A stretch of 64,000 bases of DNA, taken from Gammaproteobacteria bacterium. Its GTDB lineage: Bacteria; Pseudomonadota; Gammaproteobacteria; Chromatiales; Chromatiaceae. The stretch covers positions 1 to 64,000 of the forward strand of contig JASBTJ010000039.1 in NCBI GenBank assembly GCA_030148485.1. Direction: 5' to 3'. Under the pieces are notes generated by a model that had not been told where the DNA came from, did no database searches, and saw only the letters and a program-made list of their open reading frames with translations. The first letter of the stretch is position 1. Every line of letters begins with the position of its first letter. Of the stretch, positions 1 through 64,000 are shown piece by piece. The translations under genes were made by a program, and so were the position numbers.

Positions 1-100
1 CCCCCTGGGAGAGGGGCCGGGGGTGAGGGAGCGAGGCACAAGCCGATGCACCAGGGTTTGACATTGGCGCCTGTTTCCCCTCTCCCGGGGGGAGAGGGGA
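1..100. repeat. Palindromic GC-rich intergenic repeat
   Basis: The 10-base arms CCCCTCTCCC (77-86) and GGGAGAGGGG (90-99) form a perfect palindrome around three G. The arm GGGAGAGGGG also occurs at 7-16, so the unit is present twice in the first 100 bases. Dispersed repeats of this CCCTCTCCC/GGGAGAGGG type are common between genes of GC-rich proteobacteria. There is no T-tract, so a terminator role for the gene ending at 168 is not shown. The element may continue beyond the left edge. Confidence 0.5.
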
Positions 101-167
101 TTAGCCCGGAGCGATTTGCGGAGATGCCGGCGCCAAGCTCAAGGCCCACGCCGGTCTCAGGGATTCC

Positions 168-653
168 TTAGATCACCAAGTCCCGGAACTCGGGACTGGG
201 ACGTGCATACTCCCAGGTGGACTCGATGCGTTGTCTGACGACCGCGATGGTTTGAGGATCGGCTGCGATATAACGATGCAGGACACGTTCGCCGGCGCTG
301 CGGTGCAACAGATAGGGTCGATCGGCCAGATAGGCGGCTTCGTCCAAGGGTTCGGCGTCCAATGTCGGCACGCGCAGCAGACAACGGCTCGGCAGCCGGC
401 GGCACAGAGCTACCAGGCGGGGACAGTCGCGCACCAGGGCCGCGGTGTCCGCGGTCAGTAATCTGATGCGATGCCGGGGGCCGCTGAGCAGGTACTTCTG
501 TAATGTCTGGTGTACCGCGGAGGCCTCGAGTAGTCGGCCCTCCAGTCGCGGTGCGAAAAACAGCAGATCGTGGCGGGTCGCCGCGATCAGTTCCAACAGC
601 GCAGCCTGTCGGTCGGCAAGGTCCTGGCAGAGACGATGTTCATGTTCAGTCAT
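168..653 (-). CDS. Hypothetical protein, 161 aa, paired with a GNAT acetyltransferase
   Basis: I do not recognise a characterised family. The 161-residue product is charged and soluble, with no signal peptide or membrane segment. It is rich in Leu and Arg (about residues 60-110), and an N-terminal stretch (LLELIAATRHDLLFFAPRLE) faintly resembles phospholipase-D-like or nucleotide-binding folds, which is not enough to assign a role. The start overlaps the end of the acetyltransferase gene by 8 bases, so the two are probably translationally coupled in one minus-strand operon with roxA upstream. Small uncharacterised proteins beside ElaA/GNAT genes occur in other gammaproteobacteria, which supports a real gene. 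Confidence 0.75.
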   Translation of the reverse strand: MTEHEHRLCQDLADRQAALLELIAATRHDLLFFAPRLEGRLLEASAVHQTLQKYLLSGPRHRIRLLTADTAALVRDCPRLVALCRRLPSRCLLRVPTLDAEPLDEAAYLADRPYLLHRSAGERVLHRYIAADPQTIAVVRQRIESTWEYARPSPEFRDLVI

Positions 654-1086
654 TGGCCAAGCTTAACCGCATGCGCTGGTGGGGAATGCCGGCGTCGTCA
701 AAGATCGGCCCCTCGGCGACGAAACCCGCGCGTTCGTAAAACGGCGTAGCGGTACATAGGGCGTTCAGTGTGACAGCGGTCAGCGCTTGGTCGCGGGCGC
801 GCTCGATCAGCCGCAGAAGCAGGGCCGTGCCGATGCCTCGGCCACGCCAGGGTGCCAGCACCGCCATTCTCCCCAGGTGACCGTCCGGTAACAGCCTGCC
901 GGTGCCGATGGGGAGGCCGCGCGGGTCGCGCGCCAGCAGATGGAAGGCGGAGGCGTCGTCGCCGTCCCATTCCAGCGCCAGTGGTACCCCCTGTTCGGCC
1001 ACGAACACCGTTTCACGGACGGCGCGGAGCGCCGCGCGGTCCGCCGGCCAGTGTGCCTGAGTAACGGTGAACTCAGTCTTCGTCAT
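646..1086 (-). CDS. GNAT-family N-acetyltransferase
   Basis: Small GNAT acetyltransferase of 146 residues, the usual length for a single-domain member. The acetyl-CoA pyrophosphate-binding loop (R/Q-x-x-G-x-G/A) is seen as APWRGRGIGTALL at about residues 77-89, followed by the conserved C-terminal motif ATPFYERAGFVAEGPIFDDA, typical of the ElaA/YjcF-like group in which Tyr acts as general acid. The substrate cannot be told from sequence. Its start overlaps the end of roxA by 14 bases and its end overlaps the next gene by 8, so it is the middle gene of a three-gene minus-strand operon. Confidence 0.85.
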   Translation of the reverse strand: MTKTEFTVTQAHWPADRAALRAVRETVFVAEQGVPLALEWDGDDASAFHLLARDPRGLPIGTGRLLPDGHLGRMAVLAPWRGRGIGTALLLRLIERARDQALTAVTLNALCTATPFYERAGFVAEGPIFDDAGIPHQRMRLSLAND

Positions 1087-2236
1087 GGTCGTGCCAGATC
1101 AGACTGCCTTGATTGAACAGCCGGGTCAGCAAGACAATCAGTTCGGCAGGCAGCTCGGCGGACCCGGCTGGCCGATGATCGCACAGATCGGCCAGCACCT
1201 CGCTGAAGGGGATATGCGCGTGGGCGTCTCCGTCGACGAATAGCGTCAAACGGCCATTACCTTCGTCCGCGTAAGCGAGACGACTGAAGGGATGCGCGAC
1301 CAAGCGCCACCCGGCATTCAACTGCCGGACCAGGGCATCGCGGTGCAACGGAGCGGACGGCGATTCCGGGACCAGGTGCGGTTTCCGCTCGGTGATGAAA
1401 CCGCCGAACCAGGCAGTGAGCTCGGTGTCGGGCCATTCGGCGAAAGACGCCAGCAACTGGCGGACCTGGTCAACGACCTCGGTCGGAATTCTGCCGCCAA
1501 GCCCTACCGGCAGCTGTCTGGGATCGCGGTAGCGACGCTGGTCGTCGCTACGTGCCAGCAGATGTTCGAACCAACTGGAAGTGAGCTCGGACTGACTGGG
1601 CGAGCGAAACCCGACGGAGCAGGTCATGCAGTGTTCGCCTTCGGCGACGCCCCAGTGGGCCACACCGGGTGGAAGATAGAGCACGTCACCGGGTTCGAGC
1701 AGCCACTCCTGCTCGGTGACGAAATCGGCCAGCACCCGAATGTCCAGATCGGGGATCAGGTCGGCGTCCGTGTACGGGCGGGTGCTGATGCGCCAGCGGC
1801 GGCGACCCAGGGTCTGGATCAGGAACACGTCGTAGGCGTCCAGGTGTGGTCCGACGCTACCCTGGTCCGGTGCGTAGCTGACCATCACGTCATCCATGCG
1901 CCAACGGGGTAGGAACGCGAACGGTTGCGACAGTGCCGTTGCTGCGGGGACCAGTTTGTCCACGTCCTGGACGAGCAGGGTCCAGTGGCGTTCCGGCAGC
2001 GTGGCAAACACGTTTTCATCGAAGGGGCCGTGGTGCACCTGCCAGGGCGTGTCGCCGTGTTCGATGACCAACCGGGATTCGACCCCCGGTTCGCAGGCAA
2101 GCCCGGCGAGCTCGTCCGGTGACAGCGGATTGGCCGCTCCGGGCAGGGCGGCGCGCATTAGCAGCGGGCGTTGTTGCCAGTATTCGCGCAGAAAACGGGT
2201 GGCGTCCAGGCCGGTGGGGAAGCGGAGTTCGGGCAT
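1073..2236 (-). CDS. roxA: Ribosomal protein uL16 3-hydroxylase RoxA (JmjC/cupin oxygenase)
   Basis: 387 residues, close to the roughly 373 of E. coli RoxA (YcfD), a 2-oxoglutarate and Fe(II)-dependent oxygenase that hydroxylates an arginine of ribosomal protein L16. The cupin core has the HxD iron motif in GPHLDAYDVFLIQ near residue 133, the distal histidine in LPPGVAHWGVAEGEHC near residue 195, and the winged-helix C-terminal region of the family. In E. coli roxA also lies near purB and phoPQ, as here near purB. A Rho-independent terminator-like hairpin ends only 21 bases before the start codon, suggesting either leader attenuation or an independent small RNA upstream. Confidence 0.9.
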   Translation of the reverse strand: MPELRFPTGLDATRFLREYWQQRPLLMRAALPGAANPLSPDELAGLACEPGVESRLVIEHGDTPWQVHHGPFDENVFATLPERHWTLLVQDVDKLVPAATALSQPFAFLPRWRMDDVMVSYAPDQGSVGPHLDAYDVFLIQTLGRRRWRISTRPYTDADLIPDLDIRVLADFVTEQEWLLEPGDVLYLPPGVAHWGVAEGEHCMTCSVGFRSPSQSELTSSWFEHLLARSDDQRRYRDPRQLPVGLGGRIPTEVVDQVRQLLASFAEWPDTELTAWFGGFITERKPHLVPESPSAPLHRDALVRQLNAGWRLVAHPFSRLAYADEGNGRLTLFVDGDAHAHIPFSEVLADLCDHRPAGSAELPAELIVLLTRLFNQGSLIWHDHDED

Positions 2237-2257
2237 CGGTCAGCCCGGGACGCAGGC

Positions 2258-2301
2258 AAAAAAAACCCGAGTTACCTGGCTGGGGGGGAAGGCAACTCGG
2301 G
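2258..2301 (-). terminator. Rho-independent terminator-like hairpin upstream of roxA
   Basis: On the minus strand an 11-base stem (CCCGAGTTGCC at 2301-2291 pairing with GGTAACTCGGG at 2276-2266, one G-U pair) is followed directly by eight T (2265-2258). This is a canonical intrinsic terminator for transcription entering from the right. No minus-strand gene precedes it within 1 kb, so it must end either a small RNA or a roxA leader transcript. Confidence 0.75.
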
Positions 2302-2310
2302 TGTTCAGTT

Positions 2311-2343
2311 GAGTCAGAAGCCGTAGACCGGCGTGGCTGACTC
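2311..2343 (-). promoter_or_regulatory. Stem-loop preceding the terminator; possible leader or small-RNA structure
   Basis: GAGTCAG (2311-2317) and CTGACTC (2337-2343) pair perfectly, and inner bases GCCG and CGGC extend the stem. It lies nine bases before the terminator hairpin on the minus strand, so the two form a two-hairpin RNA of about 85 bases. I match it to no known riboswitch or RNA family. Confidence 0.45.
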
Positions 2344-2770
2344 CAAACGGGTCGATAGGAAGATTAGTTGTTTGATTACCCAAAATCTGTGTCCCCAATC
2401 ACAATTCGTATGGCAAGCTATGCGCCGCGGAAAATTCGGCGGTCACGGCACCATGCGCGAGCCAGCGGGTCGGATGTGACCTGATGGCGAGGGTTCAAGT
2501 CTAACGTGTCGCAAGCTAAGGTGTCGGGGATTCCATGCCGCGTAATTGCGTGTATACGGTTTCCGTGCCCCCTTTGCGATTTGCGACATACGGGTTTGAC
2601 GAGTCGCAACCTTTGCACGAATTTTAAGGATGGAAGCCTTGTTACTTGAACAGAACAGTGCTCCACTGCTCTAATTCGCGAACCACTCGTCAGTTTGGTT
2701 GTCTGAGCGGCCGTCGCGGGGACCCCGCGGTTGTGTGTGCCCTATCTCTACATAAAAGAGGAATCAAAAA

Positions 2771-3454
2771 ATGCAGGACAAGAATGTCTATCGGAAGGGT
2801 TTTGTGGCGGTGCTGGCACCGCTGACTTTGGCAATGGGCTTGGGCGCCGTAACCGCTCAGGCTGGTACCTACGTCACTTCCAGCTCGAAAAATGTCGTGG
2901 TGAACAGCTATGGCGAGTGCTGGAACGCCAAAGAAGGTACCAAGATGGAGATCGAGGCTTGCGGCGACAAGATCGCCAAGCCGGCTCCGGCTCCCGCGCC
3001 TGCGCCTGTTGACGGCGACGCCGACGGCGACGGCGTGCCCGATAGCCGTGACAAGTGCCCGAACACCCGTGCCGGTGCCAAGGTCGACGTCGACGGCTGC
3101 GAAATCATCCCCAACGTGACCATCGATCTGGTGGAGGACGAGTTCGACTTCGACAGCGCCAAGCTGAAGCCGGGCATGAAGACTGCTCTGGAAGGCGTGG
3201 CCGCCAAGATCAAGGCCACTCCGGGTAACGAGCATCTGCACGTCATCGGCCACACCGACAGCGTCGGTCCCGAGAAGTACAACATGGGCCTGTCGCTGCG
3301 TCGTGCCCAGGCAGCTGCCGACTACCTGACCGCTCAGGGCGTTGCGCGCGACAACATCACCATCGAAGGCAAGGGTGAGTCCTCGCCGGTGGCTGACAAC
3401 AAAACCAAGGCGGGTCGTGCCAAGAACCGTCGTGTCGAGATCCAAACCCGCTGA
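2771..3454 (+). CDS. OmpA-family outer-membrane protein with TSP3-like linker
   Basis: 227 residues. A signal peptide ends around residue 31 (MGLGAVTAQA then G). A short beta region is followed by an Ala-Pro-rich linker and a calcium-binding thrombospondin type-3-like repeat (DGDADGDGVPDSRDKCPN, about residues 79-96). The C-terminal OmpA domain (about residues 115-227) has the peptidoglycan-binding signature GHTDSVGPEKYNMGLSLRRA. There is no 8-strand barrel, so it is a periplasmic or outer-membrane-tethered peptidoglycan-binding protein rather than a true OmpA porin. A strong ribosome site (AGAGGAA) precedes the ATG. The gene is monocistronic and ends at a strong terminator. Confidence 0.9.
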   Translation: MQDKNVYRKGFVAVLAPLTLAMGLGAVTAQAGTYVTSSSKNVVVNSYGECWNAKEGTKMEIEACGDKIAKPAPAPAPAPVDGDADGDGVPDSRDKCPNTRAGAKVDVDGCEIIPNVTIDLVEDEFDFDSAKLKPGMKTALEGVAAKIKATPGNEHLHVIGHTDSVGPEKYNMGLSLRRAQAAADYLTAQGVARDNITIEGKGESSPVADNKTKAGRAKNRRVEIQTR

Positions 3455-3503
3455 TCTCGGTCGGTGCCGGAAGGGACATTGTCCCTCCCGGCCCGGTTAA
3501 GCG

Positions 3504-3537
3504 AAAAAGGCCGTGCAGCAATGCACGGCCTTTTTTT
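3504..3537. terminator. Bidirectional Rho-independent terminator between ompA-type gene and purB
   Basis: Stem GGCCGTGC (3509-3516) with GCACGGCC (3523-3530), a six-base loop, seven T on the plus-strand side (3531-3537) and five A on the other (3504-3508). It serves the plus-strand ompA-type gene and probably also the converging purB. Confidence 0.9.
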
Positions 3538-3574
3538 GTGGGCCCGATGGCGACGCACCAGGTAGTACGCGCGG

Positions 3575-5395
<1,821 letters not shown>

Positions 5396-5399
<4 letters not shown>

Positions 5400-6610
5400 G
5401 GGATATCCTTTTGCAGGGCTATCGCCGGCCGTCGTTCGAGCCGCGACAGCCACAGCAGGCTGATCAACACGACCGACAACATCGGCAGGGCCGCCAGATT
5501 CACCGCCCGCCATCCGACCAGATGTTGCAGAGCCCCGGCGGACAGCGATGCGGCGGCGACCAGTGAAAACACCAGAAAGTCATTCAGTGCCTGTGCCTTG
5601 AAGCGTTCGCTGGAGCGATACGTGGTGGTCAGCAAGGTGGTGGCGCCGATGAACAGAAAGTTCCAACTCAGACCCAGTAGCACCAGTGCCGTCCAGAAAT
5701 GCCACATACCGGTCCCGCTCAGATTGATGGCCACGCAGGCCAATCCGAGCAGCGCGCCGATGCCGAGCATCGCAATCAGGCCGAAACGCTCGATCAGCTG
5801 ACCGCTGACGAACGACGGCGCGAACATCGCCAGCACATGCCACTGGATGACAAAGGCGGTGTCGGAAAACGGATAGGCGTGGTGCTGCATCGCCAGGGGC
5901 GTTGCGGTCATGACCAGCGCCATGGTGGCGTAGCCGAGCATGCCGCAAGTGACGGCGATGATAAAACGCGGTTGCGCGGCGATACGATGGAGGGGACGTC
6001 CACTGCGTTCCGCCCGAAGGGTAGCCGGGGTGGCTTGGGGCAGCTGCAGGAACAGGAGCAGGATGAAAGCCATCAGATACAGCCCCAGCATGGCGCTGTA
6101 ACTGCCGGCAAACGGTGCGCCGGCCACCAGGTCCCGGGTAAGGTTGGCCAGATTGGGACCGATCACCGCCGCCAGTACGCCGCCCGCCAGGACATAGGAA
6201 ATGGCCCGACTTCTCTGTGCCGGTTCGACATTGTCGGCGGCGGCGAAACGATAGAAATTGGCGAACCCCGAGGACACGCCCAGCAACGCGCTGCCGATGA
6301 TGAATGTCCCGAAACTGCCGTTGCGGATAGCATAGGTACACAGCAGCGCGCCGGCGGCAGCGATCATCGTGCCGATCAGAAACGACGGGCGTCGCCCGAT
6401 GCGTGACATCAGTGCCGCGGCAGGGATGCTCGCAAACATCGTCGCCAGCAGCTGCACCGTGAAACCCAGGCTGGCATAAGCCTTGTCCTGGGCCAAGGCA
6501 AAGCCGACCAGCGCCGAGGTGGCGACCAGCAAGGATGTGCCGCTCATGTAAAGCGCTTGGCAGAGCGCCAGGATCGGCACATTGCGGCGGAAGCTGTTGT
6601 CCGGGGTCAT
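5396..6610 (-). CDS. MFS transporter
   Basis: 404 residues with about 12 hydrophobic helices, an inner-membrane major facilitator. The loop between helices 2 and 3 has the MFS signature region MSRIGRRPSFLIGTMI (about residues 64-79), with Gly and Arg pairs of the GxxxDRxGRR type. Close relatives are annotated only as MFS; substrate is unknown. It is the first gene of a minus-strand pair with the small secreted protein at 4857-5399 (4-base overlap). No operator is recognised upstream. Confidence 0.88.
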
Positions 6611-6956
6611 GGCGGTTCTAGTGGCGGAACTCGGGTCCTACGCTATCAGGTGGTGCGGTCGGTGACGACCTGATTCACGACGGTCGGCTGTGCGTGGTAG
6701 CGCACCTGGGTACTGCTGTTGGGCCGTTGGCTCTGTCAGCCGCGCGCCTCACCGATGTGCCGGAAACGGCGCGATGGTCCCCCAGCGGCTGTCCGGTGGG
6801 CCAGTCGCCACGGCATGGTGATCGGACTCGGTCCCTGGGATCGGTTATGGCGGGCCTTGCGCAATCGGCCCGTCCGGGGCGAGCTATCCTGGGTCCGATT
6901 CGCCCCCGCCGGGTGACGCCGTGATGCGATCCATCGCCCGGGCGCCGGTCGCCAAA
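6611..6956. other. 346-base spacer with no gene
   Basis: Lies between the start of the MFS gene and the end of the diguanylate cyclase gene, both minus strand. Short frames on both strands have no recognisable protein features. I see no strong promoter, terminator hairpin or RNA signature. Confidence 0.5.
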
Positions 6957-7946
6957 TCAGGCCATTACGCAATTACGTCCGCGCGCCTTGGCCTGGTAGA
7001 GATTCTGGTCGCTGCGCTTCATCCACGTCCGCCAGTCCTCGCCTTCCCGCAGCGTCGCGACGCCCACGCTGGTGGTGACCGGGCGGTCTGCCAGCAGGGT
7101 CTCGTCGGCCACGGCTTGGCGCAGCGCCTCGGCGACGCGCCGCGCGTGCGGGGCATCGGTGCTGTAGAGCAGGACCAGGAATTCCTCTCCCCCGAGACGG
7201 AATACCTGGTCGGCACCGCGCATACGGTTGCGCAGCAAGGCACCGACGCCGCGCAGCACGCGGTCACCGGCATCATGCCCCAGGTCGTCGTTGATGGCCT
7301 TGAAATGGTCCAGGTCCAGGGCCAGCACGGACATCGGCGTGGCGCTGCGCCGGTGCTGCTCTACCGCGTGTTCCAGGGTGGGGGTGAGCAGGGTGCGATT
7401 GGCCAGACCGGTCAGGGGGTCGGTCATGGCCAACGCTTGCAGGCGTTCCTGCTGGCCGCTGATGACCCGCACGAAGATTGCCGAGAACACGCTCACTCCC
7501 GCCAGCGTGGCAGCCAGTCGCGCGGCGAGTTCGTGGTCGAGTTGTTGCCAGCCCTGTGGCAGGGCGACCGCGAGCACCGCAATGTTGGCCAGCCAGGCCT
7601 GGCGCTCGGGCAGCATGAAGTAGAAGGCGAGTACCGCCGGATAGCACCACAGGGCGCCGATGACGCCCTGTTGCTGAAACGCCACCACCAGGAAGGCCAG
7701 CACGGCCGGCAGCAAGGCGAACAGGGTGAGCAAGGGGTAGTAACGCCCGCGACTGCTGGCCCATGCGTTGAAGGCGAGCACCGCAACGATAGCCGCCGAA
7801 CCCAGGCCCAGCAGGTCGCGCCCCTGGAGGAAATTGTTGACACTGAACGGCGTCAGCAGCAACACGCTGGTCAGGGCGACGCCCCATGTCGAGCGGATAC
7901 GGAAATCCTCCGCTGCCGTGCCCGGCTGCCGTTTTCGCGCGTTCAT
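6957..7946 (-). CDS. Membrane diguanylate cyclase (GGDEF)
   Basis: 329 residues from the ATG; a TTG two codons earlier is possible. The N-terminal half has about five hydrophobic helices (residues 20-160), an uncharacterised membrane sensor resembling but not clearly matching known MASE domains. The C-terminal GGDEF domain keeps the active-site sequence FRLGGEEFLVLL and, exactly five residues before it, RGAD, the RxxD allosteric I-site. It should therefore make cyclic di-GMP and be product-inhibited. The gene stands alone, and no output protein is adjacent; a PilZ protein lies 15 kb away (23333-24004). Confidence 0.9.
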   Translation of the reverse strand: MNARKRQPGTAAEDFRIRSTWGVALTSVLLLTPFSVNNFLQGRDLLGLGSAAIVAVLAFNAWASSRGRYYPLLTLFALLPAVLAFLVVAFQQQGVIGALWCYPAVLAFYFMLPERQAWLANIAVLAVALPQGWQQLDHELAARLAATLAGVSVFSAIFVRVISGQQERLQALAMTDPLTGLANRTLLTPTLEHAVEQHRRSATPMSVLALDLDHFKAINDDLGHDAGDRVLRGVGALLRNRMRGADQVFRLGGEEFLVLLYSTDAPHARRVAEALRQAVADETLLADRPVTTSVGVATLREGEDWRTWMKRSDQNLYQAKARGRNCVMA

Positions 7947-7969
7947 GGGCAATCGCGGTCCCCCGCAAC

Positions 7970-7992
7970 AAAAAGCCCCGCGAGGCGGGGCT
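7970..7992 (-). terminator. Rho-independent terminator of acnA
   Basis: On the minus strand AGCCCCGC (7992-7985) pairs with GCGGGGCT (7981-7974) and is followed by a T-run (7974-7970). It lies 22 bases beyond the acnA stop codon. Confidence 0.9.
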
Positions 7993-8013
7993 GACTGTTT
8001 GTCGTATTGGCCG

Positions 8014-10674
<2,661 letters not shown>

Positions 10675-10794
10675 CAAGGGACTCCGGAATTGGTAACGGC
10701 GGGGCACCGGATACCGGTGCGAAGCCCCTAATTTTAAACGCCCGCCGGGCGGGATGCCACGGCGGGCGTCGGCATCAGCCGATTTTCAGTCGGT

Positions 10795-11241
10795 TCAATC
10801 GGTCGGTTGGGCCTCTTCGCCGTCCATCGTGCCGGCCGCCGGGGCTTCCTTGGTCAGGTCGTTGTACAGGTCACCGGCCTTGGCTTTGGCGGCATCGTAG
10901 GTATCGCCGGCCGCTTCCTTGGTCTTGTCGTACGCGGTCACGGCGCTGTCCTTGGTGGCTTGGTAGGCATCTGCCGCACCTTCCTTGGTCGCTCGATAGG
11001 CGTCCGATGCCGCCTGCTTGGTGGCATCATAGGCGTTCACGGCTTCCTGCTTGGTTGCGTCATAGGCGTTTGCCGTTTGGGTTTCCACCGTGGTGGCGGC
11101 GTTCTCAGTCATTTCCACCGTCTTGTCCGCGGCATCCTCGGTCTGCTCGCCGACGGATTGGTTCGCGTCCCGGTCGCAGCCGGCCATGCCCAACCCCAAC
11201 GCCAACAGGAGTCCCCCGGTCAGTATGTGCTTGGTGTTCAT
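10795..11241 (-). CDS. Lipoprotein with LEA/apolipoprotein-like 11-residue repeats
   Basis: 148 residues starting after an excellent ribosome site (GGAGGAAACATA). A lipoprotein signal ends at LGLGMAGC (Cys 22). After an acidic stretch, about residues 55-130 consist of 11-residue repeats of the type AYDATKQEAVN (YDATKQ, YRATKE, YQATKD, YDKTKE, YDAAKA), predicting a long amphipathic helix. Such 11-mers occur in group 3 LEA proteins and in several small stress-induced bacterial lipoproteins linked to desiccation or osmotic tolerance. That role is family inference only; context is uninformative (between acnA and hflD). Confidence 0.85.
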   Translation of the reverse strand: MNTKHILTGGLLLALGLGMAGCDRDANQSVGEQTEDAADKTVEMTENAATTVETQTANAYDATKQEAVNAYDATKQAASDAYRATKEGAADAYQATKDSAVTAYDKTKEAAGDTYDAAKAKAGDLYNDLTKEAPAAGTMDGEEAQPTD

Positions 11242-11318
11242 TATGTTTCCTCCGATGAATCGCTTAACGGATGGCCCTTGATGCCAGCAGGGCCGGACTG
11301 GTGAATCCAGAGGATTCG

Positions 11319-11942
11319 TTATTCCGCGGTGCGTAGCAGGCGCCGCGCCGTGTCGACTGTCAAGCGGCGCTTGAAAACCAGTTGCCAGCGGCTGCCGCCG
11401 CACTGTTGCCAAAGATGGGCGGCGCGCACGCCGGCCAACAATGCGGTGCGGATGCGTGCTGCCGTGTCCGGGTTTTGCAGGTGCAGCGGTTCTCCTTTCA
11501 CCATGATGCGTGGTGATTGCGTACTCAGGTGGCGCTGGTAGATGTCGGCCAAGGGCGCATAGAGTTTGCTGTCGTCCATATCGAATGCCTTGCGCCTGTC
11601 GTCCAGGTCGCCGATGTCCCGCCCCAGGGCCTCCTGGAGGTCGCTGTCGCGGTTCAGCCGCAGCGCGAGTTGGATGACGCCAATGGCGTAGCGCGACACA
11701 TTGGCATCGCGGTCGCGCGGTGTGTCCAACTGGGCGATCAGACAGCGTAAGCCGCTGCCGACCCCCGCTACGCACCCAAACACATCCGCGACGCTGGATG
11801 GATTGAGGCGGAAAATACTCGCTGTGCTGGCTGCCAGGGCGTCCGCATCGGCCATACCGCCGCGCGCCAACTTGGATGTCAATTGGGCGCCCTGAAACAC
11901 GCCGGCCAGCGCCAGAGTTCTGTCTTCGTCTGTGTAGTTCAT
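11319..11942 (-). CDS. hflD: HflD homologue (high-frequency lysogenisation protein)
   Basis: 207 residues from MNYTDEDRTLAL, matching E. coli HflD (213). HflD is a peripheral inner-membrane protein that in E. coli binds phage lambda CII; its normal cell role is unclear, but the mnmA-hflD-purB gene order is conserved across gammaproteobacteria, and mnmA is 38 bases upstream here. The Ala/Leu-rich helical profile (LALAGVFQGAQLTSKLARGG and later helices) fits the all-helical family. An in-frame extension upstream would begin at 11984 inside the mnmA stop and is unlikely. Confidence 0.88.
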   Translation of the reverse strand: MNYTDEDRTLALAGVFQGAQLTSKLARGGMADADALAASTASIFRLNPSSVADVFGCVAGVGSGLRCLIAQLDTPRDRDANVSRYAIGVIQLALRLNRDSDLQEALGRDIGDLDDRRKAFDMDDSKLYAPLADIYQRHLSTQSPRIMVKGEPLHLQNPDTAARIRTALLAGVRAAHLWQQCGGSRWQLVFKRRLTVDTARRLLRTAE

Positions 11943-11980
11943 GGTGTCGTTAGTTTCGACTCGGTGTGTTGACCGAGGTC

Positions 11981-13060
11981 TCATTCAATGATGCCGCCGC
12001 CGAGACATTCGTCGTTTTGATAAATGACCACCGATTGTCCGGGGGTCAATGCCCGCTGCGGCTGCTCGAAGCGCACCTGCATACGATCCCGCTCGGTGAT
12101 CGTTACCGTACAAGGCTGCAGCGGTTGGCGATGCCGACAGCGTGCCATCGCAGTGAAGCTGTCGCCCGGCGGCTTGCCCAGGGTCCAGTGCAGTTGACTG
12201 GTCGTGAGTCGGTCACGGAACAGTCTGGGGTGGTCATGGCCTTGCGCCACCACCAGGACGTTGTGCGTCAGGTCCTTGTCTACTACGAACCAGGGCTCGT
12301 CCGGCGCGTTCGCAACCCCGCCGATGCCCAGTCCCTGGCGCTGCCCGAGCGTGTAGTACATCAGCCCCTGGTGCTGGCCTATGCATTGCCCCTCCGTGGT
12401 GTGGATCTCGCCGGGGTTGGCCGGCAGATAGTTCGCCAGAAAGTCCTTGAACCGGCGCTCGCCGATGAAACAGATGCCGGTGCTGTCTTTTTTTTGCGCA
12501 TTGCCGAAGCCGGCAGCGGCGGCCTTCGCTCTGACTGCCGGCTTGGTCAGTGCGGCGAGCGGGAAGTGCACGTGGCACAAGGCGTGTTGTCCGAGCATGT
12601 ACAGGAAGTAGGTCTGGTCCTTGTTGCTGTCGTGTGCCTGGATCAGATGGCAGCCGCTATCGTCATGGCGCACATTGGCATAGTGGCCGGTGGCGATCGC
12701 GTCGGCGCCCATGTCCAAGGCGTGGTCGAGAAAGGCGCGGAACTTGATTTCCCGATTGCACAGCACGTCCGGGTTCGGGGTGCGCCCGGCCCGGTATTCG
12801 GCCAGGAACAGGGCAAACACCCTGTCCCAGTACTCGCTGGCAAAATTCATGGTGTGCAAAGGGATACCCAGCCGGTCGGCGACCTGCTGCGCGTCGGCCA
12901 GGTCCGTGGCCGCCGCGCAGTATTCCGCGTCGTCGTCCTCTTCCCAGTTCTTCATGAACAGGCCTTCGACCCGGTGCCCCTGTTCGAGCAGGGTCAGGGC
13001 GGCCACCGCGGAGTCCACGCCGCCGGACAGCCCGACAATGATGTGTTGTGGGTCGGTCAC
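11981..13060 (-). CDS. mnmA: tRNA-specific 2-thiouridylase MnmA
   Basis: Transfers sulfur to U34 of Lys, Glu and Gln tRNAs. 359 residues, as usual. The ATP pyrophosphatase P-loop [13 protein letters not shown] is at residues 9-21, the first catalytic cysteine is in [13 protein letters not shown] (about residue 101), and the second in [14 protein letters not shown] (about residue 198). It is followed closely by hflD and preceded by nudJ (about 100 bases), the same order as E. coli, suggesting a shared transcript. Confidence 0.96.
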
Positions 13061-13162
13061 CTGCGGGCTTCCTTGCCGGCCAGCCGAGCGGCCGGGGCTG
13101 GGTGGACGCCTGGCACCGTAGGCCGAGTGCCGATGGCTGGCACACGCGGAGCGTGTATGGCG

Positions 13163-13606
13163 TTACGCCAGATCATGCAGACAGTCCAGCGGCAGGGCGG
13201 GGCGTTCAGTTGCATCCCGAATGCAGCGCAATACCAAGGGTGAGCGCAGTTGTTGCCGCCGAGCATTCAGTTCGGTCTCGGTCAACCAGTGGGTTGCGGT
13301 GATGCCTGCGTCCAGGTCGCGGCCAGGTTGGGGGTCGCCCACGGACCCGGTGAAGGCGAATCGTACGAAGGTCACGCCATTCGGCGCCTCCCAGCGGTAT
13401 ATCCCGACCAGTCCGGTGGGCGTGAACGCCCGGGCCGTCTCTTCGAGCACTTCGCGGGCCGCCGCCTGGAGGATCGATTCGCCGGCCTCCAGATGGCCGG
13501 CCGGCTGGTTGAAGACCTGCCGGCTGTCGATGGTTTCTTCGACCATCAGGTAGCGGCCTGCCCGTTCGATCACGGCGGCAACGGTGACGTGTATCGCTTG
13601 GCTCAT
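13163..13606 (-). CDS. nudJ: Nudix hydrolase, NudJ-type
   Basis: 147 residues from MSQAIHVTVAAVIE (E. coli NudJ has 153). The Nudix box GHLEAGESILQAAAREVLEE fits Gx5Ex7REUxEExGU, with Thr-Ala where Thr-Gly is common. NudJ hydrolyses the thiamine intermediate HMP-pyrophosphate and nucleoside di- and triphosphates. Identification rests on the box, length and position directly before mnmA, as in E. coli. The frame stays open 38 codons upstream into low-complexity Arg/Pro sequence with no ribosome site, so I use the internal ATG. Confidence 0.88.
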   Translation of the reverse strand: MSQAIHVTVAAVIERAGRYLMVEETIDSRQVFNQPAGHLEAGESILQAAAREVLEETARAFTPTGLVGIYRWEAPNGVTFVRFAFTGSVGDPQPGRDLDAGITATHWLTETELNARRQQLRSPLVLRCIRDATERPALPLDCLHDLA

Positions 13607-13700
13607 GGCTGCCCGTGTCCGGTTCTGCCCCCGCCCCGGGGGAAGGCCCCGCGCTGCGGGGACGGCGCCAGGCCGTCGTCGTGAGCACCGGGCAGTGACA

Positions 13701-15932
<2,232 letters not shown>

Positions 15933-15987
15933 TCAAACCGGTTGGTGACGTGTCGGGCGCAGGCGGAAAGCGCCTGCGGAGCGATGC

Positions 15988-15993
15988 ATTATA
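15988..15993 (-). promoter_or_regulatory. -10 box of the icd promoter
   Basis: Minus strand TATAAT in an AT-rich patch within GC-rich sequence, 68 bases before the icd start. The corresponding -35 region is GC-rich and poor, so an activator or extended element may be needed. Confidence 0.5.
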
Positions 15994-16028
15994 AATAATT
16001 TGCCGTGCCGCCGCCGGGCGGCTGGGGA

Positions 16029-16619
16029 TCAGGGGCCCGGACCGGCGAGACCCCGGCCGCGGCGGGCCGGGCGTCGTTGCGCCAGTGCGACGGTTCTGAA
16101 TTCGCCGGGTGCCAGATCCCCAAGATGCCAGTCACCCACGGCGACCCGTACCAGGCGCAGTGTCTGTAGGCCGATGGCCGCGGTCATGCGTCGCACCTGC
16201 CGGTTGCGCCCTTCCTGGATACGGATTTCCAGCCAGCGGTCCGGCACCGATTTGCGAAAGCGTACCGGCGGCGTACGTGGCCAGAATTCCGGGGTGGCGA
16301 TCAGGGATGCCTTGGCCGGACGGGTCGGGCCATCGTTCAACGTCACACCATCGCGCAGGGGCTGTAGATCGCTGTCGGTGGGGGCACCTTCCACCTGCAC
16401 TTGATAGGTTTTCCAGGTGCGCTTGCGGGGGTGGGTGAGCCGGTGGGCCAGGGCACCGTCGTCGGTGAGCAGCAGCAACCCCTCGCTGTCACGGTCAAGT
16501 CGTCCTGCCGGGTAGACCCCTTTGGCGTCGATGTAGTCGGCCAGCGTGGCGCGGCCTTCGCGGTCGTTGAACTGGCTGAGCACCCCGTAGGGCTTGTTGA
16601 ACAGGATCAGGCGGGGCAT
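16029..16619 (-). CDS. rluE: 23S rRNA pseudouridine synthase RluE
   Basis: Makes pseudouridine 2457 of 23S rRNA in E. coli. 196 residues. The RsuA-family catalytic motif is seen as [19 protein letters not shown] (about residues 37-55), with Asp 42 as nucleophile, and the N-terminus [14 protein letters not shown] is typical. There is no S4 domain, which distinguishes RluE from RluB and RluF. The C-terminus is basic (RRPARRGRG). It lies between cspD and icd on the same strand, about 110 bases from each, with the cspD terminator just upstream. Confidence 0.95.
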
Positions 16620-16706
16620 GAGACGGGCGACAGGAGGCGAAGTGCATCATGTTACGCGCCTGATCCTCTTTTTGCCTGTGACGGTCGGGGTGATGGCTTT
16701 GGGCAA

Positions 16707-16730
16707 CAAAAAGTCCGCCGAGGCGGACTT
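16707..16730 (-). terminator. Rho-independent terminator of the cold-shock gene
   Basis: On the minus strand AAGTCCGCC (16730-16722) pairs with GGCGGACTT (16719-16711), a 9-base perfect stem with a two-base loop, then TTTTTGTTG. It lies 27 bases beyond the stop codon at 16757. Confidence 0.9.
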
Positions 16731-16756
16731 GAGGGGCGCTGCGATGTGGTGCTGGC

Positions 16757-16987
16757 CTAGGCCGGTTCGCACATCGCCTCATCCTCGGCGCTGGTGAGGT
16801 TTTGCGCGTGCAGGCCCTTGGGGCCTTCATGGACCTCGAATTGTACGCGCTGCCATTCTTTCAGGGTCTTGTACCCGTCCATTTCGATAGCGGAAAAATG
16901 TACGAAGATATCGTTTTGCCCGTCGTCCGGCGTGACAAACCCGTATCCCTTAGCGTTGTTGAACCACTTGACTACACCACTGGCCAT
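16757..16987 (-). CDS. cspD: Cold-shock domain protein, CspD-like
   Basis: 76 residues, one cold-shock domain binding single-stranded nucleic acid. RNP1 is seen as AKGYGFVTP (residues 12-20) and RNP2 as DIFVHFS (about 26-32). A CspD-like acidic tail follows the domain (EDEAMCEPA). In E. coli cspD lies divergently beside clpS-clpA, and the same arrangement here supports this paralogue; E. coli CspD is a stationary-phase inhibitor of replication. The long, structured upstream region separates it from clpS. Confidence 0.92.
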   Translation of the reverse strand: MASGVVKWFNNAKGYGFVTPDDGQNDIFVHFSAIEMDGYKTLKEWQRVQFEVHEGPKGLHAQNLTSAEDEAMCEPA

Positions 16988-17049
16988 GCTGCTCCTCCCG
17001 GTCTTTCCAGTTACAACGTCTCGTTCTTCCTGGGATGATTCTTATTAAG

Positions 17050-17205
17050 GTAGCTCTGAACAAATCCCTCCCGGACTTCTCAGCGCACGCTGCGCTGCAA
17101 ACGCGGTTTGCAGCTTGCGTCAAAATCGGCCACTGGCAGTGACCGATTTTGGCGGCACCTCCATGTGCCGCGGCACCGCTGAATTTTTAAGCGGTTCCCT
17201 AAGCG
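17050..17205. repeat. Three-hairpin structured element, possible MITE or mobile repeat
   Basis: Three dense inverted repeats follow one another: GCTGCAAAC/GTTTGCAGC (17094-17102, 17106-17114, 3-base loop); AAAATCGG-C-CACTG/CAGTG-A-CCGATTTT (17122-17135, 17137-17150); and GCGGCAC/GTGCCGC (17152-17158, 17165-17171). The edges GCTCTGAACAAATCC (17052-17066) and the complement of GAATTTTTAAGCGGTTCC (17181-17198) look like weak imperfect terminal repeats. Only one copy is visible here, so mobility is a guess; size and structure fit a MITE or REP-type element. Confidence 0.45.
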
Positions 17206-17325
17206 CGTCGTACCGGGCGCAGGGCTGTCCGCAGGCCGGGTGAACGCGAGGCAGGTCTTGGACCATGCCGAGGATCGAGTATAGCGACTACGTATTTCCG
17301 GTCAAATTGCTCTAAATAACAGTAG

Positions 17326-17354
17326 CTTAACAGTATTTTCTACAATACTTATAT
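17326..17354 (+). promoter_or_regulatory. Candidate clpS-clpA promoter with internal dyad
   Basis: TTAACA (17326-17331), a 17-base spacer and TATATG (17349-17354) form a promoter-like pair about 120 bases before clpS. The spacer is occupied by the inverted repeat AGTATT-N6-AATACT (17331-17348), a possible operator. The -10 box is imperfect. Confidence 0.35.
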
Positions 17355-17473
17355 GGTTGCCGGCACAAGGGGCTACGGCCGATACAGGCTGCCCGCTGGT
17401 ATGATGGGCGCATTGAATTCCTGCCTTGCGGGCCCACGTAATCGGAGCCGGTAGGCCAAAACCGAAGCGAACT

Positions 17474-17794
17474 ATGAGCGATCAAAACGACTCCCAACAT
17501 GATGATGGCCTGCTGTTGGAAGAGGGGCGACCGAAATTAAAAAAGCCGCCTCTCTATAAAGTCATCCTGCTAAACGACGATTACACTCCCATGGAGTTCG
17601 TGGTTCACGTGCTGGAGCACTTTTTCAACATGAACCGCGAGCAGGCGACCCAGGTGATGTTGCACGTACATACCCGCGGCATGGGGGTATGTGGGGTCTT
17701 CACCAAGGATGTCGCTGAAACGAAGGTCGCCCAGGTGAACGACTGTGCCCGGGAAAACCAGCATCCGCTGCTGTGCACCATGGAAGAAGCCTGA
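17474..17794 (+). CDS. clpS: ATP-dependent Clp protease adaptor ClpS
   Basis: 106 residues from MSDQNDSQH. ClpS captures proteins with N-degron residues (Leu, Phe, Trp, Tyr) and delivers them to ClpA. The family signature [20 protein letters not shown] forms the substrate pocket, with the conserved Asn-Asp-Asp and Met; [21 protein letters not shown] follows. A flexible N-terminal extension (residues 1-30) is present as in E. coli. clpA begins 44 bases downstream, so they form an operon. Both transferases that create N-degrons lie nearby (bpt, aat). Confidence 0.97.
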
Positions 17795-17838
17795 GTGGGT
17801 GAGCTGCCGGATCGGCAGAATTTACGGAGTCGCGGTAC

Positions 17839-20103
17839 ATGTTAAGCAAAGAGCTCGAATTTACCCTCAATCAGGCGTTTACCAAGGCGCGCGACAAGCG
17901 CCACGAGTTCATGACCATTGAACATCTGTTGCTCGCCTTGCTGGACAATCCGGCGGCGGCGGAGGTGTTGCGCGCCTGTGGGGCGGATATCGAACGCCTG
18001 CGCCTTGATGTCGACAGTTTCATCGATGAGACCACACCGTTGATTCCAAAGGACGAGAGCCGCGAAACGCAGCCGACGCTGGGTTTCCAGCGGGTATTGC
18101 AGCGCGCCGTGTTCCATGTGCAGTCGTCCGGCAAGAAGGAAGTGACCGGTGCGAACGTCCTGGTGGCGATTTTCAGTGAGCAGGAATCCCAGGCGGTGTA
18201 TTTCCTGGATCAGCAGGATGTCACCCGGCTGGATGTGGTCAATTACATCTCCCACGGCATTTCCAAGATCGCCAGCGACAATGAAGAACCCGGCGGTCAG
18301 CAGTCCGCGGAGAGCGGCGAGGTGGAAGAAGGCGAGCAGCGCAGTGCCAGCGCGCTGGCAACCTATGCGACCAATCTGAATGCATTGGCGTTGGACGGCA
18401 AGATCGATCCACTGATCGGCCGCAAGGAAGAAGTCGAACGGACGGTGCAGATCCTTTGCCGCCGGCGCAAGAACAACCCGTTGCTGGTCGGTGAGGCGGG
18501 GGTCGGCAAGACCGCCATCGCCGAAGGGCTGGCGAAGAAGATCGTCGATGGCGAAGTCCCCGAGGTACTGGCCGACAGCACCATCTACGCGCTGGACCTG
18601 GGTGGACTGGTGGCCGGCACCAAGTACCGGGGTGATTTCGAGAAGCGCCTCAAGGCGGTGTTGGCGCAGCTCAAGCGCGAACCCGAGGCCGTGCTGTTCA
18701 TCGATGAGATCCATACCATCATCGGTGCCGGGGCCGCATCCGGCGGGGTGATGGACGCCTCCAACCTGATCAAGCCGATGCTCGCCAACGGTGAATTGCG
18801 TTGCATCGGATCGACCACCTATCAGGAGTACCGGGGTATCTTCGAGAAGGACCGCGACCTGGCGCGACGTTTCCAGAAGATCGATGTCAACGAGCCTTCG
18901 GTCGAGGAAACCGTGGCGATCCTCAAGGGGCTGAAGACCCGCTTCGAGGAACATCATCAGGTCAAGTATTCGGCCAAGGCGCTGCGCAGCGCGGCCGAAC
19001 TGGCGGCCAAGTACATCAATGACCGGCACATGCCGGACAAGGCCATCGACGTCATCGACGAGGCGGGGGCTGCCATCCAGCTGATGCCGGCATCGCGGCG
19101 CAAGAAATCCGTGGGCGTGACGGATATCGAGCAGATCGTGGCGAAGATCGCCCGGATTCCGCCGCGTAAGGTGAGCCGCGACGATACCGAGGCGCTGAAG
19201 AATCTCACCCGTGATCTGCAGATGGTGGTCTACGGGCAGGATCCGGCCATCGAGGCACTGTCTTCGGCCATCCGCATGAACCGTTCGGGCCTGGGCAATG
19301 AGGGCAAGCCGGTAGGCTCGTTCCTGTTCGCCGGTCCCACCGGGGTGGGCAAGACCGAGGTCACCCGGCAATTGGCGCGGGTGCTCGACATGCAACTGAT
19401 CCGCTTCGACATGTCCGAATACATGGAGCGGCATACGGTGTCGCGCCTGATCGGGGCACCGCCGGGCTATGTCGGTTTCGACCAGGGCGGGCTGCTGACC
19501 GAGGAGATCAACAAGCATCCGCATTCGGTGCTGTTGCTCGACGAGATCGAGAAGGCCCATCCGGACGTGTTCAATCTGTTGCTGCAGGTGATGGATCACG
19601 GCACCTTGACCGACAACAACGGCCGCAAGGCGGACTTCCGTAACGTGATCATCATCATGACCACCAACGCCGGCGCCCAGGACATGCAGCGCCGCTCGCT
19701 GGGTTTCGTCAGTCAGGATCACACCAGCGATGGCATGGAGGCGATCAACAAGTTGTTCACGCCGGAGTTCCGCAACCGCCTGGACAGCATCATCCAGTTT
19801 GCCCCGTTGTCGGCGGAGCACGTCGGTCAGGTGGTGGACAAGTTCCTGTTCGAACTGGAGACCCAGCTGGCGGATCGTCAGGTGCATCTGACCGTGGAGC
19901 CGGATGCGCGTGCCTGGTTGGGCGAGCACGGCTACGACCCGCGCATGGGTGCTCGGCCCATGGCAAGGCTGATCCAGGAGAAGATCAAGAAGCCGCTCGC
20001 CGAACAGCTGCTATTCGGCGATCTGGCCGACGGTGGCGTGATCCGGGTGAGCGTGGAGAACGGGGAACTGGTCTTCGATACCGAATCGGAAACCGTTCAC
20101 TGA
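17839..20103 (+). CDS. clpA: ATP-dependent Clp protease ATP-binding subunit ClpA
   Basis: AAA+ unfoldase partner of ClpP; 754 residues (E. coli 758). The N-domain (1-145) is the ClpS-binding Clp_N repeat pair. The D1 Walker A is [13 protein letters not shown] (about 218-230) with Walker [12 protein letters not shown]; the D2 Walker A is [13 protein letters not shown] (about 500-512) with Walker [14 protein letters not shown]; the C-terminus has the D2-small domain. There is no middle coiled-coil, which separates it from ClpB. No clpP is present in this window. Confidence 0.97.
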
Positions 20104-20277
20104 CCGATCGGCTTGGGCGGCCACTGACAAGGCCTGAGCCGAACACGTGGTGGGTGATCGCAACCCGGCATGCGGGATGCGATCCGCACGCTACAGCCGG
20201 CTATCGCGTGGCTTTACGACGGGACGGCGGTGGATTCCGGCGCCGCGCTGGCGGTCCGCGACTTTGTCAGCGGTTCC

Positions 20278-20496
20278 TCAGCGCTCGCGGTAGACGATAC
20301 GGCCCTTTGTCAGGTCGTAGGGTGTCAGTTCAACCTTGACCTTGTCGCCGGTCAGAATGCGGATGTAGTACTTACGCATCTTTCCGGAAATATGCGCGGT
20401 CACCACGTGGCCGTTTTCCAGCTCGACGCGGAACATGGTGTTGGGAAGGGTATCCACCACGGTGCCTTCCATCTCGATGACGTCTTCTTTAGACAT
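20278..20496 (-). CDS. infA: Translation initiation factor IF-1
   Basis: 72 residues, the universal length. A single S1/OB-fold domain starting [20 protein letters not shown], with the conserved RNA-binding stretch [20 protein letters not shown]. It binds the 30S A-site during initiation. It converges on clpA (174 bases apart) and lies downstream of aat and bpt on the same strand. E. coli shows the same infA-aat neighbourhood, with a tRNA-Ser gene between clpA and infA; I find no tRNA here. Confidence 0.98.
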
Positions 20497-20588
20497 GCTG
20501 CCTCTGTTTTCCAGCCTGATTCGACCTGGGGGCATCCCCGAATGGCGGCGAAGTATACCACCGGTGGGCGAATGCGCTAACCCGGCGA

Positions 20589-21332
20589 TCAGCGGGCGTG
20601 GGCGGGGGGCAGGTCGTCTTGCGGCCCAAAGGACTGCCAGTGGCCGTCGAGCAGCAGTTCGAGGGGGCGAAAGTCGCCCTTGTAGCGCATCTTCCGGCAG
20701 TCCCGTATCCAATATCCCAAATACAGATGTCGCAGGCCCAGGTCGCGGGCGCGGGCGATCTGGCTGAGGATGGCGAAGTTACCCAGCGAGCGCCCCGCGA
20801 GCGTCGGGTCGAAGAACGTATACACGGCGGAAAGCGCGTCCGGCAACCGGTCGGTCACCGCCACCGCGACCAGCCGGTCCCCCAGGCGGAACTCCAGGAA
20901 TTCGCTGTCGCACCAGTCGGTGATCAGAAAATCCCGGTAGTCCGTTTCGCTGGAGTTGGCCATTTCGCCATCACCATGGCGATGCGCTGTGTACGCCTGA
21001 TACAGGGCGAAATGGCGCGGATCGAAGCGCGCCTCGGTTGGTTGAACGCGAATATCCGCATTGGTCCGCAGGCAGCGTGTGTGTCGCCGACGGGGATGAA
21101 AGCGTGCCGCCGGGACCCGAGCGGATACACAGGCGTGACAGTCGGGACATTGCGGCCGATAGACGTGGCTGCCACTGCGGCGAAAGCCCTGGGTCAGCAG
21201 GGCGCCGTAGCTGGCCGGGTCGAGTCTTGCGTCCGGATCGATGAACAGGCTGCTGGACGCGCGGTCATCCAGATAACCGCAGGGGTGGGGCGGGGACTGG
21301 TAGAGCAGCAACTGCTGCTGGGCGAGGGTCAT
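20589..21332 (-). CDS. bpt: Aspartate/glutamate leucyl-tRNA-protein transferase Bpt
   Basis: 247 residues from [13 protein letters not shown]. Bpt adds leucine to proteins with N-terminal Asp or Glu, feeding them to ClpS-ClpAP. The ATE family is shown by the N-terminal cysteine region ([15 protein letters not shown]), by [19 protein letters not shown], and by the GNAT-like C-terminal half with [20 protein letters not shown]. Length and sequence fit Bpt rather than eukaryotic ATE1. The start overlaps the aat stop by four bases (ATGA), so both transferases are co-translated. E. coli lacks bpt, so this organism has the wider N-degron code. Confidence 0.95.
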
Positions 21333-22051
21333 CGGGCCGCCTCCAATTCCGTTGTGGCGATCGGCGGGCTCGACCAGTCCGTCGGGGCGGGGCGGGCCAA
21401 CGCCTGGTGAAGTGCGGCAAGAAAGTCCCGTCGTGGCGTCTCCCGTGCGCCCAGGGTGTATAGGTGTTCTGTATAGACCTGGCAGTCGATGAATGCAAAG
21501 CCGGCATGCCGGGTGCGCTCGGCCAGATAGGTCAGCGCGGCCTTGGATGCGTCGCTGGCGCGACTGAACATGGACTCGCCAAAGAATGCACAACCCAGGT
21601 TGAGGCCGTATAGCCCGCCAACGAGTTCGCCGTTGCACCAGGTCTCGATGGAATGCGCGATACCTTGCCGATACAGGGTCTCGTAGGCCTCGATCATCTG
21701 TGGCAGCAGCCAGGTGCCATCGCCGTCGCTGCGCGGCGCCGCGCAGGCGCGGATCACCCGCGAAAAGGCCTGATCGATGGAAACCTGGAAGTGTCCGCGC
21801 CGTAACGTCTTGCGCAGGCTACGGGAGACTTGCAAGCGGTCCGGCGACAACAGCATACGGGGATCCGGAGACCACCAGAGTATCGGTTGGTCCTCGCTGT
21901 ACCAGGGGAACACGCCGGCGCGGTAGGCCTGCAGCAGCCGTGCGGCGGTCAAGTCACCGCCCACCGCCAGCAAGCCGTTGGGATCCTTCTCGGCTTGATC
22001 GGGGTCGGGAAAGGGCGCGTCCGGTGGTGATCCGTCCAGGAGGTAAAGCAT
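21329..22051 (-). CDS. aat: Leucyl/phenylalanyl-tRNA-protein transferase Aat
   Basis: Transfers Leu or Phe from tRNA to proteins with N-terminal Lys or Arg, creating primary N-degrons. 240 residues, as in E. coli (234). Family blocks are the N-terminal FPDPDQAEKDPNGLLAVGGD (about 14-33), ILWWSPDPRMLLSPD (about 57-71), NGELVGGLYGLNLGCAFFGE (about 158-177) and DCQVYTEHLYTLGA. It sits between a FemAB-like acyltransferase gene (start/stop overlap at 22051) and bpt (ATGA overlap), so the three form a tightly coupled minus-strand operon. Confidence 0.96.
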   Translation of the reverse strand: MLYLLDGSPPDAPFPDPDQAEKDPNGLLAVGGDLTAARLLQAYRAGVFPWYSEDQPILWWSPDPRMLLSPDRLQVSRSLRKTLRRGHFQVSIDQAFSRVIRACAAPRSDGDGTWLLPQMIEAYETLYRQGIAHSIETWCNGELVGGLYGLNLGCAFFGESMFSRASDASKAALTYLAERTRHAGFAFIDCQVYTEHLYTLGARETPRRDFLAALHQALARPAPTDWSSPPIATTELEAAR

Positions 22052-23220
22052 CAGGGCGCCACGTGCTTGAACGGGCTGTGGGTGGCCAGTTCTTCCATAT
22101 AGTCGGCCATGCCGCGGGTTTCTCGGTGCAGAAAGTCGTCGATCGCGGAGGCGAATCCAGGGTGCGCGATCCAGTGCGCGGACCAGGTGGACGTCGGTAG
22201 AAAACCGCGGCTGATCTTGTGCTCGCCCTGGGCGCCGGGTTCAAAGCGGCCGAGTCCCCGCTCGATGCAGTAGTCCAGTCCCTGGTAGTAGCAGGCCTCG
22301 AAATGCAGGCTGTTGTATTGCTTCCGGCAGCCCCAATGGCGTCCGTAAAGCCCATCGCTACCCACCAGATTGAAGGCGGCGGCGACCGTCTCACCGTCGT
22401 GATCCGCAAGTACCAGCAACACCGACTCGGGCGCCTGTTCGGCCAGGCTCATGAAGAAGTCCAGGCTCAGCGTGGGCATGCCGCCCTTGCGGTCAAAAGT
22501 GTCTTCGTAGAGTTGGTGGAACAGCACCCATTCAGCCTCGCTGGCTTGATCGCCATGCAGCCGGCGCAAGGTCACGCCCGCCTCTGCGACCCGACGGCGT
22601 TCGCGGCGGACCTGTTTGCGTTTCGCTGAACTGAAATGGCTCAGGTAATCATCGAAGTCGCGGTAGCCCTGGTTCTCCCAATGGAACTGACAGCCGGTGC
22701 GGATCATCAGCCCGGCATCGGCCATCAGGTCTTTCTGCTCGCCCGGGGGGAACAGCCAGTGCAACGACGACACGCCCATTTGCTCGGCCAGACCCCGAGC
22801 CGCCTGCAACAGCGCCCGGTCCGTGCCGGGCGGTGCATCCGGCGCGAGCAACAGCTTGGGGCCGGTGGCGGGTGTATAGGGCGACGCACTCACCAGTTTG
22901 GGGTAATAGGACAAACCCTCGCGGCGATAGGCGTCGGCCCATGCCCAGTCGAGTACGAACTCGCCATAGGAATTGTATTTCAGGTATAGCGGCGTGGCCG
23001 CCACCAGTCGATCGTGCTCGTCGCGCAATAGCAGGTGGCGCGGTAGCCAGCCGAAGGGCTCACCGACGCAGCCGTGTCGTTCCAGCCCGGCCAGAAAGAC
23101 GTGCCGAAGAAAGGGGTAGCGTGTGTCAACCAGCCGATCCCAGGCGGTGGCGGGCACCTGTGTCAGGTCATCACAGATTTCAAGCGTCAGGGGCGAAGGG
23201 GACAAGGCGTCGGTGGTCAT
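22051..23220 (-). CDS. FemAB/GNAT-like acyltransferase (DUF482, COG3146-type)
   Basis: 389 residues. This matches the conserved family annotated as GNAT-family or peptidoglycan biosynthesis protein (DUF482). Characteristic parts are the N-terminal LTQVPATAWDRLVDTRYPFL, the central NQGYRDFDDYLSHFSSAKRK with a basic stretch, LHFEACYYQGLDYCIERGLG near residue 310, and GEHKISRGFLPTSTWSAHWI near 342. The fold is expected to be two GNAT domains as in FemX enzymes that use aminoacyl-tRNA; substrate is unknown. Overlap with aat, itself an aminoacyl-tRNA transferase of related fold, hints at a shared theme, but that is inference. Confidence 0.85.
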   Translation of the reverse strand: MTTDALSPSPLTLEICDDLTQVPATAWDRLVDTRYPFLRHVFLAGLERHGCVGEPFGWLPRHLLLRDEHDRLVAATPLYLKYNSYGEFVLDWAWADAYRREGLSYYPKLVSASPYTPATGPKLLLAPDAPPGTDRALLQAARGLAEQMGVSSLHWLFPPGEQKDLMADAGLMIRTGCQFHWENQGYRDFDDYLSHFSSAKRKQVRRERRRVAEAGVTLRRLHGDQASEAEWVLFHQLYEDTFDRKGGMPTLSLDFFMSLAEQAPESVLLVLADHDGETVAAAFNLVGSDGLYGRHWGCRKQYNSLHFEACYYQGLDYCIERGLGRFEPGAQGEHKISRGFLPTSTWSAHWIAHPGFASAIDDFLHRETRGMADYMEELATHSPFKHVAP

Positions 23221-23332
23221 GGGGAGTGAGCTGTGAAGGTATCAGCCTGGCAGCGGTGGTCAAGAAAAGGCACAAGTTTCCTGAATCCCGACCGCTATCC
23301 TGAGTGCTGACGTGGCCAGTTTGAATTCCGAC

Positions 23333-24004
23333 ATGACCGATGATGTGTTGAACCTCGCCGTAGGTACCCCGCTGCAACTGCAGACCATCGCGCCGCCGGA
23401 TGCCCCGCGCTACCAGGTGCGCACCGTGGGTTATCTGCCGGGCAAGAGCCTGGTGGTGACCACGCCGGAGCCGAAAGGACGTCTGGTGATCCTCCGTGTC
23501 GACCAGCGGTTTCGTGTGCGGATGCTAAGGGGCGAAAGTGTGCTGGGGTTCGAGACCCATGTGCTCGCGGTCAGTAATCTGCCATATCCCCATGTCCATC
23601 TGGCCTATCCGAAGCAGGTCGAATGCATTGTGGTGCGCAACGCGGTGCGGGTCAGTGCCGACGTGCCGGCGGTGACCCGCAACATCAGCAACGGGCCGGA
23701 CGGTGCTGAACAGCGGGTAACGCTGGTCGATCTGTCGATGACCGGTGCAAAGCTGGTGGCGCCCCGGCCGCTGGGCGTGGTGGGGGACATGCTGCACCTG
23801 AGTTTCGAGGTCGACGTGGCCGGCAAGCCGGAAAAGTTGACCTTGCTTGGCGCGATCCGCAACGTCGCAGTGCGGGATCGGCAGCGCGAAGACCTGGGCT
23901 ACAACCACGGCATCCAGTTCGGCACCGTCAACCGTTACCAGCAGGTGCTGCTGCATGGCTGGGTACTGCAGCAAAAAACCTCGCGGGAAGGCGCGCCGGG
24001 CTGA
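23333..24004 (+). CDS. PilZ-domain cyclic di-GMP receptor, YcgR-like flagellar brake family
   Basis: About 223 residues from ATG at 23333; a GTG at 23312 would add seven residues, and neither has a clear ribosome site. The N-terminal YcgR domain (residues 1-100) precedes a PilZ domain with the cyclic di-GMP motifs RNAVR (RxxxR) and DLSMTGAKL (D/NxSxxG), about 25 residues apart. Such proteins bind flagellar motor parts or control cell-surface functions when cyclic di-GMP rises. Two GGDEF enzymes are encoded in this window (6957-7946 and 29240-32332), but there are no flagellar genes. Confidence 0.9.
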   Translation: MTDDVLNLAVGTPLQLQTIAPPDAPRYQVRTVGYLPGKSLVVTTPEPKGRLVILRVDQRFRVRMLRGESVLGFETHVLAVSNLPYPHVHLAYPKQVECIVVRNAVRVSADVPAVTRNISNGPDGAEQRVTLVDLSMTGAKLVAPRPLGVVGDMLHLSFEVDVAGKPEKLTLLGAIRNVAVRDRQREDLGYNHGIQFGTVNRYQQVLLHGWVLQQKTSREGAPG

Positions 24005-24022
24005 GCCGGGCGCCAGCCGTGG

Positions 24023-25054
<1,032 letters not shown>

Positions 25055-25089
25055 CTAAATCAAAGGCCAGGCCAGGTTAAGGAGTGATA

Positions 25090-26145
25090 ATGCGCATTGG
25101 CATCCCCACTGAAGTGAAACCACTGGAGGGTCGCGTGGCCCTGGTGCCGGCGGCATGTGGCGATCTGGTCGCCGCCGGACACCAGGTGATCGTCCAGTCC
25201 GGTGCCGGCCGTGCCAGCGGTTTCGACGATGCCGCTTACCGTGCCATGGGCGCCGACGTGGCACCGGACGCCGCGGCGGTATTCGATGGGGGGCAATTGA
25301 TCCTTCGGGTGAAGGAGCCGTTCGGCACCGACCTGGACCTGCTCAAGGCACACCACAGATTGTTCAGTTTCCTGCATCTGGCGGCCCTGCCGGAACTGAC
25401 TGCACGGTTATGCGAGATCGGACTGACCGCGGTCGGTTTCGAGACCGTGGAGGAGCAGGGTATCTTGCCCTTGCTGGCGCCGATGAGCGATATCGCCGGT
25501 CGCCTGTCGGTACAGGTGGCGACCCAGTTGCTGCAAGCCCCGCTGGGTGGCCGCGGGGTCTTGCTCGGCGGGGTGGCGGGCACACCGGGCGGTCGGGTGG
25601 TGGTACTGGGTGCGGGACGCGCTGGGACCCAGGCGGCGCTCACCGCTGCCGGGTTGGGCGCCCAGGTCACGGTGTTAGACAAGAATCGTCTGCGACTGGA
25701 CGCGATGCATACCTTGGGACCGCACATCACCGCGCTGTATCCCCACACGGATGCCGTTTCCCAGGCGTTGGCGGGTGCCGACCTGTTGGTCGGCGCGGTG
25801 CTGGTCCCCGGGGCCCTGGCGCCCCGGCTGGTGTCCCGGGAGCAGATCGCCAGCATGGGGCCGGGTGCCGTGGCAGCGGATATCGCGGTCGACCAGGGCG
25901 GTTGCCTGGCGACCACCCGGCCGACCACCTGGGAAGACCCCTATTATGAGGCGGAGGGCGTGTTGCATTTTTGCGTGACCAATATGCCTGGCGCCGTGCC
26001 ACGCACGGCCTCCCTGGCCTTGTCGGCGGTGCTGACGCCCTACGTACTGCGATTGGCCGCCGCCGACTGGCGCGACGACCCGGTGCTGGCGCAGGCGGTC
26101 AATGTCAGCGAGGGAGCCGTGATCCACCCCGCATTGGCGGCCTGA
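25090..26145 (+). CDS. ald: Alanine dehydrogenase
   Basis: NAD-dependent enzyme interconverting alanine and pyruvate plus ammonia. 351 residues from the ATG with AAGGAG six bases upstream. Family marks are the N-terminus MRIGIPTEVKPLEGRVAL, RVKEPFGTDLDLLKAHHRLF with the catalytic lysine region, HLAALPELTARL, and the nucleotide-binding VVVLGAGRAGTQAALTAAG. The C-terminal segment CVTNMPGAVPRTASLALSAV contains the family Asn-Met-Pro-Gly-Ala. It occupies the slot between trxB and ftsK that lrp holds in E. coli. Confidence 0.95.
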   Translation: MRIGIPTEVKPLEGRVALVPAACGDLVAAGHQVIVQSGAGRASGFDDAAYRAMGADVAPDAAAVFDGGQLILRVKEPFGTDLDLLKAHHRLFSFLHLAALPELTARLCEIGLTAVGFETVEEQGILPLLAPMSDIAGRLSVQVATQLLQAPLGGRGVLLGGVAGTPGGRVVVLGAGRAGTQAALTAAGLGAQVTVLDKNRLRLDAMHTLGPHITALYPHTDAVSQALAGADLLVGAVLVPGALAPRLVSREQIASMGPGAVAADIAVDQGGCLATTRPTTWEDPYYEAEGVLHFCVTNMPGAVPRTASLALSAVLTPYVLRLAAADWRDDPVLAQAVNVSEGAVIHPALAA

Positions 26146-26243
26146 GAACCCTCGGTCGCTCGTGAAATCGCTAGAGAAAACGCCGATAATCGCTTAGATT
26201 ACATGTAGATTTTCTGTTTCGCGTCGCGATCAAAGGCTAACGA

Positions 26244-28505
26244 GTGACCTTGAGCAAACGCCTCAAAGAAGGCGCCTTTCTGATCCTGGTGGGGCTTGGC
26301 ATCTATTTTCTGCTGGCCCTGGCTACTTTTTCGCCCCAGGATCCGGGTTGGGCCTACCTGGGACCCAAGCAGATCCCCAGCAACGCCGGTGGCCCGCTCG
26401 GTGCGTGGACCGCCAGCGTGCTGTATTCGCTGTTCGGTCTGCTGGCCTTTCTGTTTCCCCTGCTGGTGGCCTGGAGTGGCTGGCTGTTGTTCCGCGATCG
26501 GGACCTGGAAGGCGGCGCGGGTCACCTGATCGCGTTTCGCTGGCTGGGTTTCGCGGTTACCACGGCCTCCGGCTGCGCCCTGGCAACCCTGCACTTCACC
26601 GATGTCGGTCTGGGCTTGCCCGAAGGGGCCGGCGGTATCCTGGGCAAGGTGGTCCAGTCCACGGTGGTCGCCCTGGCGAGCGAGACCGGCGGCAGCCTGC
26701 TGCTGCTGGTGATCTTTCTGGCCGGGTGCACCCTGTTGACCGGCATCTCGTGGCTTGGGGTGATGGACTGGGTCGGGGGTGCCGTGCTCAACAGTCTGGC
26801 GGCGCTGCGCCAGGCTTGGTTCAGGTTCATCGAGTGGCGGGCGGCACGGCGCATGAAGGCGGAGCGCGCCGAGGTCGTCAAAAGCGAAAAGAAACGCACC
26901 GAAAAACGGGTGACGCCGAAGATCGAGCCAAAGGTACCGGAGGTGAAGGCGAGCGTGCGGGTCGAGCAGGAAAAGCAGATGACCCTGATCGAACCGGAAT
27001 ACAACACCGAGCTGCCGCCGTTGTCCTTGCTCGATCCGGCGGTGCCGACAGGCAAGCGTCTGTCGGACGAGGCCTTACAGGCGCTGGGTCGGCAAGTGGA
27101 ACTGAAGCTGTCGGATTTCGGCATCAGCGCGACGGTCGAGGCGATCCTGCCCGGTCCGGTGGTCACCTTGTTCGAGTTGACCCTGGCGCCGGGCACCAAG
27201 GTCAGTCGGGTGTCGAATCTGTCCAAGGATCTGGCGCGGGCGTTGTCCACCATCTCGGTCCGGGTGGTGGAGGTGATTCCGGGCAAGTCCGTGATCGGCC
27301 TGGAGATCCCCAACGAGCATCGTGAGACGGTGTTCCTCTCCGAGGTGTTGCGCTCCGAGGCGTACGACCGATCCAAATCCCTGCTCAGTCTGGCCCTGGG
27401 CAAGGACATCGCCGGCGGTCCGGTGGTGGTGGACTTGGCGAAAATGCCCCACGCACTGGTTGCCGGTACCACCGGATCGGGTAAGTCGGTCGCCATCAAC
27501 GCCATGATCCTCAGCTTGTTGTACAAGGCCAAGGCGGACGAGGTCCGCTTGATCATGGTCGATCCCAAGATGCTGGAATTGTCGGTCTACGAGGGCATTC
27601 CCCACCTGCTCACACCGGTGGTGACCGATATGCAGGATGCCGCCAACGCGTTGCGCTGGTGCGTTGGCGAGATGGAACGTCGCTACCGGCTGATGGCCGC
27701 CCTGGGGGTGCGCAACCTGGCGGGCTTCAACAAGAAGGTCAAGGATGCCATCAAGGCCGGCGAACCCCTCAAGGACCCGCTGTTCAAGCCCGACCCGATG
27801 ATCGAGGAGCCCCAGGAGCCGCCGGAGCTGGCAGCGCTACCCTTTATCGTCGTGGTCATCGACGAACTGGCGGACATGATGATGGTGGTGGGCAAGAAGG
27901 TGGAAGAGTTGATCGCCCGTCTGGCGCAGAAGGCCCGCGCATCGGGCATCCATCTGTTGTTGGCGACCCAGCGGCCGTCGGTGGATGTGATCACCGGCCT
28001 GATCAAGGCGAATATTCCCACCCGGATCGCCTTCCAGGTATCGTCGCGCATCGATTCGCGCACCATCCTGGACCAGATGGGGGCTGAAAACCTGCTTGGT
28101 CATGGCGACATGCTTTATCTGCCGCCGGGCAGCAGCATCCCGCAGCGCACCCACGGTGCCTTTGTCTCGGACGACGAGGTACACCGGGTGGTCAACCATC
28201 TCAAACAAAGCGGTGCGCCACAGTACCTGGATGAGATCGTCCAGGAACCGACCGAGGCCATTCCGGGTCTGTCTGCAGAGGCGTCCGGGGTGGATGTCGA
28301 GGACGCCGACCCGTTGTTCGACGAGGCGGTGAAGATCGTTTGTGAAAGCCGTCGCGCCTCCATATCCGGGGTGCAACGGCGCCTCAAGATCGGCTACAAC
28401 CGGGCCGCGCGCATGGTGGAAGAGATGGAGCGTATCGGTGTGGTCAGTGCCGCGGATACCAAGGGCAACCGCGAAGTGCTCGCGCCCCCGCCTATACAGG
28501 ATTGA
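26244..28505 (+). CDS. ftsK: DNA translocase FtsK
   Basis: Septal double-strand DNA pump coordinating chromosome dimer resolution with division. 753 residues from a GTG start, much shorter than E. coli FtsK (1329) because the proline/glutamine linker is short (about residues 190-260). Four to five N-terminal membrane helices (15-180) are followed by the motor with Walker [18 protein letters not shown] (about 408-424) and Walker [17 protein letters not shown]. The C-terminal gamma winged helix ([20 protein letters not shown] onward) reads the KOPS polarity sequences. It is followed by lolA in the order usual for gammaproteobacteria. Confidence 0.96.
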
Positions 28506-28517
28506 TTGGAACCATTC

Positions 28518-29141
28518 ATGTCGTTGAAGACTCGTGTTGTCGCCCTGGCCCTCGGACTGGCCTTTGCGCACTCCGCCGTCGCCGGCCCCGGGCTGGATCA
28601 GATGAGCGGTTTCTTGAAGGGCCTGCACAGCCTGGCCGCCACCTTCGACCAGACGGTGTTGAACACCGAGAACAACCACAGCGGACGGTTTGAAGGACAG
28701 TTTCTGCTCAAGCGGCCCCAGCGTTTCCGCTGGAACTACACCGCACCGTACGAACAGGACATCATCGCCGATGGTCGTTGGGTCTGGGTGGTGGACAAGG
28801 ATTTGGAGCAGGTGTCCCAGCAGTCCCAGGAGGATGCCTTACGCGGCACGCCCGCCATCGTGTTGCTGGCCGACACGGACATCAACAAAAGCTTTGAAGT
28901 GGTGGAATTGGGTAAGCATCAAGGGGAATACTGGCTGGAATTGATTCCGCGCGATCCCGAGGGGCCATTCGAGCGTATCCAGCTGGCGTTCGCGGACAAC
29001 ATGCTCAAGCGTATGGAGACCCGCGACAAGTTCGGCCAGATCAGCCGGTTCGTCTTCCATGGCTTACAGCGCAATATCGACTTGCCGGACGACCTGTTCG
29101 TCTACACCCCGACGCCCGAACTCGACGTGTTCGCCCACTGA
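28518..29141 (+). CDS. lolA: Outer-membrane lipoprotein carrier LolA
   Basis: Periplasmic chaperone that ferries lipoproteins from LolCDE to LolB. 207 residues, with a signal peptide cut around residue 21 (FAHSAVA-G). The family core LLKRPQRFRWNYTAPYEQDI contains the conserved Arg, and GRWVWVVDKDLEQV continues the beta half-barrel. It starts 12 bases after ftsK, so they are co-transcribed. The only other predicted substrate-type protein here is the lipoprotein at 10795-11241. Confidence 0.95.
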   Translation: MSLKTRVVALALGLAFAHSAVAGPGLDQMSGFLKGLHSLAATFDQTVLNTENNHSGRFEGQFLLKRPQRFRWNYTAPYEQDIIADGRWVWVVDKDLEQVSQQSQEDALRGTPAIVLLADTDINKSFEVVELGKHQGEYWLELIPRDPEGPFERIQLAFADNMLKRMETRDKFGQISRFVFHGLQRNIDLPDDLFVYTPTPELDVFAH

Positions 29142-29239
29142 TCCTGGGGTGATCCGTATAGGGTTATGCCCGGCCAGTGCGCTATGCTGCACCTGCGGTC
29201 CTTCCTAGATGGCCGTTTGGCGATCACACGGAGGTGGCA

Positions 29240-32200
29240 ATGCGCGGGCACCACGGCTGCCGCGTCGATTTGGGTCAGCCCAGGCACCGGGTTAAGCGGT
29301 ATTCGTTAGCCTCGCGCATAGGTGGGGTTTGCGTGCGTGCCATCACTTGTTGTGTGCTTTTTGCCGGGAGCCTCGTGGTCGCAGCAGGTGACGCCGATAC
29401 CGTCCCGCGGCCTGAGCTGACCGAAGCCGAGCGTGCTTGGCTACAATCGCACCCTGTAGTGCGTCTTGGCGTGGATGCCGGCTACGGGCCCTATAGCTTC
29501 GTCGATGCCAGCGGTCGCTTTTGCGGCGTCGCGGCGGATTTTCTACGCATCATCAGTGACCAAGTGGGCGTGCGTTTCGAGACGGTGCCGGGACTGACGT
29601 GGCCGCAAATCATCGCCGGCGCCCAACAGCGAGCCGTCGACGTGATCGCAACCGCGGTCAAGACGCCTGAGCGCGAAGACTTTCTGGCGTTCACCGACAT
29701 CTATATCCCGACGCCCTTGGTGATCATGACCCGTGCAGGCGAGCGCGATATCGCCGAGCCGGCGGAACTGCGTGGGCGGCGCGTCGCCTTGGTCGAGGGG
29801 TATTCCTCCACCGCGCAGGTGCTGGCGGAGACACCCGACATCCAGCCCGTGTTGGTCGCCGATCCGTTGGCGGGCCTAAGAGCGCTGTCGGTTGGACAGG
29901 TCGACGCCTATGTCGGGGTGTTGGGCGTCAATACCTACCTCACCGTCCGTCACGGCATTGCCAATCTGCAGGTGGCCGGCGGGTACGATATGCAGAACAA
30001 CGGCCAGCGGTTCGGGGTGCGCAGCGACTGGCCGGAGTTGGCGACGATCCTGGACAAGGCGTTGGCGGCGATTCCCGAGTCGCGGAAGAACGCGATCTTT
30101 CAGCACTGGATCCCGGTATTACGGGCGCAGCCACGCGGGCGCGATATCTGGCTGACGCCGGATGAACACCGCTGGCTGGCCCGCCATCCAAAGCTACGGG
30201 TCGGCATCTCGCCACACGACGAGCCGCTGGCCTTCCTTCGGGCCGGTAAGCAATACGGCGGCATTGCGGCGGACTATCTCGCCCAACTGCACCGCTTGAC
30301 CGGTGTGGAGCTGGAGTTCGTGCCGTTGGTGGAGCGCGAAGCCCAGCTACGACAGCTGCGTGAAGGGGCCATCGATGTCATTGCCAGCATCGGCCAGACA
30401 ACGACCGACGTGTCGGTCAGCCGTCCTTATCTGCGTTCGCACCTCGGGGTTTTCACGCGTAAACAGACGCCATTCATCGGCAGCGCCGCGGACCTGAAGG
30501 GGCAACGGGTTGCGGTGGTCGCCAGCAGCTCTTCGGCCGCGATGGTGGCCGCCTTGCCGGAGGTGGTGGCGGTGCCGGTCAACAGTTTGCGCGCCGCCCT
30601 CGAACAAGTGGATCTGGGTAACGCCGATGCCGCCTTGGTGGAGGTAACCGCCGGCGTTTACCTGCTGGATCGCCTGAAGCTGCGTGGCCTGAGATTGACC
30701 AGCAGTCTCGCCGAACCCGACGCCACCTATGCCTTCGCGGTGCGCGCGGACTACCCCGAACTGCTCAGCATCATCGACAAGGTGATCCAGACCAGCAGTG
30801 CGGAGGAAAACGCGGCAACCTTGCGCCGGTGGATGAGCGGCCAGGACGACACCGTTTTGTCCCGGGAAGTGGTGATGTGGTGGGCCTTGGGGATAGGCTT
30901 GGCGGTGGCGATTCTGTTCTTGGGAGTTTTCGGCTGGAACCGACGGCTCGGGCGGGAGATCGCCCGTCGTCAACGGGCGGAACGGGAGCTGCTCGACTAT
31001 CAATCGGAGCTTGAGCTGCGGGTCACCGAGCGCACCGAACGATTGAATCACCAGGCCAATCACGATGCCCTTACCGGCTTGCTGAATCGCAGCGGCTTCG
31101 ATCGTCAGCTTGATCTGGCACTGCAGAGCGCACGTGGTGAAGGTCTTCACCATGCCTTGCTGTACCTGGACATGGACCAGTTCAAGATCGTCAACGACAC
31201 CTGTGGGCATCGCGCTGGCGACGAACTGTTGCGCCAGCTGGCGGTACTGATGCGCGCCCCACTCAGGGAGCGGGACACCTTGGCACGGCTGGGCGGGGAC
31301 GAATTCGGCATCCTGCTTGAAGGCTGTTCCCAGGAGGTCGCCGCATCCATCGGTAACCGGGTGCGGGAATTGGTCGAAGCACACCGCTTCAGCTGGGAGG
31401 AGCGGGTATTCCGGGTCGGGGTATCCATCGGCGTGGTGCCTGTCGACAGCAATAGCAGCGGTGTCGAGGCCTTGTTGAGCGCCGCGGACATGGCCTGTTT
31501 CGTCGCCAAGGACGCGGGCAGGAATCGGGTCCACCTGGCGCGGGAAGGCGATGACGCATTGCGTCGTCGCACCCGCGAGATGGAATGGTTGCCCCGTCTG
31601 CAGCAGGCGTTGCAGGATGACGCATTGGTGCTTTATTACCAGCGTATCGTGGCGCTGGGCGATGCGGACGATGGCGTCCACCGTTGCGAAATTCTGCTTC
31701 GCCTGCCCGGCGACGATGAGCAGTTGATCCTGCCGGGGGCTTTCGTGCCGGCCTCTGAGCGCTACGGCCTGGACACGGCGCTCGACCGTTGGGTGATCCG
31801 TCAGGTATTCGCCTCGTTGGGACGGTTATCCACCGGCAGACGCTTTCTCTGCGCAATCAATCTGTCCGGACATTCCCTTAGCGATTCAGGTCTGGTGGAC
31901 TATGTGCGCAGCCAGCAGGCGCTGTTCGATGTCGATCCCGGCAGTATCTGTTTCGAGATCACCGAGACCGTCGCGATTTCCAATCTGCAGGATGCCAGTC
32001 GCCTGATCTGCGCGTTGCGTACACTCGGCTATCGATTTGCTCTTGATGACTTCGGCAGTGGGCTTTCGTCCTTTCCGTATTTGAAAAGCCTGCAGGTGGA
32101 TTACCTGAAGATCGAGGGTGGCTTTGTCACCGAAATGACCCGGGATGCCATCGATTTCACCATGGTTGAGTCCATTGTCCGCATTGGTCAGGTGATGGAG

Positions 32201-32332
32201 ATGTCCACGGTGGCGGAGTGCGTTGAGGATCAGGAAACCCTGGAGGCACTGCGCGCGCTGGGCGTGGATTTCGTACAGGGCTACCACCTGCACCGACCGG
32301 CACCCTTGAGTGAACTGATCGCAGACACGTGA
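29240..32332 (+). CDS. Sensor with two solute-binding domains, GGDEF and EAL domains
   Basis: 1030 residues from an ATG preceded by GGAGGTGG. After a membrane signal (about residues 30-50), two tandem periplasmic solute-binding type-3 domains follow: about 70-310 (starting [17 protein letters not shown]) and 320-545 ([16 protein letters not shown]). Then come a transmembrane helix ([20 protein letters not shown]), GGDEF ([15 protein letters not shown], with I-site RERD five residues before) and EAL. The EAL domain keeps [24 protein letters not shown] and LKIEGGFV, but the signature is EILLRL rather than EALLR. It probably senses an amino acid-like ligand and turns cyclic di-GMP over. It interrupts the usual lolA-rarA neighbourhood. 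Confidence 0.92.
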
Positions 32333-32360
32333 TTCCGCGCTGGCACGCCATGCCGGTATC

Positions 32361-33707
32361 ATGGGCGGCATGGCCGATCCAGACCTGTTCAACGCGATGC
32401 CCGTCCAAGACCCAGCCGCCCAGCCACTGGCCGACCGCATGCGGCCTCGTGAACTGTCGGAGTATGTCGGCCAGCACCATATGCTGGGCGAGGGAAAGCC
32501 CTTGCGCATTGCCATCGAGTCAGGGCGGCTGCACTCGATGATCTTCTGGGGACCGCCCGGCACCGGGAAAACCACCTTGGCGCGGATGCTCGCCCGCAGC
32601 GCCGAACATCATTTCGAAACCCTGTCCGCGGTACTGGCCGGCGTCAAGGATATCCGGGCGGCGGTGGAGCTGGCGCGGCAGCGACGTGCGCAGGACGGGC
32701 GCGGCACCGTGCTGTTCATCGACGAGGTGCACCGCTTCAACAAGTCGCAACAGGACGCCTTTCTGCCTCACGTCGAAGATGGGACATTGGTGTTCGTGGG
32801 GGCGACCACGGAAAACCCGTCCTTCGAATTGAACAATGCGTTGCTGTCACGGGCGCGGGTGTATGTGCTCAAGTCGCTGACGCCGGATGACCTTGGGCGA
32901 CTTCTCGATCGGGCCTTGGACGATACGTCGCGGGGGTTGGGTGGACGCGATCTGGTGCTCGACCCCGACGACCGGATGCTGATCGCCCGCGCGGCCGACG
33001 GCGACGCCAGGCGGGCATTGAACCTGCTCGAGATCATTGCCGATTTGACCGATAGCGGCCCCATTGATCATCAGGTGGTCGCGGAAGTCGCCAGTGGCTC
33101 GGTGCGTCGTTTCGACAAGGGCGGTGAGGCCTTCTACGACCAGATATCCGCGTTGCATAAGTCAGTGCGAGGGTCGTCTCCGGACGGGGCGCTTTACTGG
33201 CTTTGCCGAATGATCGACGGCGGCTGTGATCCCCTCTATATCGCGCGGCGGGTGGTGCGCATGGCGTCCGAGGATATCGGCAATGCCGACCCCCGGGCGC
33301 TGCAACTCGCGCTCAATGCCTGGGACGTACAGGACCGTCTGGGCAGTCCGGAAGGCGAGTTGGCCATAGCCCAGGCTGTCGTCTATATGGCCTGTGCGGC
33401 TAAAAGCAATGCCGTTTACACGGCGTACAAGTCCGCCATGCAGGCTGCCAAGCAATCGGGCTCGCTGGAAGTTCCGATTCATTTGCGCAATGCCCCCACC
33501 AAGCTGATGAAGGAACTCGGCTATGGCAAGGCCTATCGGTATGCGCACGACGAGCCGGGCGCTTATGCGGCTGGCGAGACCTATTTACCGGACGAACTCT
33601 TCGGGCAAACGTTCTATCAGCCGGTGGATCGCGGTCTGGAGATCAGGATTCGTGAAAAACTGGCGCAGTTGCGCGCGCGGGATCGGACGGCAGCGACGGA
33701 CGATTAG
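32361..33707 (+). CDS. rarA: Replication-associated recombination protein A
   Basis: AAA+ ATPase acting at stalled forks (RarA/MgsA, WRNIP1 relative). 448 residues (E. coli 447); the start may be the second ATG at 32370. Walker A is [16 protein letters not shown] and Walker [21 protein letters not shown]; the sensor region [19 protein letters not shown] is classic. The C-terminal helical domain with [20 protein letters not shown] is the tetramerisation region. It is separated from lolA by the large GGDEF-EAL gene. Confidence 0.96.
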
Positions 33708-33737
33708 CCCGGTGCGCGGGACGTCCTCATGCGTCAG

Positions 33738-34475
33738 TCATCGGCCATGCAATTGCGCAAACAGTTCGGGGGCCAGAATTTCTCGAATGTCCACGAACTC
33801 ACCGCTCGGGCGCTCGCGCAGGGACGCAAGCACCGAGACGATTTTCTCTGCCGCGCCCAGCGGGCCGGGCATGATCTCGGTACCGCGCGCCTCCCGCAGG
33901 CGACGCAACGCCGGGAAGGCATCAGCGTCGGCCTCGTCGCACAGATGATCCATCATGGCGGTGTCGATGATACCGGGCGCGAGGGCGCTGATGTGTGTCC
34001 CGGCGAACTCATGGGCATACAGCTTTGCCAGCATGTTCAGGGCCGACTTGGACAGGGCGTAGCCGCCCCAACCCTTGTTGCCGAGGACGGCCGCGCCGGA
34101 GGAGATCATCACGATCTGCCGAATCGGCCTACCCCAGGCATGCAGCCAGTCCAGCACTGCCTTGTTGGCCCAGACGTTGATCTCCATGACCTGTTTCATG
34201 TCGGCCATGGGGGTCGAGCTGATATCGCGTATCTCGCCGAGCACGCCGGCGTTGAGCACCACCAGATCAAGCGCTGGCAGATCGCCGATCAATCCTTCCA
34301 GCGCTCCGGGCAGGGCGGAGTAATCGGTCAGATCACAGCGGGCGTGATGTACCGCCGGTAGATCGCAGTCTCTGCGGCTGCAGCCATGCACGGACCACTG
34401 CTGTTGGCCGAGATATTCAGCCAGGCCGTGGCCAAGCCCGCTGCTGACGCCGGTGATAAAGGCATGTCGGGTCAT
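33738..34475 (-). CDS. Short-chain dehydrogenase/reductase
   Basis: 245 residues, classical SDR length. The NAD(P)-binding TGxxxGxG is ITGVSSGLGHGLAEYL (about 8-23), VLNAGVLGEI (about 81-90) is the NAG motif, and the catalytic Ser (MISSGAAVLG) and YALSK (YxxxK) are intact. Gly-Cys-Ser-Arg-Arg in the second strand suggests NADP preference. Substrate is unknown. The terC-family gene lies just upstream on the same strand (3 bases apart), so they are probably co-transcribed; I know of no functional link between them. Confidence 0.9.
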   Translation of the reverse strand: MTRHAFITGVSSGLGHGLAEYLGQQQWSVHGCSRRDCDLPAVHHARCDLTDYSALPGALEGLIGDLPALDLVVLNAGVLGEIRDISSTPMADMKQVMEINVWANKAVLDWLHAWGRPIRQIVMISSGAAVLGNKGWGGYALSKSALNMLAKLYAHEFAGTHISALAPGIIDTAMMDHLCDEADADAFPALRRLREARGTEIMPGPLGAAEKIVSVLASLRERPSGEFVDIREILAPELFAQLHGR

Positions 34476-34478
34476 GGG

Positions 34479-35249
34479 TCAGTCGATGATCTCGCTAACG
34501 GTGTCGCTGAGCGGCATCTTCTTGCTCAGGCGAATGGTCTGCGCCCGTTTGCGGCGCAGCCGAATGTTGAGCAATTCCACCACGAAGGAGAACGTCATGG
34601 CAAAGTAGATGTAACCCTTGGGGACGTGAACGTCAAAGCCTTCGGCCATCAGGGTGAAACCGATCAGGATCAGGAACGACAGTGCCAGCATCTTGATGGT
34701 CGGGTTGGCGTCGACGAATTCACCGATGGGTTTGGCGGCGAACAACATGACGGCGACGGAGATGACCACGGCGATCACCATGATACTCAGGTGATCGACC
34801 AGGCCAACAGCCGTGATGACCGAGTCCAGCGAGAACACCACGTCCAGGATGACGATTTGGGTCAATATTAGCAGCATCCCCTGCGGCTTAGGATCGTTTG
34901 TCTCGTCTTCCACCAGTTCCAGACTGTTATGGATCTCGTGGGTGGATTTCGCCAACAGAAAAAGCCCACCCAGAATCAGCACCAGATCGCGGCCGGATAG
35001 GGCGACGTCGAACAGTGAGAACAAGGGGTCGACCAGACTCATCACCCAGGTCAGGCTGAACAGCAACGCCAAGCGCGACAGCATCGCCAGGGCGATCCCG
35101 AGCCGCCTTGCGCGGTCGCGCTGCTGCCGCGGCAGCCGTGCGACGATGATGGAAATGAAGATGATGTTGTCGATGCCCAGCACGATCTCCAGGGCGATCA
35201 GGGTGCCCAGGGCGATCCACGCCTCGGGTGAGGCGATCCATTCGAACAT
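34479..35249 (-). CDS. TerC-family integral membrane protein
   Basis: 256 residues from MFEWIASPEAWIAL, with seven or so hydrophobic helices. The TerC signature is in LEIVLGIDNIIFISIIVARL (about 22-41), with the paired GIDN and later ILDVVFSLDSVITAVG (DxxFSxDS), the conserved acidic residues proposed to bind metal. Members move Mn2+ or Ca2+ or assist metalation of exported proteins (YoaE/YkoY-like). An in-frame upstream extension is Pro/Arg-rich and unlikely to be translated. It is first of a pair with the SDR gene. Confidence 0.92.
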   Translation of the reverse strand: MFEWIASPEAWIALGTLIALEIVLGIDNIIFISIIVARLPRQQRDRARRLGIALAMLSRLALLFSLTWVMSLVDPLFSLFDVALSGRDLVLILGGLFLLAKSTHEIHNSLELVEDETNDPKPQGMLLILTQIVILDVVFSLDSVITAVGLVDHLSIMVIAVVISVAVMLFAAKPIGEFVDANPTIKMLALSFLILIGFTLMAEGFDVHVPKGYIYFAMTFSFVVELLNIRLRRKRAQTIRLSKKMPLSDTVSEIID

Positions 35250-35344
35250 GCTCGTGAGTCTCCAACGCGGACAGGGCGGCCGCCTGGGAAGAGGCGGAAC
35301 CGGGGACGGTAGTGTCCGCACGGGGGGCGGACCCCGCAAGGGTC

Positions 35345-35773
35345 TTATTCCAACGTCGCCAGGACCTGTTTGATGCGGCCGCGAACGTCATCGATCCGGA
35401 CGACGATGGCGTCCGCCGCCGATCGCTCCGTGGGCAGGGTCTGCCAGTGCTGCGACCAGCTGGCGTGCAGTTCGCGGGCGGCGGCTTCCACGTCGGGGGT
35501 TGTCATGGCGCTCAGGTCGACGATCAGGCCGACTTGCACCCAGCCTTTGCGCGGATTGCCTTCCACCGGGTCCTGATCGTAGTGGGCGCGGTATACCAGT
35601 TGCTCCAGGCTGGCCAGGGTGAGCAACAACTCGAAACAGGCGGTGCGGGTATTGTTGTTCCGCTCGGATACCTCCATGCGCCACACGTTGTACGAGAAAC
35701 CGACCAGCGCGAAGAGCATGCTGAATATCACCGCCAGGCGATAGATGCCGCCAGGGTCGCGGGCCGCGGTCAT
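35345..35773 (-). CDS. Hypothetical membrane-anchored protein, 142 aa
   Basis: One transmembrane helix near the N-terminus (YRLAVIFSMLFALVGFSYNVW, in two parts around residues 12-32), then about 110 periplasmic or cytosolic residues with an alpha-helical pattern: CFELLLTLASLEQLVYRAHY, and a C-terminal coiled segment (ADAIVVRIDDVRGRIKQVLA). No family is recognised. The in-frame ATG at 35842 would add 23 polar residues before the helix, so I prefer 35773. It lies between the terC-family gene and the DUF305 gene on the same strand. Confidence 0.7.
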   Translation of the reverse strand: MTAARDPGGIYRLAVIFSMLFALVGFSYNVWRMEVSERNNNTRTACFELLLTLASLEQLVYRAHYDQDPVEGNPRKGWVQVGLIVDLSAMTTPDVEAAARELHASWSQHWQTLPTERSAADAIVVRIDDVRGRIKQVLATLE

Positions 35774-35981
35774 TTGCAGTATCCCGCATTCGGCGTCTCG
35801 GACGCGGTTTGTATGGTCGATACCCGCTGTGCCGGACCGCACCCGCCGCCCCCGGCGCCGTGAATGGGAAAGTGTGGCCGTCTTGGCCCAACGCAGGGCG
35901 CACCCCCGGTTGTGCGGCCCCGGCCGGGACCGGGTCGCGGCTTCGGCCAGTCAGCGGGCCGGTAGGCTCGCCGACCGGCTG

Positions 35982-36521
35982 CTACTCCGGCGACGAGTCG
36001 AATTTCGGCACCGCCCGGGTTGCCGCTTCGCCAGGGGTGGCGGCGATGCCATTGGCGCGGATGTCTCTGATGAGCCATTCCATTTCCTTGATCTCGCGGC
36101 GCTGCGCCTTGATGATCTCGTCTGCCAAGTCTCGCACGCGCGGATCTTCGATTTGCGCACGCACGCTGGTAAGAATCGCTATCGAGTGGTGCGGGATCAT
36201 GCCTTCCATATAGTCGACGCCAGTCACGGTGACCTGGCTGCGCACCAACCAAACCGCGGCGATCAGGAGCGCGGCGGCGCCGGCAAAGATGCCCAGGTTG
36301 ACGGCGTTGTTCCGATACATGCTAAGCATAAATGCCAGCATGATGGCCATCATGGCGCCGCCCATGATGAGGGTCATGTAAAAACGGGTCTCACTGAACC
36401 AGGCGTGGTCCAGGATCTGGTACGAGTTGAGATACATCAGGAAGAACATCGCCACCATCGAGGTCGCGATCATGGCAAAGAACTTGCCGTAGTTGCCGTG
36501 CGTATGTTGTGCGTCGTCCAT
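35982..36521 (-). CDS. DUF305 membrane protein
   Basis: 179 residues from MDDAQHTHGNYGKFF. Three transmembrane helices (about 13-33, 43-65, 72-92) are followed by a short DUF305 segment, VDYMEGMIPHHSIAILTSVR, containing the His-His pair typical of this ferritin-like domain. DUF305 proteins are often near copper or metal resistance genes, but none is present here. The start of the membrane part, with two His near the N-terminus, could be a metal site. Function is unknown. Confidence 0.85.
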   Translation of the reverse strand: MDDAQHTHGNYGKFFAMIATSMVAMFFLMYLNSYQILDHAWFSETRFYMTLIMGGAMMAIMLAFMLSMYRNNAVNLGIFAGAAALLIAAVWLVRSQVTVTGVDYMEGMIPHHSIAILTSVRAQIEDPRVRDLADEIIKAQRREIKEMEWLIRDIRANGIAATPGEAATRAVPKFDSSPE

Positions 36522-36703
36522 GGCGTTACCTCTCCTTAAACATCGTGCTGCAAAAATCGCGGGATGTGCCCGCGTCGTCGGACATCTCCGCCCGCATCCA
36601 GCGGTATCGACAGCGTTTGACACCAGGCGCGATGGGACGTTCCGATGTCCGATTCAGACGAAGTGGAGAGGGGCATGGACGGACGGTGCCGCCGGGGTAT
36701 CTG

Positions 36704-37336
36704 TCAGTGGTAGCTGCGCATCTGCCCGACCAGAATCCCTTGGATCTGCACCTGCTCGGGGAGATAGCGCATTGGCTGCATGGTGCTGTTGGCTGGATGC
36801 AGCACCACCTGTCCCGGGGTTTGCTCAATGCGCTTGAGGGTGGCTTCGGCGCCATCCACCAGGGCGACGACGATCTCGCCGTTACGGGCATGGTCGCGCT
36901 GTTCGATCACCACCCAATCGCCGTCGAGAATGCCTTCGTCGATCATCGACTCGCCTTTCACCTCCAGCACATAGCAGCGGCCACTGGTGCGTAGTCGCGG
37001 TGGCACCATGACGGTCTCGTCATTACTGATCGCCTCAATGGGACGGCCGGCGGCGATCCGACCATACAGTGGCAACTGGTTGTCGTCCGATTCATCGGGC
37101 GCGGTGGCGACCGGGTCGTGGTCGGCGAGCCGAATGCCGCGGCGCAGATTGTTCATCGGTTCCACCAGGCCCGCCTCGATAAGCGCCTGGATCTGTTTGT
37201 GCAGGGAGCCGCGCGACTTGAGCCCCAGTGCGTCGCACAACTCGTCCAAGGTCGGCGGATGGGGGAAATCGTCGAGATGGGTACGCAGGTAGTCGTAGAT
37301 TTCCTGCTGGCGGCGGGTGAGGCTGGGCGGTGCCAT
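36704..37336 (-). CDS. lexA: SOS repressor LexA
   Basis: 210 residues. The N-terminal winged helix (1-70) is followed by a peptidase S24 domain. The cleavage site is Ala96-Gly97 in YGRIAAGRPIE, the nucleophile Ser130 is in VKGESMIDEG, and the base Lys168 is in GAEATLKRIE, all in standard places. The recognition helix reads KSRGSLHKQIQAL, closer to alphaproteobacterial LexA (SKSGIHRLITAL) than to E. coli (SPNAAEEHLKAL). This agrees with a GTTC-N7-GTTC operator in its promoter. No other SOS gene is adjacent. Confidence 0.96.
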   Translation of the reverse strand: MAPPSLTRRQQEIYDYLRTHLDDFPHPPTLDELCDALGLKSRGSLHKQIQALIEAGLVEPMNNLRRGIRLADHDPVATAPDESDDNQLPLYGRIAAGRPIEAISNDETVMVPPRLRTSGRCYVLEVKGESMIDEGILDGDWVVIEQRDHARNGEIVVALVDGAEATLKRIEQTPGQVVLHPANSTMQPMRYLPEQVQIQGILVGQMRSYH

Positions 37337-37388
37337 GGCGTTCTCCTCTGGTTGGCCAAAGGTTTTCGTTTGGTTCTGTTTCCAGGCC

Positions 37389-37416
37389 AGTATAGAACAA
37401 TCGGAGAACTTGTCTA
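37389..37416 (-). promoter_or_regulatory. lexA promoter with GTTC-N7-GTTC operator
   Basis: On the minus strand the -35 box TAGACA (37416-37411) and the -10 box TATACT (37394-37389) are 16 bases apart. The spacer contains GTTC-TCCGATT-GTTC (37409-37395), exactly the direct repeat known as the alphaproteobacterial LexA box. The expected E. coli type (CTGT-N8-ACAG) is not seen here. Position between -35 and -10 suits autorepression. Confidence 0.65.
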
Positions 37417-37455
37417 TCCCTTTGTTTCTCTGTGGCGATGCGTTGGCAAGGTCAG

Positions 37456-37767
37456 TCAGTCGGCAAAGACGACGAAGTAGGCATCGCCTTCGGGCAGCGG
37501 CAGGCAGCGGATCAGCACGCCGTCGCGCCGGGCTTGCAACAGGCGTCTGCCCAGCGGCTGAAAGAGGGTCTCGGCACCATCGCCTCGGGCTGCGTCGAAG
37601 CGAATGCGGTAGCTATGTGCGGTGCGCTCGGGCGCCGTCCCTGCAAGCAGTTGTTCGATACGGGCCATGGCGGAGTCCACGGCCTGCCCACGCAGGTCGA
37701 GTTCGGCGTCGGCCTCGCCGGCTTGTATGGCCAGGGCGGCGAGCGGGTTGTCGTCGAAGTGCGGCAT
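37456..37767 (-). CDS. Small Smr-like hypothetical protein
   Basis: 103 residues, soluble. DAELDLRGQAVDSAMARIEQ (about 20-39) resembles the start of Smr domains (LDLHG then Ala-rich helix), but the later GxG(H)/HGxG nuclease motif is absent, with only a vague match around RFDAARGDGAETLF. I treat it as a divergent or degenerate Smr-like protein or an unrelated one of similar fold. It starts 50 bases beyond the lexA promoter and is on the same strand; whether it is part of the SOS set is unknown. Confidence 0.6.
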   Translation of the reverse strand: MPHFDDNPLAALAIQAGEADAELDLRGQAVDSAMARIEQLLAGTAPERTAHSYRIRFDAARGDGAETLFQPLGRRLLQARRDGVLIRCLPLPEGDAYFVVFAD

Positions 37768-38045
37768 GTGGCGGAACCATCCGGCGATGTGAATGCGAAC
37801 GGGTAGGGTGGCCGGGCAGCGGATGCCAGTTCGGTCTTGGAGGACGGCATGTTAACAGACCGTGCCGGCCCCGTGCCGGGCTGCCCTTGGCACGTTGCGG
37901 GCCACTACTGTGCCGACCGATTCGGACACGTCGCGTTGTGCTGATCGCGCACCAGATCAGCGTGGCGTCGTGATGCGGCGCATGGCTCGTGAATGCTAAG
38001 TTAATGGCTCGGCGTTATCCAACGTGTCCACTGGGCGGGGGTTCT

Positions 38046-39437
38046 ATGCAGCAGTACGACGTGGTCATCATCGGCTCCGGTCCGGGAGGCGAGGGTGCCG
38101 CCATGCGACTGGCCAAGGCGGGTAAACGGGTCGCGGTGGTGGAGCGGCAAGCACAGGTCGGCGGCAGTTGCACCCATCAGGGCACGATCCCCAGCAAGGC
38201 GTTGCGCCATTCGGTCCAGTTGTTGGCCGATTATCGACACCACCCGCTGTTTGCGCACACGGTGTCCGCCATGGATGTCACCTGGCCGCAGTTGTTGCAG
38301 AGCACCAGACGGGTGATCGACCGGCAGGTCGGCATGCGCCATCGACAGTACACGCGCAATCGCGTTGCCGTGTATCACGGCACCGCCACTCTGGCAGACG
38401 CCAATACGGTGGTGGTGGAAGGCAGCAATGGACAGCGGGAAAAACTGTCCGCCGGCCACATCGTCATTGCCACCGGGTCGCGGCCCTATCGCCCCAAGGG
38501 TGTGGATTTCAGCCACCCGCGCGTCCTCGATAGCGATACCGTGCTGCAGATGGACCACACACCGTGGCGCATGACCATCTACGGTGCCGGAGTGATCGGT
38601 TGTGAGTACGCCTCGATCTTTGCCAACCTGGATCTGAAGGTGAATCTGATCAACACCCGAGACCGATTGTTGTCCTTTCTGGACGAGGAGATCACTGACG
38701 CGCTCAGCTATCACCTGCGGGACCAGGGCGTGTTGATCATGCACAACGAGGCCTATGAACGCATCGACGTGGACGATGCCGGCGTCCGGATCCACTGCAA
38801 GTCAGGCAAGGTGATCAAGTCGGACGTATTGCTGTGGGCCAATGGCCGAACCGGCAATACCGATGAGCTGAACCTTGACCGGATCGGCATCGCGCTGAAT
38901 TCACGGGGACAGATCGAGACCAACGACCGCCACCAGACGGCGGTACCGCACATCTATGCCGTCGGCGACGTCGCCGGTCCGCCGGGCCTGGCCAGTGCCA
39001 GCTATGATCAGGGGCGCTTTGTCGGCCAACTGATCGCGCTGGGCGAGTGCGATTGGAAAATGATGGCGAGCATGCCGGCGGGGATCTACACGTCCCCGGA
39101 GATAAGTTCCGTCGGGCGGACGGAAAAGGAATTGACCGAAGACAACGTGCCATACGAAGTCGGTCGGGCGGAATTCAAGAATCTTGCCCGGGCCCAGATT
39201 GCCGGTCACGAAACCGGCATGCTGAAGATCCTCTTTCATCGTGAAACGCTGGAAATCCTCGGCATCCACTGCTTTGGCGAGCAGGCGTCGGAGATCGTCC
39301 ACATCGGTCAGGCCATCATGGCCCAGCACGGCGGCGCAAATACCATTAAGTTCTTCGCCGATACGACCTTCAATTACCCCACCATGGCAGAGGCTTACCG
39401 GGTGGCCGCCTTGTACGGGCTCAACCGCATCGGCTGA
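38046..39437 (+). CDS. sthA: Soluble pyridine nucleotide transhydrogenase SthA
   Basis: FAD enzyme that passes hydride between NADPH and NAD. 463 residues from [12 protein letters not shown] (E. coli 466). FAD motif [17 protein letters not shown] motif [14 protein letters not shown], and the dimerisation domain with [19 protein letters not shown] are present. Where related disulfide reductases have CxxxxC, this reads [17 protein letters not shown], with Thr replacing the second Cys, diagnostic of SthA. An upstream in-frame extension (to 37989) has no ribosome site. No operon partner. Confidence 0.95.
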
Positions 39438-39735
39438 GAAAGGGAGGCAGGCAAAAGACATCGCTGATCATCATGCGGCAGTTCCAGCACAAGTCGCGCA
39501 TGTCCGTCCCCGCTTGTGGAGGATGACCACGAACACATGCGGGTTTTCGGCGCCAGGCTTTAGGACCGCGACTCGCCGGGTCCCCAGACCGGATACCCTG
39601 AATATTGTCAGGTTCCGCTTGCGCGGAGGAGGCGTATGGTGAGCGCGTCCGGATGGCTTTGTCGCAGATCAACGTCCGCCCCGGACCCGGCCTATACACT
39701 TGCACACGCATTCGGAATGCAACCCGAACGACCTT

Positions 39736-40227
39736 ATGAAGTTACCCGCTGACCTACAGCAACACGATCCAGCCGATACGATCCGTCCCCTGCGCCCACC
39801 CTGGGCCATCGCCGAGTGGGCGTTCGCGGCGCGCTGTGACGGTTGCCAGGCCTGTGTGCGGGCCTGCCGCGAAGGGGTGCTGAAGCGAGGCGCCGACGGC
39901 CTGGTCGAGGCGGACTTCCGTTTCGGCGGCTGCGACTTCTGCGGCGCTTGCCTGGCTGCGTGCGACCGTGGTGCGTTGCGCCGTGAGTTGCGCTCGACCA
40001 CCCGGGCGTTTCGCTTTGCCATCGCCATCGGCACCGACTGCCTGGCCAGGGCGGGCGAGCCCTGTCGCACCTGTCAGGATTTCTGCGACAGCTTCGCCAT
40101 CCGTTTCGATACCGGCGGGCAGGGCCCGGTGGTGCTCGACAATTGCAGCGGCTGCGGGGCTTGTGTGGGCCCGTGTCCTGTCGGGTCCATCAAACTGTAT
40201 CGGCCAACCTCCCCGGGCAGCGCCTGA
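39736..40227 (+). CDS. NapF-type multicluster ferredoxin
   Basis: 163 residues from ATG; a TTG at 39700 would add 12. Three four-cysteine motifs are clear: CDGCQACVRACREG, CDFCGACLAACDRG and CSGCGACVGPCPVG, plus a diverged fourth, CRTCQDFC, so three or four [4Fe-4S] clusters. Length and layout match NapF, the cytosolic ferredoxin of nitrate reductase operons, but no nap genes are present; it converges on hypE with a 24-base gap. A role as electron carrier or cluster donor near the hydrogenase locus is positional inference. I find no terminator between the two. Confidence 0.8.
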   Translation: MKLPADLQQHDPADTIRPLRPPWAIAEWAFAARCDGCQACVRACREGVLKRGADGLVEADFRFGGCDFCGACLAACDRGALRRELRSTTRAFRFAIAIGTDCLARAGEPCRTCQDFCDSFAIRFDTGGQGPVVLDNCSGCGACVGPCPVGSIKLYRPTSPGSA

Positions 40228-40251
40228 CGTCGAGCGGGTCGCGTCGCCGGT

Positions 40252-41310
40252 TCAACAGATTCGCGGCAATTGTTCGCCCACCAGCATGTCCATGATGCGC
40301 TCGCCACCGAACCCGGTCTGCAGTATCACACTGCCGGTCGGGGCCTCAGCCACATGGCCGATGCAGACGCTGTGCTCGCCAGCGGGATCGGCGCGCATGG
40401 CGGCTAGCACGGCGTCGGCCGCGTCAGCGGGCACCACCGCAAGCAATTTGCCCTCGTTGGCCAGATAGAGCGGGTCCAGGCCGAGCAGTTCACAAAGACC
40501 GCGCACCTCGGCGCGGATCGGCAACCGGGTGTCGTCGATACGCAGGCAGGCGTCGCTGGCTTGGGCGAACTCGTTCAGCACGGTGGCCACGCCGCCCCGG
40601 GTCGCGTCGCGCAGGCAATGAATGTCCGGACAAGCGGCGAGCATGGTCTGAACCAGTGCATTGAGCGGTCGGCAGTCGGATTGGATATCAGTGTGCAGAG
40701 ACATCTCGCCGCGCGCGTCGGCGATGGCCGCACCATGATCGCCGATATGGCCGTTGATCAGGATGGCGTCGCCGGGCCGGGCACGCTGGCTGGCGATGTG
40801 GATGCCGCGCGGGATGACGCCGATGCCGGCGGTGTTGATAAACAATTTGTCCGCGGCGCCCCTGTGTACCACCTTGGTATCGCCGGTGACGATCCGCACG
40901 CCGGCGGCGTCGGCGGTGGACTTCATGGATGCCACCACCCGCCTCAGCGTGTCCAGCGGCAGGCCTTCCTCGATGATCATGCCGCAACTGAGGTAACGGG
41001 GTATGGCACCGCCCACCGCCAGGTCGTTCACCGTGCCGGCCACCGCCAGCTTGCCGATGTCGCCACCGGGGAAGAACAGCGGGTCCACCACGTAGCAGTC
41101 GGTGGTCATGGCCAATTGGTCGCCTTCGCCAAGCAGATCGTCCAGATCGAGCCGCGCCTGATCCTCCAGCGGCGACAGGAGGTTGTTGGCGAAGCCGGCG
41201 ACGAACACCGTGTCGATCAGCTGGCGCATGGCCTTTCCGCCTGCACCGTGGGCCAGAGTGATGGTGTCCGCTGCCAGATGCTGCCCGGGTTTATCGGCCG
41301 GACGATTCAT
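40252..41310 (-). CDS. hypE: Hydrogenase maturation protein HypE
   Basis: With HypF converts carbamoyl groups to the cyanide ligands of the NiFe site. 352 residues. The C-terminal cysteine that carries the thiocarboxamide is present in the canonical ending PRIC. The PurM-like ATP-binding N-domain begins ITLAHGAGGKAMRQLIDTVF, then VDDLL-type and GNIGxHGAAI-like (NGHIGDHGAAIADARGEMSL) segments. It overlaps hypD by four bases and is the last gene of the 17-gene operon. Confidence 0.97.
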   Translation of the reverse strand: MNRPADKPGQHLAADTITLAHGAGGKAMRQLIDTVFVAGFANNLLSPLEDQARLDLDDLLGEGDQLAMTTDCYVVDPLFFPGGDIGKLAVAGTVNDLAVGGAIPRYLSCGMIIEEGLPLDTLRRVVASMKSTADAAGVRIVTGDTKVVHRGAADKLFINTAGIGVIPRGIHIASQRARPGDAILINGHIGDHGAAIADARGEMSLHTDIQSDCRPLNALVQTMLAACPDIHCLRDATRGGVATVLNEFAQASDACLRIDDTRLPIRAEVRGLCELLGLDPLYLANEGKLLAVVPADAADAVLAAMRADPAGEHSVCIGHVAEAPTGSVILQTGFGGERIMDMLVGEQLPRIC

Positions 41311-42479
41311 GATGCCGCTGCTCCCTGTTGCGCCTGTCGCTGACGTGCCAGCAGTTCAGGCAGATTGCCGTAGTTGTAGTAGGCGGCACAGGCGCCCTCA
41401 CTGGAAACCATCAATGCGCCCAACGGTGCCTGTGGGGTACAACTGTTGCCGAAGGCTTGACATTGCCAGGGGCGGATGGCGCCTTTGATGACCTCGCCGC
41501 ACTGGCAAGCCGCCGGGTCCGCGATCGTCAGGTCGGGCACCTTGAAGCGACGCTCGGCATCGAAGCGTGCATAGCTGTCGCGTATACGTACGCCGGATTC
41601 GCCGATGCTGCCCAGGCCGCGCAACTGGCATGTCGAGTGGGGCTCGAACACCGTCGCCATGGCGGTCAGGCCGGGTGCATTGCCATCCCGTCGGACCACC
41701 CGCTGGTACTGGTTTTCCACCTCGGCGCGACCGGCGGCGATCTGCTTGATGAGCATCCACAGCGACTGCAGGATGTCCAGCGGTTCGAAGCCGGTGATCA
41801 CCATGGGCTTGCGGTAGCGTTCAGCGATTGACCGAAACGGCCCGGTGCCGATCACCATGCCGACGTGGCCGGGTGCCAGGAAGCCATCCAGCACCATGCC
41901 CGGCGTATCCAACACCGCCTGGATGGTGGGTGCCGTGGTGATGTGATTGCAGAACAGCGAAAAATTCTCGATTTGCTCGTGCGCGGCGGCCAATACGGTC
42001 AGCGCCGTGCTGGGCATGGTGGTCTCGAACCCCAGGGCGAAGAACACCACTTGGCGCTCGGGATGCTTGCGCGCCAACGCCAGGGCATCCAACGGCGAGT
42101 AGACCATGCGCACATCGGCGCCTTCGGCCTTGGCTTGCAGTAGGCTCTTGTGCGAGCCGGGCACGCGCATGGCATCGCCGAAGGTTGCCAGGATCACCTC
42201 CGGCCGCTCCGCCAGTGCCACACAGGCGTCCACCCGGCCACGGGGCAACACGCAGACCGGGCAACCCGGACCGTGGACCAACTCGATGCCCTCGGGGAGT
42301 AGTTGTTCCAGGCCATAGCGAAAGATTGTGTGGGTGTGGCCGCCACAGAATTCCATCAGTTGCAGCGGACTTTGCCGCGCCCGCTCGATCCGCGGCAGCA
42401 ATCGGCGGATGTCGTCGATCAGCGCGCCGGCCTTGGCGGGGTCGCGGAACTCGTCGATCAGGTGTAGTGGCTGGTTCAT
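41307..42479 (-). CDS. hypD: Hydrogenase maturation protein HypD
   Basis: Scaffold on which Fe(CN)2CO is built with HypC and HypE. 390 residues from MNQPLHLIDEFRDP (E. coli 373). Conserved motifs: FCGGHTHTIFRYGL with the iron cysteine, LVHGPGCPVCVLPRG (CPVC), FALGFETTMPSTAL, and the C-terminal [4Fe-4S] cysteines including CQCGEVIKGAIRPWQCQAFG. Overlaps hypC by four bases and hypE by four. Confidence 0.97.
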   Translation of the reverse strand: MNQPLHLIDEFRDPAKAGALIDDIRRLLPRIERARQSPLQLMEFCGGHTHTIFRYGLEQLLPEGIELVHGPGCPVCVLPRGRVDACVALAERPEVILATFGDAMRVPGSHKSLLQAKAEGADVRMVYSPLDALALARKHPERQVVFFALGFETTMPSTALTVLAAAHEQIENFSLFCNHITTAPTIQAVLDTPGMVLDGFLAPGHVGMVIGTGPFRSIAERYRKPMVITGFEPLDILQSLWMLIKQIAAGRAEVENQYQRVVRRDGNAPGLTAMATVFEPHSTCQLRGLGSIGESGVRIRDSYARFDAERRFKVPDLTIADPAACQCGEVIKGAIRPWQCQAFGNSCTPQAPLGALMVSSEGACAAYYNYGNLPELLARQRQAQQGAAAS

Positions 42480-42760
42480 CCTTGGCCTCCATTCGATTGC
42501 ATGGCATCCAATTCCTGTTGCATTTCGCCCAGCTCGGCTAGCAGCGCCAGGGTCTTTTCGGCCTCCTGCGCGTCGATGCGGCTCATGGCGAAGCCCACAT
42601 GAACGAGCACCCAGTCGCCCAGGCAGGCGTCCACCGGATGGTCCTCGTCGATCACACAGGTGATATTCACCGGTCGTTGCACGCCGGCTACGTCCACCGT
42701 GGCGGTACGGGCCTCTGGGTCGGTGATCGCGACGATCCGACCGGGGATTCCTAGGCACAT
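42476..42760 (-). CDS. hypC: Hydrogenase maturation chaperone HypC
   Basis: 94 residues from MCLGIPGRIVAIT, keeping the essential Cys 2. HypC carries the Fe(CN)2CO unit with HypD and delivers it to the large subunit. The downstream part LGDWVLVHVGFAMSRIDAQE is the family OB-like core. It overlaps the end of hypF by 10 bases and the start of hypD by four. A second member of the family, hupF, lies 12 kb upstream in the same operon. Confidence 0.95.
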   Translation of the reverse strand: MCLGIPGRIVAITDPEARTATVDVAGVQRPVNITCVIDEDHPVDACLGDWVLVHVGFAMSRIDAQEAEKTLALLAELGEMQQELDAMQSNGGQG

Positions 42761-45078
42761 GAGGCGGTCCTCTGTTGTATCGATCTTGCGGCGGCGACCA
42801 CGGCTTGTCCAAGCGCCAGACCGCCGTCGTTGGCAGGTACCTGGCAGTGTGCCAGGACTTGGCAACCGCGCCTGAGCAGCCCGTCCCGCACCGCCCGGAG
42901 CAGGCTGCGATTCTGGAATACGCCACCGCTCAGGGCGACGCGATCAATGCCCAGGGCGCGCGCATGCTCGGCTGCCGCGTCCACCAGCACCTTAGCCAAG
43001 CCCGCTTGGAAGCGTGCCGCCATGGTGGCGACCTCAGCCCCATCGGCGATATCCACCAGCAGCGCCTGCCAGCAGGGTGCGGGGTCGATGACGTTGCCGT
43101 CCCAACCAAAAGGGTAGGGCGGCCGGTGGTCGGTGGCAGGGGTAGCCGCAGCCGCCTCCAAGGCCATGGCGGCTTGGCCTTCGAAACTGAGCCGTTCAGG
43201 GGCCACGCCGATGGCCGCCGCGACAGCGTCGAACAATCGACCGGTCGACGAGCTGAGCGGCGAGTTCAGGTCCTGCCTGATCATGTGCCGCAGTGGCTCC
43301 AACGGTTTGTCGCGCAGCACCCTCACGTGATCCGTCGGCAATGCTGCCGCGTCCAGTTGCGCCAAGGTGTTGCGCCAGGGTTCGCGCATGGCCTGGGCGC
43401 CGCCCGGCAGGGCCACGGGTTTGAGGTGTGCTATGCGGCGACAATCCCGATAGTCGACCAGCAACAGCTCGCCGCCCCACAGATCGCCGTCTGCGCCCAG
43501 ACCGAGGCCGTCCAGGGCGATGCCCAGCAACGGGCCGTCGTCCAGTGCGATAAGGTTGTCCGCCATGCAGGCGGCGATGTGCGCGTGATGGTGTTGCACC
43601 GCCACCAGCGGCAACCCGTCGCGCGCCGCCCAGGCTGAACCGTACTGACTGGACAGATAGTCCGGGTGCGCGTCCACCGCCAGCGCGGTGGGGCGATGTT
43701 CGTAAAGCGCCAGGTAAAGCTCGACGGCGTACCGGTAGTCCTGATAGGTGCGCGCGTCCGTCAGATCGCCCAGATGTTGGGAAAGGATGGCTTGGCCGTG
43801 TTGCAGCAGGCAGAAGGTATTCTTCAGTTCACCGCCCAGCGCGATCAGTGGCGGGGCAGACGCGAAGCCCGGCGGTAGCGTCATCCGGCCCGGGGCGAAG
43901 CCACGGGCGCGGCGTAGCGGCTGCAGCACGTCGTCCATAGGGCGCAGCACCGAGTCGTCCACCCGATGGTCGATGGGCCGGTCGTGCAGCAGGAACAGGT
44001 CGGCGATATCGCCCAGGCGGTCGAGCGCATCGGCATTGGCGATGCACTGGGGTTCGTCCGAACGGTTGCCGGAGGTCAACACCAGGGGGCTGTCCAGCGC
44101 GGTCATCAGCAGGTGATGCAGCGGGCTGTAGGGCAGCATGAAACCCCACTGGCGCTGGCCGGGCGCTATCGCGGCCGGTAGTCGTGCGGTGTCCAGGGCG
44201 TCCAGCACCACGATGGGTGCGGCCGGGCTGGTCAGCTTGGCGGCGGCCTGCGGATCGACATGACAGTAGCGACCGATCTGCTCGAGGTCGCGGGCCATCA
44301 GCGCCAGCGGCTTGTGCGGACGCCGTTTGCGGCGGCGGAGCTCGGCGACCGTGGCGGCATTGCGCGCATCGCAGGCCAGATGAAAGCCGCCGATACCTTT
44401 GATGGCGACGATGGCACCGTCCTTGAGCTGTGCCGCCGCGGCGTCAATCGGATCGTCGCAATCGATCACCTGGCCGCTGGCGTCGCTCAACCATATCCGT
44501 GGACCGCATGCGGGACAGGCGGTGGCTTGGGCGTGGAAGCGGCGATCCGCCGGGTCGTCATACTCCCGTTGGCAGTCGTCACAGAGCGGAAAGTCCGCCA
44601 TGGCCGTATTCGCCCGATCATAGGGTAGGCTGCGCACGATGGACAGCCGAGGCCCGCAATGGGTGCAGTTGACGAACGGGTAACGGTAACGCCGGTCTGT
44701 CGGGTCATTGAGCTCACGCAGGCACTCGGGACACGTTGCGGCGTCCGGCACCATGCCGGTGTGGATCGCACCGCCGTCGCTGGGTGTGATATGAAAGCCT
44801 GTGTCGGGGACGGCGATATCGACGGGTGCCTGTTCAATGGCATCGATGCACGCCAGCGGCGGACAATTTTCCCGTAGCGCCGAGATGAAGGCGCTCAACT
44901 GGGCGCTGGTTGCGGACAAGGCGATGCTCACCCCGTCGCCATCATTGTGGACCTGTCCATGCAATCCCGATGCGTTTGCTACCCGCCACACCATGGGGCG
45001 GAAGCCCACTCCCTGCACCAGGCCGTGGATACGCAGCCGGTAGGTCAGCGGGATGTCCTTGGGCAGGGTGTTCGCCAT
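42751..45078 (-). CDS. hypF: Carbamoyltransferase HypF
   Basis: 775 residues from MANTLPKDIPLTYRLRIHG. Domains in order: acylphosphatase (RIHGLVQGVGFRPMVWR, about 14-30), two zinc fingers (CPECLRELNDPTDRRYRYPF onward, about 112-185), YrdC-like (200-390), and the Kae1-like carbamoyl-transfer domain with HHHAHIAACMADN near residue 494. It makes the cyanide precursor from carbamoyl phosphate and ATP and hands it to HypE. It starts one base after the hupV stop. Confidence 0.96.
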   Translation of the reverse strand: MANTLPKDIPLTYRLRIHGLVQGVGFRPMVWRVANASGLHGQVHNDGDGVSIALSATSAQLSAFISALRENCPPLACIDAIEQAPVDIAVPDTGFHITPSDGGAIHTGMVPDAATCPECLRELNDPTDRRYRYPFVNCTHCGPRLSIVRSLPYDRANTAMADFPLCDDCQREYDDPADRRFHAQATACPACGPRIWLSDASGQVIDCDDPIDAAAAQLKDGAIVAIKGIGGFHLACDARNAATVAELRRRKRRPHKPLALMARDLEQIGRYCHVDPQAAAKLTSPAAPIVVLDALDTARLPAAIAPGQRQWGFMLPYSPLHHLLMTALDSPLVLTSGNRSDEPQCIANADALDRLGDIADLFLLHDRPIDHRVDDSVLRPMDDVLQPLRRARGFAPGRMTLPPGFASAPPLIALGGELKNTFCLLQHGQAILSQHLGDLTDARTYQDYRYAVELYLALYEHRPTALAVDAHPDYLSSQYGSAWAARDGLPLVAVQHHHAHIAACMADNLIALDDGPLLGIALDGLGLGADGDLWGGELLLVDYRDCRRIAHLKPVALPGGAQAMREPWRNTLAQLDAAALPTDHVRVLRDKPLEPLRHMIRQDLNSPLSSSTGRLFDAVAAAIGVAPERLSFEGQAAMALEAAAATPATDHRPPYPFGWDGNVIDPAPCWQALLVDIADGAEVATMAARFQAGLAKVLVDAAAEHARALGIDRVALSGGVFQNRSLLRAVRDGLLRRGCQVLAHCQVPANDGGLALGQAVVAAARSIQQRTASCA

Positions 45079-45079
45079 A

Positions 45080-46543
45080 TCAGTGCACCGTGCAGACCAT
45101 GCAGGGATCGAAAGAGCGCACGACGTGCTGGATGGCGAGCGCATCCGCGGCGCTGTCCTCCACCGGTATGCCCACCAGCGCCTGCTCGAGCGCCCCAGGC
45201 GTCCCCTGGGCGTCACGCGGCGAGAAGTTCCACGTGGTGGGCGCGATGATCTGGTAGTTGAGGATGCGCCCGTGCTTGATGCGCAGCCAGTGGCCCAGAC
45301 CGCCGCGCGCGGCTTCCACCAGACCCATCCCCTGCGCTTCGTCAGGCAAGTCGCTCTGGGCGCAGAAAGGTTCACCGAACTGCAACCGGTCTATCCAATC
45401 CAGCATGGCCGGGATCATCCGGGCCAGCTCGATCATGCGCGCCGTCACCCGACTGCATACGTTGCCGCCGTTGCGCGTCACCATATCGAGGGCCAGCGGG
45501 TGACCGTCCAGCAACTGGCGGGCGAGGGCGCCCACCTCGGTGACCTGGCCGCGGTAGCGCGGCGCCTTGCACCAGCTATAGGCGTCGGGCGCATCGGCGT
45601 CCGGTAGCGTGGTGCCCTGGTAGGGATGCCTGGGCTCGCGCTGGGCGTGCAGCCAGCTATGGCTGATGTCCTCGGTGATGGCATCGGTGTCCAGCGTCGT
45701 GGCGCCGCCGTCCCAGCTGCCGGCGGCGAACAACGGGGGATCATCGTCGCTTGCTTGGGGATAGGCGCCGTAACTCATAAAGCGGTCGACGGCGCGGCCC
45801 AGTCGCTCCAGACCCAGGGCGTCGGCCAGTGTCAGAAAACGGCCGAAGTCCGTGTCCGTGTGTTTGGCTGTCCAGTCGCGCAGGGCATCCACGCTGTCGA
45901 TGGCCGCGACGTTTTCCAGACGATCGCCGAACAGAACGCGTTCCAGGAAATCCTGCATTTCGCGCACGATGACCCGCAGGTGCAACTGTTCGTGTGCCTC
46001 AATGGCGCGACTGGTGCCACCGGGTTGCAGGGCCAGTGAGTGGGGCCATTTGCCTGCCAGGATCCCGGTCAGATGCAGCCACCGGGCGCGGGCCGGCAGC
46101 ATTTGTTCGGACGCGGTGCCGCATTGCGCCGCGAAACGTGCGGCGGTGGTTTGGTACCAGGGTCGGTCGGCATATCCGGGTTGGGCAAAGTCCGGCATGA
46201 AGAACAGATAGAAATGGGACAAGTGGTCGGCCATGTTTTCGCAGGCCAGGATCAGGTTGCCGGCGAGCTGACCGTTGGGCATGGGTGTCATGCCCTGGGC
46301 CTGGGCCAGGGCCCGCGCCGCCGCCACCGACTGGGCCACCGAGCAGATCCCACAGATACGCGGTGTGTACACCAGGGCGTCCCGCGGGTCCTTGCCGGTC
46401 AGGATCTGTTCAAAGCCGCGGTATAGCGGCGAGTTCACCCAGGCAGCCGAGACTTTGCCGTCGACCACCTCGACCTGTACCTCCAGATCTCCCTCAACCC
46501 GGTTGAATGGGCCGAGCAGCCGGCGTGTTCGTGCTTTGCTCAT
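45080..46543 (-). CDS. hupV: H2-sensing hydrogenase large subunit HupV (HoxC)
   Basis: 487 residues from MSKARTRRLLGPFNRVEG. Nickel-ligand motifs are PRICGICSV (Cys 64, Cys 67) and the terminal DPCMVCTVH; the protein stops right after the final His, so there is no cleavable tail and no endopeptidase is needed, a mark of sensor hydrogenases. Ile 66 (CGIC) and Phe 114 (HFYLFF) correspond to the bulky residues that narrow the gas channel of the R. eutropha sensor and make it oxygen-insensitive; HupL here has Val 78 and Leu 126. Coupled to hupU by a 4-base overlap. Confidence 0.95.
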   Translation of the reverse strand: MSKARTRRLLGPFNRVEGDLEVQVEVVDGKVSAAWVNSPLYRGFEQILTGKDPRDALVYTPRICGICSVAQSVAAARALAQAQGMTPMPNGQLAGNLILACENMADHLSHFYLFFMPDFAQPGYADRPWYQTTAARFAAQCGTASEQMLPARARWLHLTGILAGKWPHSLALQPGGTSRAIEAHEQLHLRVIVREMQDFLERVLFGDRLENVAAIDSVDALRDWTAKHTDTDFGRFLTLADALGLERLGRAVDRFMSYGAYPQASDDDPPLFAAGSWDGGATTLDTDAITEDISHSWLHAQREPRHPYQGTTLPDADAPDAYSWCKAPRYRGQVTEVGALARQLLDGHPLALDMVTRNGGNVCSRVTARMIELARMIPAMLDWIDRLQFGEPFCAQSDLPDEAQGMGLVEAARGGLGHWLRIKHGRILNYQIIAPTTWNFSPRDAQGTPGALEQALVGIPVEDSAADALAIQHVVRSFDPCMVCTVH

Positions 46544-47541
46544 GGTTTGGTGCCCTTGCCCGGCTTGGCGACAATGTGGTCGGCTCTGGCATTGATACGC
46601 AGTCGCTCCGGCGTGGCGGCCTTGGATAACGAGGCCAGCGCGACGAACCAGGCCTTGGGCATGTCCGTGGGCAGACCGATGGGGATGCCGGCGAACTTGG
46701 GGGTTTCGCTGAACGGGTGACCGGGTTCCTCGAAGCCCGGCGCGGTGCAGTTGATACAGGCGTAGCCACCGCGGATACAGGAGCCTTCCCCGTTCCACGG
46801 GCGACGATTGCAGTCGGCGTGGGCCTGGGTGCCCAAACAGCCCAGGTGCTCCATCAGACAGCCCAATTGTGCGGGCTGCTCGGCGCTGGCCTTGAATTCA
46901 TAGAATTCGTTGCGGACGCAGCCGTGATGGACCAGGTGGTCGGTATAGCTGCGCGGTCGATTGAGCTCGTCCAATTGCTCGGCACCTAGGGTTCCGGCCG
47001 CCAGTTGGGCGAGGGTGTCGGTGACCCAGCCCGGGTGTACCGGGCAGCCGGCCACGTTGATCACCGGCAGTCCGTCGGTGGCGTGCCAGTCGCCGCCCAG
47101 CAGGCCACCGGGCCGTTCGCCGTCGTGCTGCAGTCCACAGGCCTCGCCTGGATTGTCGCCGCCGGCGGTGACGCCGCCGAAGGCCGCACAGCTTCCGATG
47201 GCCAGCACATGACCTGCGCGCTGAGCCAGGACGCGCAGCCAGTCCATCATCGGTCGGCCGGTACCGGCCAACTGGTGGAAACGTCCGCTGCCATTGGGGC
47301 CGCGCATCACGGCACCCTCCAGGCACAGGACATCCAGCGGCTGGTTACCGTCGACGATGCGCTGCAGCAGAGCGATGAAGTCCGAGCCGCCGGCAGCGCT
47401 GAGCGACGGGTGCCAAAGCAATTCCACGCCGGTCAGCGACAGGGTGCGGTACAGGTCGGGCGACTCGGCGTTGAGCAGCGACATGCTGCAACCGCCACAG
47501 CCCCCCGATTGCAGCCACAGCACACGCAACGGCTCACTCAC
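46540..47541 (-). CDS. hupU: H2-sensing hydrogenase small subunit HupU (HoxB)
   Basis: 333 residues with no Tat signal, as expected for the cytosolic sensor. The proximal cluster motif is GGCGGCSMSLLNAE (Cys 15, Cys 18), the normal four-cysteine type, in contrast to HupS. C-terminal cluster residues are in HHGCVRNEFYEF, CIRGGYACINC and CLMEHLGCLG. Electrons from H2 pass through it to signal HupT. It overlaps hupT by four bases and hupV by four. Confidence 0.95.
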   Translation of the reverse strand: MSEPLRVLWLQSGGCGGCSMSLLNAESPDLYRTLSLTGVELLWHPSLSAAGGSDFIALLQRIVDGNQPLDVLCLEGAVMRGPNGSGRFHQLAGTGRPMMDWLRVLAQRAGHVLAIGSCAAFGGVTAGGDNPGEACGLQHDGERPGGLLGGDWHATDGLPVINVAGCPVHPGWVTDTLAQLAAGTLGAEQLDELNRPRSYTDHLVHHGCVRNEFYEFKASAEQPAQLGCLMEHLGCLGTQAHADCNRRPWNGEGSCIRGGYACINCTAPGFEEPGHPFSETPKFAGIPIGLPTDMPKAWFVALASLSKAATPERLRINARADHIVAKPGKGTKP

Positions 47542-48908
47542 GGCGCCAGCTCCCGCGGCAGGGTCAGGGTAAACAGCGCACCGCCCTCGTCACTGTCAGC
47601 CTTGAGGGAGCCGCGGCATTGTTCGGTGGCCAGGTTGTAGCTGATATACAGACCCAGGCCGGTGCCTTTGCCGACCCCCTTGGTGGTGAAAAAGGGGTCG
47701 AAGATACGCAGCAGCTGCGGCGACGGGATGCCCGGCCCGTTGTCCTGTACCGTCACCCAGGCCTGCTCGTGCTGGATGCCGGCACGGATCCTGATCAGCG
47801 GTTGCGACACGTCTTCGAGGGCGTCCGCGGCGTTTTGCAGCAGGTTCACCAATATCTGGTGCACATAGCCTTCGTACCCGGTGATGGTCAGCGTCGCCGG
47901 GATGCGGATGTCCAGCACAGGGCGTACGCGGCGCGCCTTGATCACCCACTCGGCGGCCGTGTTGATCACGCGACAAAGATCGAAACCCTGGCACTGCTGC
48001 TGGTTGGCGGGTGTGGAGAAACGGCGCAGGTCTTCGACGATCTGTCCGACCCGGTCGGCGCCTTCAAGGGATCCGTCGATCAGTGGCGCGATGTCCGCCA
48101 GCAGCCGGTCGATCTTCAGTTTCTTGCGCAATTGCTCCCGTTCGTCTTCAGGCAGACCGTCATGGATGGCGGTCAGATAGCTGTGGAGACGCTGTTCGTA
48201 CCGTTTGAGCGCATGCATGTTGCCAAACACGAAGCTGATGGGATTGTTCAGTTCGTGAGCCACGCCGGCCACCAGTTGGCCCAGTGATGCCATTTTCTCG
48301 GACTGTACCAACTGTTGCTGGGTGGTCTTCAGTTGATGGTGGGCGTCGCGCAGGTCGTCGTAGGCCCGCTGCAACTCGCCCAACGGGCGGCCGGTGATCA
48401 CCAGTCCGGACAGGCGGCCATGGTGGTCGAAGCGCGGTGTGCAGTTGATGGCAATGGGTGTCGCGCGGCGGTTGGCATCCAGCAACTCGACCTCGCAGTC
48501 GCTGATCGCCGCGGTGCGGATGTGTTCGGCAAAGTCTTCGACCTTGGGTGCATACTCGGCGCTGAACAGCGCGGCCAACGGCTGTCCGACCAGCTCTGCG
48601 GTGGTCCGGCCGGTGAGCGATTCCAATGCGCGATTGACTTGTTGAATCGATCCGCCGGTATCGGCCACCACCAGCACGTCGCTCATGGACGAAATGACGC
48701 TTTGAATAAAGCGCTGGGCGTCTTCCAGTCCGGCGTTCTTTTCTTCCAACTGCACTTGGTAGCGCACGATATCCGCGTAGATTTCGTCCATGCGTTGGAT
48801 CACTTCGATCCAGGCGGATTCGTTGGAGATGGCGTCGGGCGACGCGCTCACCCCGCGCAGCAGTGTCTTGATGCCGTCGTCCATGATGGGTTCCCTGGCC
48901 GCGTTCAT
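47538..48908 (-). CDS. hupT: Hydrogenase-regulating histidine kinase HupT (HoxJ)
   Basis: 456 residues from [13 protein letters not shown], soluble. A PAS domain (about 70-190, [20 protein letters not shown]) precedes a HisKA H-box [18 protein letters not shown] (His near 224) and an HATPase with [17 protein letters not shown] and [13 protein letters not shown]. It partners HupUV: in R. capsulatus and R. eutropha H2 binding by the sensor inhibits the kinase. Overlaps hupR and hupU by four bases each. The upstream frame continuing to 49199 is an overlap shadow of hupR. Confidence 0.95.
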
Positions 48909-50386
48909 GTGGCCTTGTGCTCCAGTTCGGCCATGCCGTCGATTTGCTCCAGCCCGTAACGCTCCAGCTTGCTGCGCAGCCCGACCCGGGACAGCCCCAG
49001 CTCGTCGGCGGCCCGGGTCTTGTTCCAGCGATGGCGGATCAGCGTCTCCTTGACGATGCGCGCCTCCAGCGTCGCCACGCGCTCCTTCAGGCCGCCCTGT
49101 GCCTGACGAATCACGCCCAATTCTTCGATCTGTTCGTCGCCGACGCCGTGCACGATATGTGCGGACAGCAGGTCGGCGTCCAAGGTGTCGCCCTCGCACA
49201 GTACCAGCATGCGTTTGAGCTCGTTTTGCAGTTCGCGCACATTGCCGGGCCAGTGATAGGACTCAAGACAGGCGAGGGTCTCGTGGCTGATCCCGTTCAC
49301 CGATTTACCCAGTTGTTGTTGCAGATCCCGCAGCAGGGCTTGGGCCAGGACCGCGATATCGTTCTTGCGCTCGCGCAGCGGTGGCAGTGCCAGGGTGAAG
49401 GTGGCGAGGCGGTAGTACAGATCTTCGCGGAAGCGACCGGCCCGCACCTCGGTCTGCAGATCGCGGTTGGTCGCGGCGATCACCCGCACGTCCACGCTGC
49501 GGCGGCGGTTGCTGCCGAGAGGGCGAATCTCGCTTTCCTGCAGTACGCGCAACAATTTCACCTGAAAGGCCGGTGACAGTTCGCCGACTTCGTCCAGGAA
49601 CACGGTGCCGCCATCGGCCAGCTCGAACAGTCCGACCCGGTCCTCGCTGGCGCCGGTGAAGGCGCCGCGTTTATGGCCGAACAGTTCGCTTTCCAGCAAT
49701 TCGTCCGGCAGGGCACCGCAATTCTCGGCGACAAAGGGACCATCGCGGCGCAGGCTGTTGTAGTGCAGGGCGCGAGCGCACAGTTCCTTGCCGGTGCCGG
49801 ACTCGCCGCCGATCAGCACGCTGACATCATAGGGGGCGACGCGACGGATCAGATCGCAGACGTCGTTCATGCAGCTGTCGTCGCCGCGTACGATGCCGCC
49901 GTTCCAGTCGAAACGTTCCTGCAGCACGGCGCGCTTGTGGCGCAGCGCTTCGGCCAGGGTGGCGGGGCGTAGCTTGAGTTCGGTGGCGAGCAGGGCGTTT
50001 TGCCGTTGCAAGTGGAACAACTCCACCGCGTTGCGCAGCTTGAGTAGCAGCTTGTCCGGGTGCCAGGGCTTGCTGATGTACTGGTAGACACCAGACTGAT
50101 TAATCGCCTGTACCAGATCGCCGGCGTCGGTGTAACCGGAGATGATGATGCGGATGACCTCCGGCCAGCGCTCACGTACCCGGGCAAGGAAATCCACACC
50201 GGATTCGCCCGGCATGCGCTGATCGCAGAGCACCACCTGTACCCACTCGCGTTCCAGCACCACTTCGGCCTGCGCGGCGTTCGCGGCGGTCAGCACCTGG
50301 AATTCGTCCTCAAGGGTGCGGCGCAGGGTCTCCAACGAGCGGGGTTCGTCGTCCACCACCAGCACGCCGGGCAGGCTATCGCCCAT
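48905..50386 (-). CDS. hupR: NtrC-type hydrogenase activator HupR (HoxA)
   Basis: 493 residues. The receiver domain has the phospho-acceptor Asp 55 in [15 protein letters not shown]. The AAA+ domain has Walker [12 protein letters not shown], the sigma-54 loop [11 protein letters not shown] complete, and Walker [14 protein letters not shown]. The Fis-type HTH is [20 protein letters not shown] near the C-terminus. The intact GAFTGA says it works with sigma-54, in line with the sigma-54 promoters upstream of hupS and hupD. HupR of this group is active when unphosphorylated, so H2 inhibition of HupT turns the genes on. It overlaps hypB by 11 bases. Confidence 0.95.
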
Positions 50387-51317
50387 CTGGGGTCTCCGCC
50401 ATTTCGTGCATCAGCGGGTGGCCGACCAGACGGGCGGCACGGGTGGCGCGCAGCCAGGCGTACCAGTCGTTCAGACCCTCACCACTGATGGCGGACAGCT
50501 CGAACACCTGGAGCCCCGGATTCACCCTCCGCGCATAGTCGACACAGCGCTCCACATCGAACCGCAGGTGGGGCAACAGATCAATCTTGTTCAGCAGCAA
50601 CAGGTCGGCGGCGCGGAACATGTCCGGGTATTTGAGGGGTTTGTCCTCACCCTCCGTGATGGACAGGACGGCCACCTTGCATGCCTCGCCCAGGTCGAAG
50701 GCAGCCGGACATACCAGGTTGCCGACATTCTCGATGAACAGCACCGATCCGGGTTCCGGCTGCAATTGATCGATGGCGTGGCCGACCTGGTGGGCGTCGA
50801 GGTGGCAGCCCTTGCCGGTGTTGATCTGGATGGCACGGGCGCCGGTGGCGCGAATGCGTGCGGCGTCGTTACTGGTCTCCTGATCGCCTTCGATCACCGT
50901 CATCGTCAATTCGTGCTGTAGATCGTGCAGGGTGCGGGTGAGCAGACTGGTCTTGCCGGAGCCTGGACTGGACAGCAGGTTGAGGGTCAGCACGCCTTGT
51001 TGTACCAGCAGGCGGCGATTGGCAGCGGCGTACTGGTCGTTCTTGCCCAGGATGTCCTGCTCGATCTGCACCATGCGCGCCTGACTCAACCCAGGGGCAT
51101 GGGCGCGGGCCGGTCCCCGGCCGTAGTGCACATGGTCGCCATCGGCATGCACGTGATCGTGACGGTGCGTCGCGTCCCGTATCGCCGCGTCCTCTGCAGG
51201 GGGAGACGACGATGCATCGTTGCCGTGGTCGTGGTGATGAGGGTCGTGCTCATGCCCCGCGGCATGACCTTCGATGCGGCCTTCGCCATCGGCACATCCG
51301 CAGACGGTACACATCAT
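50376..51317 (-). CDS. hypB: Nickel-insertion GTPase HypB
   Basis: 313 residues. N-terminal nickel-site motif MCTVCGCAD, then a histidine-rich stretch (about 16-70, many HxH pairs such as EHDPHHHDHG) that can store nickel. The GTPase has P-loop SSPGSGKTSLLTRTL (about 118-132) and the specificity motif LLNKIDLLPHL. HypB with HypA loads nickel into the large subunits. Two ATG codons in a row begin the gene; the second overlaps the hypA stop (ATGA at 51314-51317). Confidence 0.96.
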   Translation of the reverse strand: MMCTVCGCADGEGRIEGHAAGHEHDPHHHDHGNDASSSPPAEDAAIRDATHRHDHVHADGDHVHYGRGPARAHAPGLSQARMVQIEQDILGKNDQYAAANRRLLVQQGVLTLNLLSSPGSGKTSLLTRTLHDLQHELTMTVIEGDQETSNDAARIRATGARAIQINTGKGCHLDAHQVGHAIDQLQPEPGSVLFIENVGNLVCPAAFDLGEACKVAVLSITEGEDKPLKYPDMFRAADLLLLNKIDLLPHLRFDVERCVDYARRVNPGLQVFELSAISGEGLNDWYAWLRATRAARLVGHPLMHEMAETPDGR

Positions 51318-51655
51318 TCCACCTCCAGTTCCTTGATCCGCATTTGGTCACCACCGGTGACCTGTAGTTGATAACTGCCGCAGTGGGGGCAGGGCTGTGC
51401 CAATGCGTCGATCCGGACCTCGGCGCTGCACTGCATGCACCAGGTGCTGGCTGCCACCGGGACGATTTCCAGCCGACTGCCATCGGCCAGGGTCCCGCGG
51501 GTCACGACTTCATAGCTGAAGGCCAGGGCGGAGGGTTCCACACAGGCCAACTGGCCGATCTCTAGCCATACGGTCTTCACCCTTTTATACCGCTGGGCCA
51601 ACGCCTGCTCTTCCAGGGTTCGCAGGATGCTCTCGCACAGGGACATCTCGTGCAT
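51314..51655 (-). CDS. hypA: Nickel metallochaperone HypA
   Basis: 113 residues beginning MHEMSLCESILRTLEE; His 2 is the nickel ligand. The zinc site is two CxxC pairs, CMQCSAEVRIDALAQPCPHC (residues 74-93). It passes nickel with HypB. Stop overlaps the hypB start; the start overlaps the hupK stop by one base (TGATG). Confidence 0.96.
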   Translation of the reverse strand: MHEMSLCESILRTLEEQALAQRYKRVKTVWLEIGQLACVEPSALAFSYEVVTRGTLADGSRLEIVPVAASTWCMQCSAEVRIDALAQPCPHCGSYQLQVTGGDQMRIKELEVE

Positions 51656-52815
51656 CAGGCGAACTCCGTATCAAGTTGGAAGGACACGCAAGGATCGGCG
51701 GCATGGATCAGCAGTTCGGCTTGCCGCCGGGCACCCGGGTGGTCATGCGCGTCCACGGTTGCAAGTGCCTGTGCCGCTGGCCCGTCCGGGCGGAAGTTCC
51801 ACTCGGTTGGTGCCAGGATGCGATAGCGTGTCACTCGGCCGCCGTCCAGGATCACGCGGTGGCAGAGGCGACCGCGGGAGGCTTCGAGCTGGCTGATGCC
51901 CAGGCCGTTCGCGCTGGTGCGCACGGTCTGTTGTGTATCCGGATATATCGCCAACTGTGCGATCTCGATCAGTCGTGCCAGCAAGCGCGCCAGCAGGCCG
52001 TTGCCGTGACGCTCGCGGACCTCCGCCAGCAGTGGGTGGGCGGCCAGCCGCGCACTGGGACCGGTTTCCACATTCGCGCCGTGCCAGTGCGGGTGGGCAA
52101 TGAAGTCGTCGCCAGCGCCGTCCAGGTACGTGATCAGGGTGTCGTTGTCCAACCACGGCATGGGTTGGGAGTCGATGCAGCCGAGACTTGCCCAACCGTG
52201 ATTCACCACGTGGCGCAGCAGGCGGGTTGCCGGCGTGTCCGTAGCCGCTATCCAGCGACACATGGCGCTGGCATCGAAACCCAACCAGTCCTGCAGCCGG
52301 CAGCCGTACAAGTCGTGGGCGATGTGGCGTTGCAGTGCCTGACGACGGGGCTCATGATCGGGGCTTTCCGCGGCCCGCGTCAGGCCGGGGGTGCGGGTCA
52401 GCGCCCCGTCGGGGTCCAGGCGGTCACGCAATGCGCGCAACGCTTGCAGCAGCGCCGCGAGCCGCTGCGGGTCTGGAGGGTCGCCAATGAAGCGCGGCCA
52501 GTCGGTGAGCACCCGGCACAGATGTTCGCTCAGGGTCTCTAGGCGAACCAGCCGGTCCCGGCTCAGTTCGACTGGGTCGCAGGCCGGCTTGCCCTGGGCC
52601 GATTCGACGGCGCGCACCGCGGCCACCCCCTGAGCCTGGCCACACACGTTGAACAGCAGCGGTACGTTGCGCAGTGCCTCAGCGCTGGGCTTGCCTTCGA
52701 ACAACCGGCTGGCCAGCAGCGGGCGGGAAGAGCGTAACCGAACCCGGTTGCCCTGTCCCGAGCGGCGCAGGGAGATCACCAGATGACCTTCGACGGAGGC
52801 GGCGGGCATGCTCAT
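51655..52815 (-). CDS. hupK: Hydrogenase maturation protein HupK (HoxV)
   Basis: 386 residues, a diverged relative of hydrogenase large subunits. Only single cysteines remain of the nickel motifs: NVCGQAQGVAAVRAVE where the enzyme has RICGVC, and AADPCVSFQLDTE where it has DPCxxC. HoxV/HupK is thought to act as a scaffold for the Fe(CN)2CO group between HypC/HypD and the enzyme under air. The gene starts at ATG overlapping the hupJ stop (52812-52815); an 11-codon upstream extension is unlikely. Confidence 0.9.
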   Translation of the reverse strand: MSMPAASVEGHLVISLRRSGQGNRVRLRSSRPLLASRLFEGKPSAEALRNVPLLFNVCGQAQGVAAVRAVESAQGKPACDPVELSRDRLVRLETLSEHLCRVLTDWPRFIGDPPDPQRLAALLQALRALRDRLDPDGALTRTPGLTRAAESPDHEPRRQALQRHIAHDLYGCRLQDWLGFDASAMCRWIAATDTPATRLLRHVVNHGWASLGCIDSQPMPWLDNDTLITYLDGAGDDFIAHPHWHGANVETGPSARLAAHPLLAEVRERHGNGLLARLLARLIEIAQLAIYPDTQQTVRTSANGLGISQLEASRGRLCHRVILDGGRVTRYRILAPTEWNFRPDGPAAQALATVDAHDHPGARRQAELLIHAADPCVSFQLDTEFA

Positions 52816-53324
52816 GGCGAGCTTTCCCCCTGGTCGTGGGGCAGGCAACGACGCAGAAAGTCACGCCGACTGAGTGAGCGGCTGTCGGGGTGGTCGTCGG
52901 TAAGGTGCGATCCAGCGTCGCGATAGTGGGACTGCCGCACCGCCAACAGGGCGCTGAGGGCGAACTGCACGGCAGTGGCCTGGTCGGCAATCTCCTGCAC
53001 CGGTGACAGCAGCGAACAGCATTGATAACGACCCACCCCGTCGGCCTCGGCCACCAGGAACTCGTAACGCCCGGACGGAAACACATGGCGCTGACGGCTT
53101 TCCAGGGGATGGTCCTGCCAGTCGGCGTCCCTGGGCAGCAACACCAGGCTGATGAACCAGGGTGTGATCAGCACGCCCAACCAGCCGTGCGGGCTGGCGC
53201 GAAAGCCTACTGCCTGGACGGCGAGGGCGGGATTGATGATGGGTAGGCCCACCATGCCGGTGTCCGCCACGTTGCGGAAGTGGTTCTCCAGGGTGACGAG
53301 CATGGCGGCGAGTTTGGCGTCCAT
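52812..53324 (-). CDS. hupJ: Hydrogenase assembly chaperone HupJ (HybE family)
   Basis: 170 residues from MDAKLAAMLVTLENHFRNVA. The HybE-type domain includes GLPIINPALAVQAVGFRASP and LGVLITPWFISLVLLPRDAD, then FPSGRYEFLVAEADGVGRYQ. It binds small-subunit or Tat precursors during assembly; HoxT is the R. eutropha member. The C-terminus has the motif SRRDFLRRCLP. It overlaps hupI by one base and hupK by four. Confidence 0.9.
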   Translation of the reverse strand: MDAKLAAMLVTLENHFRNVADTGMVGLPIINPALAVQAVGFRASPHGWLGVLITPWFISLVLLPRDADWQDHPLESRQRHVFPSGRYEFLVAEADGVGRYQCCSLLSPVQEIADQATAVQFALSALLAVRQSHYRDAGSHLTDDHPDSRSLSRRDFLRRCLPHDQGESSP

Positions 53325-53542
53325 CAGTCCTCCGACACCACCATGAAGTCGTTCTTGTCGCCGTCGCAGTGGGGGCAACGCCAGTGATCCGGCAGCTGGG
53401 AAAACGGTGTGCCGGGCGGTATCTGCCAGTTGGCGTCCCCGGCGGCGGGGTCGTAGACGTGCCAGCAGACGCTGCACTCCAGGCGGGTGTGATCGGCCAG
53501 CCGGGCCGCATCGCCGCCATAGGAGCCTTCGAAGGTACTCAT
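53324..53542 (-). CDS. hupI: Rubredoxin HupI (HoxR)
   Basis: 72 residues from MSTFEGSYGGDAARLADHT, a rubredoxin with the iron ligands in RLECSVCWHVYDP and HWRCPHCDGDKNDF. In R. eutropha the homologue HoxR is needed for the six-cysteine proximal cluster of the oxygen-tolerant hydrogenase, in line with HupS here. Overlaps hupH and hupJ by a few bases. Confidence 0.95.
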   Translation of the reverse strand: MSTFEGSYGGDAARLADHTRLECSVCWHVYDPAAGDANWQIPPGTPFSQLPDHWRCPHCDGDKNDFMVVSED

Positions 53543-54393
53543 CGATACAACGCCAGCATCTCGTCCAGCCGTGCGGCGCTGTCGGCGATGTCCTCGGGCG
53601 CGGCCATGGCCACGGCGGGCAGGTCCACGACCTCGATGGTGTTGAGGATCAACAGGTCCTGGGAGTTGTAATACTTGATCCACCAGGTGTTCGCCTTGCT
53701 GGTGCTACCGATGCGGCAATTTCCGTAACCGCGCGACAGCAGGGTCACCGGGCCGACCCCGAGGCGCTCGCCGAGCAGCGCCAGGTCGCGGTCGCTGAGC
53801 GGCAGCAAGGTCAGGTTGATGACATGGGCCGGATCACCCGGTTGGTAGGTGGCAATCCTGTCGGCGAGTTCCACCAGCAGCGCCGGCGCGTTCTGGATGT
53901 CCGGATCGGCGGCGTCGAAGCGGGTATCCAGGCTCAGATCGGCGCGGCTGAAGGTGTCTTGCACCATGGCTGGCGCGGCACCGATCTCCACGCTGTTATG
54001 CACCACGTGCCGGTGTCGGTCGAAGTGCCGCACCCGCCATACCCCGGCCAACACCGATTCCTGTGCCTTGACGGGGGAAGGGGCGGCGAACACGGCGCCC
54101 ACCTCACCCTCGCCGAGCGTCTGATCCACCAGGGCCAGGTTTTGTTCATCCAGACCGGTCAGATCGATCTGCTTTGCCGGTTCGCTGGAGCGGTATCGTT
54201 GCAGTGCCACCAGGATATCTTCGAGTACCGTCAGGCCGAGGGTCAGGTGGGTTACCGCTTCGGGTTCCGGCATGGTCGGCTGGGTGAAGGTCTCTATGCC
54301 CGATGGCATGGACAGGATGGCCAGTTCACCGGGGTCCTCGCCCGGCTGACTGCCGGGACCGACGTGACGGGGGATCGGCGGATGCTTGTCCAT
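53539..54393 (-). CDS. hupH: Hydrogenase accessory protein HupH (HyaF/HoxQ)
   Basis: 284 residues, the expected length. The HyaF family core is seen in LLSRGYGNCRIGSTSKANTW (about 214-233), WWIKYYNSQDLLILNTIEV and VLAGVWRVRHFD. The homologues act in maturation of the oxygen-tolerant small subunit together with HupG. Overlaps hupI by four bases and lies 14 bases after hupG. Confidence 0.93.
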   Translation of the reverse strand: MDKHPPIPRHVGPGSQPGEDPGELAILSMPSGIETFTQPTMPEPEAVTHLTLGLTVLEDILVALQRYRSSEPAKQIDLTGLDEQNLALVDQTLGEGEVGAVFAAPSPVKAQESVLAGVWRVRHFDRHRHVVHNSVEIGAAPAMVQDTFSRADLSLDTRFDAADPDIQNAPALLVELADRIATYQPGDPAHVINLTLLPLSDRDLALLGERLGVGPVTLLSRGYGNCRIGSTSKANTWWIKYYNSQDLLILNTIEVVDLPAVAMAAPEDIADSAARLDEMLALYR

Positions 54394-54407
54394 ACGTGGG
54401 TCCTTGT

Positions 54408-54851
54408 CTATTCGGCCACCACAGGCACGCCGATGCCTGGGTTGCGGGTGGGTTGGCGCTGCAGGATCCCGGCGATCAGCGTCATGTATTCGGACCAGTC
54501 GCGCATCTTGGCGATGGTGCCCAGGTAGCGGCCGTCGCGCAGGAACACCAGGCTGGGCCAGATGGTGATCTGATATGACTCCTGCAGTCTTTTCTCCAAC
54601 TCACGGTCGACCACGGCGACACGAAAGGCCCCGTTGTGGGCGGCGATCAGTTCCGGGAGTACCACGGCGACATCGTTGGTCTCGGGATAGCGCTTGGGGT
54701 CCTCGGTGAGAAACAACGCCATGGTGCCGGCGCGGGTCAGCACGCGATCCAGGTTGAGCGCATCCAGGTAGTCGCAACCAGGGCGGCTGAGCAGCAGTCG
54801 GATCAGCGGCGGGAGGTCTGCGGGTGGCTCGGTTTGCAGCATCGGGGTCAT
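54408..54851 (-). CDS. hupG: Thioredoxin-like hydrogenase chaperone HupG (HyaE/HoxO)
   Basis: 147 residues, thioredoxin fold without the redox CxxC pair, as in HyaE (only one cysteine, Cys 26). The segment YQITIWPSLVFLRDGRYLGT (about 103-122) with the cis-Pro is the thioredoxin core. HyaE/HoxO bind the twin-arginine signal of the small subunit and protect it under air. Overlaps hupF by four bases. Confidence 0.92.
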   Translation of the reverse strand: MTPMLQTEPPADLPPLIRLLLSRPGCDYLDALNLDRVLTRAGTMALFLTEDPKRYPETNDVAVVLPELIAAHNGAFRVAVVDRELEKRLQESYQITIWPSLVFLRDGRYLGTIAKMRDWSEYMTLIAGILQRQPTRNPGIGVPVVAE

Positions 54852-55144
54852 GGTTGCAGATGCTCCGGCAGTTCGGGTTCGCGCTCGACGAGATCTTGAA
54901 ACAGGTGGTCCACCCCGTGGTCTCCGGCCATCACCTGGCTCAGCGCGGCGACGGCGTCACGCATGGCCAGTGCGGTGTCGGCGTCGAGCATCTCTCGGGC
55001 GGCACCCAGGAAAACCAGCAGCCAGTCGCCGGGTGCCACCGGGACCAGCAGGGTGGTGTCCACCAGTTGACGCTGTTGCCCGTCGTCGCAAACGGCGTGG
55101 AAGTCATGGCTTTCGATCACCTGCATGGGGATGCCGATACACAT
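54848..55144 (-). CDS. hupF: HypC-family chaperone HupF (HoxL)
   Basis: 98 residues, starting MCIGIPMQVIESHDFHA with the essential Cys 2, HypC family. LVDTTLLVPVAPGDWLLVFL matches the family core. HupF is the hydrogenase-specific partner that protects HupL during aerobic maturation in Rhizobium. Overlaps hupG by four bases and hupD by one. Confidence 0.93.
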   Translation of the reverse strand: MCIGIPMQVIESHDFHAVCDDGQQRQLVDTTLLVPVAPGDWLLVFLGAAREMLDADTALAMRDAVAALSQVMAGDHGVDHLFQDLVEREPELPEHLQP

Positions 55145-55839
55145 CAGCTGTCCCAGCGATGGTCGATATGAACGGACATCGGCTGTTCGCCCAACGCCAC
55201 GGGTTTTGGGTCGAAACGCAGGCGGGCATCCCGCAGCACGCGGGCATCGCCGCTGCGGCATGCCTGGTCTGGGCCGGGTCGGTCGCCTTCGTAGCGATCC
55301 AAGGTCAGCGGTCCGGTGCCGAGATCGGCACTCGGCGGCAGCGGTTCGCTGCGCCGCCGGTAGCCGATGCCGTGGCGGTCCAGCCATGCCAGCGCGGCGT
55401 CGATGGCCGGATCGATCTGCGCCTTCACCACCGGGCGCAGGCTGCCGCCAAAGTCTTCCAACTGCTCTGGCTGTACGCCGATCAGCAGGATATGGCGCGG
55501 GTAATCGCCGAGTAGCTGGGCGGTACTCAGTACCTCCTGGAAGCCGGTCTGGTGCAGGCTCATTTTCTTGGCCCCCGTGAAGCTCGGCACCGCCTCGTCC
55601 TCGACCAATCTGATGGCGCCGGGCGGCAAACCGTAGTCCACCGCGTCGAACACCAACAGCAGGTCGGCGGACTGGACGTGCTGCACCAGATACAGGCCTT
55701 GGGTACCGCCGTCCAGCAGCGTGACGTTGTCGTCGAAACCATAGCGACGGTGTAGTTCCTCGACGGCACGCACGCCGAAGCCCTCGTCGGCCCACAACAG
55801 GTTGCCGATGCCCAGGATGGTAACCGTCGGTCGCGCCAT
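55144..55839 (-). CDS. hupD: Hydrogenase maturation endopeptidase HupD
   Basis: Nickel-dependent M52 peptidase that cuts the C-terminal tail of HupL. 231 residues, about 35 longer than usual. Metal-site elements are LGIGNLLWADEGFGVRAV (Glu 19), FDAVDYGLPPG (Asp 65) and MSLHQTGFQEVL (His 96). The extra C-terminal stretch (about 170-231) is Arg/Asp/Pro-rich with no recognised domain. It is first in the 17-gene operon, behind a sigma-54 promoter at 55880-55896 and GGGAG ribosome site. Confidence 0.95.
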   Translation of the reverse strand: MARPTVTILGIGNLLWADEGFGVRAVEELHRRYGFDDNVTLLDGGTQGLYLVQHVQSADLLLVFDAVDYGLPPGAIRLVEDEAVPSFTGAKKMSLHQTGFQEVLSTAQLLGDYPRHILLIGVQPEQLEDFGGSLRPVVKAQIDPAIDAALAWLDRHGIGYRRRSEPLPPSADLGTGPLTLDRYEGDRPGPDQACRSGDARVLRDARLRFDPKPVALGEQPMSVHIDHRWDS

Positions 55840-55879
55840 GCTTGCTCCCGAATCTCAATGGCCAGGTCAGCAGCAGGTC

Positions 55880-55896
55880 CGCAATTAGCGTGCCTG
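55880..55896 (-). promoter_or_regulatory. Sigma-54 promoter of the hupD-hypE operon
   Basis: On the minus strand AGGCACG-CTAA-TTGCG gives the invariant GG (55894-55893) and GC (55882-55881) with exactly ten bases between. Only the first base of the -24 box departs from TGGCACG. The predicted transcription start is about 30 bases before the hupD ATG. Confidence 0.75.
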
Positions 55897-56192
55897 ATCG
55901 TAATGTTGTGCAAGGGACTGGAAACCAAGCGGAAATAGTCGGTCCCGTGCAAAACGTCCGTCGTAGATGGCATGTTTTGTTACGAATCGCTCACCGTACT
56001 GTAAATAAACTTACCACTTGTAGGGCTGTTCTGCTGGCCGGATGTCGAGCCGTTGCCTGCGGCGAGCGTGTCCTGGCTGCAAAGCAGGTTTCCGTTCTCT
56101 ACCCGGTGCCCGGCAGAAGATTAGCGGTTGGCGCCGGTGCGGGTGTTTCACCATCCGTATTAAGTAACTGATCAAGCGGGACTAATCCGCCT

Positions 56193-56208
56193 TGGCAAGT
56201 TCCTTGCT
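56193..56208 (+). promoter_or_regulatory. Sigma-54 promoter of hupSLEC
   Basis: TGGCAAG-TTCC-TTGCT, with GG (56194-56195) and GC (56206-56207) separated by the required ten bases, a near-perfect -24/-12 element. The transcription start should be near 56219, 50 bases before hupS. Confidence 0.85.
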
Positions 56209-56269
56209 GAATCGATGCTGGTCATTACAAAAAAGGCACGCCGGTGCCGACCCGTCACAGGAGAGGAGC

Positions 56270-57340
56270 ATGACCGAGACCTTCTACGAGGTGATGCGGC
56301 GCCAGGGGATCACCCGCCGCAGCTTTCTCAAGTATTGCAGTCTGACCGCCGCGGCCCTGGGTCTGGGGCCGGCCTTCGTGCCGCGTATCGCCCATGCCAT
56401 GGAGACCAAGCCGCGTATCCCGATCCTGTGGCTGCACGGCCTGGAATGCACCTGCTGTTCCGAGTCCTTCATCCGCTCGGCCCATCCGCTGGCCAAGGAC
56501 GTGGTGCTGTCGATGATCTCGCTGGATTACGACGACACCATCATGGCCGCCGCGGGACATCAGGCCGAGGCGATCATTACGGAGACCATCGAAAAATACG
56601 ACGGTAACTACATCCTGGCGGTGGAGGGCAATCCGCCGCTCAACGAGGACGGCATGTACTGCATCATCGGTGGCAGGCCGTTCCTCGATCAGCTCACCCA
56701 TGCCGCGGCACACGCCAAGGCGGTCATTTCCTGGGGATCGTGCGCTTCCTACGGCTGCGTCCAGGCGGCCAAGCCGAACCCCACTCAGGCGGTGCCGGTA
56801 CACAAGGTGGTCAAGGACAAACCCATTATCAAGGTCCCCGGCTGCCCACCCATCGCCGAGGTGATGACTGCGGTTGTGACCTACATCCTCACCTTCGAGC
56901 GCTTCCCCGAACTTGACCGCCAAGGGCGGCCAAAGATGTTCTACAGCCAGCGCATCCACGACAAGTGCTATCGCCGACCGCACTTCGATGCCGGCCAGTT
57001 CGTCGAGCATTGGGACGACGACAGCGCGCGCAAGGGTTATTGCCTGTACAAGATGGGCTGCAAGGGACCGACCACCTACAACGCCTGTTCCACGATCCGC
57101 TGGAACGCCGGCACGTCTTTTCCGATCCAGGCCGGTCACGGCTGCATTGGATGTTCGGAAGACGGCTTCTGGGACAAGGGTGGCTTCTACAACCGCCTGA
57201 CCGCCATCAACCAGTTCGGTATCGAGGGCAACGCCGACGAGGTCGGCATGGCTGCCGCCGGCGCGGTCGGTGCCGCCACCGCCGCCCATCTGGCGGTGAG
57301 CGCGGTGAAACGCGCCCAGCACAAAGGAGGCCAGGAATGA
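56270..57340 (+). CDS. hupS: [NiFe]-hydrogenase small subunit HupS, oxygen-tolerant type
   Basis: 356 residues from ATG with AGGAGAGGAG before it. A twin-arginine signal [17 protein letters not shown] is cut after residue 43. In mature numbering the proximal-cluster cysteines are 17, 19, 20 ([10 protein letters not shown]), 115 and 120 (GSCASYGC) and 149 (VPGC), plus Glu 76: the six-cysteine [4Fe-3S] set of E. coli Hyd-1 and R. eutropha MBH, so group 1d. Distal and medial clusters: [19 protein letters not shown] and [14 protein letters not shown]. An Ala-rich C-terminal anchor holds it to the membrane. Overlaps hupL as ATGA. Confidence 0.97.
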
Positions 57341-59133
57341 GCGTCAGCAAAACCCCGAACGGTTTCGAGCTGGACGACAGCGGCCGCCGCGTGGTGGTGG
57401 ACCCGGTGACGCGCATCGAGGGCCATATGCGTTGTGAGGTGAATGTCGACCAGGACAACATCATCCGCAACGCCGTTTCCACTGGCACCATGTGGCGCGG
57501 TCTGGAAGTGATCCTGAAGGGCCGCGACCCGCGCGACGCCTGGGCGTTCACACAGCGTATCTGCGGCGTCTGCACCGGAACCCATGCGCTGACGTCGGTG
57601 CGTGCGGTGGAAAACGCGCTGGGGATCCAGATCCCTGAGAACGCCAATTCCATCCGCAACATCATGCAGCTCACCCTGCAGGCCCACGATCATCTGGTGC
57701 ACTTCTATCATCTGCATGCCTTGGACTGGGTCAACCCGGTGAACGCACTCAAGGCCGACCCCAAGGCGACGTCCGAATTGCAGAAGCAGGCCTCGCCGCA
57801 TCATCCCAAATCATCACCGGGCTACTTCCGCGATGTACAGAATCGCATCAAAAGGTTCATCGAGTCCGGCCAGTTGGGCCCGTTCAAAAACGGCTACTGG
57901 ACCAACCCGGCCTATCTGCTGCCTCCGGAAGCGGACCTGATGGCGGTGACCCACTATCTGGAGGCGTTGGACTTCCAGAAGGAGATCATGAAGATCCGCG
58001 CCATCCTCGGTGGCAAGGATCCGCATCCCAACTGGTTGGTGGGTGGTGTGCCTTGCCCCATCAACGTTGACGGCGTGGGCTCCGTGGGTGGTTTGAACAT
58101 GGTCAACCTGAATCAGATCTCGGGCATCATCGACCAGACCAAGACCTTCATCGACAACGTCTACATCCCGGATCTGTTGGCGGTGGCCCGGTTCTACAAG
58201 GGCTGGCTTTACGGCGGCGGCATCTCCGGTATGAACGTGCTGTCCTACGGAGACATACCCGATCACGCCAACGATTACTCGGCAGGCAACCTGATGATGC
58301 CGCGTGGCGCCATCATTGACGGCAATCTTAAGCAAGTGCATGAGGTCGATCTGACTGATCCGGACGAGATACAGGAGCAGGTCCCGCATTCCTGGTACAG
58401 CTATCCCGACGGCGTGACCGGCCTGCACCCCTGGGACGGCATCACCGAGCCGCATTATGCGTTGGGCGCCAAGGCAAAAGGCTCGCGGACCCATATCGAA
58501 CAGATCGACGAGACCGCCAAGTACTCCTGGATCAAGGCGCCGCGCTGGCGCGGTCATGCTATGGAGGTAGGGCCATTGGCCCGCTATGTCATCGGTTACG
58601 CCCAGGGCGATAAGGAGATCACCGAGCAGATCGACTTCGTGCTCAAGACCCTGGATGTGCCGGTGACGGCGCTGTTTTCCACCCTGGGGCGCACCGCGGC
58701 CCGCGGCCTGGAGGCGGCCTGGGCAGCGGACAAGATGCGCTATTTCATGGACAAGCTGCTGGCCAATATCAAGGCCGGCGACAGCGCCACCGCCAATGTC
58801 GCCAACTGGGACCCGTCGACCTGGCCCAAGGAGGCCAAGGGCGTGGGTTTCACCGAGGCGCCGCGCGGCGCTTTGGGTCACTGGATCAGGATCAAGGACA
58901 CCCGGATCGACAATTATCAGTGCGTGGTTCCTACCACCTGGAACGGTTCACCGAGGGATGCGGAGGGGAACATCGGTGCCTTCGAGGCCTCGCTGATGAA
59001 TACCAAGGTGGAGCGAGCGGATGAGCCGGTGGAGATCCTACGCACGTTGCACAGCTTCGATCCCTGTTTGGCTTGTTCCACCCATGTGATGAGCGAGGAC
59101 GGTGAGGAACTGACCAAGGTGAAGGTGCGATGA
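57337..59133 (+). CDS. hupL: [NiFe]-hydrogenase large subunit HupL
   Basis: 598 residues from [18 protein letters not shown]. Nickel ligands are in [11 protein letters not shown] (Cys 76, Cys 79) and DPCLACSTH (Cys 577, Cys 580), followed by a 15-residue tail after His 583 that HupD should remove. It oxidises H2 at the periplasmic face and, with HupS and the cytochrome HupC, sends electrons to the quinone pool. Val 78 and Leu 126 at the gas-channel gate are the normal enzyme residues. The gene overlaps hupE by four bases. Confidence 0.97.
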
Positions 59134-59738
59134 ATTCACAGAGGACACACATCATGCAAAGCAAATTGTTGCCCCGTGTCGCGCTGGCGACCGGCTTGCT
59201 GCTCAGCGGCAGCGCCATGGCGCATACCGGCCCGCTGACCCACGGCGGGCTGGCCGCCGGCCTGCTGCATCCCTTCACCGGGCTAGATCATCTGTTGGTG
59301 ATGTTCGGCGTCTGCCTGTGGTCCGCGCGCCTCGGATCGGGTCGGATCGTGTTGCTCATGCCGCTGCTGTTCCTGGGGTTCCTGGCAACGGGGTTCGGCT
59401 TGGGTATGGCCGGTCTGGGGCTGCCTGGCCTGGAGGCCGGCATAGCCGCCTCGGTGTTGGTGATCGGCATGGTGATCGCCATGCAGCGGGCGATGGTGAC
59501 ACCGCCGGCCGCCGGGTTGATTATCGTGGCGGCACTGCTGCACGGCAGCGCGCACGGACTGGAGATGCCTGCCGGCAGCGCTGTCGTACCGTTTCTCGGC
59601 GGCGTACTGGCCGTGAGCCTGATGCTGCATCTGGCCGGGCTGGCGAGCGGGCGCGTGCTGGCAAACCGCCCCGGATTGCTGCGGGTGTTCGGTCTGGTCA
59701 CTGGTCTGATCGGCGGCGGCCTTCTGTTGGGTGCGTGA
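59130..59738 (+). CDS. hupE: HupE/UreJ-family nickel permease-like protein
   Basis: 202 residues with a possible signal peptide (to about residue 31, SGSAMA-H) and six hydrophobic helices. The family histidine motif is [14 protein letters not shown] (about 47-60), with [12 protein letters not shown] further on. In Rhizobium HupE mediates nickel uptake for hydrogenase; UreJ does the same for urease. Its position between hupL and hupC fits nickel supply. Starts at MNSQR overlapping the hupL stop; MQSK 24 bases later is an alternative. Confidence 0.93.
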
Positions 59739-59781
59739 AAATACCGCAGTCCGGGATCGTCCCTAACAAGGAGCGCTAAAC

Positions 59782-60483
59782 ATGCAGGCCGACATCAATC
59801 GACAAGCGGTCTATGTCTATGAGGCGCCGCTGCGTCTATGGCATTGGATCAACGCGCTGGCCATCGTGGTCCTGGCGGTGACCGGCTATCTGATCGCCAG
59901 CCCGCTGCCCACCCAACCGGGCGAAGCCAGCGCGAATTTTCTGATGGGCTATATCCGCTTCACCCACTTCGCCGCGGGTTACATCCTCGGCATAGGTTTT
60001 TTGTTTCGCATCTACTGGGCCATCGTCGGCAACCATCATGCCCGGCAATTGTTCCTGCCGCCGCTGTTCAGTGCGGGGTTCTGGAGTGGCGTGTGGCATG
60101 AGATCAAGTGGTATGCCTTTGCCGCCAGGGAACCGCGCAAATACGTCGGGCACAACCCGCTGGCGGTGCTGGTAATGCACGTTCTGTTCTTGTGGATGCT
60201 GGTGTTCATGCTGATCACCGGCTTCGCCTTGTACGGTGAGGGCGCCGGAATGGACAGCTGGCAGTTCTTGCTGTTCAGCAGCTGGGTGATCCCGTTGTTC
60301 GGCCAAAGCCAGGACGTGCATACCTGGCATCATCTGGTGATGTGGGTATTGGTGTGCTTTGTCATCATCCACATTTACGTGGCGATACGGGAGGACATCA
60401 TGTCCAGGCAGTCCATGGTCAGCACCATGATCAGTGGCTGGCGGATGTTCAAGGATGGCCGTGACGTCGATGACGGCCATTGA
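59782..60483 (+). CDS. hupC: Hydrogenase b-type cytochrome HupC (HyaC)
   Basis: 233 residues with four transmembrane helices, the membrane anchor and electron acceptor that links HupSL to quinone. Heme histidines are in LRLWHWINALAIVVLAVTGY, FTHFAAGYILGIGFLFRIYW and WHHLVMWVLVCFVIIHIYVA. It lies 43 bases after hupE on the same transcript. No terminator with a T-run follows; the next gene converges. Confidence 0.96.
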   Translation: MQADINRQAVYVYEAPLRLWHWINALAIVVLAVTGYLIASPLPTQPGEASANFLMGYIRFTHFAAGYILGIGFLFRIYWAIVGNHHARQLFLPPLFSAGFWSGVWHEIKWYAFAAREPRKYVGHNPLAVLVMHVLFLWMLVFMLITGFALYGEGAGMDSWQFLLFSSWVIPLFGQSQDVHTWHHLVMWVLVCFVIIHIYVAIREDIMSRQSMVSTMISGWRMFKDGRDVDDGH

Positions 60484-60543
60484 TTCCGGGCGCGTCTTGA
60501 TCGGACCGCCTGGCCATGTCGTTCGGCCAGACGGCATGTATGG

Positions 60544-61104
60544 TCAGACCGCGCCCCAGGCCTCACGCTTGGCATCGGTGGTATTGGCCAGCGCCGCCTC
60601 CAACGCCACCATGGGGTACTTGGGCTGGTAGGCTTGCAGCTCCCGATACACGGTCAGCACCTTGTCGGCCGCGGGTTGTCCCTTGAAGTCGCTCTTTTCC
60701 AGTGCCAGCTCGTCGATGATCTCGTTCCAGGGCACGCCCTGTACGAGCGGAATCAGTACGAAGGTCACGCCGTCCAGCGCGACCTGTACCGGTTCCTTGA
60801 GATTGACCACATACAAGACGGCCTTCATGTGTGGCGAGAAGTCGTCGCTGTACTTGTCCGCCAGGGTGGTCAGTGAGGTGACTTCATCGACGGCACCGAT
60901 CAATAGTTCGATCTTCTCACCGCCAAGCAATACCGCACCGCGCAGGACTTCCACCGGTGGCTTGGTATGCCCCTTGGCATCGGCGACGCCACCTTCGATT
61001 AGTACCAGTTCGCCACGATAGGCGGTCATGCCGGCTTCGCTCGTGGCGGTCAGGAAATTGGTGTTGAACAGCAGGCCCTCGGCCTTGAATCGTTCCAGCG
61101 GCAT
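60544..61104 (-). CDS. Unrecognised 186-aa protein under probable NifA/sigma-54 control
   Basis: 186 residues from MPLERFKAEGLLFNTNF, with GAGG six bases before the ATG; a 19-codon upstream extension would cross its own promoter. No signal peptide, membrane helix or cysteine motif. It is a soluble acidic protein with beta-rich N-terminal half (VEVLRGAVLLGGEKIELLIG) and an alpha-helical C-terminal half (KVLTVYRELQAYQPKYPMVA). I do not recognise a family. A sigma-54 promoter (61143-61160) and a TGT-N10-ACA site (61225-61240) lie upstream, placing it in the nitrogen-fixation regulon, between hupC and the nif genes. Confidence 0.8.
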   Translation of the reverse strand: MPLERFKAEGLLFNTNFLTATSEAGMTAYRGELVLIEGGVADAKGHTKPPVEVLRGAVLLGGEKIELLIGAVDEVTSLTTLADKYSDDFSPHMKAVLYVVNLKEPVQVALDGVTFVLIPLVQGVPWNEIIDELALEKSDFKGQPAADKVLTVYRELQAYQPKYPMVALEAALANTTDAKREAWGAV

Positions 61105-61142
61105 ATCAACCTCATTAAGGTGTGGGATGGATACGCCGGGCT

Positions 61143-61160
61143 GAAGCAGCAATTGTGCCA
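61143..61160 (-). promoter_or_regulatory. Sigma-54 promoter of the 186-aa gene
   Basis: On the minus strand TGGCACAATTGCTGCT has GG (61159-61158) and GC (61147-61146) ten bases apart. The -24 box is a full TGGCAC; the -12 box is CTGCT. The predicted start is about 30 bases before the ATG at 61104. Confidence 0.7.
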
Positions 61161-61224
61161 CGCCATCGGGACGCGCTGACCGCTTCCATACAAGGTATAG
61201 GCGGTGCCGGACACGCGTCGCTTG

Positions 61225-61240
61225 TGTGGTATCCGCGACA
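61225..61240. promoter_or_regulatory. NifA upstream activator site (TGT-N10-ACA) for the 186-aa gene
   Basis: TGT (61225-61227), ten bases, ACA (61238-61240), the NifA-binding consensus. It is 65 bases upstream of the -24 element of the promoter at 61143-61160, a normal enhancer distance. Confidence 0.6.
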
Positions 61241-61273
61241 TCAACGCGCGACCTTTTGTCATCACGACAGCGC

Positions 61274-61531
61274 TCAGTTGAGGTCTGCAGGTTTCAGTTC
61301 CTCCGGCCAGCAGCCGGTGGGAGGTCCCAGTTCCCCGCCGTTTTTTTCGAAGCGCACCAGGAACAGGGTCTTGGCCGGGTTTTCCTCGAGATGGCCGACG
61401 TTGATGATCACGCCACGGTCCCCGGGCTCGGCGATGAGACTGTCTTCGGCAAGTGCCGGATGGCTGCCGTCGTTACGTATGGCGGTGGCGGCGAACACCA
61501 TGTCGCCGGGTTCCAGTTGTCGGATATCCAA
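61274..61531 (-). CDS. nifZ: NifZ-domain protein
   Basis: 85 residues from a TTG start with GAGGAA seven bases upstream. The NifZ-type pattern is seen: LEPGDMVFAATAIRNDGSHP, then EPGDRGVIINVGHLEENPAK and TLFLVRFEKNGGELGPP, a small beta domain. NifZ aids maturation of the nitrogenase P-cluster. It is on the minus strand, head to head with iscA-nifUS (213 bases apart) and upstream of the 186-aa gene, which has its own promoter. No sigma-54 element is seen directly upstream, though the NifA site at 61601-61616 lies 70 bases before it. Confidence 0.78.
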   Translation of the reverse strand: MDIRQLEPGDMVFAATAIRNDGSHPALAEDSLIAEPGDRGVIINVGHLEENPAKTLFLVRFEKNGGELGPPTGCWPEELKPADLN

Positions 61532-61600
61532 GTCGTGTTCCTCATGATGGGGCGGTGTCCCGCCATTGTCGGGTTTGCTTCAAGCGCTGCCGGTGCGTCG

Positions 61601-61616
61601 TGTGCCGATCCCTACA
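61601..61616. promoter_or_regulatory. NifA upstream activator site for iscA-nifUS
   Basis: TGT (61601-61603), ten bases, ACA (61614-61616), about 100 bases before the predicted start of transcription. Confidence 0.65.
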
Positions 61617-61678
61617 AAAATCCACCTGTGATCCAGGCAGGTTGAAATAACTGCTTGAAAATCTGGTGATATTTCTCG

Positions 61679-61694
61679 TGGCATAGGCCTTGCT
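61679..61694 (+). promoter_or_regulatory. Sigma-54 promoter of iscA-nifU-nifS
   Basis: TGGCATAGGCCTTGCT: GG (61680-61681) and GC (61692-61693) with ten bases between, and a consensus TTGCT -12 box. The start of transcription should be near 61705, 40 bases before iscA. Confidence 0.85.
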
Positions 61695-61744
61695 TCGGCT
61701 CAGTCAAGTTCAAGCAAGACACTTGCCACCAGGAGATTGCAGCC

Positions 61745-62068
61745 ATGTTGACCTTGACCGAAAACGCCCAGCAGGCGGTCAGCCGTTTCATCGATAGCGC
61801 CGAGACCAAGGTCGTCGGGCTCCGTATCGCGGTTACCGGCGGTGGTTGTTCGGGACTGCAGTACGCCATGAACCTGGTGGAGGAGCAGGAGCCCACCGAC
61901 GTGGTGGTCGAATGCGGTCCCGTCACCGTATTCATCGACGAACTGAGCGCGCCGGTGCTGCGCGAGGTGACCGTGGACTTTCTCGACGGCCTCGACGGCA
62001 GCGGCTTCAAATTCGAAAACCCCAACGCCACCAATAGCTGTGGCTGCGGCAATTCCTTCTCTGCCTGA
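61745..62068 (+). CDS. iscA: Nif-type iron-sulfur carrier IscA (HesB family)
   Basis: 107 residues. The three conserved cysteines are Cys 35 (GGGCSGLQY), Cys 99 and Cys 101 ([10 protein letters not shown]), the cluster-binding set of A-type carriers. The first gene in the nif transcript, 32 bases before nifU, as in many nif clusters where this paralogue is called Nif-IscA. It probably supplies or relays clusters to nitrogenase. Confidence 0.94.
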
Positions 62069-62100
62069 CAGCAGTTGACACAAGTTATAGGGGACCGACC

Positions 62101-62994
62101 ATGTGGGACTACTCGGACAAGGTTAAGGAACACTTCTTCAGCCCGAAGAACGCCGGTGCCGTGGACGGCGCCAACGCCATAGGCGACGTGGGCTCCATCA
62201 GCTGCGGCGACGCTCTGCGTCTGACCCTGAAGGTGAATCCGGACACCGAGACCATCGAAGATGCCGGTTTTCAGACCTTCGGTTGCGGTTCGGCCATCGC
62301 GTCGTCGTCGGTGCTTACCGAGATCATCAAGGGCATGAGCCTTGACGATGCACTCAAGGTCACCAACCAGGATATTGCCGATGAGCTCGACGGGCTGCCG
62401 CCGGAAAAGATGCACTGTTCGGTAATGGGGCGCGAGGCCCTGCAGGCCGCAGTCGCCAATTACCGTGGCGAGGAATGGTCGGACGATCACGAAGAGGGCG
62501 CGCTGGTGTGCAAGTGCTTTGCCGTGGACGCGGTGCTCATCGAGGACACCATTCGTGCCAACGGTTTAAAGACTGTCGAAGAGGTGACCAACTACACCAA
62601 GGCCGGTGGCGGCTGTTCGTCCTGCCACGAGGGGATCGAAGAAATCCTGGAGATGGTCCTTGCCGAGGCCGGCGAGGACTTCGATCCGACCGCGGCCGCT
62701 GCTACGGCCACGCCAGCCGGTGAGCCGGTCAAGCTCAGCCCGTTCCAGCGTATGAAGAAAATCGAGGCCATCCTGGACGAGATCCGCCCACAGTTGCAGC
62801 GCGATCACGGCGACGTTGAGCTGATTGATGTCGATGGCAAGAACATCTTCGTCAAGATGACCGGTGCCTGCTCCGGCTGTCAGATGGCCAGCGCGACCCT
62901 GGACGGCATCCAAACCCGCCTGGTGGAAGGTCTGGGTGAGTTCGTCAAGGTGGTGCCGGCCAGCGCCGCCCAACTTGCTGCCGTGGGGGCATGA
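62101..62994 (+). CDS. nifU: Iron-sulfur cluster scaffold NifU
   Basis: 297 residues. Three domains: an IscU-like N-terminal scaffold with Cys 35, Cys 62 and Cys 106; a central [2Fe-2S] domain with Cys 137, 139, 172 and 175 (VCKCF, GGGCSSC); and a C-terminal Nfu domain with Cys 257 and 260 (TGACSGCQM). The Cys positions up to 175 match the Azotobacter NifU numbering. NifU assembles clusters from NifS-derived sulfur for nitrogenase. It ends three bases before nifS. Confidence 0.98.
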
Positions 62995-62997
62995 GTC

Positions 62998-64000
62998 ATG
63001 AGCGATCAAGGTATCTATCTCGACAACAATGCCACCACCATGGTCGATCCGACGGTGGTGGAGGTCATGCTGCCTTACTTCAGTGAGCAGTTCGGCAACC
63101 CGTCGTCGCTTCACCAGTTTGGCAACAAGGTGGGCATGGCACTGAAGAAGGCCCGTAAACAGGTACAGGCGTTGCTTGGTGCTGAACATGATTCGGAGAT
63201 CATCTTCACGTCGTGTGGGACCGAGTCCGACTCCACCGCCATCCTGTCGGCGTTGAAGGCGCAGCCGGAACGCAAGGAGATCATCACCACCGTGGTGGAG
63301 CACCCGGCGGTGCTGAGCCTGTGCGAGTACCTGGAAAAGGAAGGTTACAAGGTCCACTACCTGAAGGTGGATAACAAGGGGCGCTTGGACCTGAACACCT
63401 ATCAGAACCTGCTCAGCGACAAGGTCGCCATTGTCTCGGTGATGTGGGCAAACAACGAGACCGGGACCTTCTTCCCGGTGGAACAGATGGCAACCATGGC
63501 CAAGGCCGCCGGTGTCATGTTTCACACCGATGCCGTGCAGGCGGTGGGCAAGGTACCCATCAATCTCAAGGAAAGCGCGATCGACATGCTGTCCGTGTCC
63601 GGCCACAAGCTGCATGCGCCCAAGGGCATTGGCGTGCTGTATCTCAAGCGCGGTGTGCGTTTCCGGCCCTTGTTACGCGGCGGCCATCAGGAACGCGGGC
63701 GTCGTGCCGGTACCGAGGCCGCAGCGTCCATCATCGCCTTGGGTCGAGCCGCTGAAATGGCCATGGAGCACATGGAATACGAGAACACCTGCGTCAAGGC
63801 CATGCGCGACCGGCTGGAAGAGGGCATCCTTGCCAGCGTGTCCCACTGTTTTGTCACCGGTGATCCCGACAACCGGTTGCCGAATACCGCGAACATCGCC
63901 TTCGAATACATCGAGGGCGAAGCGATCCTGTTGCTGCTGAACAAGATGGGCATCGCTGCGTCCAGTGGCTCGGCCTGTACCTCGGGGTCGTTGGAACCGT
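62998..64000 (+). CDS. nifS: Cysteine desulfurase NifS, truncated by the window end
   Basis: Reads 334 residues and is still open at base 64000, so about 60-70 C-terminal residues are missing. PLP enzyme giving sulfur from cysteine to NifU. Start MSDQGIYLDNNATTMVDPT; the ENETG-type motif is WANNETGTFFPVEQ; the PLP lysine is in SVSGHKLHAPKGIGVLYLKR; the active cysteine is in SSGSACTSGSLEP at the very end. It follows nifU by three bases. Confidence 0.97.
   Translation, partial: MSDQGIYLDNNATTMVDPTVVEVMLPYFSEQFGNPSSLHQFGNKVGMALKKARKQVQALLGAEHDSEIIFTSCGTESDSTAILSALKAQPERKEIITTVVEHPAVLSLCEYLEKEGYKVHYLKVDNKGRLDLNTYQNLLSDKVAIVSVMWANNETGTFFPVEQMATMAKAAGVMFHTDAVQAVGKVPINLKESAIDMLSVSGHKLHAPKGIGVLYLKRGVRFRPLLRGGHQERGRRAGTEAAASIIALGRAAEMAMEHMEYENTCVKAMRDRLEEGILASVSHCFVTGDPDNRLPNTANIAFEYIEGEAILLLLNKMGIAASSGSACTSGSLEP

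Follow-up and report, generated by a model that had tools for sequence, protein, structure and literature searches.

A small protein family of diazotrophic Pseudomonadota, very probably an undescribed NifA/sigma-54-controlled accessory of nitrogen fixation

A 186-aa ORF in the window, i.e., the 64,000-nt stretch of DNA analyzed here, belongs to an unnamed protein family that is almost certainly a genuine, previously undescribed accessory of nitrogen fixation under NifA/sigma-54 control. An undescribed nif component of this kind had been the core claim of a preliminary description of the window, and it is supported by the co-occurrence of the family with nif genes, by a conserved pair of upstream regulatory sites, and by nifA-mutant data for homologues. 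Few bacterial regulons have been studied as well as that of nif, which is being transferred to crops and other hosts, and the accessory and protective side of nitrogen fixation is the weakest part of engineered systems. We found no description of the family in the open-access literature searched, Pfam, NCBIfam, or PDB. None of these sources yielded a name, a profile, a solved fold, or a mutant for it, though its members in Paraburkholderia phymatum top the NifA dependence quantified on the symbiotic plasmid. The gene is directly testable in ordinary laboratory diazotrophs.

The window gene is flanked by HupE and a hydrogenase b-type cytochrome gene on one side, and by a NifZ-domain ORF, an IscA/HesB-type ORF, nifU, and nifS on the other, which agrees with its earlier placement between the uptake hydrogenase and nifUS. 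Sequence searches of Pfam, NCBIfam, and PDB with the window protein and the family alignment returned no significant match, and the curated Pfam and NCBIfam profiles of NifW, NifZ, NifT, NafY, and other catalogued families did not match the window protein, consistent with the initial impression that it falls in no recognized family. The predicted product is small and probably located in the cytosol, and no cofactor is evident. The NifZ-domain ORF (85 aa, 61274–61531, minus strand) lies just upstream on the same strand; it matches Pfam PF04319 (E 5.7e-12) and no NCBIfam family.

Upstream of the window gene, we identified the elements expected of a NifA/sigma-54 regulon member, namely a −24/−12 promoter with GG-N10-GC spacing at a plausible distance and a TGT-N10-ACA palindrome at enhancer distance (Table 1). 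The −24 element is perfect, while the −12 element, CTGCT, is one base off TTGCW. The ORF, a leader of ~30 nt, the GAGG, and the palindrome had all been located beforehand as we find them; the GG-N10-GC of the sigma-54 site had also been recognized correctly, but the range then assigned to it (61143–61160) exceeds the motif by two bases. Using fixed criteria (sigma-54 score of at least 25 at −75 to −40, and TGT-N10-ACA at −200 to −90), dinucleotide shuffles of the window upstream region (n = 4000) yielded the promoter in 0.65% of cases and the enhancer in 1.7%, but never the two together (0/4000), in line with the earlier estimate that their chance co-occurrence would be uncommon. Similarly, both elements occurred in none of the shuffles of all family upstreams (n = 10,500), while they were present in 11 of the 35 actual family upstreams vs 10/414 other neighboring genes, the latter scored with a wider promoter window since their starts are less certain. 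The IscA/HesB-nifUS operon (start 61745, plus strand) has its own TGT-N10-ACA and sigma-54 site (TGGCAT-N5-TTGCT), at 61601–61616 and 61679–61694.

Table 1 Features of the window gene and its upstream region
Feature	Position	Strand	Basis and remarks
186-aa ORF	60544..61104	minus	Start ATG at 61104; member of an unnamed nif-associated protein family
Ribosome-binding site GAGG	61110..61113	minus	5 bases before the ATG; sequence
Sigma-54 promoter TGGCAC-AATTG-CTGCT, TGGCACAATTGCTGCT	61145..61160	minus	Exact GG-N10-GC; −53 to −76 in many homologues; shuffles
NifA upstream activator site TGT-N10-ACA, TGTCGCGGATACCACA	61225..61240	minus	Sequence; conserved in homologues (about −135 to −185)

Homologues of the window protein were detected in 34/210 genomes of the window's order. 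A profile built from these identified the family in 11/369 genomes of a class-wide sample, and a profile extended with distant members in 13/398 genomes of a phylum-wide sample, both counts including the window's own genome. A distant subfamily II, with the C terminus ENRPV, is encoded on symbiotic plasmids of Paraburkholderia, Cupriavidus, and Bradyrhizobium as well as on a Methylococcus plasmid. Its members are always annotated in the database as “hypothetical protein”; the plasmid search gave no match with the window protein as query and needed a subfamily II query. Carriers of the family occur among alpha-, beta-, and gammaproteobacterial diazotrophs and include soybean and mimosa symbionts. 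Across 58 members, R30, G31, and K141 are invariant and P50, G70, N101, K137, D139, and K148 nearly so, while the dN/dS ratios of the pairs tested (0.06–0.30) indicate purifying selection. Conserved Cys or His ligands such as those of Fe-S or metal-carrier proteins were not found among these 58 members: no His is conserved, one column contains Cys in 23/58, and any Cys or His column is occupied in fewer than half of the members. A match in a Bacilli MAG (L003) was rejected, as the family profile finds nothing there, and azo0536 of Azoarcus BH72, which has NifA and RpoN sites and lies downstream of draT, is a possible member that was left out of the family counts. One homologue (G091, L049:10001–10563) is split into two frames by a frameshift or assembly error.

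AlphaFold predicted the window protein with a pLDDT of 92.8 and a pTM of 0.88, and a subfamily II member with values of 91.8 and 0.87. The two models show one compact predicted fold, with the same order of four N-terminal strands, a helix, three strands, and C-terminal helices. Foldseek comparisons of both models to the PDB, and of the window protein model to viral models, gave no match below E 0.001 and TM-scores of ~0.3 or less, so that at this sensitivity the fold is not represented among solved structures. The top fold-library match, McrC of McrBC (E 0.005 and 0.02), resembles the models weakly and locally, with a TM-score of ~0.3 that indicates a different fold. The sensitive profile and structure-based searches proposed in the preliminary description thus matched neither a Pfam or NCBIfam family nor a solved fold.

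The family is closely tied to nitrogen fixation. In the order, nifD was detected in 33/34 carriers (for G187 as the end of the gene only, at a contig edge); it was also present in 11/11 carriers of the class sample, in which 38/369 genomes have any nifD match, and in the 12/12 further carriers of the phylum sample. The associated Fisher p-values are ~1e-12 for the order and ~4e-12 for the class, a precision that is overstated because related genomes are not independent. Scattering of homologues among genomes without nif, named earlier as the outcome that would count against a nif role, was thus not seen, and the family is confined to diazotrophs with one exception, G132 (92% complete), in which two copies, one partial, were found with neither nifD nor a true nifH above the cut-off. 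Either this MAG is incomplete or the gene persists there as a remnant of lost nif genes: in its genus the gene can be located away from the nif cluster, with a Dus gene on one side and a substrate-binding-protein gene on the other, a position in which nif loss would spare it. About two thirds of the nif-positive genomes in the order, including nif-positive species congeneric with carriers, do not have the gene, which is accordingly accessory and conditional rather than essential.

Next, we evaluated regulation across homologues. Homologues with different neighbors again have the NifA site, at about −135 to −185, together with the sigma-54 site, at about −53 to −76, i.e., in the Dus/PBP position (L040–L044), before nifE (L045, L048), beside a CCG-domain Fe-S gene (L002, L047, L068), elsewhere (L050, L070), and outside the class (L098–L101). 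No such pair was found upstream of L029–L035, where the gene is located toward the end of a nifHDKT operon. Several purple-sulfur-type copies (L020, L023, L053, L055) have a TGT-N10-ACA palindrome at −100 to −120, and a recognizable canonical GG-N10-GC sigma-54 promoter was not found in these upstreams.

Published nifA-mutant data confirm NifA control for homologues. In P. phymatum, BPHY_RS38250 (Bphy_7752) is divergent from nifH and a second copy, BPHY_RS38505 (Bphy_7807), from a second nifH. In PMC8305402, nifA bacteroids display log2FC values of −11.54 and −11.11 for these two genes, respectively, and of −10.05 for nifD and −7.40 for nifH; the two homologues represent the largest quantified drops among the symbiotic-plasmid genes tabulated there, some of which have no value. 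In B. diazoefficiens, bll1754, an orthologue by synteny only, is flanked by the Rieske gene blr1753 and by blr1755, an arrangement shared by the family gene in L080 and L102. PMC4926349 gives it a log2 change of −4.8 in nifA nodules and lists no value for it in nifH nodules. PMC6515984 reports an increase of log2 6.2 for its protein in microoxia and of 121-fold for its transcript in bacteroids; the gene is absent from an older NifA+RpoN list cited there, as are nifS, nifT, and nifW. The accessible passages of these three papers list the gene without discussion and do not connect the species, and to that extent the expression data have never been linked to the family before. All three genes are NifA-dependent and induced in nodules or bacteroids in these sources; Bphy_7752 and Bphy_7807 belong to the family by sequence. 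Unlike the window protein, to which they are ~20–25% identical, all three belong to subfamily II, and in the papers found they appear only as “hypothetical protein” and are unstudied.

Gene neighborhoods were variable, with a recognized nif or dra gene within 4 kb in 22/40 lineages and none recognized in 18/40. Several strings of close same-strand genes are operon-like: the order is family gene-draT-draG, with overlapping neighboring genes, in L096 (f108), and ArsC-trHb-family gene-draT-draG in L075 (f92), both divergent from nifH, while the family gene follows draT-SIR2-hemerythrin in L046 and L049 (g39, g55) and SIR2-hemerythrin in L068. A Rieske ferredoxin gene is a same-strand partner in L030, L034, L035, L073, and L081, a Rieske gene adjoins the family gene in Chromatiaceae-like genomes and Bradyrhizobium, and Methylococcus encodes truncated haemoglobin-family gene-Rieske. 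ArsC/nifO is also among the neighbors. In other genomes the gene precedes nifEN (L045, L048), lies between hesB-nifS and a nifENX block (Bradyrhizobium), or is near nifB/nifQ (alphaproteobacteria). Hemerythrin, Rieske, SIR2, and NifQ labels derive from Pfam matches of representatives and database annotation, and draT from Pfam PF07357. In the window's genome, a draT-SIR2-hemerythrin operon lies beside nifH without a family gene at its end (L038:6652–9352; G000:C90 ~89.6–92.4 kb); given the arrangement in L046, L049, and L068, the family gene may have moved in this genome.

The draT/draG, hemerythrin, truncated haemoglobin, Rieske ferredoxin, and ArsC/nifO neighbors favor a role in nitrogenase protection or post-translational control through protein binding, which is our best guess from gene neighborhoods and one we hold with moderate confidence. 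This argument is one of guilt by association and singles out no partner. Conservation and, for homologues, the nifA-mutant data place the gene in the NifA/sigma-54 regulon of diazotrophic Pseudomonadota, and its product would be made only while nitrogenase is made. Under our hypothesis, the product may directly bind either nitrogenase itself, through NifH or NifDK, or the DraT/DraG and oxygen/redox partners of the enzyme, and such binding would protect or hold nitrogenase during shifts in oxygen, redox state, or ammonium. The protein would act as a conditional accessory that nitrogen fixation as such does not require. More speculatively, and with doubts clearly outweighing confidence, this nitrogenase-binding protein with a new fold might make protection of nitrogenase reversible by coupling it to the oxygen/redox-sensing partners hemerythrin, truncated haemoglobin, and Rieske ferredoxin, and/or to DraT/DraG; it would then be a widespread second system beside the FeSII-type protection of Azotobacter.

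Counting against protection or control, the nifE/N, nifB, and hesB/nifUS neighbors would suit cofactor assembly, and the main rival is accordingly a maturation accessory of the nitrogenase metalloclusters, i.e., a chaperone-like Fe-S supply or FeMo-cofactor assembly helper with a role comparable to NifW, NifZ, or NafY. This possibility is a serious one, if distinctly less probable than our best guess: the window gene sits beside a NifZ-domain ORF and hesB-nifUS, similar nif contexts recur in other lineages, and NifW, NifZ, and NifT likewise act without being enzymes of the pathway. However, the family lacks conserved Cys/His ligands, its absence from most diazotrophs of the order places it outside a core pathway, and the genes that repeatedly accompany it in close operons are draT/draG and those of oxygen/redox proteins. 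These partners could instead denote a dedicated component of the DraT/DraG switch-off, e.g., an adaptor targeting DraT or DraG, as the gene strings of L096, L075, L046, and L049 might suggest. We consider this unlikely, since strict co-occurrence with DraT was not observed: of the 22 carriers outside the order, 10 have no DraT, among them the two genomes sampled from the Bradyrhizobium-like genus g420, so that the role must be broader and a Dra-specific one is excluded as the sole one. Nearly all diazotrophs of the order have DraT, which is not true of the family gene, and for the same reason DraT is uninformative as a discriminator between carriers and non-carriers there.

Hydrogen recycling with the neighboring uptake hydrogenase had been suggested from the window, where the b-type cytochrome gene is convergent on the opposite strand, with ~60 bases separating its end from that of the ORF. 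Among 80 nif-positive genomes of the order, however, the [NiFe] hydrogenase small subunit is present in 32/33 carriers vs 44/47 non-carriers and thus does not discriminate between them, no hydrogenase structural gene was recognized beside the family gene in the other contexts examined, and the window gene's own promoter faces the other way, making this role highly improbable. Among the functions first envisaged, protection or control therefore fits the neighborhoods best and cofactor work is possible, while hydrogen recycling is without specific support. Finally, a housekeeping or unrelated gene with promoter-like sites by chance might be invoked from the imperfect −12 element and the frequency of single short motifs in any genome, yet it is barely conceivable given that no shuffle had both sites, that both are kept at similar distances in other contexts, that the family is near-perfectly confined to diazotrophs, and that nifA-mutant data exist for homologues.

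Like the family, NifW, NifT, and NifZ are small, nif-linked, not universally required, and without an enzymatic role, but no Pfam or NCBIfam match connects them to it and no solved fold is similar. The DraT/DraG system shares operon-like gene strings with the family in several lineages, but is not homologous to it, and the family occurs in genomes without DraT. Another uncharacterized nif-linked family, with no Pfam or NCBIfam match, is represented by a ~320-aa protein (L029:6601–7896, minus strand; homologues in L002, L026, L030–L035, and L038), which is conserved in nif operons, where its gene follows LRV/DUF6129 or immediately precedes nifE.
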